From an uncultured Planctomycetaceae bacterium (lineage in GTDB: Bacteria > Planctomycetota > Planctomycetia > Planctomycetales > Planctomycetaceae), in contig CAIOKE010000283.1 in NCBI GenBank assembly GCA_903858815.1, positions 1 to 64,000 on the forward strand: DNA of 64,000 nucleotides, written 5' to 3'. The notes under the pieces are model-generated. The model saw only the letters and a list, made by a program, of their open reading frames with translations, made no database searches and was not told the DNA's origin. Position numbers and translations under genes: made by a program. Of the stretch, positions 1 to 64,000 are shown in pieces. Position 1 is the first letter of the stretch. Every line of letters begins with the position of its first letter.

Positions 1-331
1 CCTTCAAAAATATGCTTCACCACGGTTTCCCATGGCACTTAGCAAAGAAGAGCGACCTGAATGCTGACCCGGTCAAAGGTCAGCCAAAAAACCAACAAAT
101 TCGTCGGCCAAAATCTCTCAGGCTCACAAACTCAATCATGTTGTCAAAGATCACGACACTCACCAGAAAACCACAAGATCTTGTATAAGTCTTGCGAACT
201 GACCACTTGGTCTTGCGGTTTCGTTCGTTGCTGGTTGGTGTCAGCGAGCGGGGAAGTCTACAGGCATTCCAAAAAGAGTCAAGGCCTCTGGTTCAATTTT
301 CCAAAAAAGTTTTTTGAACCGGAACCAAGTC

Positions 332-763
332 TCACTCAACCCGCTCTTCCATCGACCCCTGCCGGTCAAGGCAGCAGTCGATCGACAGCCACAATGATCG
401 GGCATACCGGAAGAAAACAACAGGAAATATCACAGAAAATGTCGCCAACACCGGAATCAACTGCCAACGCCCCAGCCCCCACACAAACCTGCCAAGGATG
501 TAGGTCCAGGTTGTGAGAAGTACCGTCAATCCATAGTTGATGTAGGTTGACCCCAGAAAATAGCCCGGACCACGCTCGTAACGAAACCCACACCTGCCAC
601 AGCCCCGACGCATCCGCAAAATACCCTCAAACATCCGCTCCCCACCACACATTGGACACCTCAGAGCCCAACCGCGACGGATCGCCTCCGAGATCGTCTC
701 CGGCCCCTTGCGCTCCACCCGCCCCAATGGGAACTGACCATCCTCCAGCTCTGACCCGCTCAC
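332..763 (-). CDS. DUF983-like small membrane protein
   Basis: 143 aa ORF with CxxC-x(n)-CxxC motif (RCPMCGGERMF...CGRCGFRYERGPGYFLGSTYINYG) followed by two hydrophobic segments, typical of DUF983. Confidence 0.75.
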   Translation of the reverse strand: MSGSELEDGQFPLGRVERKGPETISEAIRRGWALRCPMCGGERMFEGILRMRRGCGRCGFRYERGPGYFLGSTYINYGLTVLLTTWTYILGRFVWGLGRWQLIPVLATFSVIFPVVFFRYARSLWLSIDCCLDRQGSMEERVE

Positions 764-1668
764 TGAACACCTCCCTCAGCAATCTCCAGCACCAGCGGAT
801 CCCGCTCCCGGCCACTGGCAAAACACTCCACCCCAACCAAACGCTGGCACAACTGAGCCGCCATTTGCTCCATCCCACGCCGCTCGCTGGCATAATGACC
901 CACCACGAACAGATTCAGCCCCAATGATTCCGCTTCCAGTGCTGCGTGAAATCGAGCCTCCCCGGTAACCAGAGTATCACAGCCAGCCCGCTGCGCATCC
1001 CGCATATACTCCGCCGCAGCCCCACAAGCCACCGCAACCCGCCGCACGTCACCACGACCAGAAACAATCTGAATCCCGGCAATTCCCAGCAATTGCGCCG
1101 CGCGACGGCCAAACTCCGCCACCCCCAGCGGCGCCTGCAACTGGCCATATCTACCTGCACCTCCCACCAGACCACTGCCCGCAGGCGGCTCACGCAGGAC
1201 CCGTATTCCCCCTAATCCCAGAAGCTCAGCCAACTGCTGGTTAATTCCCGTTGCCGCACTGTCCCATGCCGTGTGCGCACTGTAGACGGCAATCCCCGCT
1301 CGCAGCAGCCGCAACACCGTACGCCCCTCACCGTCCGCCATCGTCACACGCTTCACCGGCCGAAAAAACAGCGGATGATGAGTGACCACAAGCCCTGCGC
1401 CGGAATTCACCGCCTCCTCGGCCACCGACTCGGTCAGTGTCAGACACGTCATCAGTCGCGTAATCTCGCTGGATTCATCCCCCAGCAATAAACCCACGTT
1501 ATCCCACGACTCCGCCAACTCCAGCGGAGCAAGTTCACGCAAGACCCCACAAATGGACGCTACACTGGCCATCCCGACCTCCCCACAACTGCACTCAAAT
1601 TCTGCGGCACCGCTGCATGATATCCGCAAAAGCCGCAAAACCCGAAGCCCGCGCCGATCGTTCCACAC
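760..1668 (-). CDS. Nif3-like dinuclear metal center protein (YbgI/Nif3 family); true start probably ~1572 (MASVASICG)
   Basis: Motifs ESWDNVGLLLGD, VVTHHPLFF, YSAHTAWD, TGEARFHAALEAESLGLNLFVVGHYASER. Confidence 0.85.
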   Translation of the reverse strand: MWNDRRGLRVLRLLRISCSGAAEFECSCGEVGMASVASICGVLRELAPLELAESWDNVGLLLGDESSEITRLMTCLTLTESVAEEAVNSGAGLVVTHHPLFFRPVKRVTMADGEGRTVLRLLRAGIAVYSAHTAWDSAATGINQQLAELLGLGGIRVLREPPAGSGLVGGAGRYGQLQAPLGVAEFGRRAAQLLGIAGIQIVSGRGDVRRVAVACGAAAEYMRDAQRAGCDTLVTGEARFHAALEAESLGLNLFVVGHYASERRGMEQMAAQLCQRLVGVECFASGRERDPLVLEIAEGGVQ

Positions 1669-1805
1669 CTTTTTCTGACAGCAGGTGTCACACTATTTAC
1701 CCCCTACACAGGTAACCATTACCCTCATTGGTCCCTGCACGACGCAGACTGTTCATATTCGGCCAGTCCACGGCCACCCATCCGCAGCCCACATAAAACA
1801 TCGCC

Positions 1806-2771
1806 ATGAAACTGCAGGCTCACTCCGAACGACAGTCGCTCTACGAAAATATCCTCGCCGGACTGCTCGCCAGATCCGACTTCTCAATCGCTGAACTTGA
1901 GGAATCCCCCAAACATCCGCTGATCACCCGCCGCATCGTCGATCAGCTGCTGCAGGAGGGACTGATCCACCAATTGCCCTCTGTCGAAACTACACCTCGA
2001 TTCCGGTGGCAGAGTGATCCCCCACAACTTGATGTGAATCACTGGGTATCCGGGCTTGTTTCCAACTGCCAGATCCCATCCGCTCCGCCTCAGGACCGGC
2101 CCCGAGAACGCCTCGCGTCCCTCGGACCAACTCGCCTGAAACTCAGCGAACTGCTCGCGATCCTGATTCGCTCTGGACGCCCCGGTGAATCAGCGTTGCA
2201 GGCTGGTGAAAAAATCGCCGGACAACTGCATAATCGACTCGAACAACTGCCCGAACTGGGATTGCCCGAACTGAAACAGATCAGCATGGCTGTCAGCGAA
2301 CCCGCGTGGTGCCAGATCATGGCAGGCATCGAACTGGGACGTCGTGTTCACGCCGCTGCCACATTTCATCAGCAGGACCGCCCACGACTCAGAAATCCCG
2401 ATGAATCGATGCAATACTGCCTCGCTCAATTCAACCGCCTGTCCTGGGAAGCTCGCCAGGAAGAGGTCCATCTGGTGACGCTCGATTCCAAAAGTCATCC
2501 CATCGCCTCACATCTGGTTACCGTTGGCACTCTCCGAAATAACCTTGTTCACCCCCGCGAAGTCTTTCGACACGCAATTCGGGACGCGGCCAATTCCTTC
2601 ATCCTCGTTCACAATCACCCATCCGGAGACCCGACCCCCAGTGAAATGGACCTGCAGGTCACAGCTCGCATCGAAGAATCCGGTGATATCGTTGGAATCA
2701 CAATGCTGGATCACATCGTCGTGGCAGCTGGAAAAGCGGTCAGTATCATGCAGTTTCGTGCAAACCGCTAA
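1806..2771 (+). CDS. radC: RadC/JAB-domain protein with N-terminal extension
   Basis: RPRERLASLGPTRLKLSELLAILIRSG (RadC N-terminal motif) and JAMM motif HNHPSGDPTPSEMD. Confidence 0.85.
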   Translation: MKLQAHSERQSLYENILAGLLARSDFSIAELEESPKHPLITRRIVDQLLQEGLIHQLPSVETTPRFRWQSDPPQLDVNHWVSGLVSNCQIPSAPPQDRPRERLASLGPTRLKLSELLAILIRSGRPGESALQAGEKIAGQLHNRLEQLPELGLPELKQISMAVSEPAWCQIMAGIELGRRVHAAATFHQQDRPRLRNPDESMQYCLAQFNRLSWEARQEEVHLVTLDSKSHPIASHLVTVGTLRNNLVHPREVFRHAIRDAANSFILVHNHPSGDPTPSEMDLQVTARIEESGDIVGITMLDHIVVAAGKAVSIMQFRANR

Positions 2772-2837
2772 GCCAAGGCCAACGGCAACGCAGACTCCGG
2801 TTGCCCCAACAGCTTACCATGAACGCTCACGGAAAAC

Positions 2838-4625
2838 TCAGGGCTTCGCCGGGGCAGAGGGCGCCGCCGCGGGCGCGTTCCCATCATCAATGCGGTCGAA
2901 ATACTGGCGAATTCCATCCACATAGCCGGGCGGAATCTCCTCGGCCTCAATCGCAGCATCAACCCCGGACTTCAGCTGCTGGACAGTGTTTTCATACTTC
3001 CGCAGGTCCTCGGGATCGAAGTCCTTCTGAGTTGCAGCTTCTTTGGTTTTGATGGACATCAGAACTTTGCCAGCCTGAATCTGACTGCGAGATTTTTCAC
3101 TCTTATAGCCTTCCGGATCACTGTTATCTTCAGACATCATACTGCCCGGCTCGGTCCGCTCTGCCTGGCCGTTCTGCCCCATTCCGCCCATCTTCCTGCG
3201 GAATTTCTCGGCGTACTCGGCCAAAGACTGACAGCCTTCACATTCCTCACCCTCCATCTGCCCCTGCTGGTTCAGTTTTTCTGCCTGCTGCAGCGTTTTC
3301 AGGGCTTCTTCCAGCTGCTTCAGATCACCGGCAGAGCGAGCTAACTCCTGCAGTTCCTTCTTCGATAACTGCAACGACTTTTCAAGTGCCTCGCGCGCCT
3401 GCTGAGACAACTGCCCCTCTTCTGACTGCTGCTCACCCTGCTCACCATTCTCGCCCTGCTGTGAAGACTGGCTTTTCTCACCCTGTTCACCGGATTTTTC
3501 TCCGTTCGACTCTTTGCCAGCCTGGTTCTGCTCCATGGCTTCAAGGGCCTTCAGCGCCTGATCGAGTGCTTTTTCAAGTTCTTTCGAACCGGCCTTTTGT
3601 GTCGAGAACTTCTTGAGGTCCTGAAGCTGTTTTTTCAGTTCAGAACTCAGTTTTTTCCGTTCGTCAGCGGAGTCGGCATTGAGAATTGACTTCAGTGTTT
3701 CCTGAGCCTTTTCAAGTTCTTTTTGCAGAGATTCGGAGTTGCCTTCCTGCAATTCCTTCAGCCAGTCATTCATCTTCTGGCCGCGTTGGCTGCCTGGCAG
3801 GCTGTCAGTATTCTGACTGAGCATTTCCCGAATCTGTTCGGAACTGGCCTGCTTCCACAACTGGTTCAGAGTCTGTCGCTGGCTGTCCAGCACCTGGGAA
3901 TTTGACTGCTGCTCTACAGGCTTCATCTTCCGCAGCGCCGCCATCAGCTCTTTGGTTTGAGCGGCGATTTTTTGCTGGCGTTCTTCCGCAGCCTGCACTT
4001 CACGACTGACCTGCTCATCACGAGTTCGAACTGACTTCAGAATCTGCTCAACCTGTTTTTTCTGCTGCTGTACCTTTGTTGCGGCTTCCACACGCCCGAA
4101 GGGATCGAGCGTGGGCACCAGAACCAGCAGCAGCGCGAAAGCGGAAACGGCAACGGCCTGAATTCCGAGGGATCGACGCGCCCGGAATGGCACCACCTGC
4201 TGCGGCACGATCCGAGGTGCGATTCCGACAGCCGACTGTTCGACCAGTGGCTGATACTGACCGGCGGAATTCTGCAGTGTCACAAGCGTCAGGAACAGAT
4301 CGTCAGTGCGAGCGAACTGATCAACGGCACGAGCCGCCGCAGTGCGCTCCGGTCGCCGGGAGAACAGGGTCGCACCCAGTATTGCAGCGGCAGGCAACGC
4401 CAGCAACCACCAGGCCGACTGCTGCTGCGGGGGCAGCAAGCCGGCCAGCCTGATGACCAGCACAGCCACTGCGGCCAGTGTCAGTGCCAACAGCGACCAG
4501 ACATGTAGCGCCCGGGCCATGCTGGCGACCAGGAGACGGCGACCAACAGTTTGCAGCAGGTGAGATGCCGGAGATTGCAGTGACATTTGAAAAACCCCTG
4601 AATGGCCTGTCGTGAAATTCGACAT
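2838..4625 (-). CDS. Membrane-anchored Gln/Glu-rich coiled-coil protein; likely start ~4586
   Basis: Two hydrophobic N-terminal segments followed by long Q/E/K-rich heptad-like region; no homology recognised beyond planctomycete-type coiled-coil proteins. Confidence 0.7.
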   Translation of the reverse strand: MSNFTTGHSGVFQMSLQSPASHLLQTVGRRLLVASMARALHVWSLLALTLAAVAVLVIRLAGLLPPQQQSAWWLLALPAAAILGATLFSRRPERTAAARAVDQFARTDDLFLTLVTLQNSAGQYQPLVEQSAVGIAPRIVPQQVVPFRARRSLGIQAVAVSAFALLLVLVPTLDPFGRVEAATKVQQQKKQVEQILKSVRTRDEQVSREVQAAEERQQKIAAQTKELMAALRKMKPVEQQSNSQVLDSQRQTLNQLWKQASSEQIREMLSQNTDSLPGSQRGQKMNDWLKELQEGNSESLQKELEKAQETLKSILNADSADERKKLSSELKKQLQDLKKFSTQKAGSKELEKALDQALKALEAMEQNQAGKESNGEKSGEQGEKSQSSQQGENGEQGEQQSEEGQLSQQAREALEKSLQLSKKELQELARSAGDLKQLEEALKTLQQAEKLNQQGQMEGEECEGCQSLAEYAEKFRRKMGGMGQNGQAERTEPGSMMSEDNSDPEGYKSEKSRSQIQAGKVLMSIKTKEAATQKDFDPEDLRKYENTVQQLKSGVDAAIEAEEIPPGYVDGIRQYFDRIDDGNAPAAAPSAPAKP

Positions 4626-4824
4626 AAAGACGGGCTCTGACGGAATTTTAGTCTGTTTTTCCGGAAAACTGCTCTCAAAATGCAGGTCACAACTCGTGGA
4701 TTTCCGGAATTACGGTTTGCTCAGGCGCGTCTCAGCGTTTGGAACGCTGCCGTTTCTCTGGCATACTGTCTTTCCGTGCGATCCTCAGTTTTCCCGTCTC
4801 TCCACAGCCACCCGTACTGTACCT

Positions 4825-5808
4825 ATGGACAATTTTCGCAGAAAACGCAGGCATCTGGGACTGCCGATCTGGAGCAGCCTGCTGCTGATGACTGTGAATA
4901 TCGCCCTGATGGCGATTCTGATCGTGCAATTGGCTCGTCAAAGTTCATGGGGCAGCCTGATTCTGGGTTCTGCCGCACTCGCCATCAGTCTGTTCGGCAT
5001 CTCCTTCTACTCGTTCCTGACGATCAAGGAAATTCAGCTGAATCGCCGGCAGGCCAACTTTGTCGACAGTGTAACACACGAACTGAAGACTCCCATCGCT
5101 GCGCTCCGCCTGTACCTCGACACCCTGCTGCTGCATGAACCCGAAGCACACGATCGTCGTGAATTCTATGAAACGATGAACAGCGAGCTGACTCGACTTG
5201 ATCGACTGATCAATCAGTTACTGGAAGTCGGCCGTCTGGATGCGATCGGCCAGAGCTCAGACGCAGAGACAATTTCACTGGAAGACCTGCTGAGACAATG
5301 TGCTCGTGCTGCCTGCCTGCACCACAAGCACGAAGTTGCAGATGTGTTCGAATTTCAGATACCTCCAATGGCTCTGGCTTCCCGGCGTTTGCCGCTGGAG
5401 ATGATTTTTGGCAATCTGCTGGACAACGCCGTGAAATACGGGGGCAGTCCTCCGCGAGTTCGTGTGGAGGCAGCGGCTCACGGACTTTCACGAGTGGTCG
5501 TGCGGATTCACGACAACGGTCAGGGCGTGCCGCTGGAAAATCGGCGTCGCATCTTTCAGATGTTTGTGCGGGGCAACGATGAACTGCAGCGAACCAAAAC
5601 CGGCACAGGGCTGGGACTTTACATCGTCCGCACACTGGTCGGACTGCTGAAGGGACGGATTCAGGTTACGGAGGGTGCCAGGGGGATCGGCAGTACATTT
5701 GAAGTGATCCTGCCCGGTCGTCAGATCGCCCCACCACCGACACCGCCCCGCAGCCATGGTGATCGCGTTTCAGAGCTGGCACTGTCTGTGCAGGAGAAAC
5801 AGCGATGA
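4825..5808 (+). CDS. Membrane sensor histidine kinase (HisKA + HATPase_c)
   Basis: Two N-terminal TM segments, H-box FVDSVTHELKTPIAALRLYLD, N-box NLLDNAVKYGG, G-boxes DNGQGVP and GTGLGLYIV; ATG at 4825 in the frame of ORF 4612..5808. Confidence 0.9.
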   Translation: MDNFRRKRRHLGLPIWSSLLLMTVNIALMAILIVQLARQSSWGSLILGSAALAISLFGISFYSFLTIKEIQLNRRQANFVDSVTHELKTPIAALRLYLDTLLLHEPEAHDRREFYETMNSELTRLDRLINQLLEVGRLDAIGQSSDAETISLEDLLRQCARAACLHHKHEVADVFEFQIPPMALASRRLPLEMIFGNLLDNAVKYGGSPPRVRVEAAAHGLSRVVVRIHDNGQGVPLENRRRIFQMFVRGNDELQRTKTGTGLGLYIVRTLVGLLKGRIQVTEGARGIGSTFEVILPGRQIAPPPTPPRSHGDRVSELALSVQEKQR

Positions 5809-6545
5809 GAATCCTCGTGGTGGAAGATGAGGAAGCGATTGCTCGTGGTCTGCGATTCAACTTCGAGCGTGAAGGCTATCAGGTGGATCTTGTCAGCAGT
5901 GGTCCGGCCGCGCTGGAGCTTTATGAATCAGCACAGCCACCGATTGACCTCGTCGTCCTTGATCTGATGCTGCCGGAAATGAGTGGCTATGAAATCTGTC
6001 GCGCGCTGCGGCGTCTGGACCTTGATATCCCGGTACTTGCGCTGACCGCACGCACGCTGTCTGAAGACAAAATTCAGGCCTTTGACTGTGGCGTCGATCA
6101 GTACATGACCAAGCCATTTTCGCTGCCGGAATTACTCAGTCGCGTTCGTAATCTGCTCGATAAACGTCGTCGACACCTCGATCGTCGAACCGTCAGACCG
6201 ACCGAGGACATTGTCCGCTTCAGTGATGTGGCGGTGGACTTCGGACGCTTCGAACTGCGTCATCTCGAGGAAGTTCACCCCCTGACCACCCGCGAGCAGG
6301 AACTGCTTCGCTACTTCCTTGAAAATGATGGAGTTGTCCTGTCACGAGCCCGGCTGCAGTCCGAGGTCTGGAAAGACTCGGCCGATATTTCCAGCCGTTC
6401 CATCGACAACTTTGTGATGCGACTGCGACGCATGATTGAGGACGACCCGTCCAGTCCTCGGCATCTGCTTTCTGTGCGCGGCACCGGTTATCGTTTCGTA
6501 CGTGAACCGGTCACTGATCCGGCCGCTGCTGAGGCCGAAAAATGA
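5805..6545 (+). CDS. OmpR/PhoB-family response regulator
   Basis: MRILVVEDEEAIARGL receiver domain with DLVVLDLMLPEMSGYE and winged-helix output (LRYFLENDGVVLSRARLQSEVW...VRGTGYRFV); ATGA overlap with the kinase gene. Confidence 0.93.
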   Translation: MRILVVEDEEAIARGLRFNFEREGYQVDLVSSGPAALELYESAQPPIDLVVLDLMLPEMSGYEICRALRRLDLDIPVLALTARTLSEDKIQAFDCGVDQYMTKPFSLPELLSRVRNLLDKRRRHLDRRTVRPTEDIVRFSDVAVDFGRFELRHLEEVHPLTTREQELLRYFLENDGVVLSRARLQSEVWKDSADISSRSIDNFVMRLRRMIEDDPSSPRHLLSVRGTGYRFVREPVTDPAAAEAEK

Positions 6546-6594
6546 TGCAAGGCGACGGTTTCCGCGAACAGCACTGGCACTCACGTCGCGGACT

Positions 6595-8541
6595 TCAGGC
6601 GGCCGTTCGCTCGCTGTCACCAGTCTGACCGGAACTGTGCTGCACAACTCGCCCGGCAACCTGCCATAACACTTCGCGCAATTCTTCACGCCCACTGCTC
6701 AGATGCTGCTGCAGCAGTCGCAACTCCCGCTGCACAACATCCTCAGAATTTCCTCGGTCTCTCGGTGCGCGGAAGATTTTGTCGTGGATTCTCACAGCAT
6801 TCTGTTCGGTTTCGTAGAACAGTTCCTCAAACAACTTCTCACCAGGACGCAGCCCTGTGAAGACGATGTCGATGTCTTCCGGATAGCGCTGTCCGGACAG
6901 CCGAATCATGTCCTTTGCCAGATCCACAATCCGTACTGGTTCGCCCATGTCCAGAATGAGCACATCCCCGCCGGCTCCGATTGCGCCGGACTGCAGTACC
7001 AGCTGGACGGCCTCAGGGATGGTCATGAAATAACGCTCCATTTCAGGATCCGTCACTGTGACGGGCCCACCCTGTTCAATCTGTCGTCGGAAGGTTGGCA
7101 CGACACTGCCGGCAGAATTCAGCACATTACCGAAACGGACCGTGATAAATCGCGTCTTCGAACGACTGGCAACAGCAAACAGATATTCTTCAGCAATCAG
7201 CTTGGTGGCCCCCATGATATTGGTCGGACGAACCGCCTTATCCGTGGAGATCATTACAAACCGCTGTACTGAAAACCGATCTGCAAGGTCCACCAGAACC
7301 TGTGTGCCGAACACGTTATTTCGCACGGCAGCCTGCGGATTGGATTCCATCAGTGGGACATGCTTGTAGGCTGCGGCATGAAACACGACGGCCGGCCGAT
7401 GCGCCATGAAGACCCGCTGCAGAGCGACCTCGTCCGTAATGTCTTCAATCACAAACTCGAGCGTCGGCAAACCGGCTCCAGACGATCGCCGCAGCTGCAG
7501 GAATTCCTGCTCCAGCTGAAAAATCCCGAACTCTGACTGGTCCAGCATGACGATGCGAGCGGGGCCGAAATTCAGCAGCTGCCGACAGACCTCAGAACCG
7601 ATACTGCCGGCGGCTCCCGTCACCAGTACCACTCGTCCAGCCAGCGAATCACGAATCTCATCCAGATTCAACTGGTTGGGCTCGCGCCGCAACAGATCAT
7701 CAATCGTGATTTCACGCAACCGCAGCTGGAATCGACCGGCCGGGATTTCTTCCACTGAAGGCACTACGTGAGCCTCAACCCCGGACTGCCGACAGACTTC
7801 ACTGACTTCTCGAATGGTTCGACCGGACAGCTTTGAGCCCAGCAGCACCATTTCGGCGCGAGTCTGGGCGATAATGGTCTGCAGATCTCCGGAGCCGTCA
7901 AAAGTTTCAACCCCACCCAGCAAACCAAGTGGCATGTGTCTGGACGGAACTACGATTCCGACAACACGCAGGGCTGAAGCGCCGCACTGAATCGATGACA
8001 GCAGCCCGGCAGCATCCGCACCACGAGCATAAATCAGAGCACGACGAGAATGCGGGTTCCGCCGCATATTCTTCAGGGTTCGCAGCATCTGGGCCAGAAT
8101 TCGCGCGGCTGACAGCAATGCTGCGGAAAGGATTGTGTCCAGCACGATGACACCGCGAGGAACTTCAGGCATGGTTTCACGAGCCAGTTGGGATGCTGCC
8201 AGCAGCACTCCACAAGTCAGGCACACACCACCTGACCATGCCAGATCCCGCATCGTCGAATATCGCAGATGACGGCGCCAGTCACGCGAAAACAGAACGA
8301 CGGCCACCTTCAGCAGAATCAGTGCCCCCAGCCCGCTGCGAAATGTATCCACAGCAAACTGCTGCTGCTCCAGTTCAAACAACCCACGCCCCGCTGCTCC
8401 CGCAGGAATCGGAATCGGATTGCCAGCCGCGAAGTACAGAAACTGCAGCGGATCAATGTCAAACCGCAGTGCCAAAGCACAGCAGAATGACACCGCAAAA
8501 ATCGCGGCATAACAGCAGACGGCAATTGCCAGTCGCGTCAT
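6595..8541 (-). CDS. Nucleoside-diphosphate sugar epimerase/dehydratase, CapD/WbpM-like polysaccharide biosynthesis protein
   Basis: N-terminal TM region, VLVTGAAGSIGSEVCRQLL Rossmann motif, AAAYKHVPLMESNP, STDKAVRPTNIMGATK, RFGNVLNSAGSVVPTFRRQI. Confidence 0.9.
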   Translation of the reverse strand: MTRLAIAVCCYAAIFAVSFCCALALRFDIDPLQFLYFAAGNPIPIPAGAAGRGLFELEQQQFAVDTFRSGLGALILLKVAVVLFSRDWRRHLRYSTMRDLAWSGGVCLTCGVLLAASQLARETMPEVPRGVIVLDTILSAALLSAARILAQMLRTLKNMRRNPHSRRALIYARGADAAGLLSSIQCGASALRVVGIVVPSRHMPLGLLGGVETFDGSGDLQTIIAQTRAEMVLLGSKLSGRTIREVSEVCRQSGVEAHVVPSVEEIPAGRFQLRLREITIDDLLRREPNQLNLDEIRDSLAGRVVLVTGAAGSIGSEVCRQLLNFGPARIVMLDQSEFGIFQLEQEFLQLRRSSGAGLPTLEFVIEDITDEVALQRVFMAHRPAVVFHAAAYKHVPLMESNPQAAVRNNVFGTQVLVDLADRFSVQRFVMISTDKAVRPTNIMGATKLIAEEYLFAVASRSKTRFITVRFGNVLNSAGSVVPTFRRQIEQGGPVTVTDPEMERYFMTIPEAVQLVLQSGAIGAGGDVLILDMGEPVRIVDLAKDMIRLSGQRYPEDIDIVFTGLRPGEKLFEELFYETEQNAVRIHDKIFRAPRDRGNSEDVVQRELRLLQQHLSSGREELREVLWQVAGRVVQHSSGQTGDSERTAA

Positions 8542-8816
8542 GAGAAGACCCTGAGACGGTAAGAGAGGCTGCTGCTGAAATGCGGCTGGGACGGAGGAGA
8601 GAGGAACACTGACAGGCAGCTGAAAACCACGCAGAATTTCAGCCGAGATTGAAGGACGGCAGATCCCGAACGTTTCCGCCGATCAGCAGATTCTGCCGAA
8701 CCTCCGAAATTGTGTCCAGACCAGCTTTTGGCGGACCGAAAGACGTGGCTTTCAGATGCTGAAACACGACAAAACGCTGATTAAACACCAGCCTGGCGAA
8801 CTACTTTTCACAGAGA

Positions 8817-8847
8817 TCGCCGGATGCCATACCGGCGACTTTTTTTG
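8817..8847 (+). terminator. Intrinsic terminator-like hairpin with no upstream + strand CDS
   Basis: tcgccgg-atgccata-ccggcga (7-bp perfect stem, 8-nt loop), then c and 8 consecutive T. Confidence 0.65.
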
Positions 8848-9141
8848 TTACACAGGCTGTCGGGCAGGAAGCTCACTTGCACGGTTCGCCAGCTTCAGGA
8901 TCATGACGCCCCTCAGAGAGGTCGCGTTCATTGGCCTGCCGATGCGCGGCAAGCGAGTCCATCAGCCGTTCCTGCTTCTCGTGCCACTCTGCCTGATCCT
9001 CGTCGAAAAAATGGCTCTACGTAAAATGCTGTGCGCGGTGTTGCTGTGCAATCTGAGTGTTGGTCATTCTTCACCACCGAAGGACACGATGGTCAGTGAT
9101 CAGTTGACAGCGATCTGTTTTCAGGGCACGCAAAGTCCCCC

Positions 9142-9171
9142 TTGGGAGGGCGAGGCTCCCGCCGAGCCGAA
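9142..9171 (+). repeat. Dispersed extragenic repeat, copy 1 (ttgggagggcgaggctcccgccgagccgaa)
   Basis: 27/30 identical to the reverse complement of 26992-27021; lies in a non-coding region. Confidence 0.75.
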
Positions 9172-9688
9172 CGAAACTGTCCGTGTCCAGTTATCGTTGC
9201 TCGCCGACAACCATAGCCCGGTCATTTCTGACGCCGAGGACAAAAACCGTCGCCTGAGCTTCAGCTTGTCGTTACCCACAAAATCGGGTTTTCACGATCG
9301 CCTTCCGCCGCTGCATCCCGGGGAATTCAGACTTTTTGGCCTGCAAATTGAAACCGCTCTCATCCGCCAATGGTGATCGTCGCATGCATTGGCTGTGAAT
9401 TCAGGAACAGATTTGCGACCTCTGACCCGCATCCATCGGGCGATGCCCGAGATTATGTTGTGCCTCGCCGTTGCCCAGGTTCAGGGCGGAACGCGGCATG
9501 CTCCGGTGAGCCATCACTGTAGCAAAAAGGCGTAGTGCTGCACGAACGGAACAACAACAAACGCCTTGAAATCGGCACTTCAGGCCTGAATCACAAACGC
9601 GGACAAGCCGAACCAACAGAACCAGGGCCCTGGCCCTGAGGCGCACACAACGCTCCGAAACCCGCCCCAGGCCCCCCGATGCCCGTAC

Positions 9689-9862
9689 CAGGCCTGAAGG
9701 GCCGACCTCAGCGAAGCAAGGTGCGTCAGCACCTGGTCGCGACACAACCAAACACCCCAAGGCCTGAAGGGCCGGTTTCAGCAGAGCCACGTGCGTCAGC
9801 ACCTGGAACGCCGTGCATGACCGTGCACCCACACTCGCCCGGAGATCGGCCCTTCAGACCTG
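9689..9862. repeat. Local repeats built on caggcctgaagggccg: two direct copies 70 bp apart and one inverted copy
   Basis: ggcctgaagggccg at 9691 and 9761, each followed after a diverged segment by gtgcgtcagcacctgg; inverted copy cggcccttcagacctg at 9847-9862. Confidence 0.6.
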
Positions 9863-10326
9863 TATCGCAGCCCGCAGGCAGAACCTAAACGAAACAATCG
9901 CTCCACAGGACCGCTTGGTTTCGTGGGTAATGACAAGGCTTCAGCCCGGGCAACTCACGACCCGGATCCCGCACGAAATTCTGTGTCGCTATTCCTCGAG
10001 CGTCGGAACTACAACGGCTGTTCCATCTGCCAGTACGGCACTTCTGGTTCAGCGGTTCGCTTCAGCAGTCCGCGATGCCTGTCCACTGGCAGTCGCAGCG
10101 GAGGGACTGGTGTCTGCTGTCTAGAGCGTAGCCGGACAAGTCCTCAAAGGAGACACAGTCCAGGGGATTCGTGAAAAAGTCGCTATGGTGATCGCCGCCG
10201 TCGACTTCACGACGATCGTCGATGCTGTCGGACATTTCCTGAGACCACTGGCGGAGGCCCTTTGGCAAGGGCGGTGAATTCATGTCGAGACAAGGACTGT
10301 TACGGAGAGCGACGAGGAATGTCGGG

Positions 10327-12267
10327 CTACTTTGCCTTCGTATCAAACGGCTTCAAGCCATCCGCCTCTGACTTGACCTTCGTCGTCAGCAGCAGTTTTT
10401 TACCAACCTCATCGACCACCAGCACCAGTGGATCACGCTCTTTGGCATAGTTCTGCAGAATCCGATCAATCGCTTCAAGAGCTGTCACGCTGCCCAGATC
10501 CATTGTCTGTGGCATATTCTGAGTGAAGCCAGCTCCCTTCAGCGCGTCACCGTCAATCGTCACGTCGGTCTTGATCGATTCACCGATATAACCAAAGGCC
10601 TCCTGCAGCGGAGTCCTGCGGAAGTCGACAAGGACTTTGAGCTTCAGCCGATCGGCAATCTTTTCGGGAATCTTTCCATCATCAGCGGCCTTTGTCTGGC
10701 GCGATTCGTCCCGGAAGACCGTAACCAGAGACTGATTCCAGGTCAGCAGCGTACCGGCCGCCAGATTGCCAGCCGCCTGGCGTGGCAGGATTGTGACAAG
10801 GCGAGCAAAGCCGGCGCCCGCATGCACTGTCGTACCGACATTCAGAGCTTGCAGCATCGCCGGGAATCGCCCGATGATTTCACGGCTGCCCACAGTTGAC
10901 GGCTGCATCTGCCGAACCATACCAAGAATCTCACCGGGCAGACCATCCAGCTGAACCTGCATCTGCCGCTGCAGGCGTACGGGTGTACTGTCACGACTGT
11001 TGCTGAGCAGTGTCTCCATGTAGAAGTCAGGCTCCAGATGCAGACTCCACAGCACACATTCCACCTGATCACCGAACCAGAACAGCACTTTGTCGGCCGT
11101 CTGCTGCAGCTGCGGGAAGAAAGCATCTTCACGATGCGAATCCAGCAGTGTCAGGTCAAACAGCACCGTCATGTGCCGCTGACGATCTGATTTCAGCAAC
11201 AGAGGTTCCATGTCCGGTAATGGCAGAGCCTGTCCTTCCTTGAAGTCGGCCAGTTCTTCAGACATGGTCAGTGGTGCGGCCACGAAGGTCTGCTGATCGA
11301 CCAGCAGGAAGGCAAAGTCTGAGGCCTCATAGACCTCCGCTTTTGAATTGGCATCCGGTCGCAGACGACCGGCAAATCGCTTCAGCAGATCCGAAGCGGT
11401 CTGTCGTTCCTTCAGGCGTACCACCATGGCAACATCGGGCAGTGCCATGCGGGCCCCAAAATTCAGCGCTATGGTCAGTTCATCAATCTCAGCAGGCTCA
11501 AATCTTGAAATCTGGCTGATCTGCTCTGTTAACCAGATTCCAAGGTTTCCCAGCAGTGCCTGAAATTCACCCATCGTCTCGTTTTTCTGCCACAGCAGTG
11601 ATGGACGCAGATGAACGATGACATGGGGCGTAAACGGAATATGGTCGAGTGGAACCGGGGAACCTTTCGTGGGACTTAGTTCTTCGGCCGCCACGTTCGA
11701 TGCCTCACGCTCCTTCTGCTCCTGTTCCCAGCCCTTATTCTGACGAACAACGGGTTTTTCGACAGGTGCGGCACCGCGACCGGCCATTACAGCATACACA
11801 GTAATGCCGGCAGCCAGCAGCCCGGCTGCGGCCAGTGAAATCCACTGAGCCATTCCGCTGCTGCGCCGGCGACGACGTACGCTGGACAATGTTGATGGTC
11901 GATCGACAGTCGGTGAATCCTGCGATCCTGTCACCGGCATCGCACCAAAATCCGGCAGGCTTTCAAGTCCCTGCAGGTCTGCCGTCAGAGCCTTCACAGG
12001 GCCAGCAGCTGGTTCAGCAGCAGACGGAGTATCCGGGACCCAGCGTGCCGCACGCCCTGTCCGCGGAGCCAACGGCAGAACGGGCAGCTCGTCCGAGGCT
12101 GTCGCAGCCGGTTGCGGTGGAGCCATTGGAGCCATTGGAGCTGCCGGCAACTGGATCACAAACTTATGACTGCATTTCGGACATCTTGCGGTCTTACCCA
12201 CCAGACGAGTATCGGGCAATTTCAGCAATGCGCTGCAGGCGGGACACGGGACAGCAATGGCGGACAT
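10327..12267 (-). CDS. MJ0042-type zinc-ribbon membrane protein, otherwise uncharacterised
   Basis: N-terminal CPACSALLKLPDTRLVGKTARCPKCSHKF zinc ribbon, one TM segment (WISLAAAGLLAAGITVYAVMAG), long extracytoplasmic part, C-terminal secretin/STN-like segment (FRRTPLQEAFGYIGESIKTDVTIDGDALK). Confidence 0.75.
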   Translation of the reverse strand: MSAIAVPCPACSALLKLPDTRLVGKTARCPKCSHKFVIQLPAAPMAPMAPPQPAATASDELPVLPLAPRTGRAARWVPDTPSAAEPAAGPVKALTADLQGLESLPDFGAMPVTGSQDSPTVDRPSTLSSVRRRRRSSGMAQWISLAAAGLLAAGITVYAVMAGRGAAPVEKPVVRQNKGWEQEQKEREASNVAAEELSPTKGSPVPLDHIPFTPHVIVHLRPSLLWQKNETMGEFQALLGNLGIWLTEQISQISRFEPAEIDELTIALNFGARMALPDVAMVVRLKERQTASDLLKRFAGRLRPDANSKAEVYEASDFAFLLVDQQTFVAAPLTMSEELADFKEGQALPLPDMEPLLLKSDRQRHMTVLFDLTLLDSHREDAFFPQLQQTADKVLFWFGDQVECVLWSLHLEPDFYMETLLSNSRDSTPVRLQRQMQVQLDGLPGEILGMVRQMQPSTVGSREIIGRFPAMLQALNVGTTVHAGAGFARLVTILPRQAAGNLAAGTLLTWNQSLVTVFRDESRQTKAADDGKIPEKIADRLKLKVLVDFRRTPLQEAFGYIGESIKTDVTIDGDALKGAGFTQNMPQTMDLGSVTALEAIDRILQNYAKERDPLVLVVDEVGKKLLLTTKVKSEADGLKPFDTKAK

Positions 12268-12468
12268 GTCGAAGACTCCGGTTTTGAAAAACCCGCCTTC
12301 AGTCTATCGGGTTGCAGACCGGAAAAAAACAAAAACCGGACGAAAAACGGTCGGCCCGCCCGTGTTTTCGGCGGAAGTTCCTGTGCACTGTTCGATTGCC
12401 TCAGCATCGCATTAGACTGTCACGTTCTGGTCCACTGATTTTGGCTGTTCCCCTGGAAAACCTGACTT

Positions 12469-13470
12469 ATGGCACTTCCTGTTGTCGTTATTCCTGCCGA
12501 CTTCCCTCCGCTCGTTTCCCGCTCACCACTGTTGCCCCTGCTGGATCGACTGGCTGACGTTCGCCTGCATCTCGATCGCCCACAATCGGCAGCGGCACAG
12601 ATCGAGCGGATTGCAGAGGCCGATATCGTGCTGAATTCGCGCGGCAGTCTCAGCTTTCCACAAACCATTCTGCAGTCTCTTCCCCGTCTGAAGATGGTGG
12701 CCGTCTGCGGAATCGGCTATGACTCTATCCACCTCCCGACCGCCACACAGCAGGGCATCGTGGTGTGTAATATCCCTGGCCGTACAGCTCCGATTGTCGC
12801 GGAACATGCGCTCGCCCTGCTGCTGGCCACGGCTCGTCGTATGGCGTGGATGACAGCCGAGCTTCGCAGCGGCCGCTGGCCTGGTGATCTCAGTCTGTCA
12901 CTGGCCGGGCGACAGCTGGGAGTCATTGGTACCGGGCACATTGGCTGTGAGATGCTGCGACTGGCTCGCGCGATTGGAATGCAGACTGTCGCATGGTCGC
13001 TGCACCCTGATCAGGCCAAAGCGGAAAAATTCAACTTCCGCTACGTCAGTCTCCCGGAACTACTGCAGACATCTGACGCCGTCAGCCTGCATACGCGCCT
13101 GTCTGACCAGACTCGCCACCTGCTGAACGCCGAACGACTGGCCCTGATGAAACCGACGGCCGTTCTGATTAACACGGCCCGCGGTGCCATCGTCGATTCT
13201 GCTGCACTGGCCGAGGCCCTGCAGAAGCGTCAACTATTCGCTGCCGGTCTTGATGTGTACGAACAGGAACCGCTGCCTGCAGATCACCCGCTGCTGGCCT
13301 GCGAACAGGTGGTACTCACACCGCATTCCGCTGACATGACTCAGGCTGGCGTTGATCTGCTGACTCAGGGCTGCATCGACAACATCGAAGCATTTCTGCA
13401 GGGGAGGCCACAGAATGTCGTCAATCCGGATGTCCTGTCGTTTCCGCAGTCACCCACTGATACGTTATAA
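12469..13470 (+). CDS. D-isomer-specific 2-hydroxyacid dehydrogenase
   Basis: LGVIGTGHIGCEMLRLARAIGM NAD-binding motif, INTARGAIVDSAALAEAL, LDVYEQEPLPADHPL, HSADMT. Confidence 0.9.
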   Translation: MALPVVVIPADFPPLVSRSPLLPLLDRLADVRLHLDRPQSAAAQIERIAEADIVLNSRGSLSFPQTILQSLPRLKMVAVCGIGYDSIHLPTATQQGIVVCNIPGRTAPIVAEHALALLLATARRMAWMTAELRSGRWPGDLSLSLAGRQLGVIGTGHIGCEMLRLARAIGMQTVAWSLHPDQAKAEKFNFRYVSLPELLQTSDAVSLHTRLSDQTRHLLNAERLALMKPTAVLINTARGAIVDSAALAEALQKRQLFAAGLDVYEQEPLPADHPLLACEQVVLTPHSADMTQAGVDLLTQGCIDNIEAFLQGRPQNVVNPDVLSFPQSPTDTL

Positions 13471-13529
13471 AACCGGCTTGTCAGCATACCCTGCTCCTGT
13501 CAGCCCCGCAGAACGCCGGAACCCAGCTG

Positions 13530-14783
13530 ATGCGTTATCTGATTCTTGCATTGTTCTTTCTGATGGCCGGCATTGCCTATGTACAACGGGCGGCGATCAG
13601 TGTCCCGGCCAGTCAGGTCGCAAGCGATCTGCAGATCACTCACTTCGAAGAATCCATGGGGTTTGTGCAGTCGGCATGGTATCTGGGCTATGCCTTGCTG
13701 CAGATTCCGGCTGGGCGTCTGGCAGACCGCTGGGGTTGCCGTCGCTCGATCGTTCTGTACTGCCTGCTGTGGTCACTGGCGACTGCCACTACGGGATTTG
13801 GCAGCGGACTGTGGTCACTTTCAGGTTCGTGGTTCCTGATGGGTGCGTTGCAGGCTGGCGCATTTCCCTGCGCTGCGCTGGCGATCGCGCAGATCTTTCC
13901 AGTTTCCGAAAGGGCGCGAGCCTCCGGAATCCTCGCAGCCGGTATGACAGTCGGAGCTGCAGCAGCTCCAGCGATCGTTGCCAGACTGCTGGGTGTGCTG
14001 CAGCCAGCGGCCACTTCCACGGGCTTTTTCGTATGGCAACTGTCACTGTTTCTGATGGCTGTCCCGGGAATTCTGTGGTGTTTTCTGTTTGTGGGGCTTG
14101 TTCCTGAATCAAAACTTCCCGTCCGACCTTCTGCACAAAGCACCCTGCCCTTTCGACTGATGCTGCGTCGCATGCTCGCCAGTAAGTCGCTGGCACTGCT
14201 CTGTGCTCAGCAGTTTCTGCGGGCTGCCGGTATGGTGTTTTTCGTCTCATGGTTCCCATCCTTCCTGCAGAAAACCCGCAGTGTTGATCTGAAAACTTCA
14301 GCAGACCTGAGTTCGTGGGTGGGCATCGGAGGTGTTATCGGTAGTCTCACCGGGGGCCTGGCTTCAGACCTGCTGCTGCAGCTGACGGGTAATCGCCGAC
14401 TGGCACGCCAGGGACTGGCAGTCAGTGGCATGCTGCTCTGCAGTCTGCTGATGCTGGCTTCCATGAAAGTTGCAGATATCCGTATTGCGATTTTCCTGAT
14501 TACTGCGGGCGTCTTCTGCGCGACATTTGGGGGCGTGAGCGGCTACACCGTGGCGATCGAATTCGGAGGTCAGCAGACGGCCACAGTCTTCAGCATGATG
14601 AACATGGTCGGAAATTTCGGAGCGATGCTGTTTCCGCTCGTTTCCGGCTGGTTGACTGCCCGCTTCAATAACTGGAATCTGATGATTCTGCTGTTCGCCG
14701 GTATCATGGCCGTGGATGCCGTTTGCTGGGCAATGCTGAACCCTCGCACACAACTGTTTCCTGATCCTCCTGAAGACTCCTGA
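13530..14783 (+). CDS. MFS transporter (ACS-like)
   Basis: 12-TM-like profile, GRLADRWGCRRS motif A. Confidence 0.88.
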   Translation: MRYLILALFFLMAGIAYVQRAAISVPASQVASDLQITHFEESMGFVQSAWYLGYALLQIPAGRLADRWGCRRSIVLYCLLWSLATATTGFGSGLWSLSGSWFLMGALQAGAFPCAALAIAQIFPVSERARASGILAAGMTVGAAAAPAIVARLLGVLQPAATSTGFFVWQLSLFLMAVPGILWCFLFVGLVPESKLPVRPSAQSTLPFRLMLRRMLASKSLALLCAQQFLRAAGMVFFVSWFPSFLQKTRSVDLKTSADLSSWVGIGGVIGSLTGGLASDLLLQLTGNRRLARQGLAVSGMLLCSLLMLASMKVADIRIAIFLITAGVFCATFGGVSGYTVAIEFGGQQTATVFSMMNMVGNFGAMLFPLVSGWLTARFNNWNLMILLFAGIMAVDAVCWAMLNPRTQLFPDPPEDS

Positions 14784-14785
14784 TT

Positions 14786-16234
14786 ATGCCATCAATTCAA
14801 CTGCCACAATTTCGCTGCCGCGCTGCTGCCGGGCGATGTGATATCACTCCACCCGTCGGGATCTATCATCGTATGTGGGGTGCGGCACTGCACGATCAGG
14901 CCACCGGAGTGCATCGACCACTGACCGCCAGCCTGCTGTGGCTGGAACCGGACAATGGACCACTCTCGGAATCCCGAGTGATCCTTTCGCTCGATCACTG
15001 CATTCTTGAAACCAGTCTGCAGCAGGCACTGGCCACTGATGTAGCCGACGTTGTTGGAATTGATCCCGCCTGCGTCCTTGTCACACTCACCCATACACAT
15101 GGCAGTGGCTGGATGGCGCTGAGTCGCAGTGAATTTCCCGGGGGGCACCTGATCGCTCCCTATCTGCAGGAAGTCAGGGAAAGGGTGCGACAACTGGCAG
15201 TTGAGACGGCAGCCTGCAGACAACCGGCTGCTGCCGTGATCGGTACCGGACACTGCAGTCTCGCCCGACATCGCAACTTTGTGGACCCGGATCGCGGACA
15301 CGCCGTCTGCGGACTGAACCCTGCCGGCTTCTCAGACTCAACTGTTCTTGTGGCACGAATCACGGCCGACAGCGGGCAGCCTGTCGCCACACTGGTGAAT
15401 TACGCCTGTCACCCAACCACCCTCGCGTGGGACAACACACTGATCAGTCCGGATTATGTCGGAGCTCTGCGGGAAACTGTGGAACAGCACGCTCCGGGGA
15501 TCTGCCTGTTTCTGCAGGGAGCATCCGGTGATCTGGGACCACGTGAAGGCTTTACAGGTGACACGGAAGTCGCCGACCGCAATGGACGCGAACTGGCTTT
15601 TGCCGTGCTCTCCACATTGCAGTCACTGCCCTGCCCCGGCACCCATTACGCCTGGCAGGAACCCGTGCTGTCGGGTACCTGGATCGGGCGCTGGGCACAT
15701 CGCCCCGTACCTGCAGACGTCCGACGATCTTTCAGCCTCTGGACGTGGCACGAATTCACTGTCAACCTGCCATGGCGCCATGATCTGCCACGGCTGGACG
15801 ATACCCGCCGCAACCGCGAATACTGGCTGGCTCAGGAAGCCGAAGCACGCGCACGCGGTGACGAGTCCGCCATCCGTGACTGCCGCGCGAACGTGGAACA
15901 GATGACCCGCCAGATCACGCGACTTGAAGCACTGGCACCGGGACCCGTCTGCCCACTGAAAGTCACTCTAGGAATTACCGGCGACTGCCTCTGGTTCTTC
16001 CTTCCCGGAGAACTCTATCAGGATCTGCAGATCCGGCTGCGCGAACGATTCGCTCCAAGACCCGTGTTTGTAACCACTCTGACAGGTGACTGGCAGCCCG
16101 GCTACATTCCACCGGCCAGCAGCTATGGCTATGGTATCTATCAGGAAGTCATCGCAGCCACTGCCCCCGGCTGCCATGAACTGCTGCTGGAAGAACTGAC
16201 ACGACAGACCAGTCGACTACTGCAGCCAGCCTGA
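14786..16234 (+). CDS. Neutral/alkaline non-lysosomal ceramidase N-terminal-domain-like protein
   Basis: AGRCDITPPVGIYHRMWG start, THTHGSGW, NYACHPTTLAWDNTLISPDYVGALRETVE, FLQGASGDLGPRE. Confidence 0.82.
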   Translation: MPSIQLPQFRCRAAAGRCDITPPVGIYHRMWGAALHDQATGVHRPLTASLLWLEPDNGPLSESRVILSLDHCILETSLQQALATDVADVVGIDPACVLVTLTHTHGSGWMALSRSEFPGGHLIAPYLQEVRERVRQLAVETAACRQPAAAVIGTGHCSLARHRNFVDPDRGHAVCGLNPAGFSDSTVLVARITADSGQPVATLVNYACHPTTLAWDNTLISPDYVGALRETVEQHAPGICLFLQGASGDLGPREGFTGDTEVADRNGRELAFAVLSTLQSLPCPGTHYAWQEPVLSGTWIGRWAHRPVPADVRRSFSLWTWHEFTVNLPWRHDLPRLDDTRRNREYWLAQEAEARARGDESAIRDCRANVEQMTRQITRLEALAPGPVCPLKVTLGITGDCLWFFLPGELYQDLQIRLRERFAPRPVFVTTLTGDWQPGYIPPASSYGYGIYQEVIAATAPGCHELLLEELTRQTSRLLQPA

Positions 16235-16241
16235 AACGGCT

Positions 16242-18194
16242 CTACGGTGCTGACGCATCCAGCAGGTACTGCTGGACAAACTGCAGCGTCGCATAGAACT
16301 GAAAATCCGCATTATTCTTCTTGCGGAATCCATGGCCTTCGTCCTTCGCCATCAGGTACCAGACCGGAGTTCCGTTCTGGCGGACACGGGCCACAATCTG
16401 CTCAGCCTCAGACAGCGGAACACGCGGGTCATTGGCCCCCTGAACCACGAACAATGGCTTCCGAATTCGCCCGGCGTTGTTCAACGGGGCCATTTCTTCG
16501 AAGAAGGATGACAGTCGCGGATCCCGCTCATCACCATATTCCACCCGCCGCAGATCGCGACGATACGACTCTGTATTCTTCAGAAACGTGCCGAAGTGCG
16601 AGATACCCACCACATCCAGAGCACAGCGAATTCGATCGTTGTAATGGAATGCACAGGCCAGCGTCATGTAGCCACCGTAGCTGCCACCAGTGACCATCAC
16701 CCGTTCCGGATCAAGATCCGGCTGTGTGGCAATCCAGTCCAGCAGAGCACCAATATCCCGCACCGAATCCTCACGCCGCAGACCGTTATCCAGTGCGACA
16801 AAGGTCTTTCCATAACCTGTTGAACCACGCACATTCGGGTAGATCATGGCGACCCCCAGCTCATTCATGTAATAATTGCTGCGTGCCTGAAAGATGGGAC
16901 GCGACTGCCCCTCAGGCCCGCCATGAATATTGATGATCACGGGACGCCGACCCGAAAAACCCGCAGCAGCACGATACAGAAAACCACTGATCTCCAGACC
17001 GTCAAAACTGGTCCATCGCACAAGCTCGGGCTCGACCAGCAAATCGGCTTTCAGTCCGCCCAGCTCACTTTCCGTCCAGCGTTCAATACGCCCACCAGCC
17101 TCCAGTACGTACACATCCGAAGTGGCACGCGCTGAACTGACGGAAAACGCTGCAGCCGAACCATCCCGATGCCATTCCACTCCACCAATCACCCCAGCCG
17201 GAACCCCCGCCACTTCACGGAACTCTCCACTCTCCGTCTGCAGCAGTCTGAGTTTTGAAATGCCCGCCTCGTTGGTTTCAAACAGCAGTTGACGACCATC
17301 AGGAGACAGATCAAAGGATTCCACATCCCACGGAATCTCTGACGTGAGCCACTGGATTTCACGAGTCTCAGGACGCAGGCGTCCCAATCGACGAAACTCA
17401 CTGCCCTGATCTCCCGTCACGTACAGGGCCGAGCCATCCGGAGTATATTCCGCACCACCCCACGCAACCTGTTCAGCAGCATCTGTCAGCGCAGTCCGCT
17501 GTCCCGTTGCCACATCGATCAACCAAAGCACGGAATGATTGACTGACAGATACTGGCGGGCGACCAGAGTTCTGTCGTCGGGTGACCAGTCCTCTGCCGA
17601 CCAGCCCCCACCAGGCAACTCCACGATCGATCGCGCCTGCTCCGGATGCAGCGGATCCATCAGCCACAGGTCTCGATCCGCACCATTGCGGCGAGTCGTA
17701 GCCCAGGCGAAGTGAGTTCCTGCATGATTCCACAAAGGACCACTGTTCTGACTGCGTCCCCCATCCGTCAGCAGCACCGTTTCTCCGCTGCCAGTATCGC
17801 GGCGATACAGCTGCGAAAACTCATTCCCGCCGACATCACGACTGAAGACAAAAAAACGGCCTTCGCGAGGCTCCCATGAGGCTCCGCTGATCGGTTCAGC
17901 ATAGAACGTGATCTGGCGACGAGCTCCTCCGGGCTGCCGTACCTCGTGAATCTGCGGAGTATTCCCGAATCGCGTCGAAATCAGCATTTCGCGACGCTGC
18001 GGATGCCATGCAGCAAATGACGCAGAACGCGATTCCGTGTACCGCTGAACCTTTTCGGCCACAGCCGCAGGAATCTCCGGAATACCCTCGACAACCAGAT
18101 TCTCTCCCGGACGGATCTGAGCATTCTGTGCCGAGACACCTGGGATCAGCTGCAGCAGACAGACCACCATCGCAAGTCGATCGATTCTCACCAT
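16242..18194 (-). CDS. S9-family prolyl oligopeptidase-like peptidase, secreted
   Basis: N-terminal signal-like sequence, beta-propeller repeats, catalytic GGSYGGYMTLA, NPDVRGSTGYGK-like YPNVRGSTGYGK, GANDPRVP, GHGF. Confidence 0.92.
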   Translation of the reverse strand: MVRIDRLAMVVCLLQLIPGVSAQNAQIRPGENLVVEGIPEIPAAVAEKVQRYTESRSASFAAWHPQRREMLISTRFGNTPQIHEVRQPGGARRQITFYAEPISGASWEPREGRFFVFSRDVGGNEFSQLYRRDTGSGETVLLTDGGRSQNSGPLWNHAGTHFAWATTRRNGADRDLWLMDPLHPEQARSIVELPGGGWSAEDWSPDDRTLVARQYLSVNHSVLWLIDVATGQRTALTDAAEQVAWGGAEYTPDGSALYVTGDQGSEFRRLGRLRPETREIQWLTSEIPWDVESFDLSPDGRQLLFETNEAGISKLRLLQTESGEFREVAGVPAGVIGGVEWHRDGSAAAFSVSSARATSDVYVLEAGGRIERWTESELGGLKADLLVEPELVRWTSFDGLEISGFLYRAAAGFSGRRPVIINIHGGPEGQSRPIFQARSNYYMNELGVAMIYPNVRGSTGYGKTFVALDNGLRREDSVRDIGALLDWIATQPDLDPERVMVTGGSYGGYMTLACAFHYNDRIRCALDVVGISHFGTFLKNTESYRRDLRRVEYGDERDPRLSSFFEEMAPLNNAGRIRKPLFVVQGANDPRVPLSEAEQIVARVRQNGTPVWYLMAKDEGHGFRKKNNADFQFYATLQFVQQYLLDASAP

Positions 18195-18210
18195 GCCGGA
18201 CTCTCCCGAA

Positions 18211-18834
18211 TCAGCGCACTATCGATGTCTCAATCAGCTCCATCAGCCTCTGAGCAACCTCGTCCTTTGTTCCGCGAATCTCGGCAATCGTTTCCGCATC
18301 CGGTGACAACACCTCCACGGAATTCGACAGGGAACCAATGGCCGACGTGTCGTTCAGCACAATACAGCTGCAGTTCTTCATCCGCAGCTTGCGCATGGCG
18401 TTTGTTCTTGGATCCTGAGACTCAAGAGCAAACCCCATAACCCAGCGATGACCACGCTGAGCCCCCAGTTCGGCGAGGACATCTGAGGTCTCTGTGAGTT
18501 CCAGCACGATCGGCTGACCGGTTTTCGTAATCTTTCCGAAGACACGCTGCTTCGGGCGATAGTCACAAACCGCCGCTGTCGCAATCACTCCATCGCATTC
18601 CGGAAATAACCGCACACAAGTCTCACGCAGCTGATCGGTCGTCTCAATCCGATGCACTCGGCAACCCGCGGGCGGGGCCAGATCCACCGGTCCCGTTACC
18701 AGTTCCACAGCATGCCCCGAACGCAGCGCTGCGGCCGCCAGAGCATATCCCATGCGACCACTGCTGGCATTCGACAGGAACCGCACATCGTCGATGTATT
18801 CACGAGTCGGTCCGGCGGTAATCAGAATTCTCAT
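18211..18834 (-). CDS. coaB: Phosphopantothenate-cysteine ligase domain protein (CoaB)
   Basis: MRILITAGPTREYIDDVRFLSNASSGRMGYALA; AAVCDYRP; MGFALES; NDTS. Confidence 0.85.
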   Translation of the reverse strand: MRILITAGPTREYIDDVRFLSNASSGRMGYALAAAALRSGHAVELVTGPVDLAPPAGCRVHRIETTDQLRETCVRLFPECDGVIATAAVCDYRPKQRVFGKITKTGQPIVLELTETSDVLAELGAQRGHRWVMGFALESQDPRTNAMRKLRMKNCSCIVLNDTSAIGSLSNSVEVLSPDAETIAEIRGTKDEVAQRLMELIETSIVR

Positions 18835-19421
18835 GCCCCGAACCCCGCGGGCGAAGACAGAATCCGCTCCATCGCCAGCAGAATATCGGCCGGCTCAGCC
18901 ATCCGCCCCATTCCCGTACGACCACAGCTCAGCCAGCCCTCGCAGGGACCAATCATGTGCACTCCATCCTGCTGCAGCTGCTGCACATTTCGCTGCACGG
19001 CCGGCTTCTGCCACATATCGCAGTTCATCGCCGGAGCCGCCAGCACAGGACAAGTGCAGACCAGCAGCGTCGTACTGAGCAGATCATCCGACAGACCGTG
19101 CGCCATGCGAGCCAGTGTGCGAGCAGTTGCAGGAGCCACAACAGCAAGATGCGCTCGATACGCCAGCCCGATGTGCTCACCCTGAAAATGCTCTTGCGCA
19201 CGAAACTGCTGGCTGTGTACGGGACGGCCCGTCAAAGCTTCAAACGTGGCCGGACCAATGAACTCACGAGCAGATTCGGTGAGAATGACGGTAACGCGAG
19301 CCCCCCGCTTCACCAGTCGACTGCAGAGATCAGCAGATTTCCAGGCCGCAACCCCACCGCTGACACCCAGCAGAATCTCGCGATCCACCAGCACGTCCGA
19401 CATGGCTCGGCCTTCCTCCAC
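18831..19421 (-). CDS. coaC: Phosphopantothenoylcysteine decarboxylase (CoaC, flavoprotein); likely start ~19403
   Basis: ILLGVSGGVAAWKSADLCSRLVKRGARVTVILTESA; VVAPATARTLARMAHGLSDDLLSTTLL; APAMNCDMW. Confidence 0.87.
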   Translation of the reverse strand: MEEGRAMSDVLVDREILLGVSGGVAAWKSADLCSRLVKRGARVTVILTESAREFIGPATFEALTGRPVHSQQFRAQEHFQGEHIGLAYRAHLAVVAPATARTLARMAHGLSDDLLSTTLLVCTCPVLAAPAMNCDMWQKPAVQRNVQQLQQDGVHMIGPCEGWLSCGRTGMGRMAEPADILLAMERILSSPAGFGA

Positions 19422-19442
19422 CTGTCTCGTGGCCCACCAGCC

Positions 19443-19730
19443 TCAGAGGATGTCGGCCCCAGGACCACCATCGTCCGGAGTCAACTGGTCCATCTTGTCC
19501 ACAAAAGAAGACGTGTCGTCGACAGCCTTCACTTTCCCTGATGTGTCCAGATAGATCTTGTCCTGCAGGATCTCGGCAACCACGATCTCCATCAGGTTAC
19601 GAGTCTGCAGATCCACCAGCGGTCGCGCACCACGGTTCAGTGCGACCATCCGCTTCTGAATCAGTGAAGACAGCCGGAACCGACCACCCACCTTGCGGAC
19701 AATGTCATCTTCACGAAATTCGTCAAGCAT
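19443..19730 (-). CDS. rpoZ: DNA-directed RNA polymerase omega-like subunit
   Basis: [28 protein letters not shown]; position directly after gmk and before coaC supports it. Confidence 0.75.
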
Positions 19731-20316
19731 TGCGAGCCCTCTCCTCCGCTTTCAGTATCCCACAGATCTCGCTGACTGCATGTTCCAGCTGATCATTGAC
19801 AACCGTATATCGATAACGATCGGCCTGCTGCAGCTCCTGTGCTGCCGTCGCCAGCCGTCGCTGAATGACCTCTTCCGACTCCGTACCACGACTCCTTAAA
19901 CGACGCTCAAACTCGGCCGCCGAAGGAGCCCTTAAAAAAATCGTAACAGTATCGGGATACTGCTGCACCACACGCAAGGCCCCCTGAACGTCAATTTCCA
20001 GGAATGCCCAGCCCCCCTGAGCCCAGGCTCGGTCCAGTTCAGACCACAACGTGCCATACAGAAAACCCGAACTGAAAACCTCCGCATACTCAATAAACTG
20101 CTCGGCCTGTAACCGCCGCTGAAACTCGTCCCGAGTCAAAAACCAGTAGTCGTCACCCTCCACCTCTCCCGGACGAGGCGGTCGAGTCGTTGCGGAAACG
20201 GACTTGATCAGCTGCACCGGAGCAGTCTCGACAAGACGACGCACAACCGTCGTCTTACCACTGCCACTGGGCCCCGACAGGACCACAATCCGCTTTGCAG
20301 CTTGCTGTTCCATCAC
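19723..20316 (-). CDS. gmk: Guanylate kinase
   Basis: [19 protein letters not shown]-loop, [37 protein letters not shown]. Confidence 0.95.
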
Positions 20317-20413
20317 TCACAAACCCGAATCCCAAATCCTTGAATCAAGACCACCAGAAACCCAACTGACAGTCAATTCCGCAACGGATCCACACAACCA
20401 ACCGAAACACCAG

Positions 20414-21292
20414 TCACTCAACGTTCTGCAGAACTTCCCGCATCCGCTCAATCGCTGTCTTCATTTCAACAACCGCCAGAGCAATCGGGACATGACTGGA
20501 TTTTGATCCCAGAGTATTGATCTCCCGAAACATCTCCTGACCAATAAACTCCAGCTTCCGCCCCTGCGAAGTCCCGCCCCGACATAATTTCAAAAACTGC
20601 TCAATATGGCTTCGCAGCCGAGTAATTTCTTCGTTGACGTCGCTGCGATCCGCAAACAACGCCACCTCGCGAATCACATCCGATTCGTTCACATTGACCG
20701 CACTGTCCTGCAACAGCTTCCGCACTCGCTCCAGAATCCGATCCCGATATTCGTTCACAACCGCAGGAGCCAGTACAACAACACGATCCACTTCGGCCGA
20801 AATCACTTCGCACTGACGCTCCAGATCACGCTGCATGGATTCGCCCTCCGCCCGGCGAAACTCCTCCAGATGATCCAGCGCACCACACAATGTCTGCTCA
20901 ATGGACGGCCACAAACCACTGAGCTCATCGTCCGAAAACTCGGCCTCACGCACGACACCCGGCAAACCCAGTAACTGCGTCAGTGGAACCGCAGAAACCG
21001 CATCCCGCTCCACGACCTGCAACTGATCCCGATAAGCACGCAGAACATCTGCATCTATCCGATACTCGCCCTGACCCGACAAAAACCGCAGTCGCAAAGA
21101 CACATTCAGAGTACCGCGAGCAATTCGAGAACGAACCAGCTTCTCAATCTCAGACTCAAATCGAGAAACCGTTTCCGGCATCCGTACCGACAGCTTCAAA
21201 TAGCGATTGTTAACCGACTTGATCTCAGCACTGAGATGCACGCTGTCTGTCTGCAGCGACGCATACCCAAACCCCGTCATACTCAAAAGCAC
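20414..21292 (-). CDS. YicC family protein
   Basis: MLLSMTGFGYA, EIKSVNNRYLKLSVRMPE, C-terminal LEFIGQEMFREINTLGSKSSHVPIALAVVEMKTAIERMREVLQNVE. Confidence 0.93.
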   Translation of the reverse strand: MLLSMTGFGYASLQTDSVHLSAEIKSVNNRYLKLSVRMPETVSRFESEIEKLVRSRIARGTLNVSLRLRFLSGQGEYRIDADVLRAYRDQLQVVERDAVSAVPLTQLLGLPGVVREAEFSDDELSGLWPSIEQTLCGALDHLEEFRRAEGESMQRDLERQCEVISAEVDRVVVLAPAVVNEYRDRILERVRKLLQDSAVNVNESDVIREVALFADRSDVNEEITRLRSHIEQFLKLCRGGTSQGRKLEFIGQEMFREINTLGSKSSHVPIALAVVEMKTAIERMREVLQNVE

Positions 21293-21319
21293 AGCAAATG
21301 CTCCAGAACAAAGAACACG

Positions 21320-21883
21320 TCACTTCGGGGCAGCCGGAGCATCAGCGGCAGGTACATCCGCCTTCGCCGGTTCAGCTGAAGCTGGTTCCGTCTTCGCTGG
21401 ATCAGCCGGAGCAGCCTCAGTCTTCGCAGGTTCAGCCGGAGCCGCCTCAGTCTTCGCCGGTTCAGCCGGGGCTGCTTCAGTCTTCGCCGGTTCAGCCGGG
21501 GCCTTCTCAGCGTCGGCTTTGGCCTTCTCAGCATCTGCCTTCGCCTTGGCTGCCTCCTCTTCAGCCTTACCTACATTTTCGCCCTCAGAAAACCGAGTGG
21601 ACGATGAGGCGGCCTGCCTCGCCTGGCTGCGCATCATCATGCCCAGAAAACCGGACATCAGAATCCAGGCAACCGCCAGTCCGATTGTGATCTTTGTGAA
21701 CACGTCACCCGCGCGAGTCCCGAAAGCACTTTGGCCACCCATGCCACCAAAGGCACCGGCCAGACCACCGCCACGGCCACGCTGAATTAAGACCAGCAGA
21801 ATCATGAAAAAACTGACTGCCACCAGAAGGAAAGTCAGCAGGTAAATCAGGAATGTCATCTGAAAAATAACTCCCCAGCACAC
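21320..21883 (-). CDS. secG: Preprotein translocase subunit SecG with Ala/Pro/Glu-rich repeat tail
   Basis: [48 protein letters not shown] typical SecG core, then [10 protein letters not shown] repeats. Confidence 0.88.
21361..21510 (-). repeat. Five in-frame 30-bp tandem repeats inside the secG C-terminal tail
   Basis: Units begin at 21361, 21391, 21421, 21451 and 21481, each a variant of tcttcgccggttcagccggggctgcctcag, encoding ([10 protein letters not shown])n on the minus strand. Confidence 0.9.
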
Positions 21884-21984
21884 CAGCAGAAAACAACTTC
21901 ACGGTAAACACGAAAAGACGGATCAATGTCCGTCTCTCCGAAAACGAGCACCCGGTTCTTCACTGGCGTGTTCGATATTGAGCT

Positions 21985-22755
21985 TCAGCCAGACAGCTTC
22001 CGAGCTGCCTCGATAATCGGAACAAACGTCGCAGCTTTCAGGCTGGCACCACCCACAAGAGCCCCGTCAACGTTGGGTTGTCCAAGCAGAGCAAGAGCAT
22101 TGTCGGGCTTCACACTGCCGCCGTAAAGAATACGAGTTTTGTCGGAAAAGTTCGGATTATAGCGTCGAGCCAGCCATTTGCGAAGATGTTCGTGGGCAGA
22201 TTCGGCCTGTTCCGGCGATGCCGTGACACCTGTGCCGATCGCCCACACCGGTTCGTAGGCAATAACGATCCCCGAGGCCTCAGAATCGGAAATACCGGCA
22301 AAGGCCCCCTCCATCTGCCGATCCAGAACCGCCTCAGTTTCTCCCGCCTGACGCTCCGAAAGCTGCTCGCCAACACACAAAACCACTGTCAGGCCACCCA
22401 CAATTGCTGCCCGCACCTTGCGGTTAATCACGGCATCCGTCTCGCCCAGAATCGCACGCCGCTCACTGTGCCCAATCAGCACATACTGGCAACCCACGTC
22501 CCGCAGCATTTCAACCGCAACCTCTCCCGTAAACGCACCAGGGGACTCAAAATACACGTCCTGAGCCCCCAGACGGACTGCACTGCCCCGCAGGACATCA
22601 CCCACAGGCAGCAAATAGGGATAAGGCGGGCAGACGAGCACCTCAACGCCGGCTTCGTCCGTCGCAGCGACCGCCGCAAGCTCCCCAGACAACGCGGTTG
22701 CCGACTGACGCACCGTGTTCATCTTCCAGTTACCCGCCACCAGAAATCGACGCAT
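21985..22755 (-). CDS. tpiA: Triosephosphate isomerase
   Basis: [48 protein letters not shown]. Confidence 0.96.
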
Positions 22756-22819
22756 TACCAGTCCCTATCCACCCAAAACGTCAGAAAATCTGCACCCCAA
22801 ACCCGACCAACCCTGACCC

Positions 22820-24043
22820 TCAGGTCGCTGACTCGCTCCGCGGATACGAACCCAGAATCTCAAGACGATCCGGAGGAATCGCTTCAAGATCCTTCAGCGT
22901 CTTCTTCACACGGCTTTCCGAGACATGCCCCTCAAAATCAAGAAAGAACAGGTAACCCACCTGCGGCGCACGCAACGGAAACGACTCAATCCACGTCAGA
23001 TTCACCTTGTTCTTGCGGAATGGCTCAAGCGCCTCACTTAAAGAACCCGGCTTGTGGGGAATCTGGAGCAGAACGGCAGTACGGTCACTGCCCGTTGGTT
23101 CCGCTACCGCATCTCCGATCACCGCAAACCGCGTCACATTGTTCTGGTTGTCCTCAATGCACTCGGCAATGATCGGAACATCATACTGAATCGCTGCCTG
23201 CCGACTGGCCACCGCCGCCACATTCGGCTTGTCGCGAGCCAGCTGGGCAGCCGTTGATGTACTGGTCACCTCAATCAGACGCGCCTGAGGCATATTGCGG
23301 GATAACCAGTCCCGACACTGCGATAATGCCTGCGGCTTGCTGTAAATCTCTGAAACTTCACTGCGGTCACACCGCGCCAGCAGATTATGATGCACATGCA
23401 CCAGAACCTCGCCGCAAATCCGCAGAGGCAGCCGAGTAAACATGTCCAGAGTGTCCACAATACGACCATCAGTGCTGTTCTCAATCGGAACAATTCCGAA
23501 GTCCACGTGCCCCCGATTCACCTCCTCAAACACAGTCGCAATCGTGCTCACCGGCACCAGATCGGCCGATTCGCCAAAACGAGTAATCGCAGCCTGATGC
23601 GTAAAGCTGAACTGCGGGCCCAGATAGGCCACACGCAAATGCTTGATTCGCTGCCGACCGGCACTCAGCATCGGACGGAAAATCGTCTTCAACTCAGCCG
23701 ACGTCAACGGCCCCTGATTCACCCGATCAATCATGCTCCAGACCAGCTGCTGGTCCAGATCATTGAACATCGTTCGCGAAGGCTGCTGTACCCCCTTCAT
23801 CTTCTCCAGAAATAACGACACCCGTCGATTCAGGATGCCAACCAACTGCTCGTCCAGACGACTCATCTCAATCTCTGGGGGCAATTGAGCATCTGCCGGG
23901 GACGGTCGAGCCGGTGGACGCGCAGGGATCACCGCAACGCCACTTGACGACGGACGAGCCACAGGCCGAACTTTCCCGGTCGTTGAAGCCGCCTTCTTTA
24001 CGACTTTCTTTACCGGTACCTTAGCTGCTGCTTTCCTGGCCAT
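22820..24043 (-). CDS. pheA: Bifunctional chorismate mutase/prephenate dehydratase (P-protein) with basic N-terminal extension
   Basis: [50 protein letters not shown]-like domain [29 protein letters not shown]. Confidence 0.92.
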
Positions 24044-24659
24044 TCCACAAACCAGCCTTCCCGAGTGCGGCAGAATCCTGCAGATAACAACCGCCAGAAC
24101 ACTCTCAACTGAAAAACAGGCGTTCCAACAAACTGCAGAAAGATCTCTACCCCCAAGCTTTTAGCCGTGCACAACTTAGGTGTCAAGCCGGTGCCACAAC
24201 TCGTCCGGATTACTGGTAAAGTCGACACAATTTCCCCAACTCCGATACCCCCGCCACACTGAAAACTGCCAAAGAGACAGCCGAGTAGCCGTCGACCCCT
24301 CCGCCATTACATTGCCAAAATGGCATCACCCAAGGCCGAGTTCATCACCAAACTGCCAACTCCGCACCCAACTCAAAACAGTCCATACAACAGCCATCCA
24401 CTGCAGACCAAAACGCCCCTCCAACACCCCAACAGTACTCACAAAGCCTTTGAGCGGTGAATTCCCAGTGTTTTACTAACAACACAGCCCCCGCCCAAAA
24501 ACCGCCATTGCATCTCAACCGTCTGCCCAAATGTTCCAGTCGGGTGAATTTGTGGCAACTGGTACAGGACGTGCACTCGTCTCTCCCGTCAGCGTTTCTG
24601 GCACCTCGTCACACCGCCACAGACGCCAGCAGTCACACAACTCAAACAGGGATTCGACC

Positions 24660-26561
24660 ATGGCTGTCTCCGGAGAAAAAATCATCGGCATCGACCTTGG
24701 CACGACCAACTCAGTCGTGTCCGTGATGGAAGGTGGCGAAGCACGCGTCATCGCCAATCAGGAAGGCAGCCGCACCACCCCCAGTATCATCGCGTTCACC
24801 AGCAAAGGCGAAACGCTGGTTGGCGAACCTGCCAAACGGCAGTCCGTCACCAACCCTCAGAACACGCTGTACTCAATCAAGCGGTTCATGGGTCGCCGAC
24901 ATCGGGAAGTGGAATCGGAAGAGAAACTGGTTCCTTACAAGGTTGTCGGAGGCTCCGCCGATTACGTGAAAGTCAACGTTCACGGCAAGGAATACACCCC
25001 CCCGGAAATTTCCGCGCTCGTACTGCGGAAACTCAAGGAAGCCGCAGAGAATCATCTCGGGCACAAGGTGAATAAGGCCGTGATTACCGTTCCAGCATAC
25101 TTCAACGACGCACAGCGACAGGCCACGAAGGATGCCGGCCAGATCGCAGGTCTGGAAGTGGCACGCATTATCAACGAGCCAACCGCTGCCGCTCTGGCTT
25201 ACGGCCTGGAGAAGAAGCGCGAAGAGAAGATCTGCGTTTTCGACCTCGGTGGCGGCACATTCGACGTCTCCATCCTTGAAGTGGAAAACGAGCTGATCGA
25301 AGTGCTCAGCACCAACGGTGACACTCACCTTGGTGGTGATGACTTCGACGAAGCAGTGATTGACTACATCGCAGGAGAATTCCGTCGTGAACACAGTATC
25401 GATCTGCGGAAGGATCCCATGGCCCTGCAGCGGCTGCGCGAGGCTTCTGAAAAAGCCAAGAAGGAACTTTCCACTCAGCAGACCACCGATATCAATCTGC
25501 CGTTCATCACGGCGGATGCATCCGGAGCCAAGCACCTGCAACTCAGTATTTCACGGGCGAAGTTTGAGGAACTGATTGACCCGCTGGTGGAACGCTGCCG
25601 TCAGCCTGTGCTCAACGCTCTCAAGGATGCCAGACTGAAGCCCGGTGACATCCACGAAGTCGTGCTGGTGGGCGGCTCCACTCGAGTTCCTCGGGTGCAG
25701 CGACTTGTTCGCGATATGTTCGGCAAGGAGCCACATCAGGGTGTCAACCCGGACGAGGTGGTCTCACTGGGTGCCGCGATTCAGGGTGGTATCATTGCCG
25801 GCGATGTCAAGGACGTGGTTCTGCTGGATGTCACGCCACTGTCACTTGGGATCGAAACCGAAGGTGGCATCATGACAACGCTGGTGGAACGCAACACCAC
25901 CATCCCAACCACCAAGACCGAAACGTTCTCAACGGCAGCCGACAATCAGCCGGCTGTGACAATCCGCGTGTTCCAGGGCGAACGTCGGATGGCTGCCGAC
26001 AACCGTCTGCTGGACGAATTCACTCTCGATGGAATCACTCCGGCTCCCCGCGGAGTTCCGCAGATTGAGGTGAAGTTCGACATCGACGTGAACGGAATTC
26101 TCAGCGTTGCTGCACGCGACAAGGCCACCAGCAAGCAGCAGACTGTCCAGATTAAACAGTCCAGCGGATTGTCTCAGGACGAGATCGATCGGATGCGAAA
26201 GGATGCCGAAGCTCACGCCGACGACGACAAACGCAGGCAGGAACTGGCGTCCGCGAAAAACGAGGCGTCATCCCTGATTTATCAGACAGAAAAGACGCTG
26301 AAGGAACACGGCAGCAAGCTGGATGCAGGCTCAAAGTCGGCAATTGAATCCAGTATCAGCAAAGTGCGATCAGTGGCTGAAGGCAGTGACACCGCTGCCA
26401 TCAAGTCGGCTGTCTCCGAACTGAATCAGGCTGCTCATGCACTGGCCCAGCACATGTATGCGGACAAAGGTGGCCCGCAGGCCGGAGCTGATGCTGGTGG
26501 CGGTCAGAGTGGCCCTGCCGGTGGTGATGATGTCATCGACGCCGAGTTCGAAAAGAAGTAA
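24660..26561 (+). CDS. dnaK: Molecular chaperone DnaK (Hsp70)
   Basis: [46 protein letters not shown]-terminal GG-rich tail ending [14 protein letters not shown] at 24660 in the frame of ORF 24531..26561. Confidence 0.97.
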
Positions 26562-26590
26562 TCGCTGTGGTGCAATCCTGATCGCCTCAA

Positions 26591-26629
26591 AACAGGGCAG
26601 CCTTCACCGGAAGCCCTGTTTTTTTTTTC
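26591..26629 (+). terminator. Intrinsic terminator downstream of dnaK
   Basis: aacagggc-N14-gccctgtt perfect 8-bp stem followed by a long T run. Confidence 0.88.
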
Positions 26630-26991
26630 GCGCACAACAAGTATGCAGCTGCTTTCCCTGCAAACCAAATGCGCATCCTGCATCCTGCTCGACGTCACAA
26701 CCACACTCGCCTGGAACTTCACTCACACCAACCGAATTTCATCACCATCCGACGAAAGCATCGCCACAATTCGCCACAGGCTGCATTTCAAATCGAAACT
26801 CATCGCCCGATTCAGCAGGTTGTTCACGCAAAACTGGTGTCTGGCAGTTGTGCACGCATGTTCCACCGACACGTCAACGGCATCCGGACACCGTAGTGAT
26901 CAGACCGATGGCCAGCGGGCAACCTCACCGGCTACTGTCAACGCGCAGCCGCAGACAGCAAACTCAGCCTGAATGTCCGGCAGCAGCAGCC

Positions 26992-27021
26992 TTCGGCTCG
27001 GCAGGCGCCTCACCCTCCCAA
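26992..27021 (-). repeat. Dispersed extragenic repeat, copy 2, inverted relative to copy 1 at 9142
   Basis: ttcggctcggcaggcgcctcaccctcccaa; reverse complement matches 9142-9171 at 27/30 positions. Confidence 0.75.
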
Positions 27022-27173
27022 AGCGGAACTTCTTGCGCACTGACTGTTCGCCCGTTGCCATCTAAGGCGTTTTTCCGCGGCCTTCCGTGCCAGAAAATCA
27101 CCAACACTCGAACGGCACACCACGACCGCGCAGATCTTTCCACGTACAGCCACTTTCTGACAACCGAACAGAC

Positions 27174-28562
27174 TCAGCCAGTCGTCAGCCGCTGGAAGAA
27201 CTCGCCCTCATTGACTGTCGGACGCTCAGGTCGGCCTTTGTAAATCCACGTCATCTGTCGATGATCCAGTCCCAGCAGATGCAGTATCGATGCATGCAGA
27301 TCGTGCACGTGCAGACGATCCTCCACAGCCCGCAGGCCAAGGTCGTCCGTGCGGCCGATCGTCTGACCACCCCGCACTCCACCACCTGCCATCCACATCG
27401 TGAAGCCCGTCGGATTGTGATCCCGACCATTGCCTTTTTCAGACATCGGCGTTCGCCCGAATTCTCCGCCCCAGATGACCAGCGTCTGTTCCAGCAGGCC
27501 TCGCTGCTTCAGGTCCCGCAGCAGGCCCGCCACCGGGCGATCACTGGCCCGACACAATCCCGTGTGATTGGCTTCAATCCCGGAATGCGCATCCCATTTG
27601 CTGCCCGCGCCATGATACAGCTGCACAAACCGCACACCACGTTCCACCAGACGCCTCGCCAGCAGACACATACGGCCGAAGACCTGAGTGTCCTTGTCGT
27701 CGATCCCGTACAGCTGCTGAGTTGCCGCAGATTCCGTTTCCAGCGCCACAGCCTCTGGAGCGTGTGCCTGCATGCGAAAAGCCAGTTCGTAGGAGGCCAG
27801 CCGGGCTTCAAGTTCTGACTGCTGAGGATTCTGGTCCGCAAAGCGATCGTTGAGCTCATTCAGATACTGCAGCTTGCTGAGCTGACGACCAGCTGAAGTC
27901 CCCTGCGGCGCGGCGAGATTCGGAAATGGTTCGGACCCCTCCTGCAGCCGAACTCCCTGGTACATGGCCGGCATGAATCCGGCACTCCAGTTCCTTGGAC
28001 CATTCACCACACTGGACTTGTTATCCTGCATCACCACAAACGCAGGCAGATTCTGATTGGCCGAACCCAGCCCCCACGAAACCCAGCTGCCCAGCGATGG
28101 ACGACCACCGATCAGCGAACAGGTATTCATCTGACAGACACCGGACGAATGGTTGATCCCGTCAGCCCAGCAGCTGCGAATGATTGCCAGATCATCCACA
28201 CAACCGGCCGTCTCTGGTAACCAGTCCGAAACCCACGCACCGCACTGACCGTGCTGCCGCCAGCGACGCCGACTGGCCAGCAGTGGCGAACGCGATTCGC
28301 CCATCGGGGTAATGACATCACCAAAACTGGCCGGCAGTTCCTGACCTGCCAGCTCATTCAGCAGTGGCTTCGGATCAAACAGATCCATCTGGCTGGGGCC
28401 ACCCTCCATAAACAGAAAGATGACACTTTTGGCCGCAGCCACGTGGTGCGCTGCTGTTTCATGAGCCAGCACGGAGGCAGCAGCCAGCCCCGCAAAACCT
28501 GCTCCACCACTTGCCAGAAACTGACGCCTGGCCAGCTGATGATTCAGGTCGCCCCACGACAT
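27174..28562 (-). CDS. DUF1501 domain-containing protein
   Basis: RRQFLASGGAGFAGLAAASVLA twin-arginine-like leader, VIFLFMEGGPSQMDLFDPKP, VIWGGEFGRTPMSEKGNGRDHNPTGFTMWMAGGGVRGG. Confidence 0.93.
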   Translation of the reverse strand: MSWGDLNHQLARRQFLASGGAGFAGLAAASVLAHETAAHHVAAAKSVIFLFMEGGPSQMDLFDPKPLLNELAGQELPASFGDVITPMGESRSPLLASRRRWRQHGQCGAWVSDWLPETAGCVDDLAIIRSCWADGINHSSGVCQMNTCSLIGGRPSLGSWVSWGLGSANQNLPAFVVMQDNKSSVVNGPRNWSAGFMPAMYQGVRLQEGSEPFPNLAAPQGTSAGRQLSKLQYLNELNDRFADQNPQQSELEARLASYELAFRMQAHAPEAVALETESAATQQLYGIDDKDTQVFGRMCLLARRLVERGVRFVQLYHGAGSKWDAHSGIEANHTGLCRASDRPVAGLLRDLKQRGLLEQTLVIWGGEFGRTPMSEKGNGRDHNPTGFTMWMAGGGVRGGQTIGRTDDLGLRAVEDRLHVHDLHASILHLLGLDHRQMTWIYKGRPERPTVNEGEFFQRLTTG

Positions 28563-28717
28563 GCTTCAGACTCCTGCTTCGGATCAGCCCTGCCCCCGCT
28601 TTGCCGGAGGTCGCGGGCACATCCCGCCTTACGTTGGCCTCTATTCTGCCAGACTTTTGCTGTCCATACACCGAGGAATCGGGCATGAGTGATGTATTTC
28701 CGGGGAAAATCCCGGCA

Positions 28718-29842
28718 TCATTCACGCACAGGCTTCCCGGCCACGATTTGTTCCAGATGCCCCTGCACCCGAGCACGTTCCTTTTCCGGCGCCTTTTCAG
28801 CGGCCGTCGCAGCCCACTTCGAAGCCTCTGCAAACTGACCGTTCTCTGCCAGGGCGGCCGCCAGCGTGTCCAGCGTATTCCACTGCTGGTACTGAGTCAT
28901 TTCGCAGGCTGCCTTTGCCAGCTGCAATGCTCGCTCAGGCTTCCGATAACGTTCGTCCGGACACGTCCCCAGCAGCCACGCCAGATCATTCGTCGCTTCG
29001 TAGGTCTGCGGACTGATCTGCACGGCCTGCTCCAGATCTGCCAAAGCCTTTTCATAGGATTTACTGCGGCGCCACACATAGGCTCGGTTACCAAGCGCGT
29101 CCACATACTTCGGGTTCAGTTTCAGGGCCGCCGTGAAATCTGCCACCGCTTCGTCAGACTTCTGCAGCCGCTGGTGCACAATTCCCCGATTATTCAGGGC
29201 CTCAGCAAAATCCGGCACCAGTTTCAGAGCAGACTGCAGGTCGGCCAGAGCGAGAGAAAACTGAGACGTCTCGATGTACGCCAGTGCTCGATTATTCAGA
29301 TACAGCACATTCGTCGGTTCAAGCGACAGCGCCTGAGTAAAGTCGGCGATCGCCGCCGGATGACTTCCCAGCAGGTAATTGGCCTTACCACGATTGTTCA
29401 GAGCACCCGCATTCTTCGGAGACTTTCGCAGACTCTCATTGAAATCCGTGATCGCCTTCCGGTACTGCTTGTGGGCCAGCAGAGCCACTCCACGAAGATG
29501 ATGGTTTTCAGCTGTTGGTGCCGTCGCCACGCGCTGAGTCAGCTCTTCAACGGCGCCGTCATACAGCACCGTCTCCTTCTCCCACAACCAGCCACCCTTC
29601 TCCTGGATCCATAACCACTCGCCATTCACCAGAGACACTGTGAAAATCTCACCCAGCCATGCTGACGAAACCGTCGCATCCGGAGTCCGCAGCGGGGCAC
29701 CATGGCGAATCACCAGCACTTTGCGCCCCACACGAGGATCTGCTGGTGCTGTCTGAGCCTGCAGCAAATCTGCTGACACCGGCCACAACACCAGAATCAT
29801 CAGCATCACACGTCGGAATCCGCCAATCAGGCTGCTGTTCAT
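28718..29842 (-). CDS. Secreted SH3-like plus TPR protein
   Basis: Signal-like N-terminus, then repeated TPR units (LNNRGKANYLLGSHPAAIADFTQALSLEPTN...). Confidence 0.85.
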   Translation of the reverse strand: MNSSLIGGFRRVMLMILVLWPVSADLLQAQTAPADPRVGRKVLVIRHGAPLRTPDATVSSAWLGEIFTVSLVNGEWLWIQEKGGWLWEKETVLYDGAVEELTQRVATAPTAENHHLRGVALLAHKQYRKAITDFNESLRKSPKNAGALNNRGKANYLLGSHPAAIADFTQALSLEPTNVLYLNNRALAYIETSQFSLALADLQSALKLVPDFAEALNNRGIVHQRLQKSDEAVADFTAALKLNPKYVDALGNRAYVWRRSKSYEKALADLEQAVQISPQTYEATNDLAWLLGTCPDERYRKPERALQLAKAACEMTQYQQWNTLDTLAAALAENGQFAEASKWAATAAEKAPEKERARVQGHLEQIVAGKPVRE

Positions 29843-29957
29843 TGCTCAGAAATCCATTTCGAAACTTGTCCTCGTCACCACAGCAGGCCCTGCCCTGCCG
29901 GACGTCCACGACCGAATTCTGCGATAGAGTGGGCCTGCAGATCAAGCAGAATCTGAT

Positions 29958-31028
29958 TCACCGCTGATAAATCGGCAGGTAACCGTACTCAATTGCCAGT
30001 GCCAGTACAGCCAGAGACGTGGAATAGACCCGACCCGCCTGACGCTCAGTACCATCTTCCGGTGTCCAGAATCCCTCCGGATTCTGCAGGTCCAGTATCG
30101 TCTGATACAGCACCTGACGCGATTGCTTCCATTCAGCCCCGCCAACTTTGTACATCCCGATCGTGCAGTAATAGGCACCGTAATAGAAATAGTGTTCACT
30201 GCGTACCAGCGGTCGCGACAGAATCAGCCCGGCCGCCGCCAGTGTCTCTCGCGTCCGATGCTCTCCACAGATCTCCAGAGCAGCAATCCCGGTGCCTGCC
30301 CGAGTGATTGAACTGCCATGCCCGACCATATAGCCAAAACCACCGTCGTGCTTCACATGCAGTCGCTTCAGATAAGCCACGGCCCGATCAATGTTCTCAG
30401 CCGGCACATCACAGCCGATATCGCGAGCAGCCCGCAGTGCGAGGAGCTGCCACGCACTCACACTCAGATCCGAATCACTGCTGGTTGGCTGATAACGCCA
30501 GCCCCCGTCATGCTCGGGCGGCTTTGGATGATTCTGCGCATCCACAATCAATCGCACTGCCTTCTGCAGACTCTGACGACACTGATCCGCCTGCATACCC
30601 TCCGTCATGCCACAGATCTCGGCCAGCATCAGAGTGGCAATCCCATGGCTGTACATCGGACCATGCCCACTCTCACGCCCGACCAGCAGACCACTTTCCT
30701 GCTGCTGCGACAATAACCATGCCAGCCCTCGCGACAACAAACGCCCATAGGGCCCTTCGCCGGGAACATGACCACCGGCCATCAACGCCATCAACGCCAA
30801 TGCCGTTGTCGCCGTCGATTCACCATAATCCTTCGTGGTCCACGCCCCGGAAGCCTGCTGCTCAGATGCCAGCCACCGCAGCCCCTGCCGCACCGCAGTG
30901 TCAATCCGCTGCTCCAACGCTGTTTCATCACCTTCGTCAGCCCGCGACAGGCCCCCCCAGACCGTCAGCAGACCGGCCCCCAGCAGTGTCCGTCGAGTAC
31001 ATCCGGATTTTTGAAATTCCGATGTCAT
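29958..31028 (-). CDS. Prenyltransferase/squalene-oxidase-repeat protein with Tat-like leader
   Basis: CTRRTLLGAGLLTVWGGL leader; alpha/alpha-toroid repeats (GLRWLASEQQASGAWTTKDYGESTATTALALMALMAGG); ATG at 31028 in the frame of ORF 29958..31136. Confidence 0.82.
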   Translation of the reverse strand: MTSEFQKSGCTRRTLLGAGLLTVWGGLSRADEGDETALEQRIDTAVRQGLRWLASEQQASGAWTTKDYGESTATTALALMALMAGGHVPGEGPYGRLLSRGLAWLLSQQQESGLLVGRESGHGPMYSHGIATLMLAEICGMTEGMQADQCRQSLQKAVRLIVDAQNHPKPPEHDGGWRYQPTSSDSDLSVSAWQLLALRAARDIGCDVPAENIDRAVAYLKRLHVKHDGGFGYMVGHGSSITRAGTGIAALEICGEHRTRETLAAAGLILSRPLVRSEHYFYYGAYYCTIGMYKVGGAEWKQSRQVLYQTILDLQNPEGFWTPEDGTERQAGRVYSTSLAVLALAIEYGYLPIYQR

Positions 31029-31290
31029 GGTCCGCTTTCCTGCCAGAACCGCTGCGGAATCAGCCGAGTCACCCGTGGACGACAACCTCAGCTTAGCCGG
31101 CTGCTCAGTTCCAATCCAATCCCTCCAACGGCACACATCTCCGATTATCGCGATTCTCGGTCACTTCCACGCCCCCGATCCGGCAAATGCCCGGATCACC
31201 TCTCAGGTCCTGCTGGAGTTTGCCCGAATTCCTGCTAATTTCTACAGTTTGCAACCCCGGTATCCCAGTTTCACCGAGCAGCTTCCGCCT

Positions 31291-31626
31291 ATGACCATCT
31301 TTCAGAAGATCATCAACCGCGAAATCCCCGCTCGCATCGTGCACGAAGACCAGCATTGCATGGCCTTTCACGACGTCAGTCCCCAGGCACCGGTGCATGT
31401 TCTGCTGATCCCCAAAAAACCGGTGGCATCGCTTGCCGAACTGACTGCCGACGACGCACAGCTTTGTGGACACCTGCTGCAGATGGTGCCCGTCATTGCC
31501 CGACAACTGGGACTCAGCGATGGCTATCGCACTGTCATCAACACGGGCGGTCATGGTGGTCAGACTGTATTTCACCTGCACATTCATATTCTTGGAGGTC
31601 GACCGCTGCACTGGCCACCTGGCTAA
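31291..31626 (+). CDS. HIT family protein
   Basis: MTIFQKIINREIPARIVHEDQ; C-terminal GGQTVFHLHIHILGGR (HxHxH motif). Confidence 0.93.
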   Translation: MTIFQKIINREIPARIVHEDQHCMAFHDVSPQAPVHVLLIPKKPVASLAELTADDAQLCGHLLQMVPVIARQLGLSDGYRTVINTGGHGGQTVFHLHIHILGGRPLHWPPG

Positions 31627-31678
31627 GACTGCGGTTTATCGCGAAATTCCCGCCTCGCTGTTTTCTGGAGTCTTGTCC

Positions 31679-32701
31679 ATGCGATCTGCACTCTGTTTGT
31701 TTCTGCCTCTGCTGTTTTGTGGCCCGCTGGTCGCTGAAGATGGCTCTGACAAACCCGGCGTCGGGATGGCCACTGCCGCAACCAGGCTGGCCGAGCTGCT
31801 GCCGGCCGAGCAGCGTAATAAGCTGCAGTACGGTTTTGCAGACCCGGAACGGCTGAACTGGCACTTCATCCCCAAAGATCGCAACGGGGTTGTCTTATGG
31901 GATCTTTCCGGCGAACCGCGGAAGGCAGCAGAAGAACTGGTGAAATCGGGCTTGTCTGCCGCAGGCTATGCCAAAACTCTGCAGGTCCGCAGTCTGGAAG
32001 AAGTGCTTTACCTGTTTGAAGGTGGTGAAGAGGCCTATCGTCGCGATCGTCGACATACACACAAGTACCATCTGACCATCTTTGGAACACCGGCTGCCAC
32101 GGGTACGTGGGGCTGGCGTTTCGAAGGGCATCATTTGTCGCTCAACTTTGTGATTCGTGATGGCATCGTCATCAGCAGTACTCCGGAAATGATGGGTGCC
32201 AACCCGGCGCTGATCGATGCGGGGCCGGGGCGTCAGCTGAGAATTCTCGGCAACCGCGAAGATCTCGCCCGCTCGATCCTCAAAGCCTGCAATGAATCTC
32301 AGAAGCAGCAGATGTGGATTTCCGATAAGGCTCCGGACGACATTCGTGGTGCCGCCGCGCCTCAGGCCGTTGTTGACAAGGCCGTGGGCCTGCGTTATGC
32401 CGATATGTCTCCTGATCAGCAGAAGATGTTCCGCGAGCTGCTGGGTGAATACCTGTCCGTCATGCCCGCACAGGTGGTGCGTGATCGTATGCAGGCAATC
32501 GAAAAGGCCGGCATGGCTGATGTTCGCATGGGCTGGTGGGGTGAGTCAGAAGTCAACCGCCGACACCACTATGTTATTCAGGGTCAGACCTTCATCATCG
32601 AATACAACAACACCCAGAACGACGCCAATCACGTGCATTCCATCTTCCGCAGTCTGGAAGGCGATTTCGCTGTCCCGACGGCTCAGAATGACGCAAAGTA
32701 A
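31679..32701 (+). CDS. DUF3500 domain-containing protein, secreted
   Basis: Signal peptide MRSALCLFLPLLFCGPLVAED; WHFIPKDRNGV; HHLSLNFVIRDG; FIIEYNNTQNDANHVHSIFRSLEGDF. Confidence 0.87.
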   Translation: MRSALCLFLPLLFCGPLVAEDGSDKPGVGMATAATRLAELLPAEQRNKLQYGFADPERLNWHFIPKDRNGVVLWDLSGEPRKAAEELVKSGLSAAGYAKTLQVRSLEEVLYLFEGGEEAYRRDRRHTHKYHLTIFGTPAATGTWGWRFEGHHLSLNFVIRDGIVISSTPEMMGANPALIDAGPGRQLRILGNREDLARSILKACNESQKQQMWISDKAPDDIRGAAAPQAVVDKAVGLRYADMSPDQQKMFRELLGEYLSVMPAQVVRDRMQAIEKAGMADVRMGWWGESEVNRRHHYVIQGQTFIIEYNNTQNDANHVHSIFRSLEGDFAVPTAQNDAK

Positions 32702-32710
32702 CTGCTTCCC

Positions 32711-32745
32711 ACAGCCTGTCGGCACCTGCTGACAGGCTGTTTTCT
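32711..32745 (+). terminator. Intrinsic terminator downstream of the DUF3500 gene
   Basis: acagcctgtc-N10-gacaggctgt perfect 10-bp stem followed by tttct. Confidence 0.75.
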
Positions 32746-32797
32746 GTCGGGTCCCCGGTCGCTGATCAACCCGTTGCCCTCTGGAAATCCGCCTGAC

Positions 32798-34054
32798 ATG
32801 GAATGCCCTCAGTTCATTGAAAGTTATCGCCTTTCCAACGGCCTGCTGGTGGTTTTCGAACCAATGCCGGATGTTGAGTCAGCAGCACTCTCACTGCTGC
32901 TTCCGGCCGGCGGTGTACGTGATCCTGCGGGTCGCTGTGGCACTGCCGCGATTCTCAGCGAAATGTTTCCCCGCGGGGCGGATGGACTGTCTTCACGAAG
33001 CCTGTGCGCTGCTCTCGATAATCTCGGACTGCAGCGCAGCTTCCAGACCGGCAGTGCACATATCACATTCTCCGCAGCCACCACTGCAGACCGGCTGACT
33101 GATGCTCTGCCATTGATCGCTCGCATGGTACTGCAGCCGCACCTGCATGACAGTGATTTTGAGCCGGCCAGAGATCTGGTGGCCCAGGGACTGCTGGCTC
33201 TGGAGGATGAGCCGCGGCAGCAGCTGGGTCGCCTGCTGCGACAATACAGTTATGCCGCACCGTGGGGCAATCCCTCTGAAGGTGAACTGGCAGATCTTGA
33301 ACTCATCACACCGGACGATATCCGCCGACATCATCAGCAGTACGTGGTTCCGCAGAATGCGATCGTTGGGATCGCCGGGAATCTTGACCCGACTCAGCTG
33401 CAATCCACACTCGAATCTGTGTTCGGCAGCTGGCAGGGCTCTGCACCAGCAGACATGCCCGCCGGAACTCGCCCGACCTCCCCATTCCATCAGCTGCACG
33501 AGTCGGCTCAGACACATCTCGGACTGGCCTGGGAAACCGTGCGCTACTCCGACCCGCGTTACTACGAAGCGTGGGCTGCCGTCAGTCTGCTGAGCGGTGG
33601 CATGAGTTCGCGGTTATTCACGGAAGTTCGCGAAAAACGCGGCCTCTGCTATGCCATCTCAGCATCACTCAGCACACTCCGTGATGATGCTCGCGTCATG
33701 GCGTATGCCGGGACAACCACCGAACGTGCTCAGGAAACACTGGACGTGACAGTGCAGGAAATCCTGCGGTTGTCAGAAGGCATCACCGAAGAAGAACTGC
33801 AGCGCTGTCGAGCCCGAGCAAAAAGCTCGCTCATCATGCAGCAGGAATCCACCTCCTCACGAGCCGGCTCGCTGGCCCGCGATATGTATCTGCTGGAGCG
33901 GTTTGTCTCGCTTCAGGAAATTCATGATCGCATTGACGCACTCACCTTTGAGGGTGTGCGGCAGTTCGTTATTGATCATGCACCAAAGTCCATGGTACTT
34001 GTGTCCATCGGCCCGCAGGCGCCCGATCCCGGCTGCCTGCCACAATTCCAGTAA
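32798..34054 (+). CDS. M16-family peptidase-like protein lacking HxxEH, retaining the R/Y motif
   Basis: MSSRLFTEVREKRGLCYAISASLS; position of HxxEH occupied by ILSEMF; ATG at 32798 in the frame of ORF 32774..34054. Confidence 0.87.
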   Translation: MECPQFIESYRLSNGLLVVFEPMPDVESAALSLLLPAGGVRDPAGRCGTAAILSEMFPRGADGLSSRSLCAALDNLGLQRSFQTGSAHITFSAATTADRLTDALPLIARMVLQPHLHDSDFEPARDLVAQGLLALEDEPRQQLGRLLRQYSYAAPWGNPSEGELADLELITPDDIRRHHQQYVVPQNAIVGIAGNLDPTQLQSTLESVFGSWQGSAPADMPAGTRPTSPFHQLHESAQTHLGLAWETVRYSDPRYYEAWAAVSLLSGGMSSRLFTEVREKRGLCYAISASLSTLRDDARVMAYAGTTTERAQETLDVTVQEILRLSEGITEEELQRCRARAKSSLIMQQESTSSRAGSLARDMYLLERFVSLQEIHDRIDALTFEGVRQFVIDHAPKSMVLVSIGPQAPDPGCLPQFQ

Positions 34055-34110
34055 CTCAGACCGACACTCGCACCACCGACTCCGTTACAGACTTTCTCCC
34101 GGACAGACTC

Positions 34111-35337
34111 ATGAAATTCCAGCACTGCCGGCTGCCCTCCGGACTCACACTGATCGCTGAAACCAACCCCACTGTGCACAGTGTGGCGGCAGGCTTTTTC
34201 GTGCGTGCCGGATCCCGCGATGAAACCCCGGAAATCTCCGGCGTCAGCCATTTCCTTGAACATATGGCCTTTAAAGGCGATCACCGATTCTCTGCCGATG
34301 ATATCAATCGAGTCTTTGATGAAATCGGTGCGAAATACAACGCATCAACCAGTGAAGAAGTGACTATGTACTACGCGGCTGTATTGCCCGAGTACCTTGA
34401 GCAGGCACTGGAACTGCTGTCGGCCCTGATGCAGCCGGCCCTGCGGCAGGAAGATTTCGACATGGAAAAGAACGTGATCCTGGAAGAGATCAGCATGTAC
34501 GAGGATCAGCCGTCCTTCACCTGCTACGATCATATCATGGCCACGCACTTCAGCGGTCATCCGCTGGGCCAGAGTATTCTTGGCAGTCAGACCAGCATCA
34601 CGGAACTCTCCGCTGCGCAGATGCGCAGCTACCATTCCAGCCGCTACCACACCGGAAATCTTGTGCTGGCAGTCGCCGGGAACTGTGACTTCGACCAGCT
34701 GCGAGAACTGGTGGAAAAACACTGCTCCGGAATCCCCTCCGGAATCACTCAACGTGCCATTCCCGAATTCTCCCCACAACATACTGTCAGCCTCCTGCAT
34801 CGCGAATCCAGTGTCCAGCAGCACCTGATGCAGATGGGACCGGCACCACGTGGCTCTGATCCCCTGCGATTTGCCGCCGAACTGCTTTCCGTCGTGGTTG
34901 GTGATGACAGCGGCAGCCGCCTGTTCTGGGAACTGGTCGATCCCGGTCATGTGGAATCCTGCGATCTGGGCTTCAGCGAATATGACGGCGACGGCGCATG
35001 GATGAGCTATCTCAGTTGTGCTCCCGAAGATGCCAGCACCAATCTTGAACGCTGTGCTCGAGTCTTTGCGGAAGTCAATGCCCATGGAGTCACAGCAGAA
35101 GAGCTGGAGCAGGCCCGGAACAAAGTCGCTTCACGGATCGTGCTGCGAGGCGAACGACCGATGGGACGACTTTCGTCACTGGGATCCAACTGGCTCTATC
35201 GACAGGAATACCGCTCAATTGCTGATGACATGAAAATCATCCGCAGCATCACTGAAGATCAGATTCGTGAACTGCTGCAGAAGTATCCTCTGCAGATGAC
35301 GACCACAGCCGGAGTCGGTCCATTAAGCACCCTGTGA
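34111..35337 (+). CDS. M16-family zinc peptidase with HxxEH
   Basis: ISGVSHFLEHMAFKGDHRFSADDINRVFDEIGAKYNASTSEEVTMYYA; HFLEH near 34249-34263. Confidence 0.93.
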   Translation: MKFQHCRLPSGLTLIAETNPTVHSVAAGFFVRAGSRDETPEISGVSHFLEHMAFKGDHRFSADDINRVFDEIGAKYNASTSEEVTMYYAAVLPEYLEQALELLSALMQPALRQEDFDMEKNVILEEISMYEDQPSFTCYDHIMATHFSGHPLGQSILGSQTSITELSAAQMRSYHSSRYHTGNLVLAVAGNCDFDQLRELVEKHCSGIPSGITQRAIPEFSPQHTVSLLHRESSVQQHLMQMGPAPRGSDPLRFAAELLSVVVGDDSGSRLFWELVDPGHVESCDLGFSEYDGDGAWMSYLSCAPEDASTNLERCARVFAEVNAHGVTAEELEQARNKVASRIVLRGERPMGRLSSLGSNWLYRQEYRSIADDMKIIRSITEDQIRELLQKYPLQMTTTAGVGPLSTL

Positions 35338-35352
35338 CCGGATCGTGCTGCC

Positions 35353-35805
35353 GTGACAGATCAACGTCAGATCATTTCCAGCCATCTCAGAACCCGCCGT
35401 GATCACGCGACGGAACTGACACAGGATTACGTTGAAGCGATCGCCGAGCTGGAACAGCAGCCAGGTGGCTGTCGAGTACGCGATCTGGCCCGCTACTTCG
35501 AAGTCAGCCACGTCACCGTCAATCGCACCGTCGCAAGACTCAAAAGAGACGGCTACGCAGATGCTGAACCCTACGGTCCCGTACGATTGACGGAACAGGG
35601 TCGAGCACTTGCTGAATTCGCTCGCAGTCGACACGAGGTCGTGTTTCGTTTCCTGCTGGCTCTGGGCGCCAGCCCGGAAACTGCAGCTGCCGACAGCGAA
35701 GGAATCGAACACCACGTCAGCGAAGAAACCCTGCAGCTGATGGCTGACTTCTGCAGACAACTCAACCTTCGGACTGAGCCTGAGCAGTTGCCGGGCGACC
35801 ATTGA
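35353..35805 (+). CDS. DtxR/MntR-family metal-dependent regulator
   Basis: LTQDYVEAIAELEQQPGGCRVRDLARYFEVSHVTVNRTVARLKRDGY; RHEVVFRFLLALGASPETAAADSEGIEHHVSEETL. Confidence 0.87.
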   Translation: MTDQRQIISSHLRTRRDHATELTQDYVEAIAELEQQPGGCRVRDLARYFEVSHVTVNRTVARLKRDGYADAEPYGPVRLTEQGRALAEFARSRHEVVFRFLLALGASPETAAADSEGIEHHVSEETLQLMADFCRQLNLRTEPEQLPGDH

Positions 35806-36925
35806 TCACACAGCGAAAACCTGTGTGAAATGCCCCCGAATCCTCCTCGCCCTTCATCCGCGCCGTCGTCCGATAACCAATACAGTACTGATCACTGCAC
35901 ATAAAGGAACCACCGCGCTGAACACGCTTCACAATCCCAGGTTCCTGAGGATCAAAACTGGACTCCGGTCCCCGCGGATTGCGGATCGGACGACCAGACC
36001 CCTGTAATACACAGGACTCGTAATAGTCCGGCTGATAATAGTCCGCACACCATTCCCAGACATTCCCCGAAATGTCCTGCAACCCAAAAGCGTTCGGTGG
36101 AAAACTGCCGACAGGAGCTGTCTGACGAAATCCATCAGCTCCCGTGTCCTCAATCGGAAACTGCCCCTGCCAGATGTTGTGCAGCCAGCGCCCCTCCGGA
36201 TTACGCTCCGCACCCCACGGATACATCTCACCCGCTCGCCCCCCCCGAGCTGCATACTCCCACTGCGCTTCCGTCGGCAGCTCCTTACCCGCCCAACGAC
36301 AGTAAGCCACAGCATCCGGCCAGCTCACATGGACCACCGGATGATCCATCCGATCATCAATCGATGATTCAGGCCCCTCCGGATGTCGCCAGTCAGCACC
36401 CGGAACATACTGCCACCAGCTGTAAGCTCCCTTCTGCGGATCAATGTCCGCACGACTGCCCAATTGCAGACTGCAGATCGAACCGGGCTTGTTCAGCTCA
36501 GGCAGAATGTCTGATTCCGATACGCCCGTCTCTGGCAAAGCACTACGCAGTTTCGGAGGCTGCTCGGCCAGAGTCACATATCCAGTGGCCTGCACAAAAG
36601 CCGCAAACTGACGGTTCGTCACCTCCGTCACATCCATCCAGAATCCATCCAGCTGCACAGAATGCGGCGGAAACTCATCCGGATACGAATCCGCCGCCCC
36701 CATCGTATAGACACCCGCTGGAATCCAGACCATCCCCCGCACGCGCGGGTCATCCTGATCGGGATACTGAAGTGACTCCGCAGCAGCAGACGCAGCCACC
36801 GCATCCGAGCCTGTAACAGGAGTCTTCGGACGAACGACCTCAGGACTGACACTGAAATGACTGGCAAGCACCAGCGCCATCACCGAACACAACAGCACAG
36901 AAACTGAGATCACAAGCTGTTTCAT
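35762..36925 (-). CDS. Secreted formylglycine-generating enzyme (FGE/SUMF1 family) with both active-site cysteines
   Basis: VWIPAGVYTMGA...VTEVTNRQFAAFV...LPTEAQWEYAARGG...GNVWEWCADYY...RVQRGGSFMCSDQYCIGYRTTAR...GFRCV. Confidence 0.9.
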   Translation of the reverse strand: MKQLVISVSVLLCSVMALVLASHFSVSPEVVRPKTPVTGSDAVAASAAAESLQYPDQDDPRVRGMVWIPAGVYTMGAADSYPDEFPPHSVQLDGFWMDVTEVTNRQFAAFVQATGYVTLAEQPPKLRSALPETGVSESDILPELNKPGSICSLQLGSRADIDPQKGAYSWWQYVPGADWRHPEGPESSIDDRMDHPVVHVSWPDAVAYCRWAGKELPTEAQWEYAARGGRAGEMYPWGAERNPEGRWLHNIWQGQFPIEDTGADGFRQTAPVGSFPPNAFGLQDISGNVWEWCADYYQPDYYESCVLQGSGRPIRNPRGPESSFDPQEPGIVKRVQRGGSFMCSDQYCIGYRTTARMKGEEDSGAFHTGFRCVINGRPATAQAQSEG

Positions 36926-36999
36926 CTGCCCCTCGCCCGATCATACTCGGCCGAATCAGTCAAACTACGGCCTGCCCCGACAGCCGCACAATCCCAAGT

Positions 37000-37725
37000 C
37001 TATTCGGGACGCCCCAGAACCGCCAGACAGGCAGCGGCAGCGGCGGCCACATTCAACGACGGAACCGGTCCCTGCGGAGGTAGCGAGACCAGTTGATCAC
37101 ACTTCTCGCGAGTCAACCGGCGCATCCCATTTCCCTCATTCCCCATCACCAGCATCCAGTGCCTGTCTCGACAGATTTCATAAATCGAAGACTCTGAACG
37201 CTCACACGTCCCCAGCACCCAGATCGAACTCTGCTGAGCCCGCTCGAGCGCCTGCGCAAGATTTGCCACAACCGCAAACGGGACGTACTCCGCACCTCCC
37301 GCTGCTACGTCACAAACCGTGGCATTCACCGATGCACTGCGATCCTTCGTCAGTACAATCCCACGCACACCAAAAAAACCGGCCAGCCGAAATAACGCTC
37401 CCAGGTTCTGAGGATCCTGGACCTGATCCAGCGCCAGCCATAAACCTCGAGCATCCTCGGTGGAAAACAGATTCTCCAGCGGCACTGGAGAAGGCGGCTC
37501 CACATTCGCTGACCCCGCACCCACTCGCTCCGTTTCCCTGCGCGGACCTCGCCGCTCGTCCGCACTGCCCACTCGCACGGAAACCCCAGAACGCCGCGCA
37601 GTCTCAAGCACGCGATCCCACGCATCGCCCGATGCCTCGGACTGCACACGCAGGGACTTCACAGCCTTCGGACGACGCTCGAGAACAGCAAGGATGCTGT
37701 GAGGATTTCTAAGTTCCAGCATCAA
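37000..37725 (-). CDS. TrmH/SpoU-family rRNA or tRNA 2'-O-methyltransferase (RlmB-like)
   Basis: LALDQVQDPQNLGALFRLAGFFGVRGIVLTKDRS; VMGNEGNGMRRLTREKCDQLVSLPPQGPVPSLNVAAAAAACL. Confidence 0.9.
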   Translation of the reverse strand: MMLELRNPHSILAVLERRPKAVKSLRVQSEASGDAWDRVLETARRSGVSVRVGSADERRGPRRETERVGAGSANVEPPSPVPLENLFSTEDARGLWLALDQVQDPQNLGALFRLAGFFGVRGIVLTKDRSASVNATVCDVAAGGAEYVPFAVVANLAQALERAQQSSIWVLGTCERSESSIYEICRDRHWMLVMGNEGNGMRRLTREKCDQLVSLPPQGPVPSLNVAAAAAACLAVLGRPE

Positions 37726-37763
37726 TTCCCCCCCCCTTGCCGCCCGCTACCGCTGAACACACC

Positions 37764-37823
37764 CACAGCGCGTAAAAAAACGCGACGACATCTTCAATTT
37801 GTGGAAGACGCCGCCGCGCTGTG
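37764..37823 (-). terminator. Nested hairpin/terminator downstream of rpmA
   Basis: Outer inverted repeat cacagcgcg (37764-37772)/cgcgctgtg (37815-37823); inner stem around cttc/gaag followed on the minus strand by 7 T. Confidence 0.6.
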
Positions 37824-37845
37824 ATTTCCAGTGAACGGCAAGACC

Positions 37846-38100
37846 TTAGTTGGCTGCCGCTACTTCCACATTGATCCGACGACCACCCTGGTCAAACTTC
37901 ACCGTGCCATCGCACAACGCAAACAAAGTGTAGTCTGTGCCCATTCCAACATTGCGGCCCGGATGCCACTTCGTGCCACACTGACGAGCCAGAATGTTGC
38001 CCGCAATGACAGCCTCGCCACCAAACTTCTTGATCCCACGACGCTTCGCTTCTGAATCACGACCGTTGCGGCTGGAACCCTGACCCTTCTTATGAGCCAT
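37846..38100 (-). CDS. rpmA: 50S ribosomal protein L27
   Basis: [62 protein letters not shown]. Confidence 0.97.
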
Positions 38101-38459
38101 GACTGAACCCCTTATTGATATTCAAATCTGCTTACTAAGCGGATTGTAAAATTCCACGACAAACAACAGTTCCAAAACCCAGTGCACAGCGACAGTGAAC
38201 CAGCAGGATCAGCCGCATGCACGGCATGAGACCAACAACGGCACCGAACGACAGGACGCCACGACACTGAAGTCACAGGGTCGAAAAGGCAGGAAGTCTG
38301 ACAGTTTATCGGGATTTTTCAAGAGTTTTCGCAGTCACAGACGCCGGATTCCCGGGAACCGACCGGACCACCACACCCCGCACCAGACAACCAACTGCTC
38401 ACAAAACACAGAAAACATCAGCGACAACGCTCAAATGACAACAGAAAGCGAACAAATGT

Positions 38460-39518
38460 TCAGTTTCCGGCAGGCGCCGATGTGCTGATGTTTCGCAGAA
38501 TGGAATCCAGATTCGGAATTTGAGTCGTGAATTTACGCGGACGGTACTGCCACAACGGATAACGCACGTCCGGCTTGCCGTCACTATTCGTGTCACCCGC
38601 ATCCACCAGACGAAACTCAATCTCCTCCTGCAGGAACTCGTCCCCCGGACGCTCAAACTTCTGCACAATCACCTTCTCTTCGAACACCGCCTGACCCTGA
38701 GCATCCGTGGAGATGCGGTAGGCGTTGCTGAATCCCGACATGTAGACAGTGAAGTAATCCGCCTGATCATCGACGTTTCGCCAGACGGCCACACCGTAAT
38801 AGGCTTTCGCCAGAGCATCAGCGTCGTCGGCCGCCACCGGAGGACCAACTTCCTGCAACGCCTCGACACTGTTCAGCAGTTTCAGGTCCCGTCCCCGACG
38901 CCCCATTTCGCGAGCAAAAACAGCGTTCTGGATGGTCACACTGACCTCATCCTGCCAGCTGGATGTCACAGTCCCGTCCAGTTCCTGTGCCTGCAGCAAA
39001 AAACGCGGCATATTCAGCGGATTCGTGGTCTCCGAATCCAGAGTATTCGCGGGATCGCTTTCCGGATCAGCCAGTTTTCGCACCAACGCTGCCTGTTCGG
39101 CACCAGCCAGCTCTGTGTAGTCCCTGCGAATCACACGGTAGACCATGTACCGCACGATTTCCTGGCGAGTTTCACCAGAGGCCGAGTCGGTCCAGTTCAG
39201 GCGCATCAGTCGCAGAGGCTTGAACTGCACTTCACCAATCCACAGCGCCGGATATCCGGGCCCCAGAATTGGTTCGTCAGCACCCCGGACCTTACGAGTT
39301 CCCAGCATTTCATCGACCGACATGGCGATGGAACTGGTCCGTACAAAGCCCTCGTTCAATGGCGCACGCACCACCTGAGCCTGCACTGCTGAACCGCACA
39401 CAACAGCAGCAACAGCCGTTGCCAGCACTGCCGTTAATGCCTGCCACCGGAATCCAACTTTCATGGAAATCTGCGACATTCTGGGCGCCTTCAACAAACC
39501 TGTGACCAGATCCTGCAT
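38460..39518 (-). CDS. Hypothetical exported protein; likely start ~39464
   Basis: Signal-like ALTAVLATAVAAVVCGSAVQAQ; long ORF on the dense coding strand; no family recognised. Confidence 0.65.
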   Translation of the reverse strand: MQDLVTGLLKAPRMSQISMKVGFRWQALTAVLATAVAAVVCGSAVQAQVVRAPLNEGFVRTSSIAMSVDEMLGTRKVRGADEPILGPGYPALWIGEVQFKPLRLMRLNWTDSASGETRQEIVRYMVYRVIRRDYTELAGAEQAALVRKLADPESDPANTLDSETTNPLNMPRFLLQAQELDGTVTSSWQDEVSVTIQNAVFAREMGRRGRDLKLLNSVEALQEVGPPVAADDADALAKAYYGVAVWRNVDDQADYFTVYMSGFSNAYRISTDAQGQAVFEEKVIVQKFERPGDEFLQEEIEFRLVDAGDTNSDGKPDVRYPLWQYRPRKFTTQIPNLDSILRNISTSAPAGN

Positions 39519-39745
39519 GCCGTTACCACCCTACCCGCCAGCACATGGGATCGCCACCCCATTCTGCCAATTCCACCGATTTCCACCACTTTAACGGTCG
39601 AATTTCGTGTGTTTTGCGCAGAATTCAGGCGCAACGCCCCCCATGCTCTCCCCCGTTATCGGAAAGTCGACTCTGGCGGTGTGGATCGGAAACCGGGAAA
39701 TCTGTGAAAAATCGGGCTTTTCCAGCCAACCTGCCGGGCTGACCG

Positions 39746-40216
39746 CTACATATCGATCCGACTGGCCCGCTCCTTGATCTGCTCAAGGCTGAAAAACGCT
39801 CCCTCACCCGAACCCGGACACTTCTCGCACACGTTCTGCCACGCCTGAGCACTTGCCAGATGGCTGTTCCAGAATGGCCACGTCCGACACTGCACAGGAC
39901 GCGCCCTGTAAACAGTACACTTGCGACCACGCGGATCAAAAAACGTGCAATCCCCGTTCGCAAACTCGGTCAGCGACATCCGACCGCGTATCAACCGAGT
40001 ATGAAACAGACGAATCTCTCCGATCGGCTTGCCCAGATAATCAGCGATCTCACGCAATTCGTCGTCTGTGACCCACACAACACCCGGAGCCCCGGTACAG
40101 CAGTCGCCACACTGGGTGCAGGTAAACTGCAGTCCATCCTTATACCACGGAGCCGCGTCAGCCCCCGCCGGATCAGCCGAACACGATTCTGCACCCTCGG
40201 AAGCTTCTGCTGACAT
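39746..40216 (-). CDS. YkgJ-family cysteine-cluster protein
   Basis: FTCTQCGDCCTGAPGVVWVTDDEL; CTFFDPRGRKCTVYRARPVQCRTWPFW. Confidence 0.9.
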   Translation of the reverse strand: MSAEASEGAESCSADPAGADAAPWYKDGLQFTCTQCGDCCTGAPGVVWVTDDELREIADYLGKPIGEIRLFHTRLIRGRMSLTEFANGDCTFFDPRGRKCTVYRARPVQCRTWPFWNSHLASAQAWQNVCEKCPGSGEGAFFSLEQIKERASRIDM

Positions 40217-40350
40217 AAGCCCTGCCGCAACTTTGATTTCTGCTGTGATTTGTCCCGCACAAAAACTCTGCCCTAACCACCCGCCATTATGACATCAAGC
40301 CGGGGCAAACTCACGGCTTTCCTGGCCCGTTCCGTGGTATTTCATCCGGA

Positions 40351-41022
40351 TCACCCACCCGCCGCAGCCCGCTTCTCTTCGGCGTAGCTGGGACGCACAT
40401 ACAATGGCTCCAGCAGCTCCGGAACGGCCGTCTGCCCCCGCTGAAGCTGATCAGCCCCCAGCACTGCAACCGTCGCCGCCCGGGGAGACAGCGCGACCAG
40501 TGTCCTGCCAGGCAACTGCTCAAGAACACCCCGATGCTGCTCCACAACCGGTCCAGCAACCACAGTCACCGCCGGTAAGTCCGCCACCCCAAACACCTGC
40601 ACCTCGGACACCGGACGCAGAATTCTGCCATCAGGATCCCGCCGACACACCACCCCAAAGACCTCACCCCGCTGTGCATCACTGATACTAAGCACCTCTG
40701 AGTACTGCTCTGAACACTGCTGTGCTGTGGCCTGCAGAGTATTCACCGACAAAAGCGGAATTCCACGCAGCCACGACAGCGTCTTCGCAAACACCAGACC
40801 GACCCGCAGTCCCGTGAAACTGCCAGGACCGATGCTGACTGCAACTGCCGTCAGTTGCTCAATCTCCAGCCCCGCAAAACTCAACAGCTGACCGGTTTCC
40901 TGAACCAGTGTCTGCGCATGCCGACGCCCCTCTGACTCCAGCATCCGCTCGGCCACAATCTGCCCATCGGCAAACACAGCCAGTGACCCCGTCATCCCCG
41001 ATGTCTCAACCGCCAGCAGCAT
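40351..41022 (-). CDS. tsaB: tRNA threonylcarbamoyladenosine biosynthesis protein TsaB
   Basis: MLLAVETSGMTGSLAVFADGQIVAER, AVSIGPGSFTGLRVGLVFAKTL, ISDAQRGEVFGVV; start within ORF 40351..41076. Confidence 0.9.
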   Translation of the reverse strand: MLLAVETSGMTGSLAVFADGQIVAERMLESEGRRHAQTLVQETGQLLSFAGLEIEQLTAVAVSIGPGSFTGLRVGLVFAKTLSWLRGIPLLSVNTLQATAQQCSEQYSEVLSISDAQRGEVFGVVCRRDPDGRILRPVSEVQVFGVADLPAVTVVAGPVVEQHRGVLEQLPGRTLVALSPRAATVAVLGADQLQRGQTAVPELLEPLYVRPSYAEEKRAAAGG

Positions 41023-41243
41023 CAGCCCCGCCCCTGCATTCCTACTCTGTCTGTCACCGCTCAACCTGAGCCACAACTTCCCAAGTCACCCCGCCAACTG
41101 CCAGTTTTACGAACTGTCTATTCACGAAAATCCAAAAAATGCCGTCACAAATCTTCAGCACAATCCTAATGGCACTGAGTGCTGCCATGAATGCTGGCAC
41201 CAGGACTTCTATCAAATGACTTCTCAGAACAGGGCTACCACAG

Positions 41244-41903
41244 ATGAACAACCGCATCAATGACCAGTTGTACGTAATGTCTGCACCGAGCGGATGTTCA
41301 ATCTCCGGAATGCTGCTGATCACCCTGCTGACATTCCTCAACTCGGCTGCGAATCCCGTGTCGGCGTGCGATGAAGTACTGGGAGTCTGCCTGCAGACCT
41401 GGGAGTCATCCGCAGGAGCACTGGTGACCGATGTCACGGGCACAGTCGCTCGTAACCTGTTTCGTAACGGCGATGAAACTCGCTGCATGCTCATCGCGGG
41501 ACAGCATGTGATCACAGCTGTCAATGGATCCACAGTAGCCACAAAAGCCGAATGCCTGGAAGCCCTGAAACAGGCGGCAGGATCTCCTGTCACACTTGAA
41601 GTGCTCAATATTCAGCGCGGAACGACGCGAACCTATGTCGCAAAAAATCCACGACAGGGTGGGAAAGCCACGAATGGCAACCGCGGCAAAGGCTCTGACC
41701 GCCGCTTCATCAGGAATACTGCCGCTGGTGAATGGCAGCTCGCACAACCCGCCTCAGATTCCGCGTGGACCTGGGAGACTTCAACGCCAGCCTCGCAGGA
41801 TGATTCAATCAATCTGAATGGGATTCGAAGCCAGCTGGAGCGAGATTCTTTCAATCGGAATTACCCCCGCAATTCAGATCATCGCTCAGTCTATGGAAAC
41901 TGA
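41244..41903 (+). CDS. Secreted PDZ-like small protein
   Basis: Hydrophobic N-terminus and PDZ-like segment GALVTDVTGTVARNLFRNGDETRCMLIAGQHVITAVNGSTVATKAECLEALKQA. Confidence 0.6.
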   Translation: MNNRINDQLYVMSAPSGCSISGMLLITLLTFLNSAANPVSACDEVLGVCLQTWESSAGALVTDVTGTVARNLFRNGDETRCMLIAGQHVITAVNGSTVATKAECLEALKQAAGSPVTLEVLNIQRGTTRTYVAKNPRQGGKATNGNRGKGSDRRFIRNTAAGEWQLAQPASDSAWTWETSTPASQDDSINLNGIRSQLERDSFNRNYPRNSDHRSVYGN

Positions 41904-42000
41904 ATGCCACACTTCCTGTCGAGCATGTCGAAACTACTGGAAACACCACTGCGCGGAGACTATACTTTCCTGATGTCGATCACCCGGACTCCCACATCAA

Positions 42001-42366
42001 ATGCGATTTCTCAGGTCATTCTCCGGAGCCAGCCCTGTGATCCAGCATCCCTTCAGCCGACCGCAACTGCATTGTAACTTCCTCTTCCGCAGCACACTGC
42101 TGTGCCTTGCCCTGCTGGCCGGCTGTGCCGCAGAAACACCGGGAACATGGAAGCAACCGCAAGTCGAAGCAGAAATGACTCGCAAACTGGAACTGACCAG
42201 GATTGCTCTCACACCCGCTGCCGCTGGCTTTGAAGGCACCGGCACTGCTGCAGATGGCGAAACTTACAAACTGAAAATCACTCAGGATGCCACCAAAGGT
42301 CGACTGGACTGGACCGCCGTCGGCGATCGAGGCTCAGAAGAAGACGGCTTTTTCGAACTGAACTGA
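42001..42366 (+). CDS. Small putative lipoprotein, uncharacterised
   Basis: Lipobox-like LCLALLAGCAAE followed by short beta-rich region. Confidence 0.6.
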   Translation: MRFLRSFSGASPVIQHPFSRPQLHCNFLFRSTLLCLALLAGCAAETPGTWKQPQVEAEMTRKLELTRIALTPAAAGFEGTGTAADGETYKLKITQDATKGRLDWTAVGDRGSEEDGFFELN

Positions 42367-42413
42367 ACCGATCTGACTCGGACTGAACAGCAGTCACCCC
42401 GACAACCAGCCAT

Positions 42414-43523
42414 TCAGGCTGGTTTGGCATTCAGCTTCGTAATCCGCACATGACGATCATAGTGTGCTGTTGCCACTGTGATTCCATCGGGGTGCAGATC
42501 CATATCACGAGCCAGACTGGCCAGCTGAAAGCGATGATAGTCCTTGTCCGCATCGGGCTTCCAGAACAGCAACCAGCCGCCACTGCCACCGCCACTGATT
42601 CCCATCAGCGATCCATCAGCCAGCCATACAAGACGCCACAGGACGCCCTGAGTAATTCCTTCGGCCAGCTGCTGCCGCTCTGCCGCGCCCGTCTCCAGAC
42701 TGAACAGAATCACCAGCGGCTCGTGCACCGCCCCCAACGGGTTCGACGCTTTGTAAAGCCCCCCGGCTGCCAGACGCTTGCCGTCCGGACTGACAGCCAG
42801 CGCACGAACGCCCCCAAAATCCACCTGCTGCCCGCCGTTGTACGAGAATAACGGGGTTGCATCCAGCTTCCGCTGCTCTGCGCCTGTCTGCAAATCCCAC
42901 TGCCTGACATTGCCACCCAGATCGCCCGAAAACAGACTTTTCCCGTCCGGATGAAAGGTCACTGAATACACATGCTTTTCATGGCCCGGGATTTCCCGCA
43001 CCAGAACCCCGTCGGCCAGATTCCACAGCCGAACCATGTTGTCGTTACCACCGCTGGCCAGCAGAGTCCCATCCGGACTGACGGCCAATGCACGCACCCA
43101 TGAGGTGCCGTGTGCCTGCACCGTCCGGATCAGCTGCGGAGTCTCAGCCGTGGCCGCCCACCAGCATAGTCGACCGTCGCAGCCACCGCTGACAACCACC
43201 GAACCATCCGCCGAAAACGCAAAGGCATTTACCCACGTTTCATGCCCCCCCGTCAGCAGGACCTTAGCGCCATCTGACAGGCGAAATCGCTCTGCCACTC
43301 GATCTTCCGAGCCGCAGAACACAAACTGCCCGGACGGATCAAAACGACAGGAAATCAAAGGCCTGTCATGCGCCCACTGAGCAGCAGCCCAGGCCAGCTT
43401 CGGATCCGGAACTTCCACGGGAGACAGAGCAGTCAGGAGCATGCGTGGTCTTCCTGAGACTGAAAGTGGTAAACTTGAGGCAGGTTGCTGGCAGGCAGCA
43501 GATCTGGAGGGATGTTCAGCCAC
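42414..43523 (-). CDS. WD40-repeat protein; likely start ~43442
   Basis: Multiple WD40 units: ALAVSPDGTLLASGGNDNMVRLWNLADG, SVTFHPDGKSLFSGDLGGNVRQWDLQTG. Confidence 0.9.
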   Translation of the reverse strand: MAEHPSRSAACQQPASSLPLSVSGRPRMLLTALSPVEVPDPKLAWAAAQWAHDRPLISCRFDPSGQFVFCGSEDRVAERFRLSDGAKVLLTGGHETWVNAFAFSADGSVVVSGGCDGRLCWWAATAETPQLIRTVQAHGTSWVRALAVSPDGTLLASGGNDNMVRLWNLADGVLVREIPGHEKHVYSVTFHPDGKSLFSGDLGGNVRQWDLQTGAEQRKLDATPLFSYNGGQQVDFGGVRALAVSPDGKRLAAGGLYKASNPLGAVHEPLVILFSLETGAAERQQLAEGITQGVLWRLVWLADGSLMGISGGGSGGWLLFWKPDADKDYHRFQLASLARDMDLHPDGITVATAHYDRHVRITKLNAKPA

Positions 43524-43601
43524 ATCGCTGCGACGGAAACCACTTCAGAGTACGCAGTCGCCTTTCGCTTGTCACGCTGAATACGGCGACGCGGGAACGA
43601 T

Positions 43602-46600
43602 TCACTGAAGTCCCAGAAGTGAGGCCATGCTGGTGGGGGATGGTGGCCCAAAACGCGGCTCGAGGGAAATCCCCACACCCACGTTGTCCTTGCTGAAATC
43701 CAGCCCGAAGCCGAAGTGCAGAATCCAGTCCAGACCCACTCGTGAAAAGGTCAACGTGGACCCCCGCGCCTCACTCTGAGCAATGTCATAAGCCATTGAT
43801 GCCGTCGAAATCCATTTGGGACTCATCTGATAACTGTAACTGCCGATCGCTGTCTGGCTCTTCAGATACTGCCCCGCTTCCACCTCGCGAAGACCCAGAT
43901 ACACACTGCCACGCAGACTTCGCTGACTGAGAATTCCGATACTGCGCACCTGCGAGGCATTATCAAAAATATCCCATGAGGCATCCGTCAACAGACTGGT
44001 CCGATCGCTGACGTTCCAGCGGTAGTGACTGTAGAACAACCCGAACTCACTGCCGAAATTGTCACGCTCTGACCGCGGAAAGAACGTCGCACCATACTCC
44101 CACACCATCCAGTCACGAATTCGTGGAGCATTCTCGGGCCCCGATTTCGTCTGCAGTCGATCCCGAAATCCAATCCGCAGTGCCTGCAGGTTGTCTGCAA
44201 TCTCATGAAACGGAGCACTGCTCCACAGACCTGCCCCGTTTCGCAGTGCATAGTTCCGCGGATTGAACTGCTCTGGTATCCCACCCGGAAAAATCTGTGT
44301 CGGCAGCGAGTATCGCGCCCGAAATCGCTCCTGTGCGTTCTCATCAATCTCATTGTACTGCGGAATCTGATCCAGCCCCGTACTGACACTCGTCCAGGCA
44401 TACTCCAGCATCGTATCGTGTTTGTGCGCCAGTCCGTTCACTCCCAGAAGAGCATTGCGGACAAACGGAAACACACGACTGGCTGTCAGCCTTGCACGCA
44501 GGCCGGCATTCACCAGCGTTCGATCCACGGACGCTTCGGAAAACCCCGCGCCCCAGTAGGCAGCCTCACCCGCCACAAAAGGCTCAAGTGCGACGGGCCC
44601 CGCCGAAAATGGCGCTGCCAGCTCATGACGCGTCATCGCCACCACCCCGCTGGCATCCGTCATATACGACAGACCGGCAGGATTGAACGGATCCAGCGAA
44701 TTCGACGGCGCCTGCAGCGACTGCATATTCGCATACCCCAGACTGGAATGCGAACTCCAGTAAGCCAGACCATCAAACAGTGGCTGGGAGAAGGAGTACA
44801 GGTCGCCCCGCGGCAGCCACTGAGTATTTGCTTCGAATCCACTCAGATCTGCTCGCCCCCACAAACGCCCCGACCACGCATCATAGTCCTGACGCAGTCC
44901 CAGCAACGTCTCGACATCCTTCTCTGTGTCAAAACGAGATTCATGAAACTGCTCCAGATAGTTTCGATCCGACAGATAGCCAATCTCACCAAACAGCAAC
45001 GACCCGCCAGGCAGCGTCTGCCGATGACGCCACGTCACCTCACCACGATTACTGTCGTCCGGCTGCAATCCTCGACGATCAAGGCCCAGATTGTCCCGAC
45101 CACCGTCGTACTGATAGTAAATCCGACCGCCGCCCTGATAAGGACCGGCCGGATCCTGCCCGGAATATCGTCCCTCAATACCAGCACCTGCACCACGGTC
45201 CGTCTTGATGTCTCCCAGCAGATCCAGACGCAGACCAGGCTGCTTCGGCAGACCCAGCAGGCGATTCAGATCCCACGCTGTATTCAGCTGCGCTCCGAAA
45301 ATACGATCGTTGGCCACTGTGATGCCACGCAGTGGAATCCCCGGATCCTCCGCCGGACCACTGACCTTCGGCAGATAGAACAGAGGAATCTCTCCCACAA
45401 CAAACCGATTGTTCAGACTGGTAACCCACGGTGAACCACCCACCTCCGTACGATTCGTCAGCGGATCCACTCCTACCACAGCATTCGGTCCAGGCTCAAC
45501 AAAGATATCACTGGCCTGCAGCCTGTATCCCGGCTTGCCATATGGACTGGTCGTGGCCCACGCATTCTGAATGTGGAAGCGATCTCGACCCAGCTGCCGC
45601 ATCCGCTCTCCACGGACCCGAAAGTCACTGCCGGTCGCCGGTACAAAGGCCCGCAGCTCGGCATTCAACAGCATCGCACGACTGCCCGCAGCATCAAAAA
45701 AGCCATGCGTTGCCCGAATCACATTCTGGTTCTGCCGGATGACAATGTTACCTTCCAGATAAACCTGAAAACGTGCGTCCGCCGGCTGCACGACCGTTGT
45801 GCCCGCCTCCAATGCATCACTTTCGCCAGCCTGAGTCCAGATCACGACACGATCCGCTGACAGGTCAATCAGGCCGGGAGCCATGTTCAGACCCTCGACC
45901 TGCGAATCCAGACCGTCCACCAGAACATTCACTCCACCAGTAATCACAGTCACTCGCTCAGCCGGCACTGTGTCCGGATTCGTCGATGACTCAACTCGCA
46001 GAGGATCATTGGAACGCGGACGTATCTGCACCCGACGAGACCCGGAATCACTCGACGGCTGGACCGCCGGAACAGGAGCAGAAAATACGTCCGACGGTGA
46101 CTGCAGTGATGCCATCCGCGGCTCGTCCAGACTGCCCGGAAACAACCGCGCCAACGCCCGCCGCAATAACGGCTGATCCGCCGTCTCCGCCTCAGTCGAC
46201 TCACGCACCTCGACCACCGGAGCTGCAGTCGACTCCAGACGAAATGCCACAGCACCCGCAGCACGCTGACCGTTCCGATCCGTGATCGTCAGGTCTTCCG
46301 CATACACCGCTGTGTCATAACCCTCGTTGGTCCGCGTGACAAACACTGCCATCCGGGCACCGGAAAATGTCTGACCAGCCTGCGAAATCTCAGCCTGACC
46401 GGCAATCAGATACACATCCGTCGCTGACCAGCGCAAGGTTTCCTGATACAGCCCGGAAATCCGCAGCAGAGCCGTCGCGTCCTCCGTCAGATTCTCGGCC
46501 GGAGAGACTCGCGGCGATGCATCACTCGACTCACGCCCCGCCGTCACGCCCTCACGCGCTGCACCGGCCCACGAAATCTCAGTCTCCTGACCGCGCGCAG

Positions 46601-46736
46601 TCCCTGCCATGACGACAAGAGTCGCCACCAGACACAGCATCGGTACAGTCGGGCCATGACGCATGCCGTCGGCGCTGCTGAAGAGAAGGGAGAAAAGACA
46701 GGACAGGAAGGTGAGACATGCAGAACAACTCCGCAC
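43602..46736 (-). CDS. lptD: LptD-like/OstA outer-membrane beta-barrel protein; likely start ~46664
   Basis: Signal peptide, OstA-like N-terminus (VTVITGGVNVLVDG...DRVVIWTQ...YLEGNIVIRQNQNVIRATHGFFDA), long beta-strand-rich C-terminus (QGGGRIYYQYDGGRDNLGLDRRG). Confidence 0.72.
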   Translation of the reverse strand: MRSCSACLTFLSCLFSLLFSSADGMRHGPTVPMLCLVATLVVMAGTARGQETEISWAGAAREGVTAGRESSDASPRVSPAENLTEDATALLRISGLYQETLRWSATDVYLIAGQAEISQAGQTFSGARMAVFVTRTNEGYDTAVYAEDLTITDRNGQRAAGAVAFRLESTAAPVVEVRESTEAETADQPLLRRALARLFPGSLDEPRMASLQSPSDVFSAPVPAVQPSSDSGSRRVQIRPRSNDPLRVESSTNPDTVPAERVTVITGGVNVLVDGLDSQVEGLNMAPGLIDLSADRVVIWTQAGESDALEAGTTVVQPADARFQVYLEGNIVIRQNQNVIRATHGFFDAAGSRAMLLNAELRAFVPATGSDFRVRGERMRQLGRDRFHIQNAWATTSPYGKPGYRLQASDIFVEPGPNAVVGVDPLTNRTEVGGSPWVTSLNNRFVVGEIPLFYLPKVSGPAEDPGIPLRGITVANDRIFGAQLNTAWDLNRLLGLPKQPGLRLDLLGDIKTDRGAGAGIEGRYSGQDPAGPYQGGGRIYYQYDGGRDNLGLDRRGLQPDDSNRGEVTWRHRQTLPGGSLLFGEIGYLSDRNYLEQFHESRFDTEKDVETLLGLRQDYDAWSGRLWGRADLSGFEANTQWLPRGDLYSFSQPLFDGLAYWSSHSSLGYANMQSLQAPSNSLDPFNPAGLSYMTDASGVVAMTRHELAAPFSAGPVALEPFVAGEAAYWGAGFSEASVDRTLVNAGLRARLTASRVFPFVRNALLGVNGLAHKHDTMLEYAWTSVSTGLDQIPQYNEIDENAQERFRARYSLPTQIFPGGIPEQFNPRNYALRNGAGLWSSAPFHEIADNLQALRIGFRDRLQTKSGPENAPRIRDWMVWEYGATFFPRSERDNFGSEFGLFYSHYRWNVSDRTSLLTDASWDIFDNASQVRSIGILSQRSLRGSVYLGLREVEAGQYLKSQTAIGSYSYQMSPKWISTASMAYDIAQSEARGSTLTFSRVGLDWILHFGFGLDFSKDNVGVGISLEPRFGPPSPTSMASLLGLQ

Positions 46737-46886
46737 TATACGGGCAGGCCGGAAAACGGGTCAATATCGGACCCAGCCGCCAAATATGACGCAAACCACA
46801 TCCAGAAAACAACTTAGGAACAGTGCCTGTTTCCCGGCGACGGTTTTCCCGCGAGAATTCCACGGCCTTCGGCAACTCCTGCCGGT

Positions 46887-47390
46887 TTAGCCCCGCACCG
46901 CGGGACCGCCCGACTCGCCGGCCAGCTGCATTGCCTGCAGCAGCAGACGAAACATCAGCACCGACCGAAATGTCCAGAGCACGGTACGAATCCAGTTGCT
47001 CAACACCAGACGTCGATGCAGCTCCGCATCAAACGCAACACACAGCCGATCGTGCAGCGGCACCTGAATGAAAAACGTCGATGCCCAGATCCCCAGCACC
47101 GCCGCAGCAGCCAGCCACAGCGTCCCGCTGAACCCCGGAATCGGTTTCCACGCCAGCCACAGCGCCGTCAGCAGTTCCACTGTCATCAGCGGCATCACAA
47201 CCGGCGTGATCCGGTTACAGTGCTGCTGCTCATAAGACACAAACTGCTCCGTACCAACAGACCCCATCAGTGGATACTGGACCACCTGAATCAACCAGAT
47301 TAACCCGGTCATGGCCGCAGTGGAAAAGGCACAGGCCAGCAGAATTCCCTGATTCATCGCGTTGGATCTCGACATCTGCGGTGTCTTCAT
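46887..47390 (-). CDS. Small 4-TM membrane protein (DUF1772-like)
   Basis: GLIWLIQVVQYPLM, EQQHCNRITPVVMPLMTVELLTALWLAW, SNWIRTVLWTFRSVLMFRLL. Confidence 0.65.
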   Translation of the reverse strand: MKTPQMSRSNAMNQGILLACAFSTAAMTGLIWLIQVVQYPLMGSVGTEQFVSYEQQHCNRITPVVMPLMTVELLTALWLAWKPIPGFSGTLWLAAAAVLGIWASTFFIQVPLHDRLCVAFDAELHRRLVLSNWIRTVLWTFRSVLMFRLLLQAMQLAGESGGPAVRG

Positions 47391-47642
47391 GGTTTGGCCG
47401 GATTCCCGCCGTCATACCCGAATTACGGGAACCAGCCGCAGGTGAACTGCGTCTGTAGCTTCAGCAGAGCAGGACAAACAGCCCCGCCCTGTGCCGACAG
47501 ATCAAAGACAATTCACGGACCAAATCAAGCTGTGTCACACTGTTTTGCCACTGTTTTTGCCAACCGGCAGACAGAACCAACGCATCTTCTCGCGATAGAT
47601 TCGTGACTTGTGTACTCTACGGGTTCCAAATTCTGCTGATTG

Positions 47643-50600
47643 ATGACTCAAGGACTGCAGGTCATGCGTGGATTTCTGACAGTGCTCGTACTGCTGCTCA
47701 GTAGTGCCCCTCTGATGGCGACTCCGCAGGAGCCCACCGACAAACGAACTTCGGCGGACGCAGAAATGCAGAAAAATAACTTCGCGGATGCTTTGAAGAC
47801 CTATCAGGAACTTCTGCAGGGACCGCAGGGCAGCAAACATGATCTGCTGCAGGCCGTGCAGTGTCTGCAATCTCTTGGCAGGATCAAAGAAGTTGATCGG
47901 CTGATCGAAGACGCCGTTGCGGCACATCCACAGCGGTTCGAAATCCTGCAGGCTGCCGCCGAAGGCTACCAGTCAGCAGAGGATTTCGGCTTTCTGATCG
48001 CCGGCCGGTTTGAGCGTGGCGGTCATCGAGGGGGCGGGGAAATGGCATCCGTCGAGGCTCGTGATCGAATTCGCTCACTGCAATTACTGCTGCAGGCTTT
48101 AAAGGCTGCGGAAACTGATCCCACCATTTCGGCCGAGCAGAAGGCCGCGACTTGGATGGCCATTGCTGACCAAATCGGTTCCGCTCGCTACTCCAGTGCC
48201 TGGAAACTGCAGCTGCTGTCTGATCTGACGAATCTGCCGGAACCGGAACAGGGAGTTTCCCCATGGATGGCTCGCGGTGCAAATCCGACTTCCAGTGCAG
48301 CCCCCGTGGATGAGCAGGGGCAGCCGGTCTTCCACCAGCTGCCAAAGTCCTGGGAGGCCGCCGTTTCGGACGGAGAACGCTGGCGCCGAGCAATGCACGA
48401 AGCCGCTCTCCTGAATCCGGGCGTGCTCAGTTCAACACAGCTGGCCTTTGCCGAATTCCTGCAGAATCAATTCGGCGCGGGTACCGTCGGAAATCTCTCA
48501 ACCGAACCCATCCAGCCACAGTCCGAGACTCAGACAGACACGAAAAAATTCTCACGACTTTCACTGCAGGACAACGAAACGCTGGCTCGACTGGCCAACG
48601 GCATACAGCGTTTCGAACTGCCCGACGAATTCAATTTCCTGAAAATCGCCCATAGCCTCATCGAACGCAATGATGAAACTGCCAACCAGGCCTTTGAACT
48701 GCTGATCCGCGAACACATGAATCGCACCCAGTATCCGCAGGCGGCAAAACTGCTCAAGGAAAAACTGGAAGTGACGCCTGCCCCCGAAGCAGACAATCTG
48801 CGCAGTCGCATCCAGCAGATTGAAGGCAACTGGATGCAGTTCCTCACCGCAGAAACTCTGCCCGCTGCCGGTCAGGCCAGCTTTGACATTCGCTATCGCA
48901 ATGGTCGAAAGGTCAAGTTCACAGCGACACCTGTGAATGTCGATCTGCTGCTGGATGACCTCCGAAAATACCTCGCCTCAAATCCCGCGGAATTCGATTA
49001 TCGTCGTACTCAGCTCCCGGAGATCGGATGGCAGTTGATCGAGAACAGCGGGAAAAAATATCTCGCCGACAATACCATCGAATGGTCGATTGATCTGACA
49101 CCACCCGCCGGACATTTCGATGAAACTCGCTCCATCAAAGCGCCCCTGCCAAAGGCCGGGGCATGGTGGGTGCAGGCCCGGATGCAGGATGGCAACAACA
49201 CTCGCATGGTCCTGTGGCTCGCCGATCTCGCTATCGTTGAAAAACAGACCGAAGCCGGCACGCTCGTGTTCGTCGCTGATGCAGTCACTGGTGCTCCCGT
49301 CCCACGAACCGATCTGCAGTTCTTCGGCTGGGAATTCCAGTACCAGGGTCAGCGTCCCCGCATCGAAATCCGCCGTTTTGCGGATCGCACTGATGCCAAT
49401 GGACTGTGCATCCCACAATTCAATCTGCAGCTGCTCCAGTCACAATGGCTGATCACAGCAAAGTCGCCCGATGGTCGCTCTGCCTTCAGCGGATTCAGCA
49501 GCCTCTGGGCCCCCCGTAGTATCGAACCCCTCGCGTGGAGCCCGCTGAAGGTCTACGCAATCACAGATCGCCCTGTTTATCGCCCCGGTCACAACGTGAA
49601 CTACAGCCTCTGGATCAGACGTCCACAGTTCTCAGGTGATCAGAATGAATGGGCCGATCAACCCGTCTGGATTCAGATCCGCAATCCGCGTGGCGAAGTC
49701 GTGTCCGAACAACAGCAACAGACGGATGGTCGCGGCACCGTCGCAGGACTGTACCAACTGCCTGCCGACGCTCTGCTTGGTGGCTGGTCTGTCGTGGTAT
49801 CAGGCAACACCACAATTGTCCGACAGATCGAGGAAAATGGCCGAGTTCGCGAGGTCACGGAAACTGTTCGACAGGAACTGGGTGGCGGCAGCTTTGCTGT
49901 TGAGGAATACCGCAAGCCGGAATTCGAAGTCACTGTCCAGGCCCCGGAAAAACCTGTCCAGCTGGGCCAAAAATTCACCACCACTGTTCACGCCGATTAT
50001 TATTTCGGAGCACCCGTCGCTGGTGCACGCCTGCACTACCGCATCGAAAGAAAGAAACAGCAGGAACGCTGGTTCCCCGCAGCTCGCTGGGACTGGCTCT
50101 ACACTCAGGGATACTGGTGGTACACCAGTGACTACTCGTGGTACCCCGGATTTCAGAATTGGGGCTGTCTGCCACCCATCCGACCATGGTGGAACTGGAA
50201 CCCCGATCCACCAGAGATCGTCAGCGAGGGAGATGCACTCCTCAATTCCGATGGCACCTTCCGTCTGGAAATCGACTCCGCCATGGCACTCGCCAGCCAC
50301 GGAGATTCCGATCACATTTACGAAATCACTGCTGAAGTTATCGATCAATCTCGTCGTAAAGTCAGCGGGACCGGCAGCGTTATAGCCGCTCGCAACCCCT
50401 TCCAGGTGTTTGCCTGGATGAATCGCGGTCACTATCAGACAGGTGATGCAGCCACACTGCATTTCCAGGCTCGAACCCCGGATGGTCAGCCCGTTGCCGG
50501 TACTGCCCAACTTCGGTTGCTGTCAGTCTCATGGGATCAGAATCAGCAACCGGTTGAGCAGGAGGTTCAGAGCTGGCAGGCGACGACAGCAGCCGACGGA

Positions 50601-53600
50601 AGCGGCAGCCTGCGTCTCAATCTACCCCAGTCCGGACAGTTCCGCGCCAGCGTGATGATCACTGATGCCGCCGGTCAACAGCAGGAAGGCGCCGTCGTGT
50701 TCTTCGTGCGCGGGCCAGCCGAAGATGGTCATAACTATCGCTTTAATAATCTTGAACTGACCGCAGACCAGCAGGAATATGCCGTGGGCGATACTGTGCG
50801 CCTGCAGGTCAGCACAGATCGGGCTGACAGTACTGTTCTGCTGTTTATTCGCGCCAGGGAGGGAAACTGCCCGGCCCCTCAGATCCTGAAACTTCAGGGA
50901 AAATCCACGGTTGTCGAAGTGCCGATTGCTGCTGAGGATCAGCCCAACTTCCATATCGAAGCCCTCACCATCTCGGCCGGAAAAGTTTATAGTGAAGTAC
51001 GGGAAATTGTGGTGCCTCCGGAGAACCGTGTTGCAGTCGTCGAAGTCAAACCTGCTGCCGAAAAATATCGTCCCGGACAACAGGCTCGACTGTCGCTCAA
51101 ACTCACAGATCTGAATGGTCAGCCGTTCACAGGCAACACCGTTGTCTCTGTCTTCGATGCCAGTCTCGAAGCCATCGCGGCTTCCAGTATTCCTGAAGTA
51201 CGGTCCTTTTTCTGGGACATTCGACGTTCACATTACCTGCAGATTCGCACCTCGCTGCAGCGCACTGGATCGCCGGTGCCACTCCCCGATGAAGTTTCAA
51301 TGAACTGGCTCGGGTTTCCAGATTCCCCGACAGGACTGAATTTCTCCTATGCTTCGTCTCGTTTCGGAATGCAGCCACGAGGAGGCGGTGGGGCATTCCT
51401 GCGGGGCATGATGGCCGAAGGTGCGCCTTCGGCAGCGATGGGCGTGCCTGCCGCAGAAGCTGGCGCTCCCATGGCCATGGCTGACGCCTTTATGGCCAAA
51501 GCAGCTCCGCAGGGCAATGAGTCCGCCACAACCCTGCGTTCTGAGTTTGCCGATACGGCTTTCTGGACAACCGCAGTCAATGCTGACGCCGATGGCACAG
51601 CAGAAATCTCCTTCAAAGTACCAGACAATCTGACCCGCTGGAAAATTCAGGTCTGGGCACTCGGAGACGGAACTCGTGTGGGATCCGGAGAAAGCCGGAT
51701 TGTGGCGGCAAAGGACCTGATGATTCGTCCGCAGCTTCCACGATTCCTGACAGAACGCGATCAGATTGTCCTCTCCGCTGTCATTAACAACACCCTGAAG
51801 ACTGAGCAGTCCGTCCGGGTCGTCTTCGAACATGCCGATGGACTGCTGAAACTGAACAGCCCGGCGGAGCAGACTGTACTGGTTCCCGCCGAAGGCAGTA
51901 CCCGCGTCGACTGGGTCGCCGCTGCCGTCGCTCCCGGAAAAGCCACGATTCGTATGTCGGCGTTTGCCGCAGGTGACTCGGACGCCACTGAAATCCATGT
52001 ACCTGTGAATGTCTACGGATTACTCAAAACCGACAGCTTCACCGGTATCGTTCGACCGAGTGATGCTGCTGGTTCCATCACCGTCACAGTTCCCGAGCAG
52101 CGAAATCCGGAACAGTCTCGCCTTGAAGTGCGATTCAGTCCCAGCCTCGCCGCAGCCCTCGTGGATTCACTGCCATATCTGATTGAATATCCGTATGGCT
52201 GCACGGAACAAACGCTGAATCGCTTCCTGCCCGCTGTCCTCGTACAACGGACACTGCAGAAAATGAATATCAGCCTTGAACTGGCACAGCAGCAGCAGAT
52301 CATGCTCAATTCAGGACGTACCTGGCTTGGCAAGTATCCGCAGCACTGGGGGCAACCGCCCGAGATTCAGACTCGGGATATCCGCCCACTGCCGGCCGGC
52401 TTCGGTATGGGCAGCAGTACGCTGGCCAAATGGATTCAGCAGCATCTTGACGAGGATCAAAAGTCGGCTCGTGGCCTGCCCGGGACATTCAACCCGGTTT
52501 TCAGTGACCAGCAGCTGAATGTTATTGTCCGTGCCGGTGTCAATCGCCTGACAGAGATGCAGTTGAGCGACGGTGGCTGGGGCTGGTTTTCCGGCTCCGG
52601 CGAGTATTCGTCACCACATACCACGGCGCAGGTTGTCCATGGCCTGACAATCGCTGCTCAAAATGATGTGCCGATACTGCCTGACGTGATTCAGCGAGGA
52701 GTCCAGTGGCTGCAGCTCTGGCAGACCACTCAGCTGGAACTGCTGCGCGAGGGTGACCGACATCGTGCAGATCCGAATTACGACAGCAAACTCACATACC
52801 GGATGTCTGCAGACAACCTTGATGCATTCGTTGCTCTCGTGCTCAGCGAACACGGCACGGGAGATGTCGCAATCAGGGATTATCTGCTGCGAGATCGCGG
52901 ACAACTGACGGCTTACGGTCTGGCCCTCTGCGGACTTTATCTGCATCGCCTGCAGGATCTCCCCAATCGTGACCTCGTCATTCAGAACCTTAATCAGTTT
53001 CTGGTCCGCGATGTGGAAAATCAGACTGCCTGGCTGCAGCTCCCGGAACAGTTCAGCTGGTACTGGTACGGCAGCGAAAACGAGGCCATGGCAGCTTTTC
53101 TGCAGTTAAAACTGGCAGCCACTCCGCAGGACCCCGTACTGCCGGAACTGGTCAAGTACCTGCTGAATAATCGCCAGCACGGCTCACGCTGGAAAAGCAC
53201 ACGCGATACGGCCCTCGTCATTGAATCACTCGCCCGCTACATCGAAGCCACGGGTGAAGATTCGCCCGATATGACCGTTGAGGTCCTCATTGACGGACAA
53301 CTTCGCAAAACTGTACAGATCAACCGCGAAAATCTGTTTGGTTTCGATGGTCAGCTGGTACTCAGCGGAGCGGAACTGACGTCCGGACAGCATACTGTGG
53401 AAATTCGTCGTAACGGACGCGGTCCCGTGTATTTCAGCGCGTGGCTGACGAACTTTACAAAGGAACAGCAGATTGCCGCCGCTGGTCTGGAAGTTCGCGT
53501 GCAGCGAAACTTCTTCCGACTGGAACGCGATGACCAGCAGACAGACGTCCGCGGCAGTCGCGGACAGGCACTCAGCCAGCAGACCCTGAAATATCGCCGG

Positions 53601-53966
53601 ATTCCCATCGATGGACTCACGGAACTGCCGTCCGGAACGCTGGTTGAGGTCGAGCTGGTGCTGGACAGCCGCAACGATTACGAATACCTGCTGCTGGAAG
53701 ATCGGAAACCCAGTGGCTTTGAACCGGTGGATCAGCGCAGCGGGTATGTCTTCGACGGGCTGCGTGCCTATCGCGAATTCCGCGATGACCGCGTCAGCCT
53801 GTTCCTCAGCACACTCGCTCGTGGTCAGCACAGTATCAGTTACCAACTGCGAGCAGAAACGCCCGGGCAGGTGACAGCCCTTCCGGCCTCCGTCGAAGGC
53901 ATGTATGCACCGGAACTGGTCGGCAACAGTACCAGCCTGCGACTGAACACCGTGGAGCGCCCCTGA
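47643..53966 (+). CDS. Alpha-2-macroglobulin family protein, thioester-type, secreted
   Basis: MG2-like AITDRPVYRPGHNVNYSLWIR, A2M domain FWTTAVNADADGTAEISFKVPDNLTRWKIQVWAL, thioester motif PYGCTEQTLNRF at 52197-52211; hydrophobic leader. Confidence 0.93.
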   Translation: MTQGLQVMRGFLTVLVLLLSSAPLMATPQEPTDKRTSADAEMQKNNFADALKTYQELLQGPQGSKHDLLQAVQCLQSLGRIKEVDRLIEDAVAAHPQRFEILQAAAEGYQSAEDFGFLIAGRFERGGHRGGGEMASVEARDRIRSLQLLLQALKAAETDPTISAEQKAATWMAIADQIGSARYSSAWKLQLLSDLTNLPEPEQGVSPWMARGANPTSSAAPVDEQGQPVFHQLPKSWEAAVSDGERWRRAMHEAALLNPGVLSSTQLAFAEFLQNQFGAGTVGNLSTEPIQPQSETQTDTKKFSRLSLQDNETLARLANGIQRFELPDEFNFLKIAHSLIERNDETANQAFELLIREHMNRTQYPQAAKLLKEKLEVTPAPEADNLRSRIQQIEGNWMQFLTAETLPAAGQASFDIRYRNGRKVKFTATPVNVDLLLDDLRKYLASNPAEFDYRRTQLPEIGWQLIENSGKKYLADNTIEWSIDLTPPAGHFDETRSIKAPLPKAGAWWVQARMQDGNNTRMVLWLADLAIVEKQTEAGTLVFVADAVTGAPVPRTDLQFFGWEFQYQGQRPRIEIRRFADRTDANGLCIPQFNLQLLQSQWLITAKSPDGRSAFSGFSSLWAPRSIEPLAWSPLKVYAITDRPVYRPGHNVNYSLWIRRPQFSGDQNEWADQPVWIQIRNPRGEVVSEQQQQTDGRGTVAGLYQLPADALLGGWSVVVSGNTTIVRQIEENGRVREVTETVRQELGGGSFAVEEYRKPEFEVTVQAPEKPVQLGQKFTTTVHADYYFGAPVAGARLHYRIERKKQQERWFPAARWDWLYTQGYWWYTSDYSWYPGFQNWGCLPPIRPWWNWNPDPPEIVSEGDALLNSDGTFRLEIDSAMALASHGDSDHIYEITAEVIDQSRRKVSGTGSVIAARNPFQVFAWMNRGHYQTGDAATLHFQARTPDGQPVAGTAQLRLLSVSWDQNQQPVEQEVQSWQATTAADGSGSLRLNLPQSGQFRASVMITDAAGQQQEGAVVFFVRGPAEDGHNYRFNNLELTADQQEYAVGDTVRLQVSTDRADSTVLLFIRAREGNCPAPQILKLQGKSTVVEVPIAAEDQPNFHIEALTISAGKVYSEVREIVVPPENRVAVVEVKPAAEKYRPGQQARLSLKLTDLNGQPFTGNTVVSVFDASLEAIAASSIPEVRSFFWDIRRSHYLQIRTSLQRTGSPVPLPDEVSMNWLGFPDSPTGLNFSYASSRFGMQPRGGGGAFLRGMMAEGAPSAAMGVPAAEAGAPMAMADAFMAKAAPQGNESATTLRSEFADTAFWTTAVNADADGTAEISFKVPDNLTRWKIQVWALGDGTRVGSGESRIVAAKDLMIRPQLPRFLTERDQIVLSAVINNTLKTEQSVRVVFEHADGLLKLNSPAEQTVLVPAEGSTRVDWVAAAVAPGKATIRMSAFAAGDSDATEIHVPVNVYGLLKTDSFTGIVRPSDAAGSITVTVPEQRNPEQSRLEVRFSPSLAAALVDSLPYLIEYPYGCTEQTLNRFLPAVLVQRTLQKMNISLELAQQQQIMLNSGRTWLGKYPQHWGQPPEIQTRDIRPLPAGFGMGSSTLAKWIQQHLDEDQKSARGLPGTFNPVFSDQQLNVIVRAGVNRLTEMQLSDGGWGWFSGSGEYSSPHTTAQVVHGLTIAAQNDVPILPDVIQRGVQWLQLWQTTQLELLREGDRHRADPNYDSKLTYRMSADNLDAFVALVLSEHGTGDVAIRDYLLRDRGQLTAYGLALCGLYLHRLQDLPNRDLVIQNLNQFLVRDVENQTAWLQLPEQFSWYWYGSENEAMAAFLQLKLAATPQDPVLPELVKYLLNNRQHGSRWKSTRDTALVIESLARYIEATGEDSPDMTVEVLIDGQLRKTVQINRENLFGFDGQLVLSGAELTSGQHTVEIRRNGRGPVYFSAWLTNFTKEQQIAAAGLEVRVQRNFFRLERDDQQTDVRGSRGQALSQQTLKYRRIPIDGLTELPSGTLVEVELVLDSRNDYEYLLLEDRKPSGFEPVDQRSGYVFDGLRAYREFRDDRVSLFLSTLARGQHSISYQLRAETPGQVTALPASVEGMYAPELVGNSTSLRLNTVERP

Positions 53967-53999
53967 CAAGGTACACCGCTTGAGCCGGACAGCAGAATC

Positions 54000-54050
54000 A
54001 GAGAAGATCCTGATTACTCCTGAACTCGGGTGATCAGGATCAGATTCTCT
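54000..54050 (+). other. Long intergenic stem-loop between the macroglobulin gene and the MoaD-like gene
   Basis: agagaa-gatcctgat (54000-54014) pairs with atcaggatc-aga-ttctct (54033-54050): 15 paired bases with one 3-nt bulge; no strong U-tract. Confidence 0.75.
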
Positions 54051-54075
54051 TCCACCCCAGTGGAAACGAACAATC

Positions 54076-54372
54076 ATGACTCAATGGCAGGTGACTCTGG
54101 AATTCTCCGGACCGCTGCAACGCGCCATGCAGACTCGTGAACTGACTGTCACGGGCACCGGGCCCTGTACGCTTGCATCCATTCTGGCTGCCCTGCTTGT
54201 TGCTCAGCCCCGGGCCGCACAGGCCCTCGCGGTCTCCGCTGAGTCCGTTGTCACCACACTGCCCCCCGGTCTGCTCGTTCTCAGAAATCGGGTACTGCTG
54301 CCGCTGAAACCGCAGACCTCCGTCGCACCCGGGGAACGACTCACATTGATGCCCATGATCAGCGGGGGCTGA
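54076..54372 (+). CDS. MoaD/ThiS-like ubiquitin-fold protein ending in Gly-Gly
   Basis: 98 aa, beta-grasp-like spacing, C-terminus GERLTLMPMISGG; gene lies 4 bp upstream of a ThiF/MoeB-like gene. Confidence 0.8.
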   Translation: MTQWQVTLEFSGPLQRAMQTRELTVTGTGPCTLASILAALLVAQPRAAQALAVSAESVVTTLPPGLLVLRNRVLLPLKPQTSVAPGERLTLMPMISGG

Positions 54373-54376
54373 CAAA

Positions 54377-55141
54377 ATGACCGACAAACAATACTCCCCC
54401 GGTGATGTAGCCCCCTCCGAACTAACCACGCTCACCGAAGAAGAAACACAGATCTATGCGTGGCAGCTGGACGTCGAAGGTTTCGGCAGCGCCGGACAGC
54501 AACAACTGAAAAAGTCGTCCGTACTCATCAGTCGAGTCGGCGGACTGGGATCGGTGGTCGCCTATCAGCTCGCAGCTGCCGGCATCGGTCGGCTGATTCT
54601 GGCCCATGCCGGCAATGTCCAGCCCTCAGACCTGAACCGGCAGCTGCTGATGACTCATGACTGGATCGGTAAACCTCGCATCGAATCCGCTCGCAGAAGA
54701 CTGCTGGAACTGAACCCAGGGCTGGAAATCGTTGCTGTTCCGGAAAACGTATCCCCGGAAAATGCCGATCGCCTCGCCGGCCTCGCCGACTGTGTTGTTG
54801 ATGCAGCCCCACTGTTTCAGGAACGACTGGCACTGAATGATGCGGCCGAACGTCGAGGTCTTCCCGTGGTGGAAGCGGCCATGTACGAACTGGAGGCCTC
54901 GCTCACTGTGATTCACCCGCCCCACACGCTGCGATTCCGGGACCTCGTACCCGCTGTCCCGCCAGGCTGGACTCGCCGGTTTCCGGTCTTCGGAGCCGTC
55001 AGTGGCAGCGTCGGTTGCCTTGCTGCCATGGAAACCATCAAACTCCTGACCGGCTTGGGACAACCTCTGAAAAATCGACTGCTGCGACTGGACCTTCGCA
55101 GCATGCAGTTCGAAACTGTCAGCCTCGCAGCAGCTGAATAA
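54377..55141 (+). CDS. HesA/MoeB/ThiF-family (E1-like) protein with degenerate active site
   Basis: Collinear with MoeB: SVLISRVGGLGSVVAYQLAAAGIGRLILAHAGNVQPSDLNRQLL...IGKPRIESARRRLLELNP...VFGAVSGSVGCLAAMETIKLLTG. Confidence 0.88.
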   Translation: MTDKQYSPGDVAPSELTTLTEEETQIYAWQLDVEGFGSAGQQQLKKSSVLISRVGGLGSVVAYQLAAAGIGRLILAHAGNVQPSDLNRQLLMTHDWIGKPRIESARRRLLELNPGLEIVAVPENVSPENADRLAGLADCVVDAAPLFQERLALNDAAERRGLPVVEAAMYELEASLTVIHPPHTLRFRDLVPAVPPGWTRRFPVFGAVSGSVGCLAAMETIKLLTGLGQPLKNRLLRLDLRSMQFETVSLAAAE

Positions 55142-55215
55142 TCACCTGAGAATCCGCAGACGGCATCCCCCTCAACAGTCTTTCATCCCCAACTCGCAGA
55201 TCAGGCTGTGCACCC

Positions 55216-58200
55216 ATGAAGCGTTTTGCCATTGCCCTGCAGCTGATAATGCTGCTCCTCGCAACGCAGCAGACAACTCTGACAGCCTCTGACTGGCCCA
55301 TGTGGCGTTTTGATGCCGGACGAACTGCTGCCGGAACCACCGAACTGCCCACTCAGCTGCAGCACAGCTGGACCATCAAAGCACCTGCTCGCATTCAGGC
55401 ATGGGATGATCCGCTGAATCTTGACCTGATGCCCTATGACCGCCTGTTTGAACCCATCGTGATCAGTAACCGACTGATTGTCCCTTTCAGTGATACCGAT
55501 CGAGTCTGTGCCTTTGATACTTCTACCGGACAGCAGCTCTGGTCCTTCGTCACCGATGGCCCCGTCAGACTGCCTCCCGCTGCCACGGCTCAGCATGTCT
55601 GCTTCGTCAGTGACGATGGCTGCCTGTACTGTGTCGATGTCGCCAGCGGTAAACTTCGCTGGAAGTTCCTCGCAGCGCCCGGTACACGTCGCATTGTGGG
55701 TAATCAAAGACTGATCTCCACGTGGCCAGCACGGGGTGGCGTCGTGATCCGGGATGGCGTCGTGTATTTTGCCGCCAGTATCTGGCCCATGATGGGTGTC
55801 TACATCGGCGCTGTGGAAGTGGAAAACGGCAGGTTGCTGTGGATCAATGATTCCACTGGCTCAACATGGATTAAACAGCCCCACAGCGCACCATCGTTCG
55901 CCGGAGTTGCTCCCCAGGGTGCACTTGTCGCCACAGCCGAATCACTGATTGTACCAGGTGGCAGGTCCGTGCCAGCTGTCTTCAATCGCAATAATGGTGA
56001 CCTGCGGTATTTTGAACTGAATGCTGGTGGTAAAGGAGTCGGTGGCTCACTTGTACTGGCCGATGATAAGTCCTTCTTTGTCCACACACGACTCCGCAGC
56101 GTACGTGAATTCACACTGGAAAACGGCACCAAATCCTTTTTTCAGTGCAATGAACCAGTGCTCCACGGCGACATGCTCTACGCCGCAGCCGATGCCGGTG
56201 GAAAAGCGGTTCTTCGTGCCCATGCGGCTGATCGCCGAGTCCTCTGGGAAACCCCGATGGATGCCTCCGGGGATCTGATCCTTGCCGGCCACTCGCTGTA
56301 CTCGGCCGGTGCTGCTGGAATTCAGCGACTGACCCTGCCGGACAATCCGCAGAAAGTCGTCCCCACCGCTCCGCCGACAGCCGAAGTCCTCATTCCGCCG
56401 ACCACAGTCACCGGCACAATTCAGCGATTACTGGCTGCTGATCAGAAACTCTTCGCCGTCACTGCTGAAGGAGAAATTCACGCCTTCACAGCGGCTCGCA
56501 ACACGACAACTCCCCTGCACGACCTTGTCACGCCGATACCTGTATCGCCCATGCCGGAAGAATCCGAAACGGCTGCTGCGGCGCTGCTGCAGAGCCTTCC
56601 TGCAGAAGGCTACGCACTCTGGTTCGGCACAGACGATCTCTCCCTCGTCTCGGCCGTTGCCTCACGCTCTCCCTTCGTGCAACTGGCCTGCATCGACGAA
56701 ACTGCCGAACGGATTGAATCTTTACGCCAGCGCTGGGATCTGCAGCGCATCTACGGGAAAGTCACTGCTCATCAGGCTCAACCTCACACCTTCCAGACAG
56801 CACCGTGGCTCGCCCATACCGTGGTGATCGGACGCGAACTGAGCTCCCGCATCGGTCAGGATCAGCAGCTACTCAACCACATCTGGCCCTCTGTTCGACC
56901 TTACGGCGGTGTCCTGCAGCTACTCTGCTCAGCCTCAGATGCCACCACAATCTCAGCAGCCATTGCAGCCAGGCCACCGGAACAGGCTCGCGTGGAAGTA
57001 AATTCGTTCGGGGTTCGCCTGACAAAAGCTGGTCCTCTGCCGAACTCGGCTGACTGGACACATCTGCATGGAAATATCGCCAACACGCGAAAATCTGATG
57101 ATGCGCGAGTTCGGTTGCCACTGGGTGTCCTCTGGTTCGGTGGCAGCAGTAACATGGATGTTCTGCCCCGCCACGGACATGGGCCAGGACAGCAGGTTGT
57201 GGATGGGCGCCTGTTTATTCAGGGAATCAACACCCTCAGTGCCCGCGATGTCTATACCGGCCGAGTACTCTGGAAACGCGATTTCAAAGATCTTGGAACC
57301 TACGACGTCTACTACGATGCAACCTACCGTGAAACGCCACTGGATCCCGCCTATAACCAGGTACATATTCCAGGTGCCAACGCCCGCGGCACCAACTACG
57401 TCGCTACTCCCGAACACGTCTACATTCTGGAAGGTGCCGTCTGTCGCGTTCTGGATCCCCGTAACGGTGACATTCTGCGGACTATTGAACTGCCTCAGGA
57501 GAATCCCGAGGAACCTCAGGAATGGAGCTATCTGGGAGTGTATCAGAACGTTCTGATCGGAGGATTGGGGTTTGCAGAATATCGCCAGCGACTGGAGATT
57601 TCATTCGAGGAGGAGGACGGGAAACTGGGTGGGAACAAAGCCGGCTTCGGCTCGAAAAGTCTTGACCGCGCGGGCAGTATGCTGCTGGTCGGCTTCGATC
57701 GATTCTCCGGCCGCCAGCTCTGGAAGATCCCCGCCCGACACAGTTTCTGGAACAACGGTGTCATCGCCGGCGGTGGACGTATTTACTGTCTTGATCGCAA
57801 CCCGAAGCAGGTCGAGGAAAAGCTGCAGAGACGCGGGATCTCCGCACCGTCCACCTACCGCATCCTTGCCCTGAATCCGCAGACGGGTGAAGAACTGTGG
57901 CAGAAGACTGATGGCGTATTCGGCACATGGCTGGGATATTCCGAACAACACGATCTGCTGCTGCAGGCTGGCGCTGCAGCCAGCGATCGCCTGTCAGGGG
58001 AACCCGATCGCGGCATGATGGTCTGTCGAGCCAATAATGGCGACGTCGTCTGGCATCAGCCGGACCTCGCCTATTCCGGCCCCTGCATCCTGCACAATGA
58101 CCTGATCATCGCCAACGCCAACTCTTACAAGGACTCTGCCGGCGCTTGGTTCCTCAAAACAGGGCAGCCATGGTTGATCATGAATCCACTGACCGGCGAA

Positions 58201-59085
58201 CAGTCACCATTCACTCTGAATCGGGCTTATGGCTGCAATACCATCCTCGCCAGCGAAAACTTTCTCACCTTCCGTTCAGGCGCAGCAGGCTTCTATGACC
58301 TCACGAATAATGGTGGCACCGGAAACTTCGGCGGCTTTCGCTCTGGCTGCTCCGGTAACCTTGTGGTCGCCAACGGAGTGTTGAATGCACCCGACTATAC
58401 GCGAACCTGCAGCTGCTCTTATCAGAATCAGACATCCCTCGCCCTCGTGCACATGCCGGAAGTCGAAACGTGGACGGTCAGCCCGCTGGCACGCCCTGAT
58501 GCACCACGCCTGCCCATCGCTGACCTTGGCATCAATTTTGGAGCCCCCGGACATCAGCGCGATAATCAGGGGACGCTGTGGATCGAATGGCCAGCAGTGG
58601 TAACCGACAATTCACCAGCTCATATCAGGACCAATCCCGAGGCCACCCCCTATAGACGACATTCTTCAGCCTATGCAGACAGCCGCAGCCCGTGGATCTA
58701 TGCTTCCGGACTGCAGAATATCCAGTGGCTGGAAATCGAAACCAGCATCGGAGGTGGCAAAGCCACAGCGCCGAAAGCCCCACGAGGAAAATCCGAAGAC
58801 TGTCAGCCCGACGAACAGAAAACCGATGCCACACACTGGAATCTGCAACTGTACTTTGCCGACCCACACTCACGCCTCGCCGTCACAGCTGCCGCTGCAC
58901 GCAGCTTTGATGTCCTGCTTAATGGCACCGTCGTTCTGCAGAACATGGAAATCCAGCCCGGTGGCACACTGCTGCAGGAAATCAATACCTCCACCCCAGA
59001 CGATGGACCCATCAGACTTGAGTTTCGAGCCACCAGCGGCCAACCCGTCATCTCCGGAATTCGACTGCAGCGCATCAATCCCTGA
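55216..59085 (+). CDS. PQQ-binding-like beta-propeller repeat protein, secreted
   Basis: Signal peptide; propeller blades such as VCAFDTSTGQQLWSFVTDG, LYCVDVASGKLRWKF, ILALNPQTGEELWQKTDG. Confidence 0.9.
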   Translation: MKRFAIALQLIMLLLATQQTTLTASDWPMWRFDAGRTAAGTTELPTQLQHSWTIKAPARIQAWDDPLNLDLMPYDRLFEPIVISNRLIVPFSDTDRVCAFDTSTGQQLWSFVTDGPVRLPPAATAQHVCFVSDDGCLYCVDVASGKLRWKFLAAPGTRRIVGNQRLISTWPARGGVVIRDGVVYFAASIWPMMGVYIGAVEVENGRLLWINDSTGSTWIKQPHSAPSFAGVAPQGALVATAESLIVPGGRSVPAVFNRNNGDLRYFELNAGGKGVGGSLVLADDKSFFVHTRLRSVREFTLENGTKSFFQCNEPVLHGDMLYAAADAGGKAVLRAHAADRRVLWETPMDASGDLILAGHSLYSAGAAGIQRLTLPDNPQKVVPTAPPTAEVLIPPTTVTGTIQRLLAADQKLFAVTAEGEIHAFTAARNTTTPLHDLVTPIPVSPMPEESETAAAALLQSLPAEGYALWFGTDDLSLVSAVASRSPFVQLACIDETAERIESLRQRWDLQRIYGKVTAHQAQPHTFQTAPWLAHTVVIGRELSSRIGQDQQLLNHIWPSVRPYGGVLQLLCSASDATTISAAIAARPPEQARVEVNSFGVRLTKAGPLPNSADWTHLHGNIANTRKSDDARVRLPLGVLWFGGSSNMDVLPRHGHGPGQQVVDGRLFIQGINTLSARDVYTGRVLWKRDFKDLGTYDVYYDATYRETPLDPAYNQVHIPGANARGTNYVATPEHVYILEGAVCRVLDPRNGDILRTIELPQENPEEPQEWSYLGVYQNVLIGGLGFAEYRQRLEISFEEEDGKLGGNKAGFGSKSLDRAGSMLLVGFDRFSGRQLWKIPARHSFWNNGVIAGGGRIYCLDRNPKQVEEKLQRRGISAPSTYRILALNPQTGEELWQKTDGVFGTWLGYSEQHDLLLQAGAAASDRLSGEPDRGMMVCRANNGDVVWHQPDLAYSGPCILHNDLIIANANSYKDSAGAWFLKTGQPWLIMNPLTGEQSPFTLNRAYGCNTILASENFLTFRSGAAGFYDLTNNGGTGNFGGFRSGCSGNLVVANGVLNAPDYTRTCSCSYQNQTSLALVHMPEVETWTVSPLARPDAPRLPIADLGINFGAPGHQRDNQGTLWIEWPAVVTDNSPAHIRTNPEATPYRRHSSAYADSRSPWIYASGLQNIQWLEIETSIGGGKATAPKAPRGKSEDCQPDEQKTDATHWNLQLYFADPHSRLAVTAAAARSFDVLLNGTVVLQNMEIQPGGTLLQEINTSTPDDGPIRLEFRATSGQPVISGIRLQRINP

Positions 59086-59137
59086 GACTCATACATCCCC
59101 CTGATTCAGCATTCCTGACAACCACAACTCCCCCAGC

Positions 59138-62100
59138 TTACTCCATCGACAACTTATACGTCCTGCAGACACGAAACCCTGATGTGATGCTCAGAGTATT
59201 CGGGGGAAAGCTCACACGACTGGCAGATCGAATACCAGAACCAAACGAGTTGAAGGCACCACCACGAGCGACTCGTGTGGTTGTATCCAGAATCGTCCGT
59301 GACAGCATATTGTCCGTGTCGCCGACCAATTCACCCACTGACAGATCAACAAGCAGTGGCGGAGACTGACACCACTCAATAGCGTTACCGTACATTTCGA
59401 ACAGACCAAAACCGTTAGGTCGCAAAGTACCCACTGGGACCATACCGCCTTCGCCGGAATTCCCGGCATACCGGGCATACTGATCCAGCAGGGATTCCCC
59501 GAATCCATAGAATCGTGACGTCAGTGTCCCGCTGCGACACGCAAATTCCCACTCGGCCTCAGTCGGAAGTCGGTAGCCCTGCAACTCAAGGCAATTGGGA
59601 CGCATTTTCATCCCACTTGCAAATACCTGCGCGGGTTCATAACACCACTGATCCTCGGGAAGTCCTTCGCTCCTGCTCAGCCAGTTGCAGAAATGGGCCG
59701 CGTCATACCAGGTGACAGTATTGACTGGAGCATCCTCAGTCTCCGAATAACGACGATTCGAATTATGACTGCTGAGGAACTGTCGAAACTGTGCGACCGT
59801 GATTTCCTGCATCCCGATCGCAAACGTTCGCTTGATTCCGCGACGATGCAACTGTTCCTGATCGGGGCGACTGACGGCCCCACCATACCGTCCGGCCTCG
59901 GCGATCGGTGAACCCATCAGAAACTCTGTTCCTGCATCGATTATTGACATGCTGATTCCCCCACTCCCCTCAGTGCCACCACCGGATTTTGTCACATACC
60001 AGCGTCGCCCCCCGATTGTCTCTCCTTTCGAAAACTCAGAACGTATCTGACGTATTTGCTCATCCGCTCCCAACTGTCGAAGGGACCACTCACACATCCC
60101 ATGTACCCCAGGATCGGGATCGCTGCTCAAACGATCGCAAAGTTCCGCGATAGCAGCAGCCTTGTCAGATTCCGTCAATAAGTTTCCAGCCGCCTGCTCC
60201 CCCAACGCCTGGATCAAAGAACGACGACTGCCAGCATCCTCTTCAGATCTCAGTCGTGCAATAACTTTTGCAGTATCCAGACTGTGGCTCCGAAGTTGAT
60301 CAAGCAGATAACTGCGAACACGCGGATCTGGATTATCCCGCAGCAGTGGCCAGACCGATACCGGAACCTGCAGACGCAGCAGCGTTGCAGCGGCAGCAGC
60401 CTGCTGCAATGCCAGCGACTCAAGCTGCGATTCGGGAATCAGTGGTCGCTGCAGCAGCACCACATGAATTGGTGTGGAATTGTCACTCGTTACACCAATT
60501 GCCAGTGGACGCCATGAGGCTTCCAACAGAAGTTGCACTTGCTGCATTGCCGCTTCAGTCGTACTTGCCTGAACGATTCGTGTTTCGAAAAGCGGGTCTG
60601 CTGACCAGACTCCGGCAAAACGTCTCGCTGGAATAAGTTGCTGAACGAGGGTCAGAAAGTGAGGGTTGTCATGAAGTTCTGCAAAATCAACACTCCGACG
60701 AAGTTCCGCGCCACTGGAAAAACCGGCATCGACGGCCCTCTGAAGTAACTCAATCGCTCGATTCTCAAATTCTACTGCCTCTGCTGACATCCCCTGCTTG
60801 CTGAATACACGGGCAGCCTGGGCGGCAGATCGCGCTGCCCCGTATAGACTATCCCTGTCCTGTGGATTAAGACCAACGAACGCATCCAGTTCAGAGACTG
60901 CACTCGCCACGTCTCGTCGCCACGCAGCGAAAAGAATTGATACATAGGCTGAAGTCACTTGCCCCTCAGCGCCCCCCTTCATCAGCGTCTGTACGTTGCC
61001 AGCCTCCTCCCATCGTTGAAGCTGAGCCAGTACCACGGCCAGGTACTGCAAAACTTCGGCACTCGGTGTTGAGAGATTCGCATTCAGCCACTCCAGATCC
61101 TCCAGCGCCTGCTCGGGCTGATCCGTCCAGTACTGCGCCACTGCCCGCTTCAGGCGAATCGCCGGTCGCTCCAATTGCTCTGACCCCAAAGCCTGAATCT
61201 CCACAAGCTGCTGGCGAAAACTGTCCCTCGGATCAGCCAGTGTCAGTGGCCCCGTCGTCACCGTTGTGAAGTCCCACTGAGGACGCCCGTGCAACTCCTC
61301 GCCTCCCCAATTAAGCAACGTCTGTGACGACGCCCCAATATTGGAAAATACGGCTGAGAATTCCGCGCCTCCCTCAACACTGCCCGCAGCAAAAATCGTA
61401 CGCTGGAATGCGAAGTTTTCTGCGGCAAGGCGCTTCTGCAGATCCTCAAACTGGTCAGATTTCGCCGCATAAACACAACGACGACGATCCTCTGAAGTCT
61501 GACCTTCACACCACAGCGTCAGCCACCCAGCGTGAGGACCTGTACCTGGAATCCACGACAAATCTTCCAGCAAAAGACCTTCACGCTCAGCATCGATCTC
61601 CGGTTTTGGCAGATCCTCAGCCTTCACATTCGCAGCAATCGCCCACTTGCGCCCGTCGCGAATCCACACGGCCGACATCTTCGGGTCATCTGTTACAACT
61701 CCTGTATGTGGACGCAGCCTGATTGGACGATAACCAGACGCTCGCAGAGACTCGCTTAACGGCAGCAGCCTTGAGAATGGAATCTCCAGACAAAACGCGA
61801 TGCGATCCCTGATTAATCCATGCGCAGCCTCTATTCCTGCACGGACCTCTGCGGGCGGACCTGGCCATGACGAAACCGTTGCCGCATCCCCCCATGCTGG
61901 ACTTACTGTCCTTTTCAGAATCTCCTCAAGGTTTCCAACTGCCGCATCCCGCAACGGATCCAACAGCGGAAAAATCAGCCTGTCGACGGCCGGTTCAGCA
62001 TTCAACAGCACCCTGATAAGGGTTGCAGCATCGTCTTTCGCATAATTCGCCAGATATACAGCAATCACCTGCCGGGCTGCACTATCCAGACTCGGATCAA

Positions 62101-64000
62101 AGTACAAATCGGCGAGTGGCCCCTTCAGCAGGTCCGACTGCGTGCGAAGAACATCGAGAAATTGCGAGGTTGCAATTGGATCCTGGACAACCAATTCCTT
62201 AGCGACAAGCTTTGCAGTCGCTGGATCAGACCAGGCAGCGCCTTCCTTAAACGGCGATTCCCACGCTCCCAGCAGGCAGGCCGCATGCAACCGTCGTTGT
62301 TGAGGCTCCATGTCGCTCTGCAGCGATTGCCGCAGCCGGTTGGTCAAATCACCAGACCACGGTCGCAAAAGATCGATCAAAGGCCTCAGCTGGTCAGGCC
62401 GACACTTCAGACTCAGCTCACAAATCACCGGCAGCAGTTCAGGATCTGTGTCACCCAGTTTCAGCCTTGCAACAGCCAGGTGCAGTTGAGCTTCAGAACC
62501 CGCCGCTGCGTCACCATACAAACGCTGCAACTCCGGCAAAGCGTACTTCTTTAATGACAGCAGCAGCTCCAGCCCACTGGCTAACTCACTGGTCTCTCGA
62601 TCACCAATCGTCGCCGCCAGTAAGCGCGCTCGATCTGCCGAATTCCGAGCCACTATCTGCACGGAAACAAGGAATATCACAACCGCCACACACATAACCC
62701 ACAAACCACGAATTCCATGCACGCGCCCGGCTCGCCACATCAACTGACGCTGCGATTCCGTCCAGCCCCGCGATTTCACATATCTGCGGATTCTCAAATA
62801 CTCCGGCAAAGTTGGAAGATGCCGATCCTCCCGACGAAACTGCCACAAACTTGTACGCTCCTCCAGCAATAACTCTGATCGTCCCTGCGCTGTTTCCAAT
62901 TGGCGACGACTGAGCCAGGCACGCAGGGCAGGAACCAGATCATCATGCGTCAAATGATAACACACCGCATCTGGACCCTGCTCTGACACTCGAACACTCT
63001 CTGTCGCTGTAATCAGCCGCAGCTCACTGTCAAGTATCCGAATCAGATCACTGAATTCGAGCGGACGATCAACGTAGCCGGAGACACTCCGAAGCTCCGC
63101 AAGCGTTCTCATTGCACCTTTGATTTCGGAGTCACATGGCGGAAGGAGGGATTTCAGAACATTTTTGACGGCAGGAGCATGCATGCGTAACCTAGCGTCA
63201 CTTCCAGCCTGACTGAAGGTCTCCTCCAGAAATGTCAAACCAATCCCACTCACACCACCAAGTTCCAGAAGGGTTTCGGGTACCCAGTCTCTGCCTCGCA
63301 TAAGCTCCGAAAAAATCGCCAAACGTACCGAGTTGACTCGGTTCCCGTCCGCCAGCCCAGCGACCACTGAATCAATAAATCTGCTCTGCTCTGGTGTCAG
63401 CTGACCCGCAGGTCCCGATAAGCCACCACAAGCCAACCCGAGTTTCTGTAACACGGTCTTCGCATGAGCAATACTGAATAAATCCACCATCGCACAGTTG
63501 TGCTGCTGCCGAATTGGCGTGTCGAGCTCATGCATCAATCGCGACACACTGACGATGAAGTCATCTCGAACCATCAGGACCGCCTGTAACCTCCCTCCAT
63601 CACACTGCCGCAGAGCACGCTCCAGCTCACTGCCCGTACTACTACCATCCCCGTGCAACCATTGCTCAAATTGGTCAATAAAAATCACAACCCTGGGACC
63701 CGGATTTCGCCGAATCGACGTGATCAACTCCACCAATCCGGTTTCCGCCGCAAGACCCGGCAGACGCTGCCGCAACGCAGTACATATCCTCGATTCCGTC
63801 TGGCCCCCGGCAGCTTCCACGTATACCGATACAACCTCGCTCGAGAGCAGGGGCATTACTCCGGCTCTCACCAGCGACGTTTTTCCACAACCACTGGGAC
63901 CATAAATCAGTCCCACAGAAAACGTTCTAGCTGCGTCGCGGTCTTCAATACGCTCCTTCCAGAAAAGAACACTGTCCGGAATACCATCCCGATCACGTGG
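59138..64000 (-). CDS. nSTAND NTPase - TM - HEAT/TPR-like - SUMF1 (FGE-sulfatase fold) protein; 5' part truncated by the window edge
   Basis: Walker A IYGPSGCGKTSLVRAGVMPLL, Walker B VVIFIDQFEQWL, TM segment LWVMCVAVVIFLVSVQIVA, C-terminal SUMF1 domain (AGTEFLMGSP...YRLPTEAEWEFACRSG...GLFEMYGNAIEWCQ...RVARGGAFNS...SGFRVCRT). The frame stays open from 63916 to the window edge (PRDRDGIPDSVLFWKERIEDRDAARTFSVGLIYG), so the listed ATG is internal. Confidence 0.9.
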   Translation of the reverse strand, partial: PRDRDGIPDSVLFWKERIEDRDAARTFSVGLIYGPSGCGKTSLVRAGVMPLLSSEVVSVYVEAAGGQTESRICTALRQRLPGLAAETGLVELITSIRRNPGPRVVIFIDQFEQWLHGDGSSTGSELERALRQCDGGRLQAVLMVRDDFIVSVSRLMHELDTPIRQQHNCAMVDLFSIAHAKTVLQKLGLACGGLSGPAGQLTPEQSRFIDSVVAGLADGNRVNSVRLAIFSELMRGRDWVPETLLELGGVSGIGLTFLEETFSQAGSDARLRMHAPAVKNVLKSLLPPCDSEIKGAMRTLAELRSVSGYVDRPLEFSDLIRILDSELRLITATESVRVSEQGPDAVCYHLTHDDLVPALRAWLSRRQLETAQGRSELLLEERTSLWQFRREDRHLPTLPEYLRIRRYVKSRGWTESQRQLMWRAGRVHGIRGLWVMCVAVVIFLVSVQIVARNSADRARLLAATIGDRETSELASGLELLLSLKKYALPELQRLYGDAAAGSEAQLHLAVARLKLGDTDPELLPVICELSLKCRPDQLRPLIDLLRPWSGDLTNRLRQSLQSDMEPQQRRLHAACLLGAWESPFKEGAAWSDPATAKLVAKELVVQDPIATSQFLDVLRTQSDLLKGPLADLYFDPSLDSAARQVIAVYLANYAKDDAATLIRVLLNAEPAVDRLIFPLLDPLRDAAVGNLEEILKRTVSPAWGDAATVSSWPGPPAEVRAGIEAAHGLIRDRIAFCLEIPFSRLLPLSESLRASGYRPIRLRPHTGVVTDDPKMSAVWIRDGRKWAIAANVKAEDLPKPEIDAEREGLLLEDLSWIPGTGPHAGWLTLWCEGQTSEDRRRCVYAAKSDQFEDLQKRLAAENFAFQRTIFAAGSVEGGAEFSAVFSNIGASSQTLLNWGGEELHGRPQWDFTTVTTGPLTLADPRDSFRQQLVEIQALGSEQLERPAIRLKRAVAQYWTDQPEQALEDLEWLNANLSTPSAEVLQYLAVVLAQLQRWEEAGNVQTLMKGGAEGQVTSAYVSILFAAWRRDVASAVSELDAFVGLNPQDRDSLYGAARSAAQAARVFSKQGMSAEAVEFENRAIELLQRAVDAGFSSGAELRRSVDFAELHDNPHFLTLVQQLIPARRFAGVWSADPLFETRIVQASTTEAAMQQVQLLLEASWRPLAIGVTSDNSTPIHVVLLQRPLIPESQLESLALQQAAAAATLLRLQVPVSVWPLLRDNPDPRVRSYLLDQLRSHSLDTAKVIARLRSEEDAGSRRSLIQALGEQAAGNLLTESDKAAAIAELCDRLSSDPDPGVHGMCEWSLRQLGADEQIRQIRSEFSKGETIGGRRWYVTKSGGGTEGSGGISMSIIDAGTEFLMGSPIAEAGRYGGAVSRPDQEQLHRRGIKRTFAIGMQEITVAQFRQFLSSHNSNRRYSETEDAPVNTVTWYDAAHFCNWLSRSEGLPEDQWCYEPAQVFASGMKMRPNCLELQGYRLPTEAEWEFACRSGTLTSRFYGFGESLLDQYARYAGNSGEGGMVPVGTLRPNGFGLFEMYGNAIEWCQSPPLLVDLSVGELVGDTDNMLSRTILDTTTRVARGGAFNSFGSGIRSASRVSFPPNTLSITSGFRVCRTYKLSME

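Follow-up and report, generated by a model that had tools for sequence, protein, structure and literature searches.

We describe a planctomycete gene that probably encodes a single-pass receptor Ser/Thr kinase (STK) in which a STAND NTPase, lying between the kinase domain and the membrane, acts as a gate. What the protein senses lies, most likely, outside the cell. Its architecture joins two published kinds of proteins, namely the STAND-FGS fusions and the periplasmic SUMF1 kinases, and is not a new class; a search of open-access literature recovered no study of exactly this combination.

Gene extent and domain architecture

The gene was encountered as a minus-strand ORF at positions 59138-64000 that is still open at the edge of the window, i.e. 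the stretch of DNA analyzed here, which covers the first 64000 bases (C283:1-64000) of a contig of 102470 bases (102 kb) from an uncultured Planctomycetaceae bacterium. When read past the window, the full gene occupies contig positions 59138-65362 (-) as a single ORF of 6225 bases coding for 2074 aa, of which the 3' 4863 bases lie inside the window and 1362 bases outside it. A previous sequence-only reading of the window had guessed that the missing 5' end might encode a Ser/Thr kinase, or alternatively a protease or death-like domain, and had suggested reading beyond position 64000; what lies there is an intact Ser/Thr kinase, and not a leader devoid of an effector. The Walker A and B motifs, membrane segment, helical repeats and SUMF1 domain described in that reading are likewise all present, as judged by motifs, hydropathy, AlphaFold models and Pfam matches (Table 1).

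The AlphaFold models, whose input alignments were restricted to window and locus proteins, have a mean pLDDT of 83.0 for residues 1-905 and 81.6 for residues 906-2074. In the model the part of the protein past the membrane comprises, in order, a helical arm, three beta-alpha-beta-beta units, a TPR-like region, a fourth such unit, a HEAT-like region and the SUMF1 domain. The BTRD1 model (PF17660) matches 8 of 22 ectodomains, with a best E-value of 1e-7, and reaches E 0.079 in the window protein. Homologs in many planctomycete genomes share these features while being mostly 30-48% identical, and such recurrence indicates that the architecture is not a product of chance.

Table 1. Features of the kinase-STAND-SUMF1 gene, with positions in the window and residues of the full-length protein
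Feature	Position	Strand	Residues	Basis or remarks
In-window gene portion	59138..64000	-		start codon, N-terminal helical region and kinase (residues 1-454) past window end
Helical N-terminal domain	past window end		2-123	AlphaFold model
Ser/Thr kinase	past window end		156-408	Pfam, E 1e-44
nSTAND1 module with conserved N-terminal linker and C-terminal helical/winged-helix part	62858..64000	-	about 455-835 inside window	Pfam PF20703 (residues 472-619, E 1e-14); alignment; AlphaFold model
Walker A, GPSGCGKTS	63875..63901	-	488-496	
Walker B, VVIFIDQFEQW	63659..63691	-	558-568	
Transmembrane helix	62648..62704	-	887-905	hydropathy 2.72; long helix in model
First helical-repeat (HEAT-like) arm	61916..62647	-	906-1149	all-helical in model, pLDDT mostly 85-95; Pfam match weak or none
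Three beta-alpha-beta-beta repeats, BTRD1-like	61343..61801	-	1188-1340	model
TPR-like helical region	60608..61273	-	1364-1585	model; consensus TPR proteins of PDB; NCBIfam TPR_END_plus, E 1e-5, below that model's cut-off
Fourth beta-alpha-beta-beta unit	60443..60589	-	1592-1640	model
Second HEAT-like region	60032..60433	-	1644-1777	PF13646 HEAT_2, E 0.007 (sub-threshold); helical in model
SUMF1/FGE-sulfatase-fold (C-type-lectin-like) domain	59153..59962	-	1801-2070	Pfam PF03781 (residues 1810-2066, E 3e-34)

A conserved core and a variable ectodomain

The window protein displays the catalytic Lys, HRD and DFG elements typical of Hanks-type Ser/Thr kinases, and the corresponding residues K185, E204, H277-R278-D279 and D298-F299-G300 are invariant in the 21 aligned family members. 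The same 21 members also retain, without exception, G488, G491, G493, K494 and S496 of Walker A and D563, Q564, E566, Q567 and W568 of Walker B, and the nSTAND1 Pfam score of 55 bits, against a cut-off of 27.1, identifies the module as a STAND NTPase at the sequence level. The nearest fold to the kinase domain in the PDB is that of PknB, a single-pass receptor kinase, and PknB/StkP are also nearest by sequence. These PASTA kinases have a comparable kinase-TM-ectodomain layout, but they bear PASTA repeats and no STAND module, whereas the window protein has HEAT and SUMF1 elements instead and scores 268.6 bits with the PASTA-kinase equivalog model, far below its 450-bit cut-off. Pairwise conservation is 44-49% across the kinase and STAND regions, as against 35% for the SUMF1 domain, 22% for the HEAT arm and 15% for the TM, which suggests that a fixed signaling core has been combined with a changing outside. 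A paralog in the same genome (C346; L061:2954-7945, 1663 aa) is a natural pseudokinase form, with a degenerate kinase domain having HRS in place of HRD and no DFG, along with intact Walker A and B motifs and a SUMF1 domain. The retention of the Walker motifs despite the loss of the HRD Asp and DFG indicates that the STAND part can persist without kinase activity.

Hydropathy analysis revealed one TM segment (Kyte-Doolittle mean 2.72, with the next-best segment at 1.40), and 21 members have a hydrophobic segment at the same position; in the subgroup typified by another paralog from this genome, C289, it is weak (0.75-1.5). The mean net charge falls from +2.8 ahead of the TM to +1.0 beyond it (21 members, which are non-independent; Wilcoxon p=0.002). 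Given this charge bias and the requirement of the kinase for ATP, we predict that the kinase and STAND modules lie inside the cell and the SUMF1 domain outside. With localization so predicted, the protein has the layout of a single-TM receptor STK, with an N-terminal kinase, one TM and a SUMF1 domain past it. This predicted topology agrees with a published survey of planctomycete kinases, according to which the SUMF1 domain is periplasmic in most single-TM forms (PMC11032199). The window protein resembles those kinases in having a PknB-like kinase inside, one TM and SUMF1 outside, and in belonging to the same phylum, but differs from them in possessing, between kinase and membrane, a STAND module as conserved as the kinase itself; STAND modules are not mentioned in the passages of the survey consulted here.

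The catalytic cysteines of FGE, which we take to occupy positions RGG+4 and RGG+9, are absent at both positions in all 22 aligned ectodomains, with Ser and Ile being present there in the window protein, and the domain hence does not qualify as an FGE. An ectodomain profile run against the PDB retrieved TvpA as the best match (E 8e-48), followed by PvdO (1e-35), PorK and FGE (1.5e-25), and Foldseek groups the SUMF1 domain with PvdO, TvpA and FGE. The earlier observation of a SUMF1 domain lacking the FGE cysteines thus extends to the entire alignment, whose profile is nearer to TvpA than to FGE. Likewise, the earlier idea of a membrane-anchored sensor gains support from the single span and the cysteine-less SUMF1 domain, with ligand binding remaining presumptive. 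TvpA of Treponema denticola (PDB 2y3c) shares the lectin-fold domain but, unlike the window protein, is a variable DGR target with neither kinase nor STAND. A different pair of cysteines, Cys1892 (21/21) and Cys1907 (19/21), is conserved and could be disulfide-bonded; such a bond would be consistent with an extracytoplasmic location.

Phyletic distribution and genomic context

Of 294 Planctomycetota genomes searched with a profile of the linker-STAND region, 13 contain the family, at up to 5 copies per genome, and the remaining ones gave no match at E 1e-40 or better. Seven of the 18 genomes of the window's genus have a strong match. A scan of 84,980 species yielded 21 loci, nearly all of them planctomycete-titled (one is labelled Kuenenia and one 'bacterium'), and every match recovered comes from a planctomycete-type genome. 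Branches are long in the tree of the STAND segment; orthologs of the C289 copy occur in two relatives, and the window gene is without a close ortholog.

An 8-base overlap (ATGTATGA) joins the start of the window gene to the stop of a MutS-like gene, and this neighbor was considered as an operon partner. It is present in 18/18 genomes of the genus, and in none of the other loci examined does the kinase gene adjoin MutS, suggesting that the overlap reflects position and not partnership. More generally, the family members have no conserved neighbor except within close lineages. The gene order in the window is MutS - kinase/STAND - PQQ - ThiF, that in the closest relatives is MutS - PD40 - SNF2 - PQQ - ThiF (assembled from two contigs each), and a single contig of the genome G003 has A2M-like - ThiF - three other genes - MutS. 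Comparison of these loci indicates that the window gene sits in a variable slot of an otherwise conserved block. Scans for promoters and repeats found nothing above chance. The large neighboring genes at window positions 47640-53966 and 55216-59085 resemble, by eye, alpha-2-macroglobulin and a PQQ-repeat protein respectively.

Related loci offer further observations. The C289 paralog (L005:5988-9944), which is shorter, overlaps its upstream gene (9934-10329) by 11 bases; the latter has a metallo-beta-lactamase fold, with a class II cAMP phosphodiesterase match in L081, and the pair is retained in two relatives (L081, L082). Elsewhere, kinase-STAND genes adjoin a kinase-less protein with two SUMF1 domains (L040:15819-18284) and a HEAT and SUMF1 protein resembling an ectodomain-only copy (L054:14202-16802). 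In L052, from a MAG labelled Planctomicrobium piriforme, the gene is divided between two overlapping frames (9887-11482 and 11013-14444), one with the kinase and the other with the STAND-SUMF1 part, a split that is a frameshift or an assembly error.

Alternative readings and a proposed mechanism

A role in biological conflicts, as put forward in the sequence-only reading, has also been proposed for STAND-FGS proteins (Kaur et al. 2021, PMC8195603). Applied to the window protein, it would imply that SUMF1 and the repeats recognize an invader molecule and that the kinase, as effector, triggers dormancy or death, which we regard as unlikely. The protein does combine STAND, FGS/SUMF1 and an N-terminal effector in one chain, and it shares with the published group a central nSTAND1, a C-terminal FGS/SUMF1 domain, several copies per genome and an S/T/Y kinase, which is among the N-terminal domains listed for that group (PMC8195603). 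Further, patchy multi-copy distribution, an accessory slot and long branches are usual for immune genes, but the patchiness equally suits niche-specific signaling. Unlike the STAND-FGS systems, the window protein has a TM, separating sensor from STAND, and a long HEAT/BTRD1/TPR arm between STAND and SUMF1, and no genomic link to defense genes, EAD, partner effector or DGR was found. There are no defense genes in the alternative cargo of the slot or in the neighborhoods of relatives; in relatives this slot encodes PD40, SNF2 helicase or AAA proteins, and we accordingly rejected a defense island. The PADLOC matches to PD-T4-6 and mad6 are accounted for by the kinase domain alone.

Elsewhere, DGRs target lectin domains of the FGE type carried by nSTAND1 proteins (Dore et al. 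2024, PMC10907252). Those diversified sensors resemble the window protein in combining nSTAND1 or NACHT with a C-terminal FGE-type lectin fold, and some are predicted to be periplasmic (PMC10907252). In contrast, the window gene has no DGR reverse transcriptase (RT) or template copy: within the genome assembly, which is 99.4% complete, the three RTs, judging by their ORFs and contexts, resemble group II intron, RT-Cas1 and retron types, and the last 283 bases of the gene have no second copy. DGR diversification was thus rejected for this genome. An arms race was rejected as well, since the SUMF1 dN/dS of 0.12-0.17 in three Stieleria orthologs, representing one lineage, points to purifying selection among these close orthologs. 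The retron-like RT (L064:4482-6068, contig C307) has 528 aa. The RT of contig C149 (L063:4807-7656), a 949-aa protein, is apparently fused to Cas1, has a RAMP/Cas6-like N-terminus and is encoded near RAMP-like and TIR-like proteins; by eye, except for an RVT_1 match, the locus may be a type III CRISPR system with spacer acquisition from RNA.

The conflict role is thus unproven, with nothing beyond patchiness pointing to defense: relatives show no defense neighborhood or conserved partner, there is no DGR and the Stieleria orthologs are under purifying selection. A lack of defense neighborhoods in relatives, which the earlier proposal had itself named as counting against it, is largely what we observed.

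We are more doubtful still about a transmembrane NLR-like receptor for immunity or self-recognition, in which the outside lectin fold would report phage adsorption or foreign cells and the STAND module would then fire the kinase, the reverse of cytoplasmic Avs sensing. It also seems rather improbable that the protein is an ordinary environmental STK with the TM only as anchor and the SUMF1 domain scaffolding cell-envelope proteins, the role that PorK/GldK has in the type IX secretion ring. The single TM could serve as nothing more than a tether, STK domains number in the dozens in this genome, several of them accompanied by SUMF1, and two close relatives retain the C289 copy at the same location. 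PorK is also one of the best structural relatives. Nevertheless, such a kinase leaves unexplained both the invariant STAND motifs and how very poorly the arm and TM are conserved. That SUMF1 is an active enzyme of the FGE, EgtB or PvdO type, regulated by the fusion, is highly improbable: the fold is the same and the best structural matches include PvdO and FGE, but none of the 22 ectodomains has the FGE cysteines and every NCBIfam enzyme model scores far below cut-off.

We favor the single-pass receptor kinase with a STAND gate. The C-terminal lectin-fold SUMF1 domain, borne on the helical-repeat arm and located either in the periplasm or on the cell surface, would bind a ligand, and the signal would pass through the TM helix to nSTAND1, which would leave its resting state and assemble into an ATP-bound oligomer. 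This oligomerization would cluster the kinase domains, allowing them to trans-phosphorylate each other and subsequently phosphorylate cytoplasmic targets. For the window protein we infer ligand binding, oligomerization and the direction of signaling. Because the family is a small one with clear limits, and some of its members come from cultured strains (e.g. Stieleria and Rhodopirellula), the model is directly testable. If the mechanism is true, a bacterial STAND switch would gate the signal that passes from a sensor outside the cell to a kinase inside it, and receptor kinases and NLR-like proteins would be joined in one chain.
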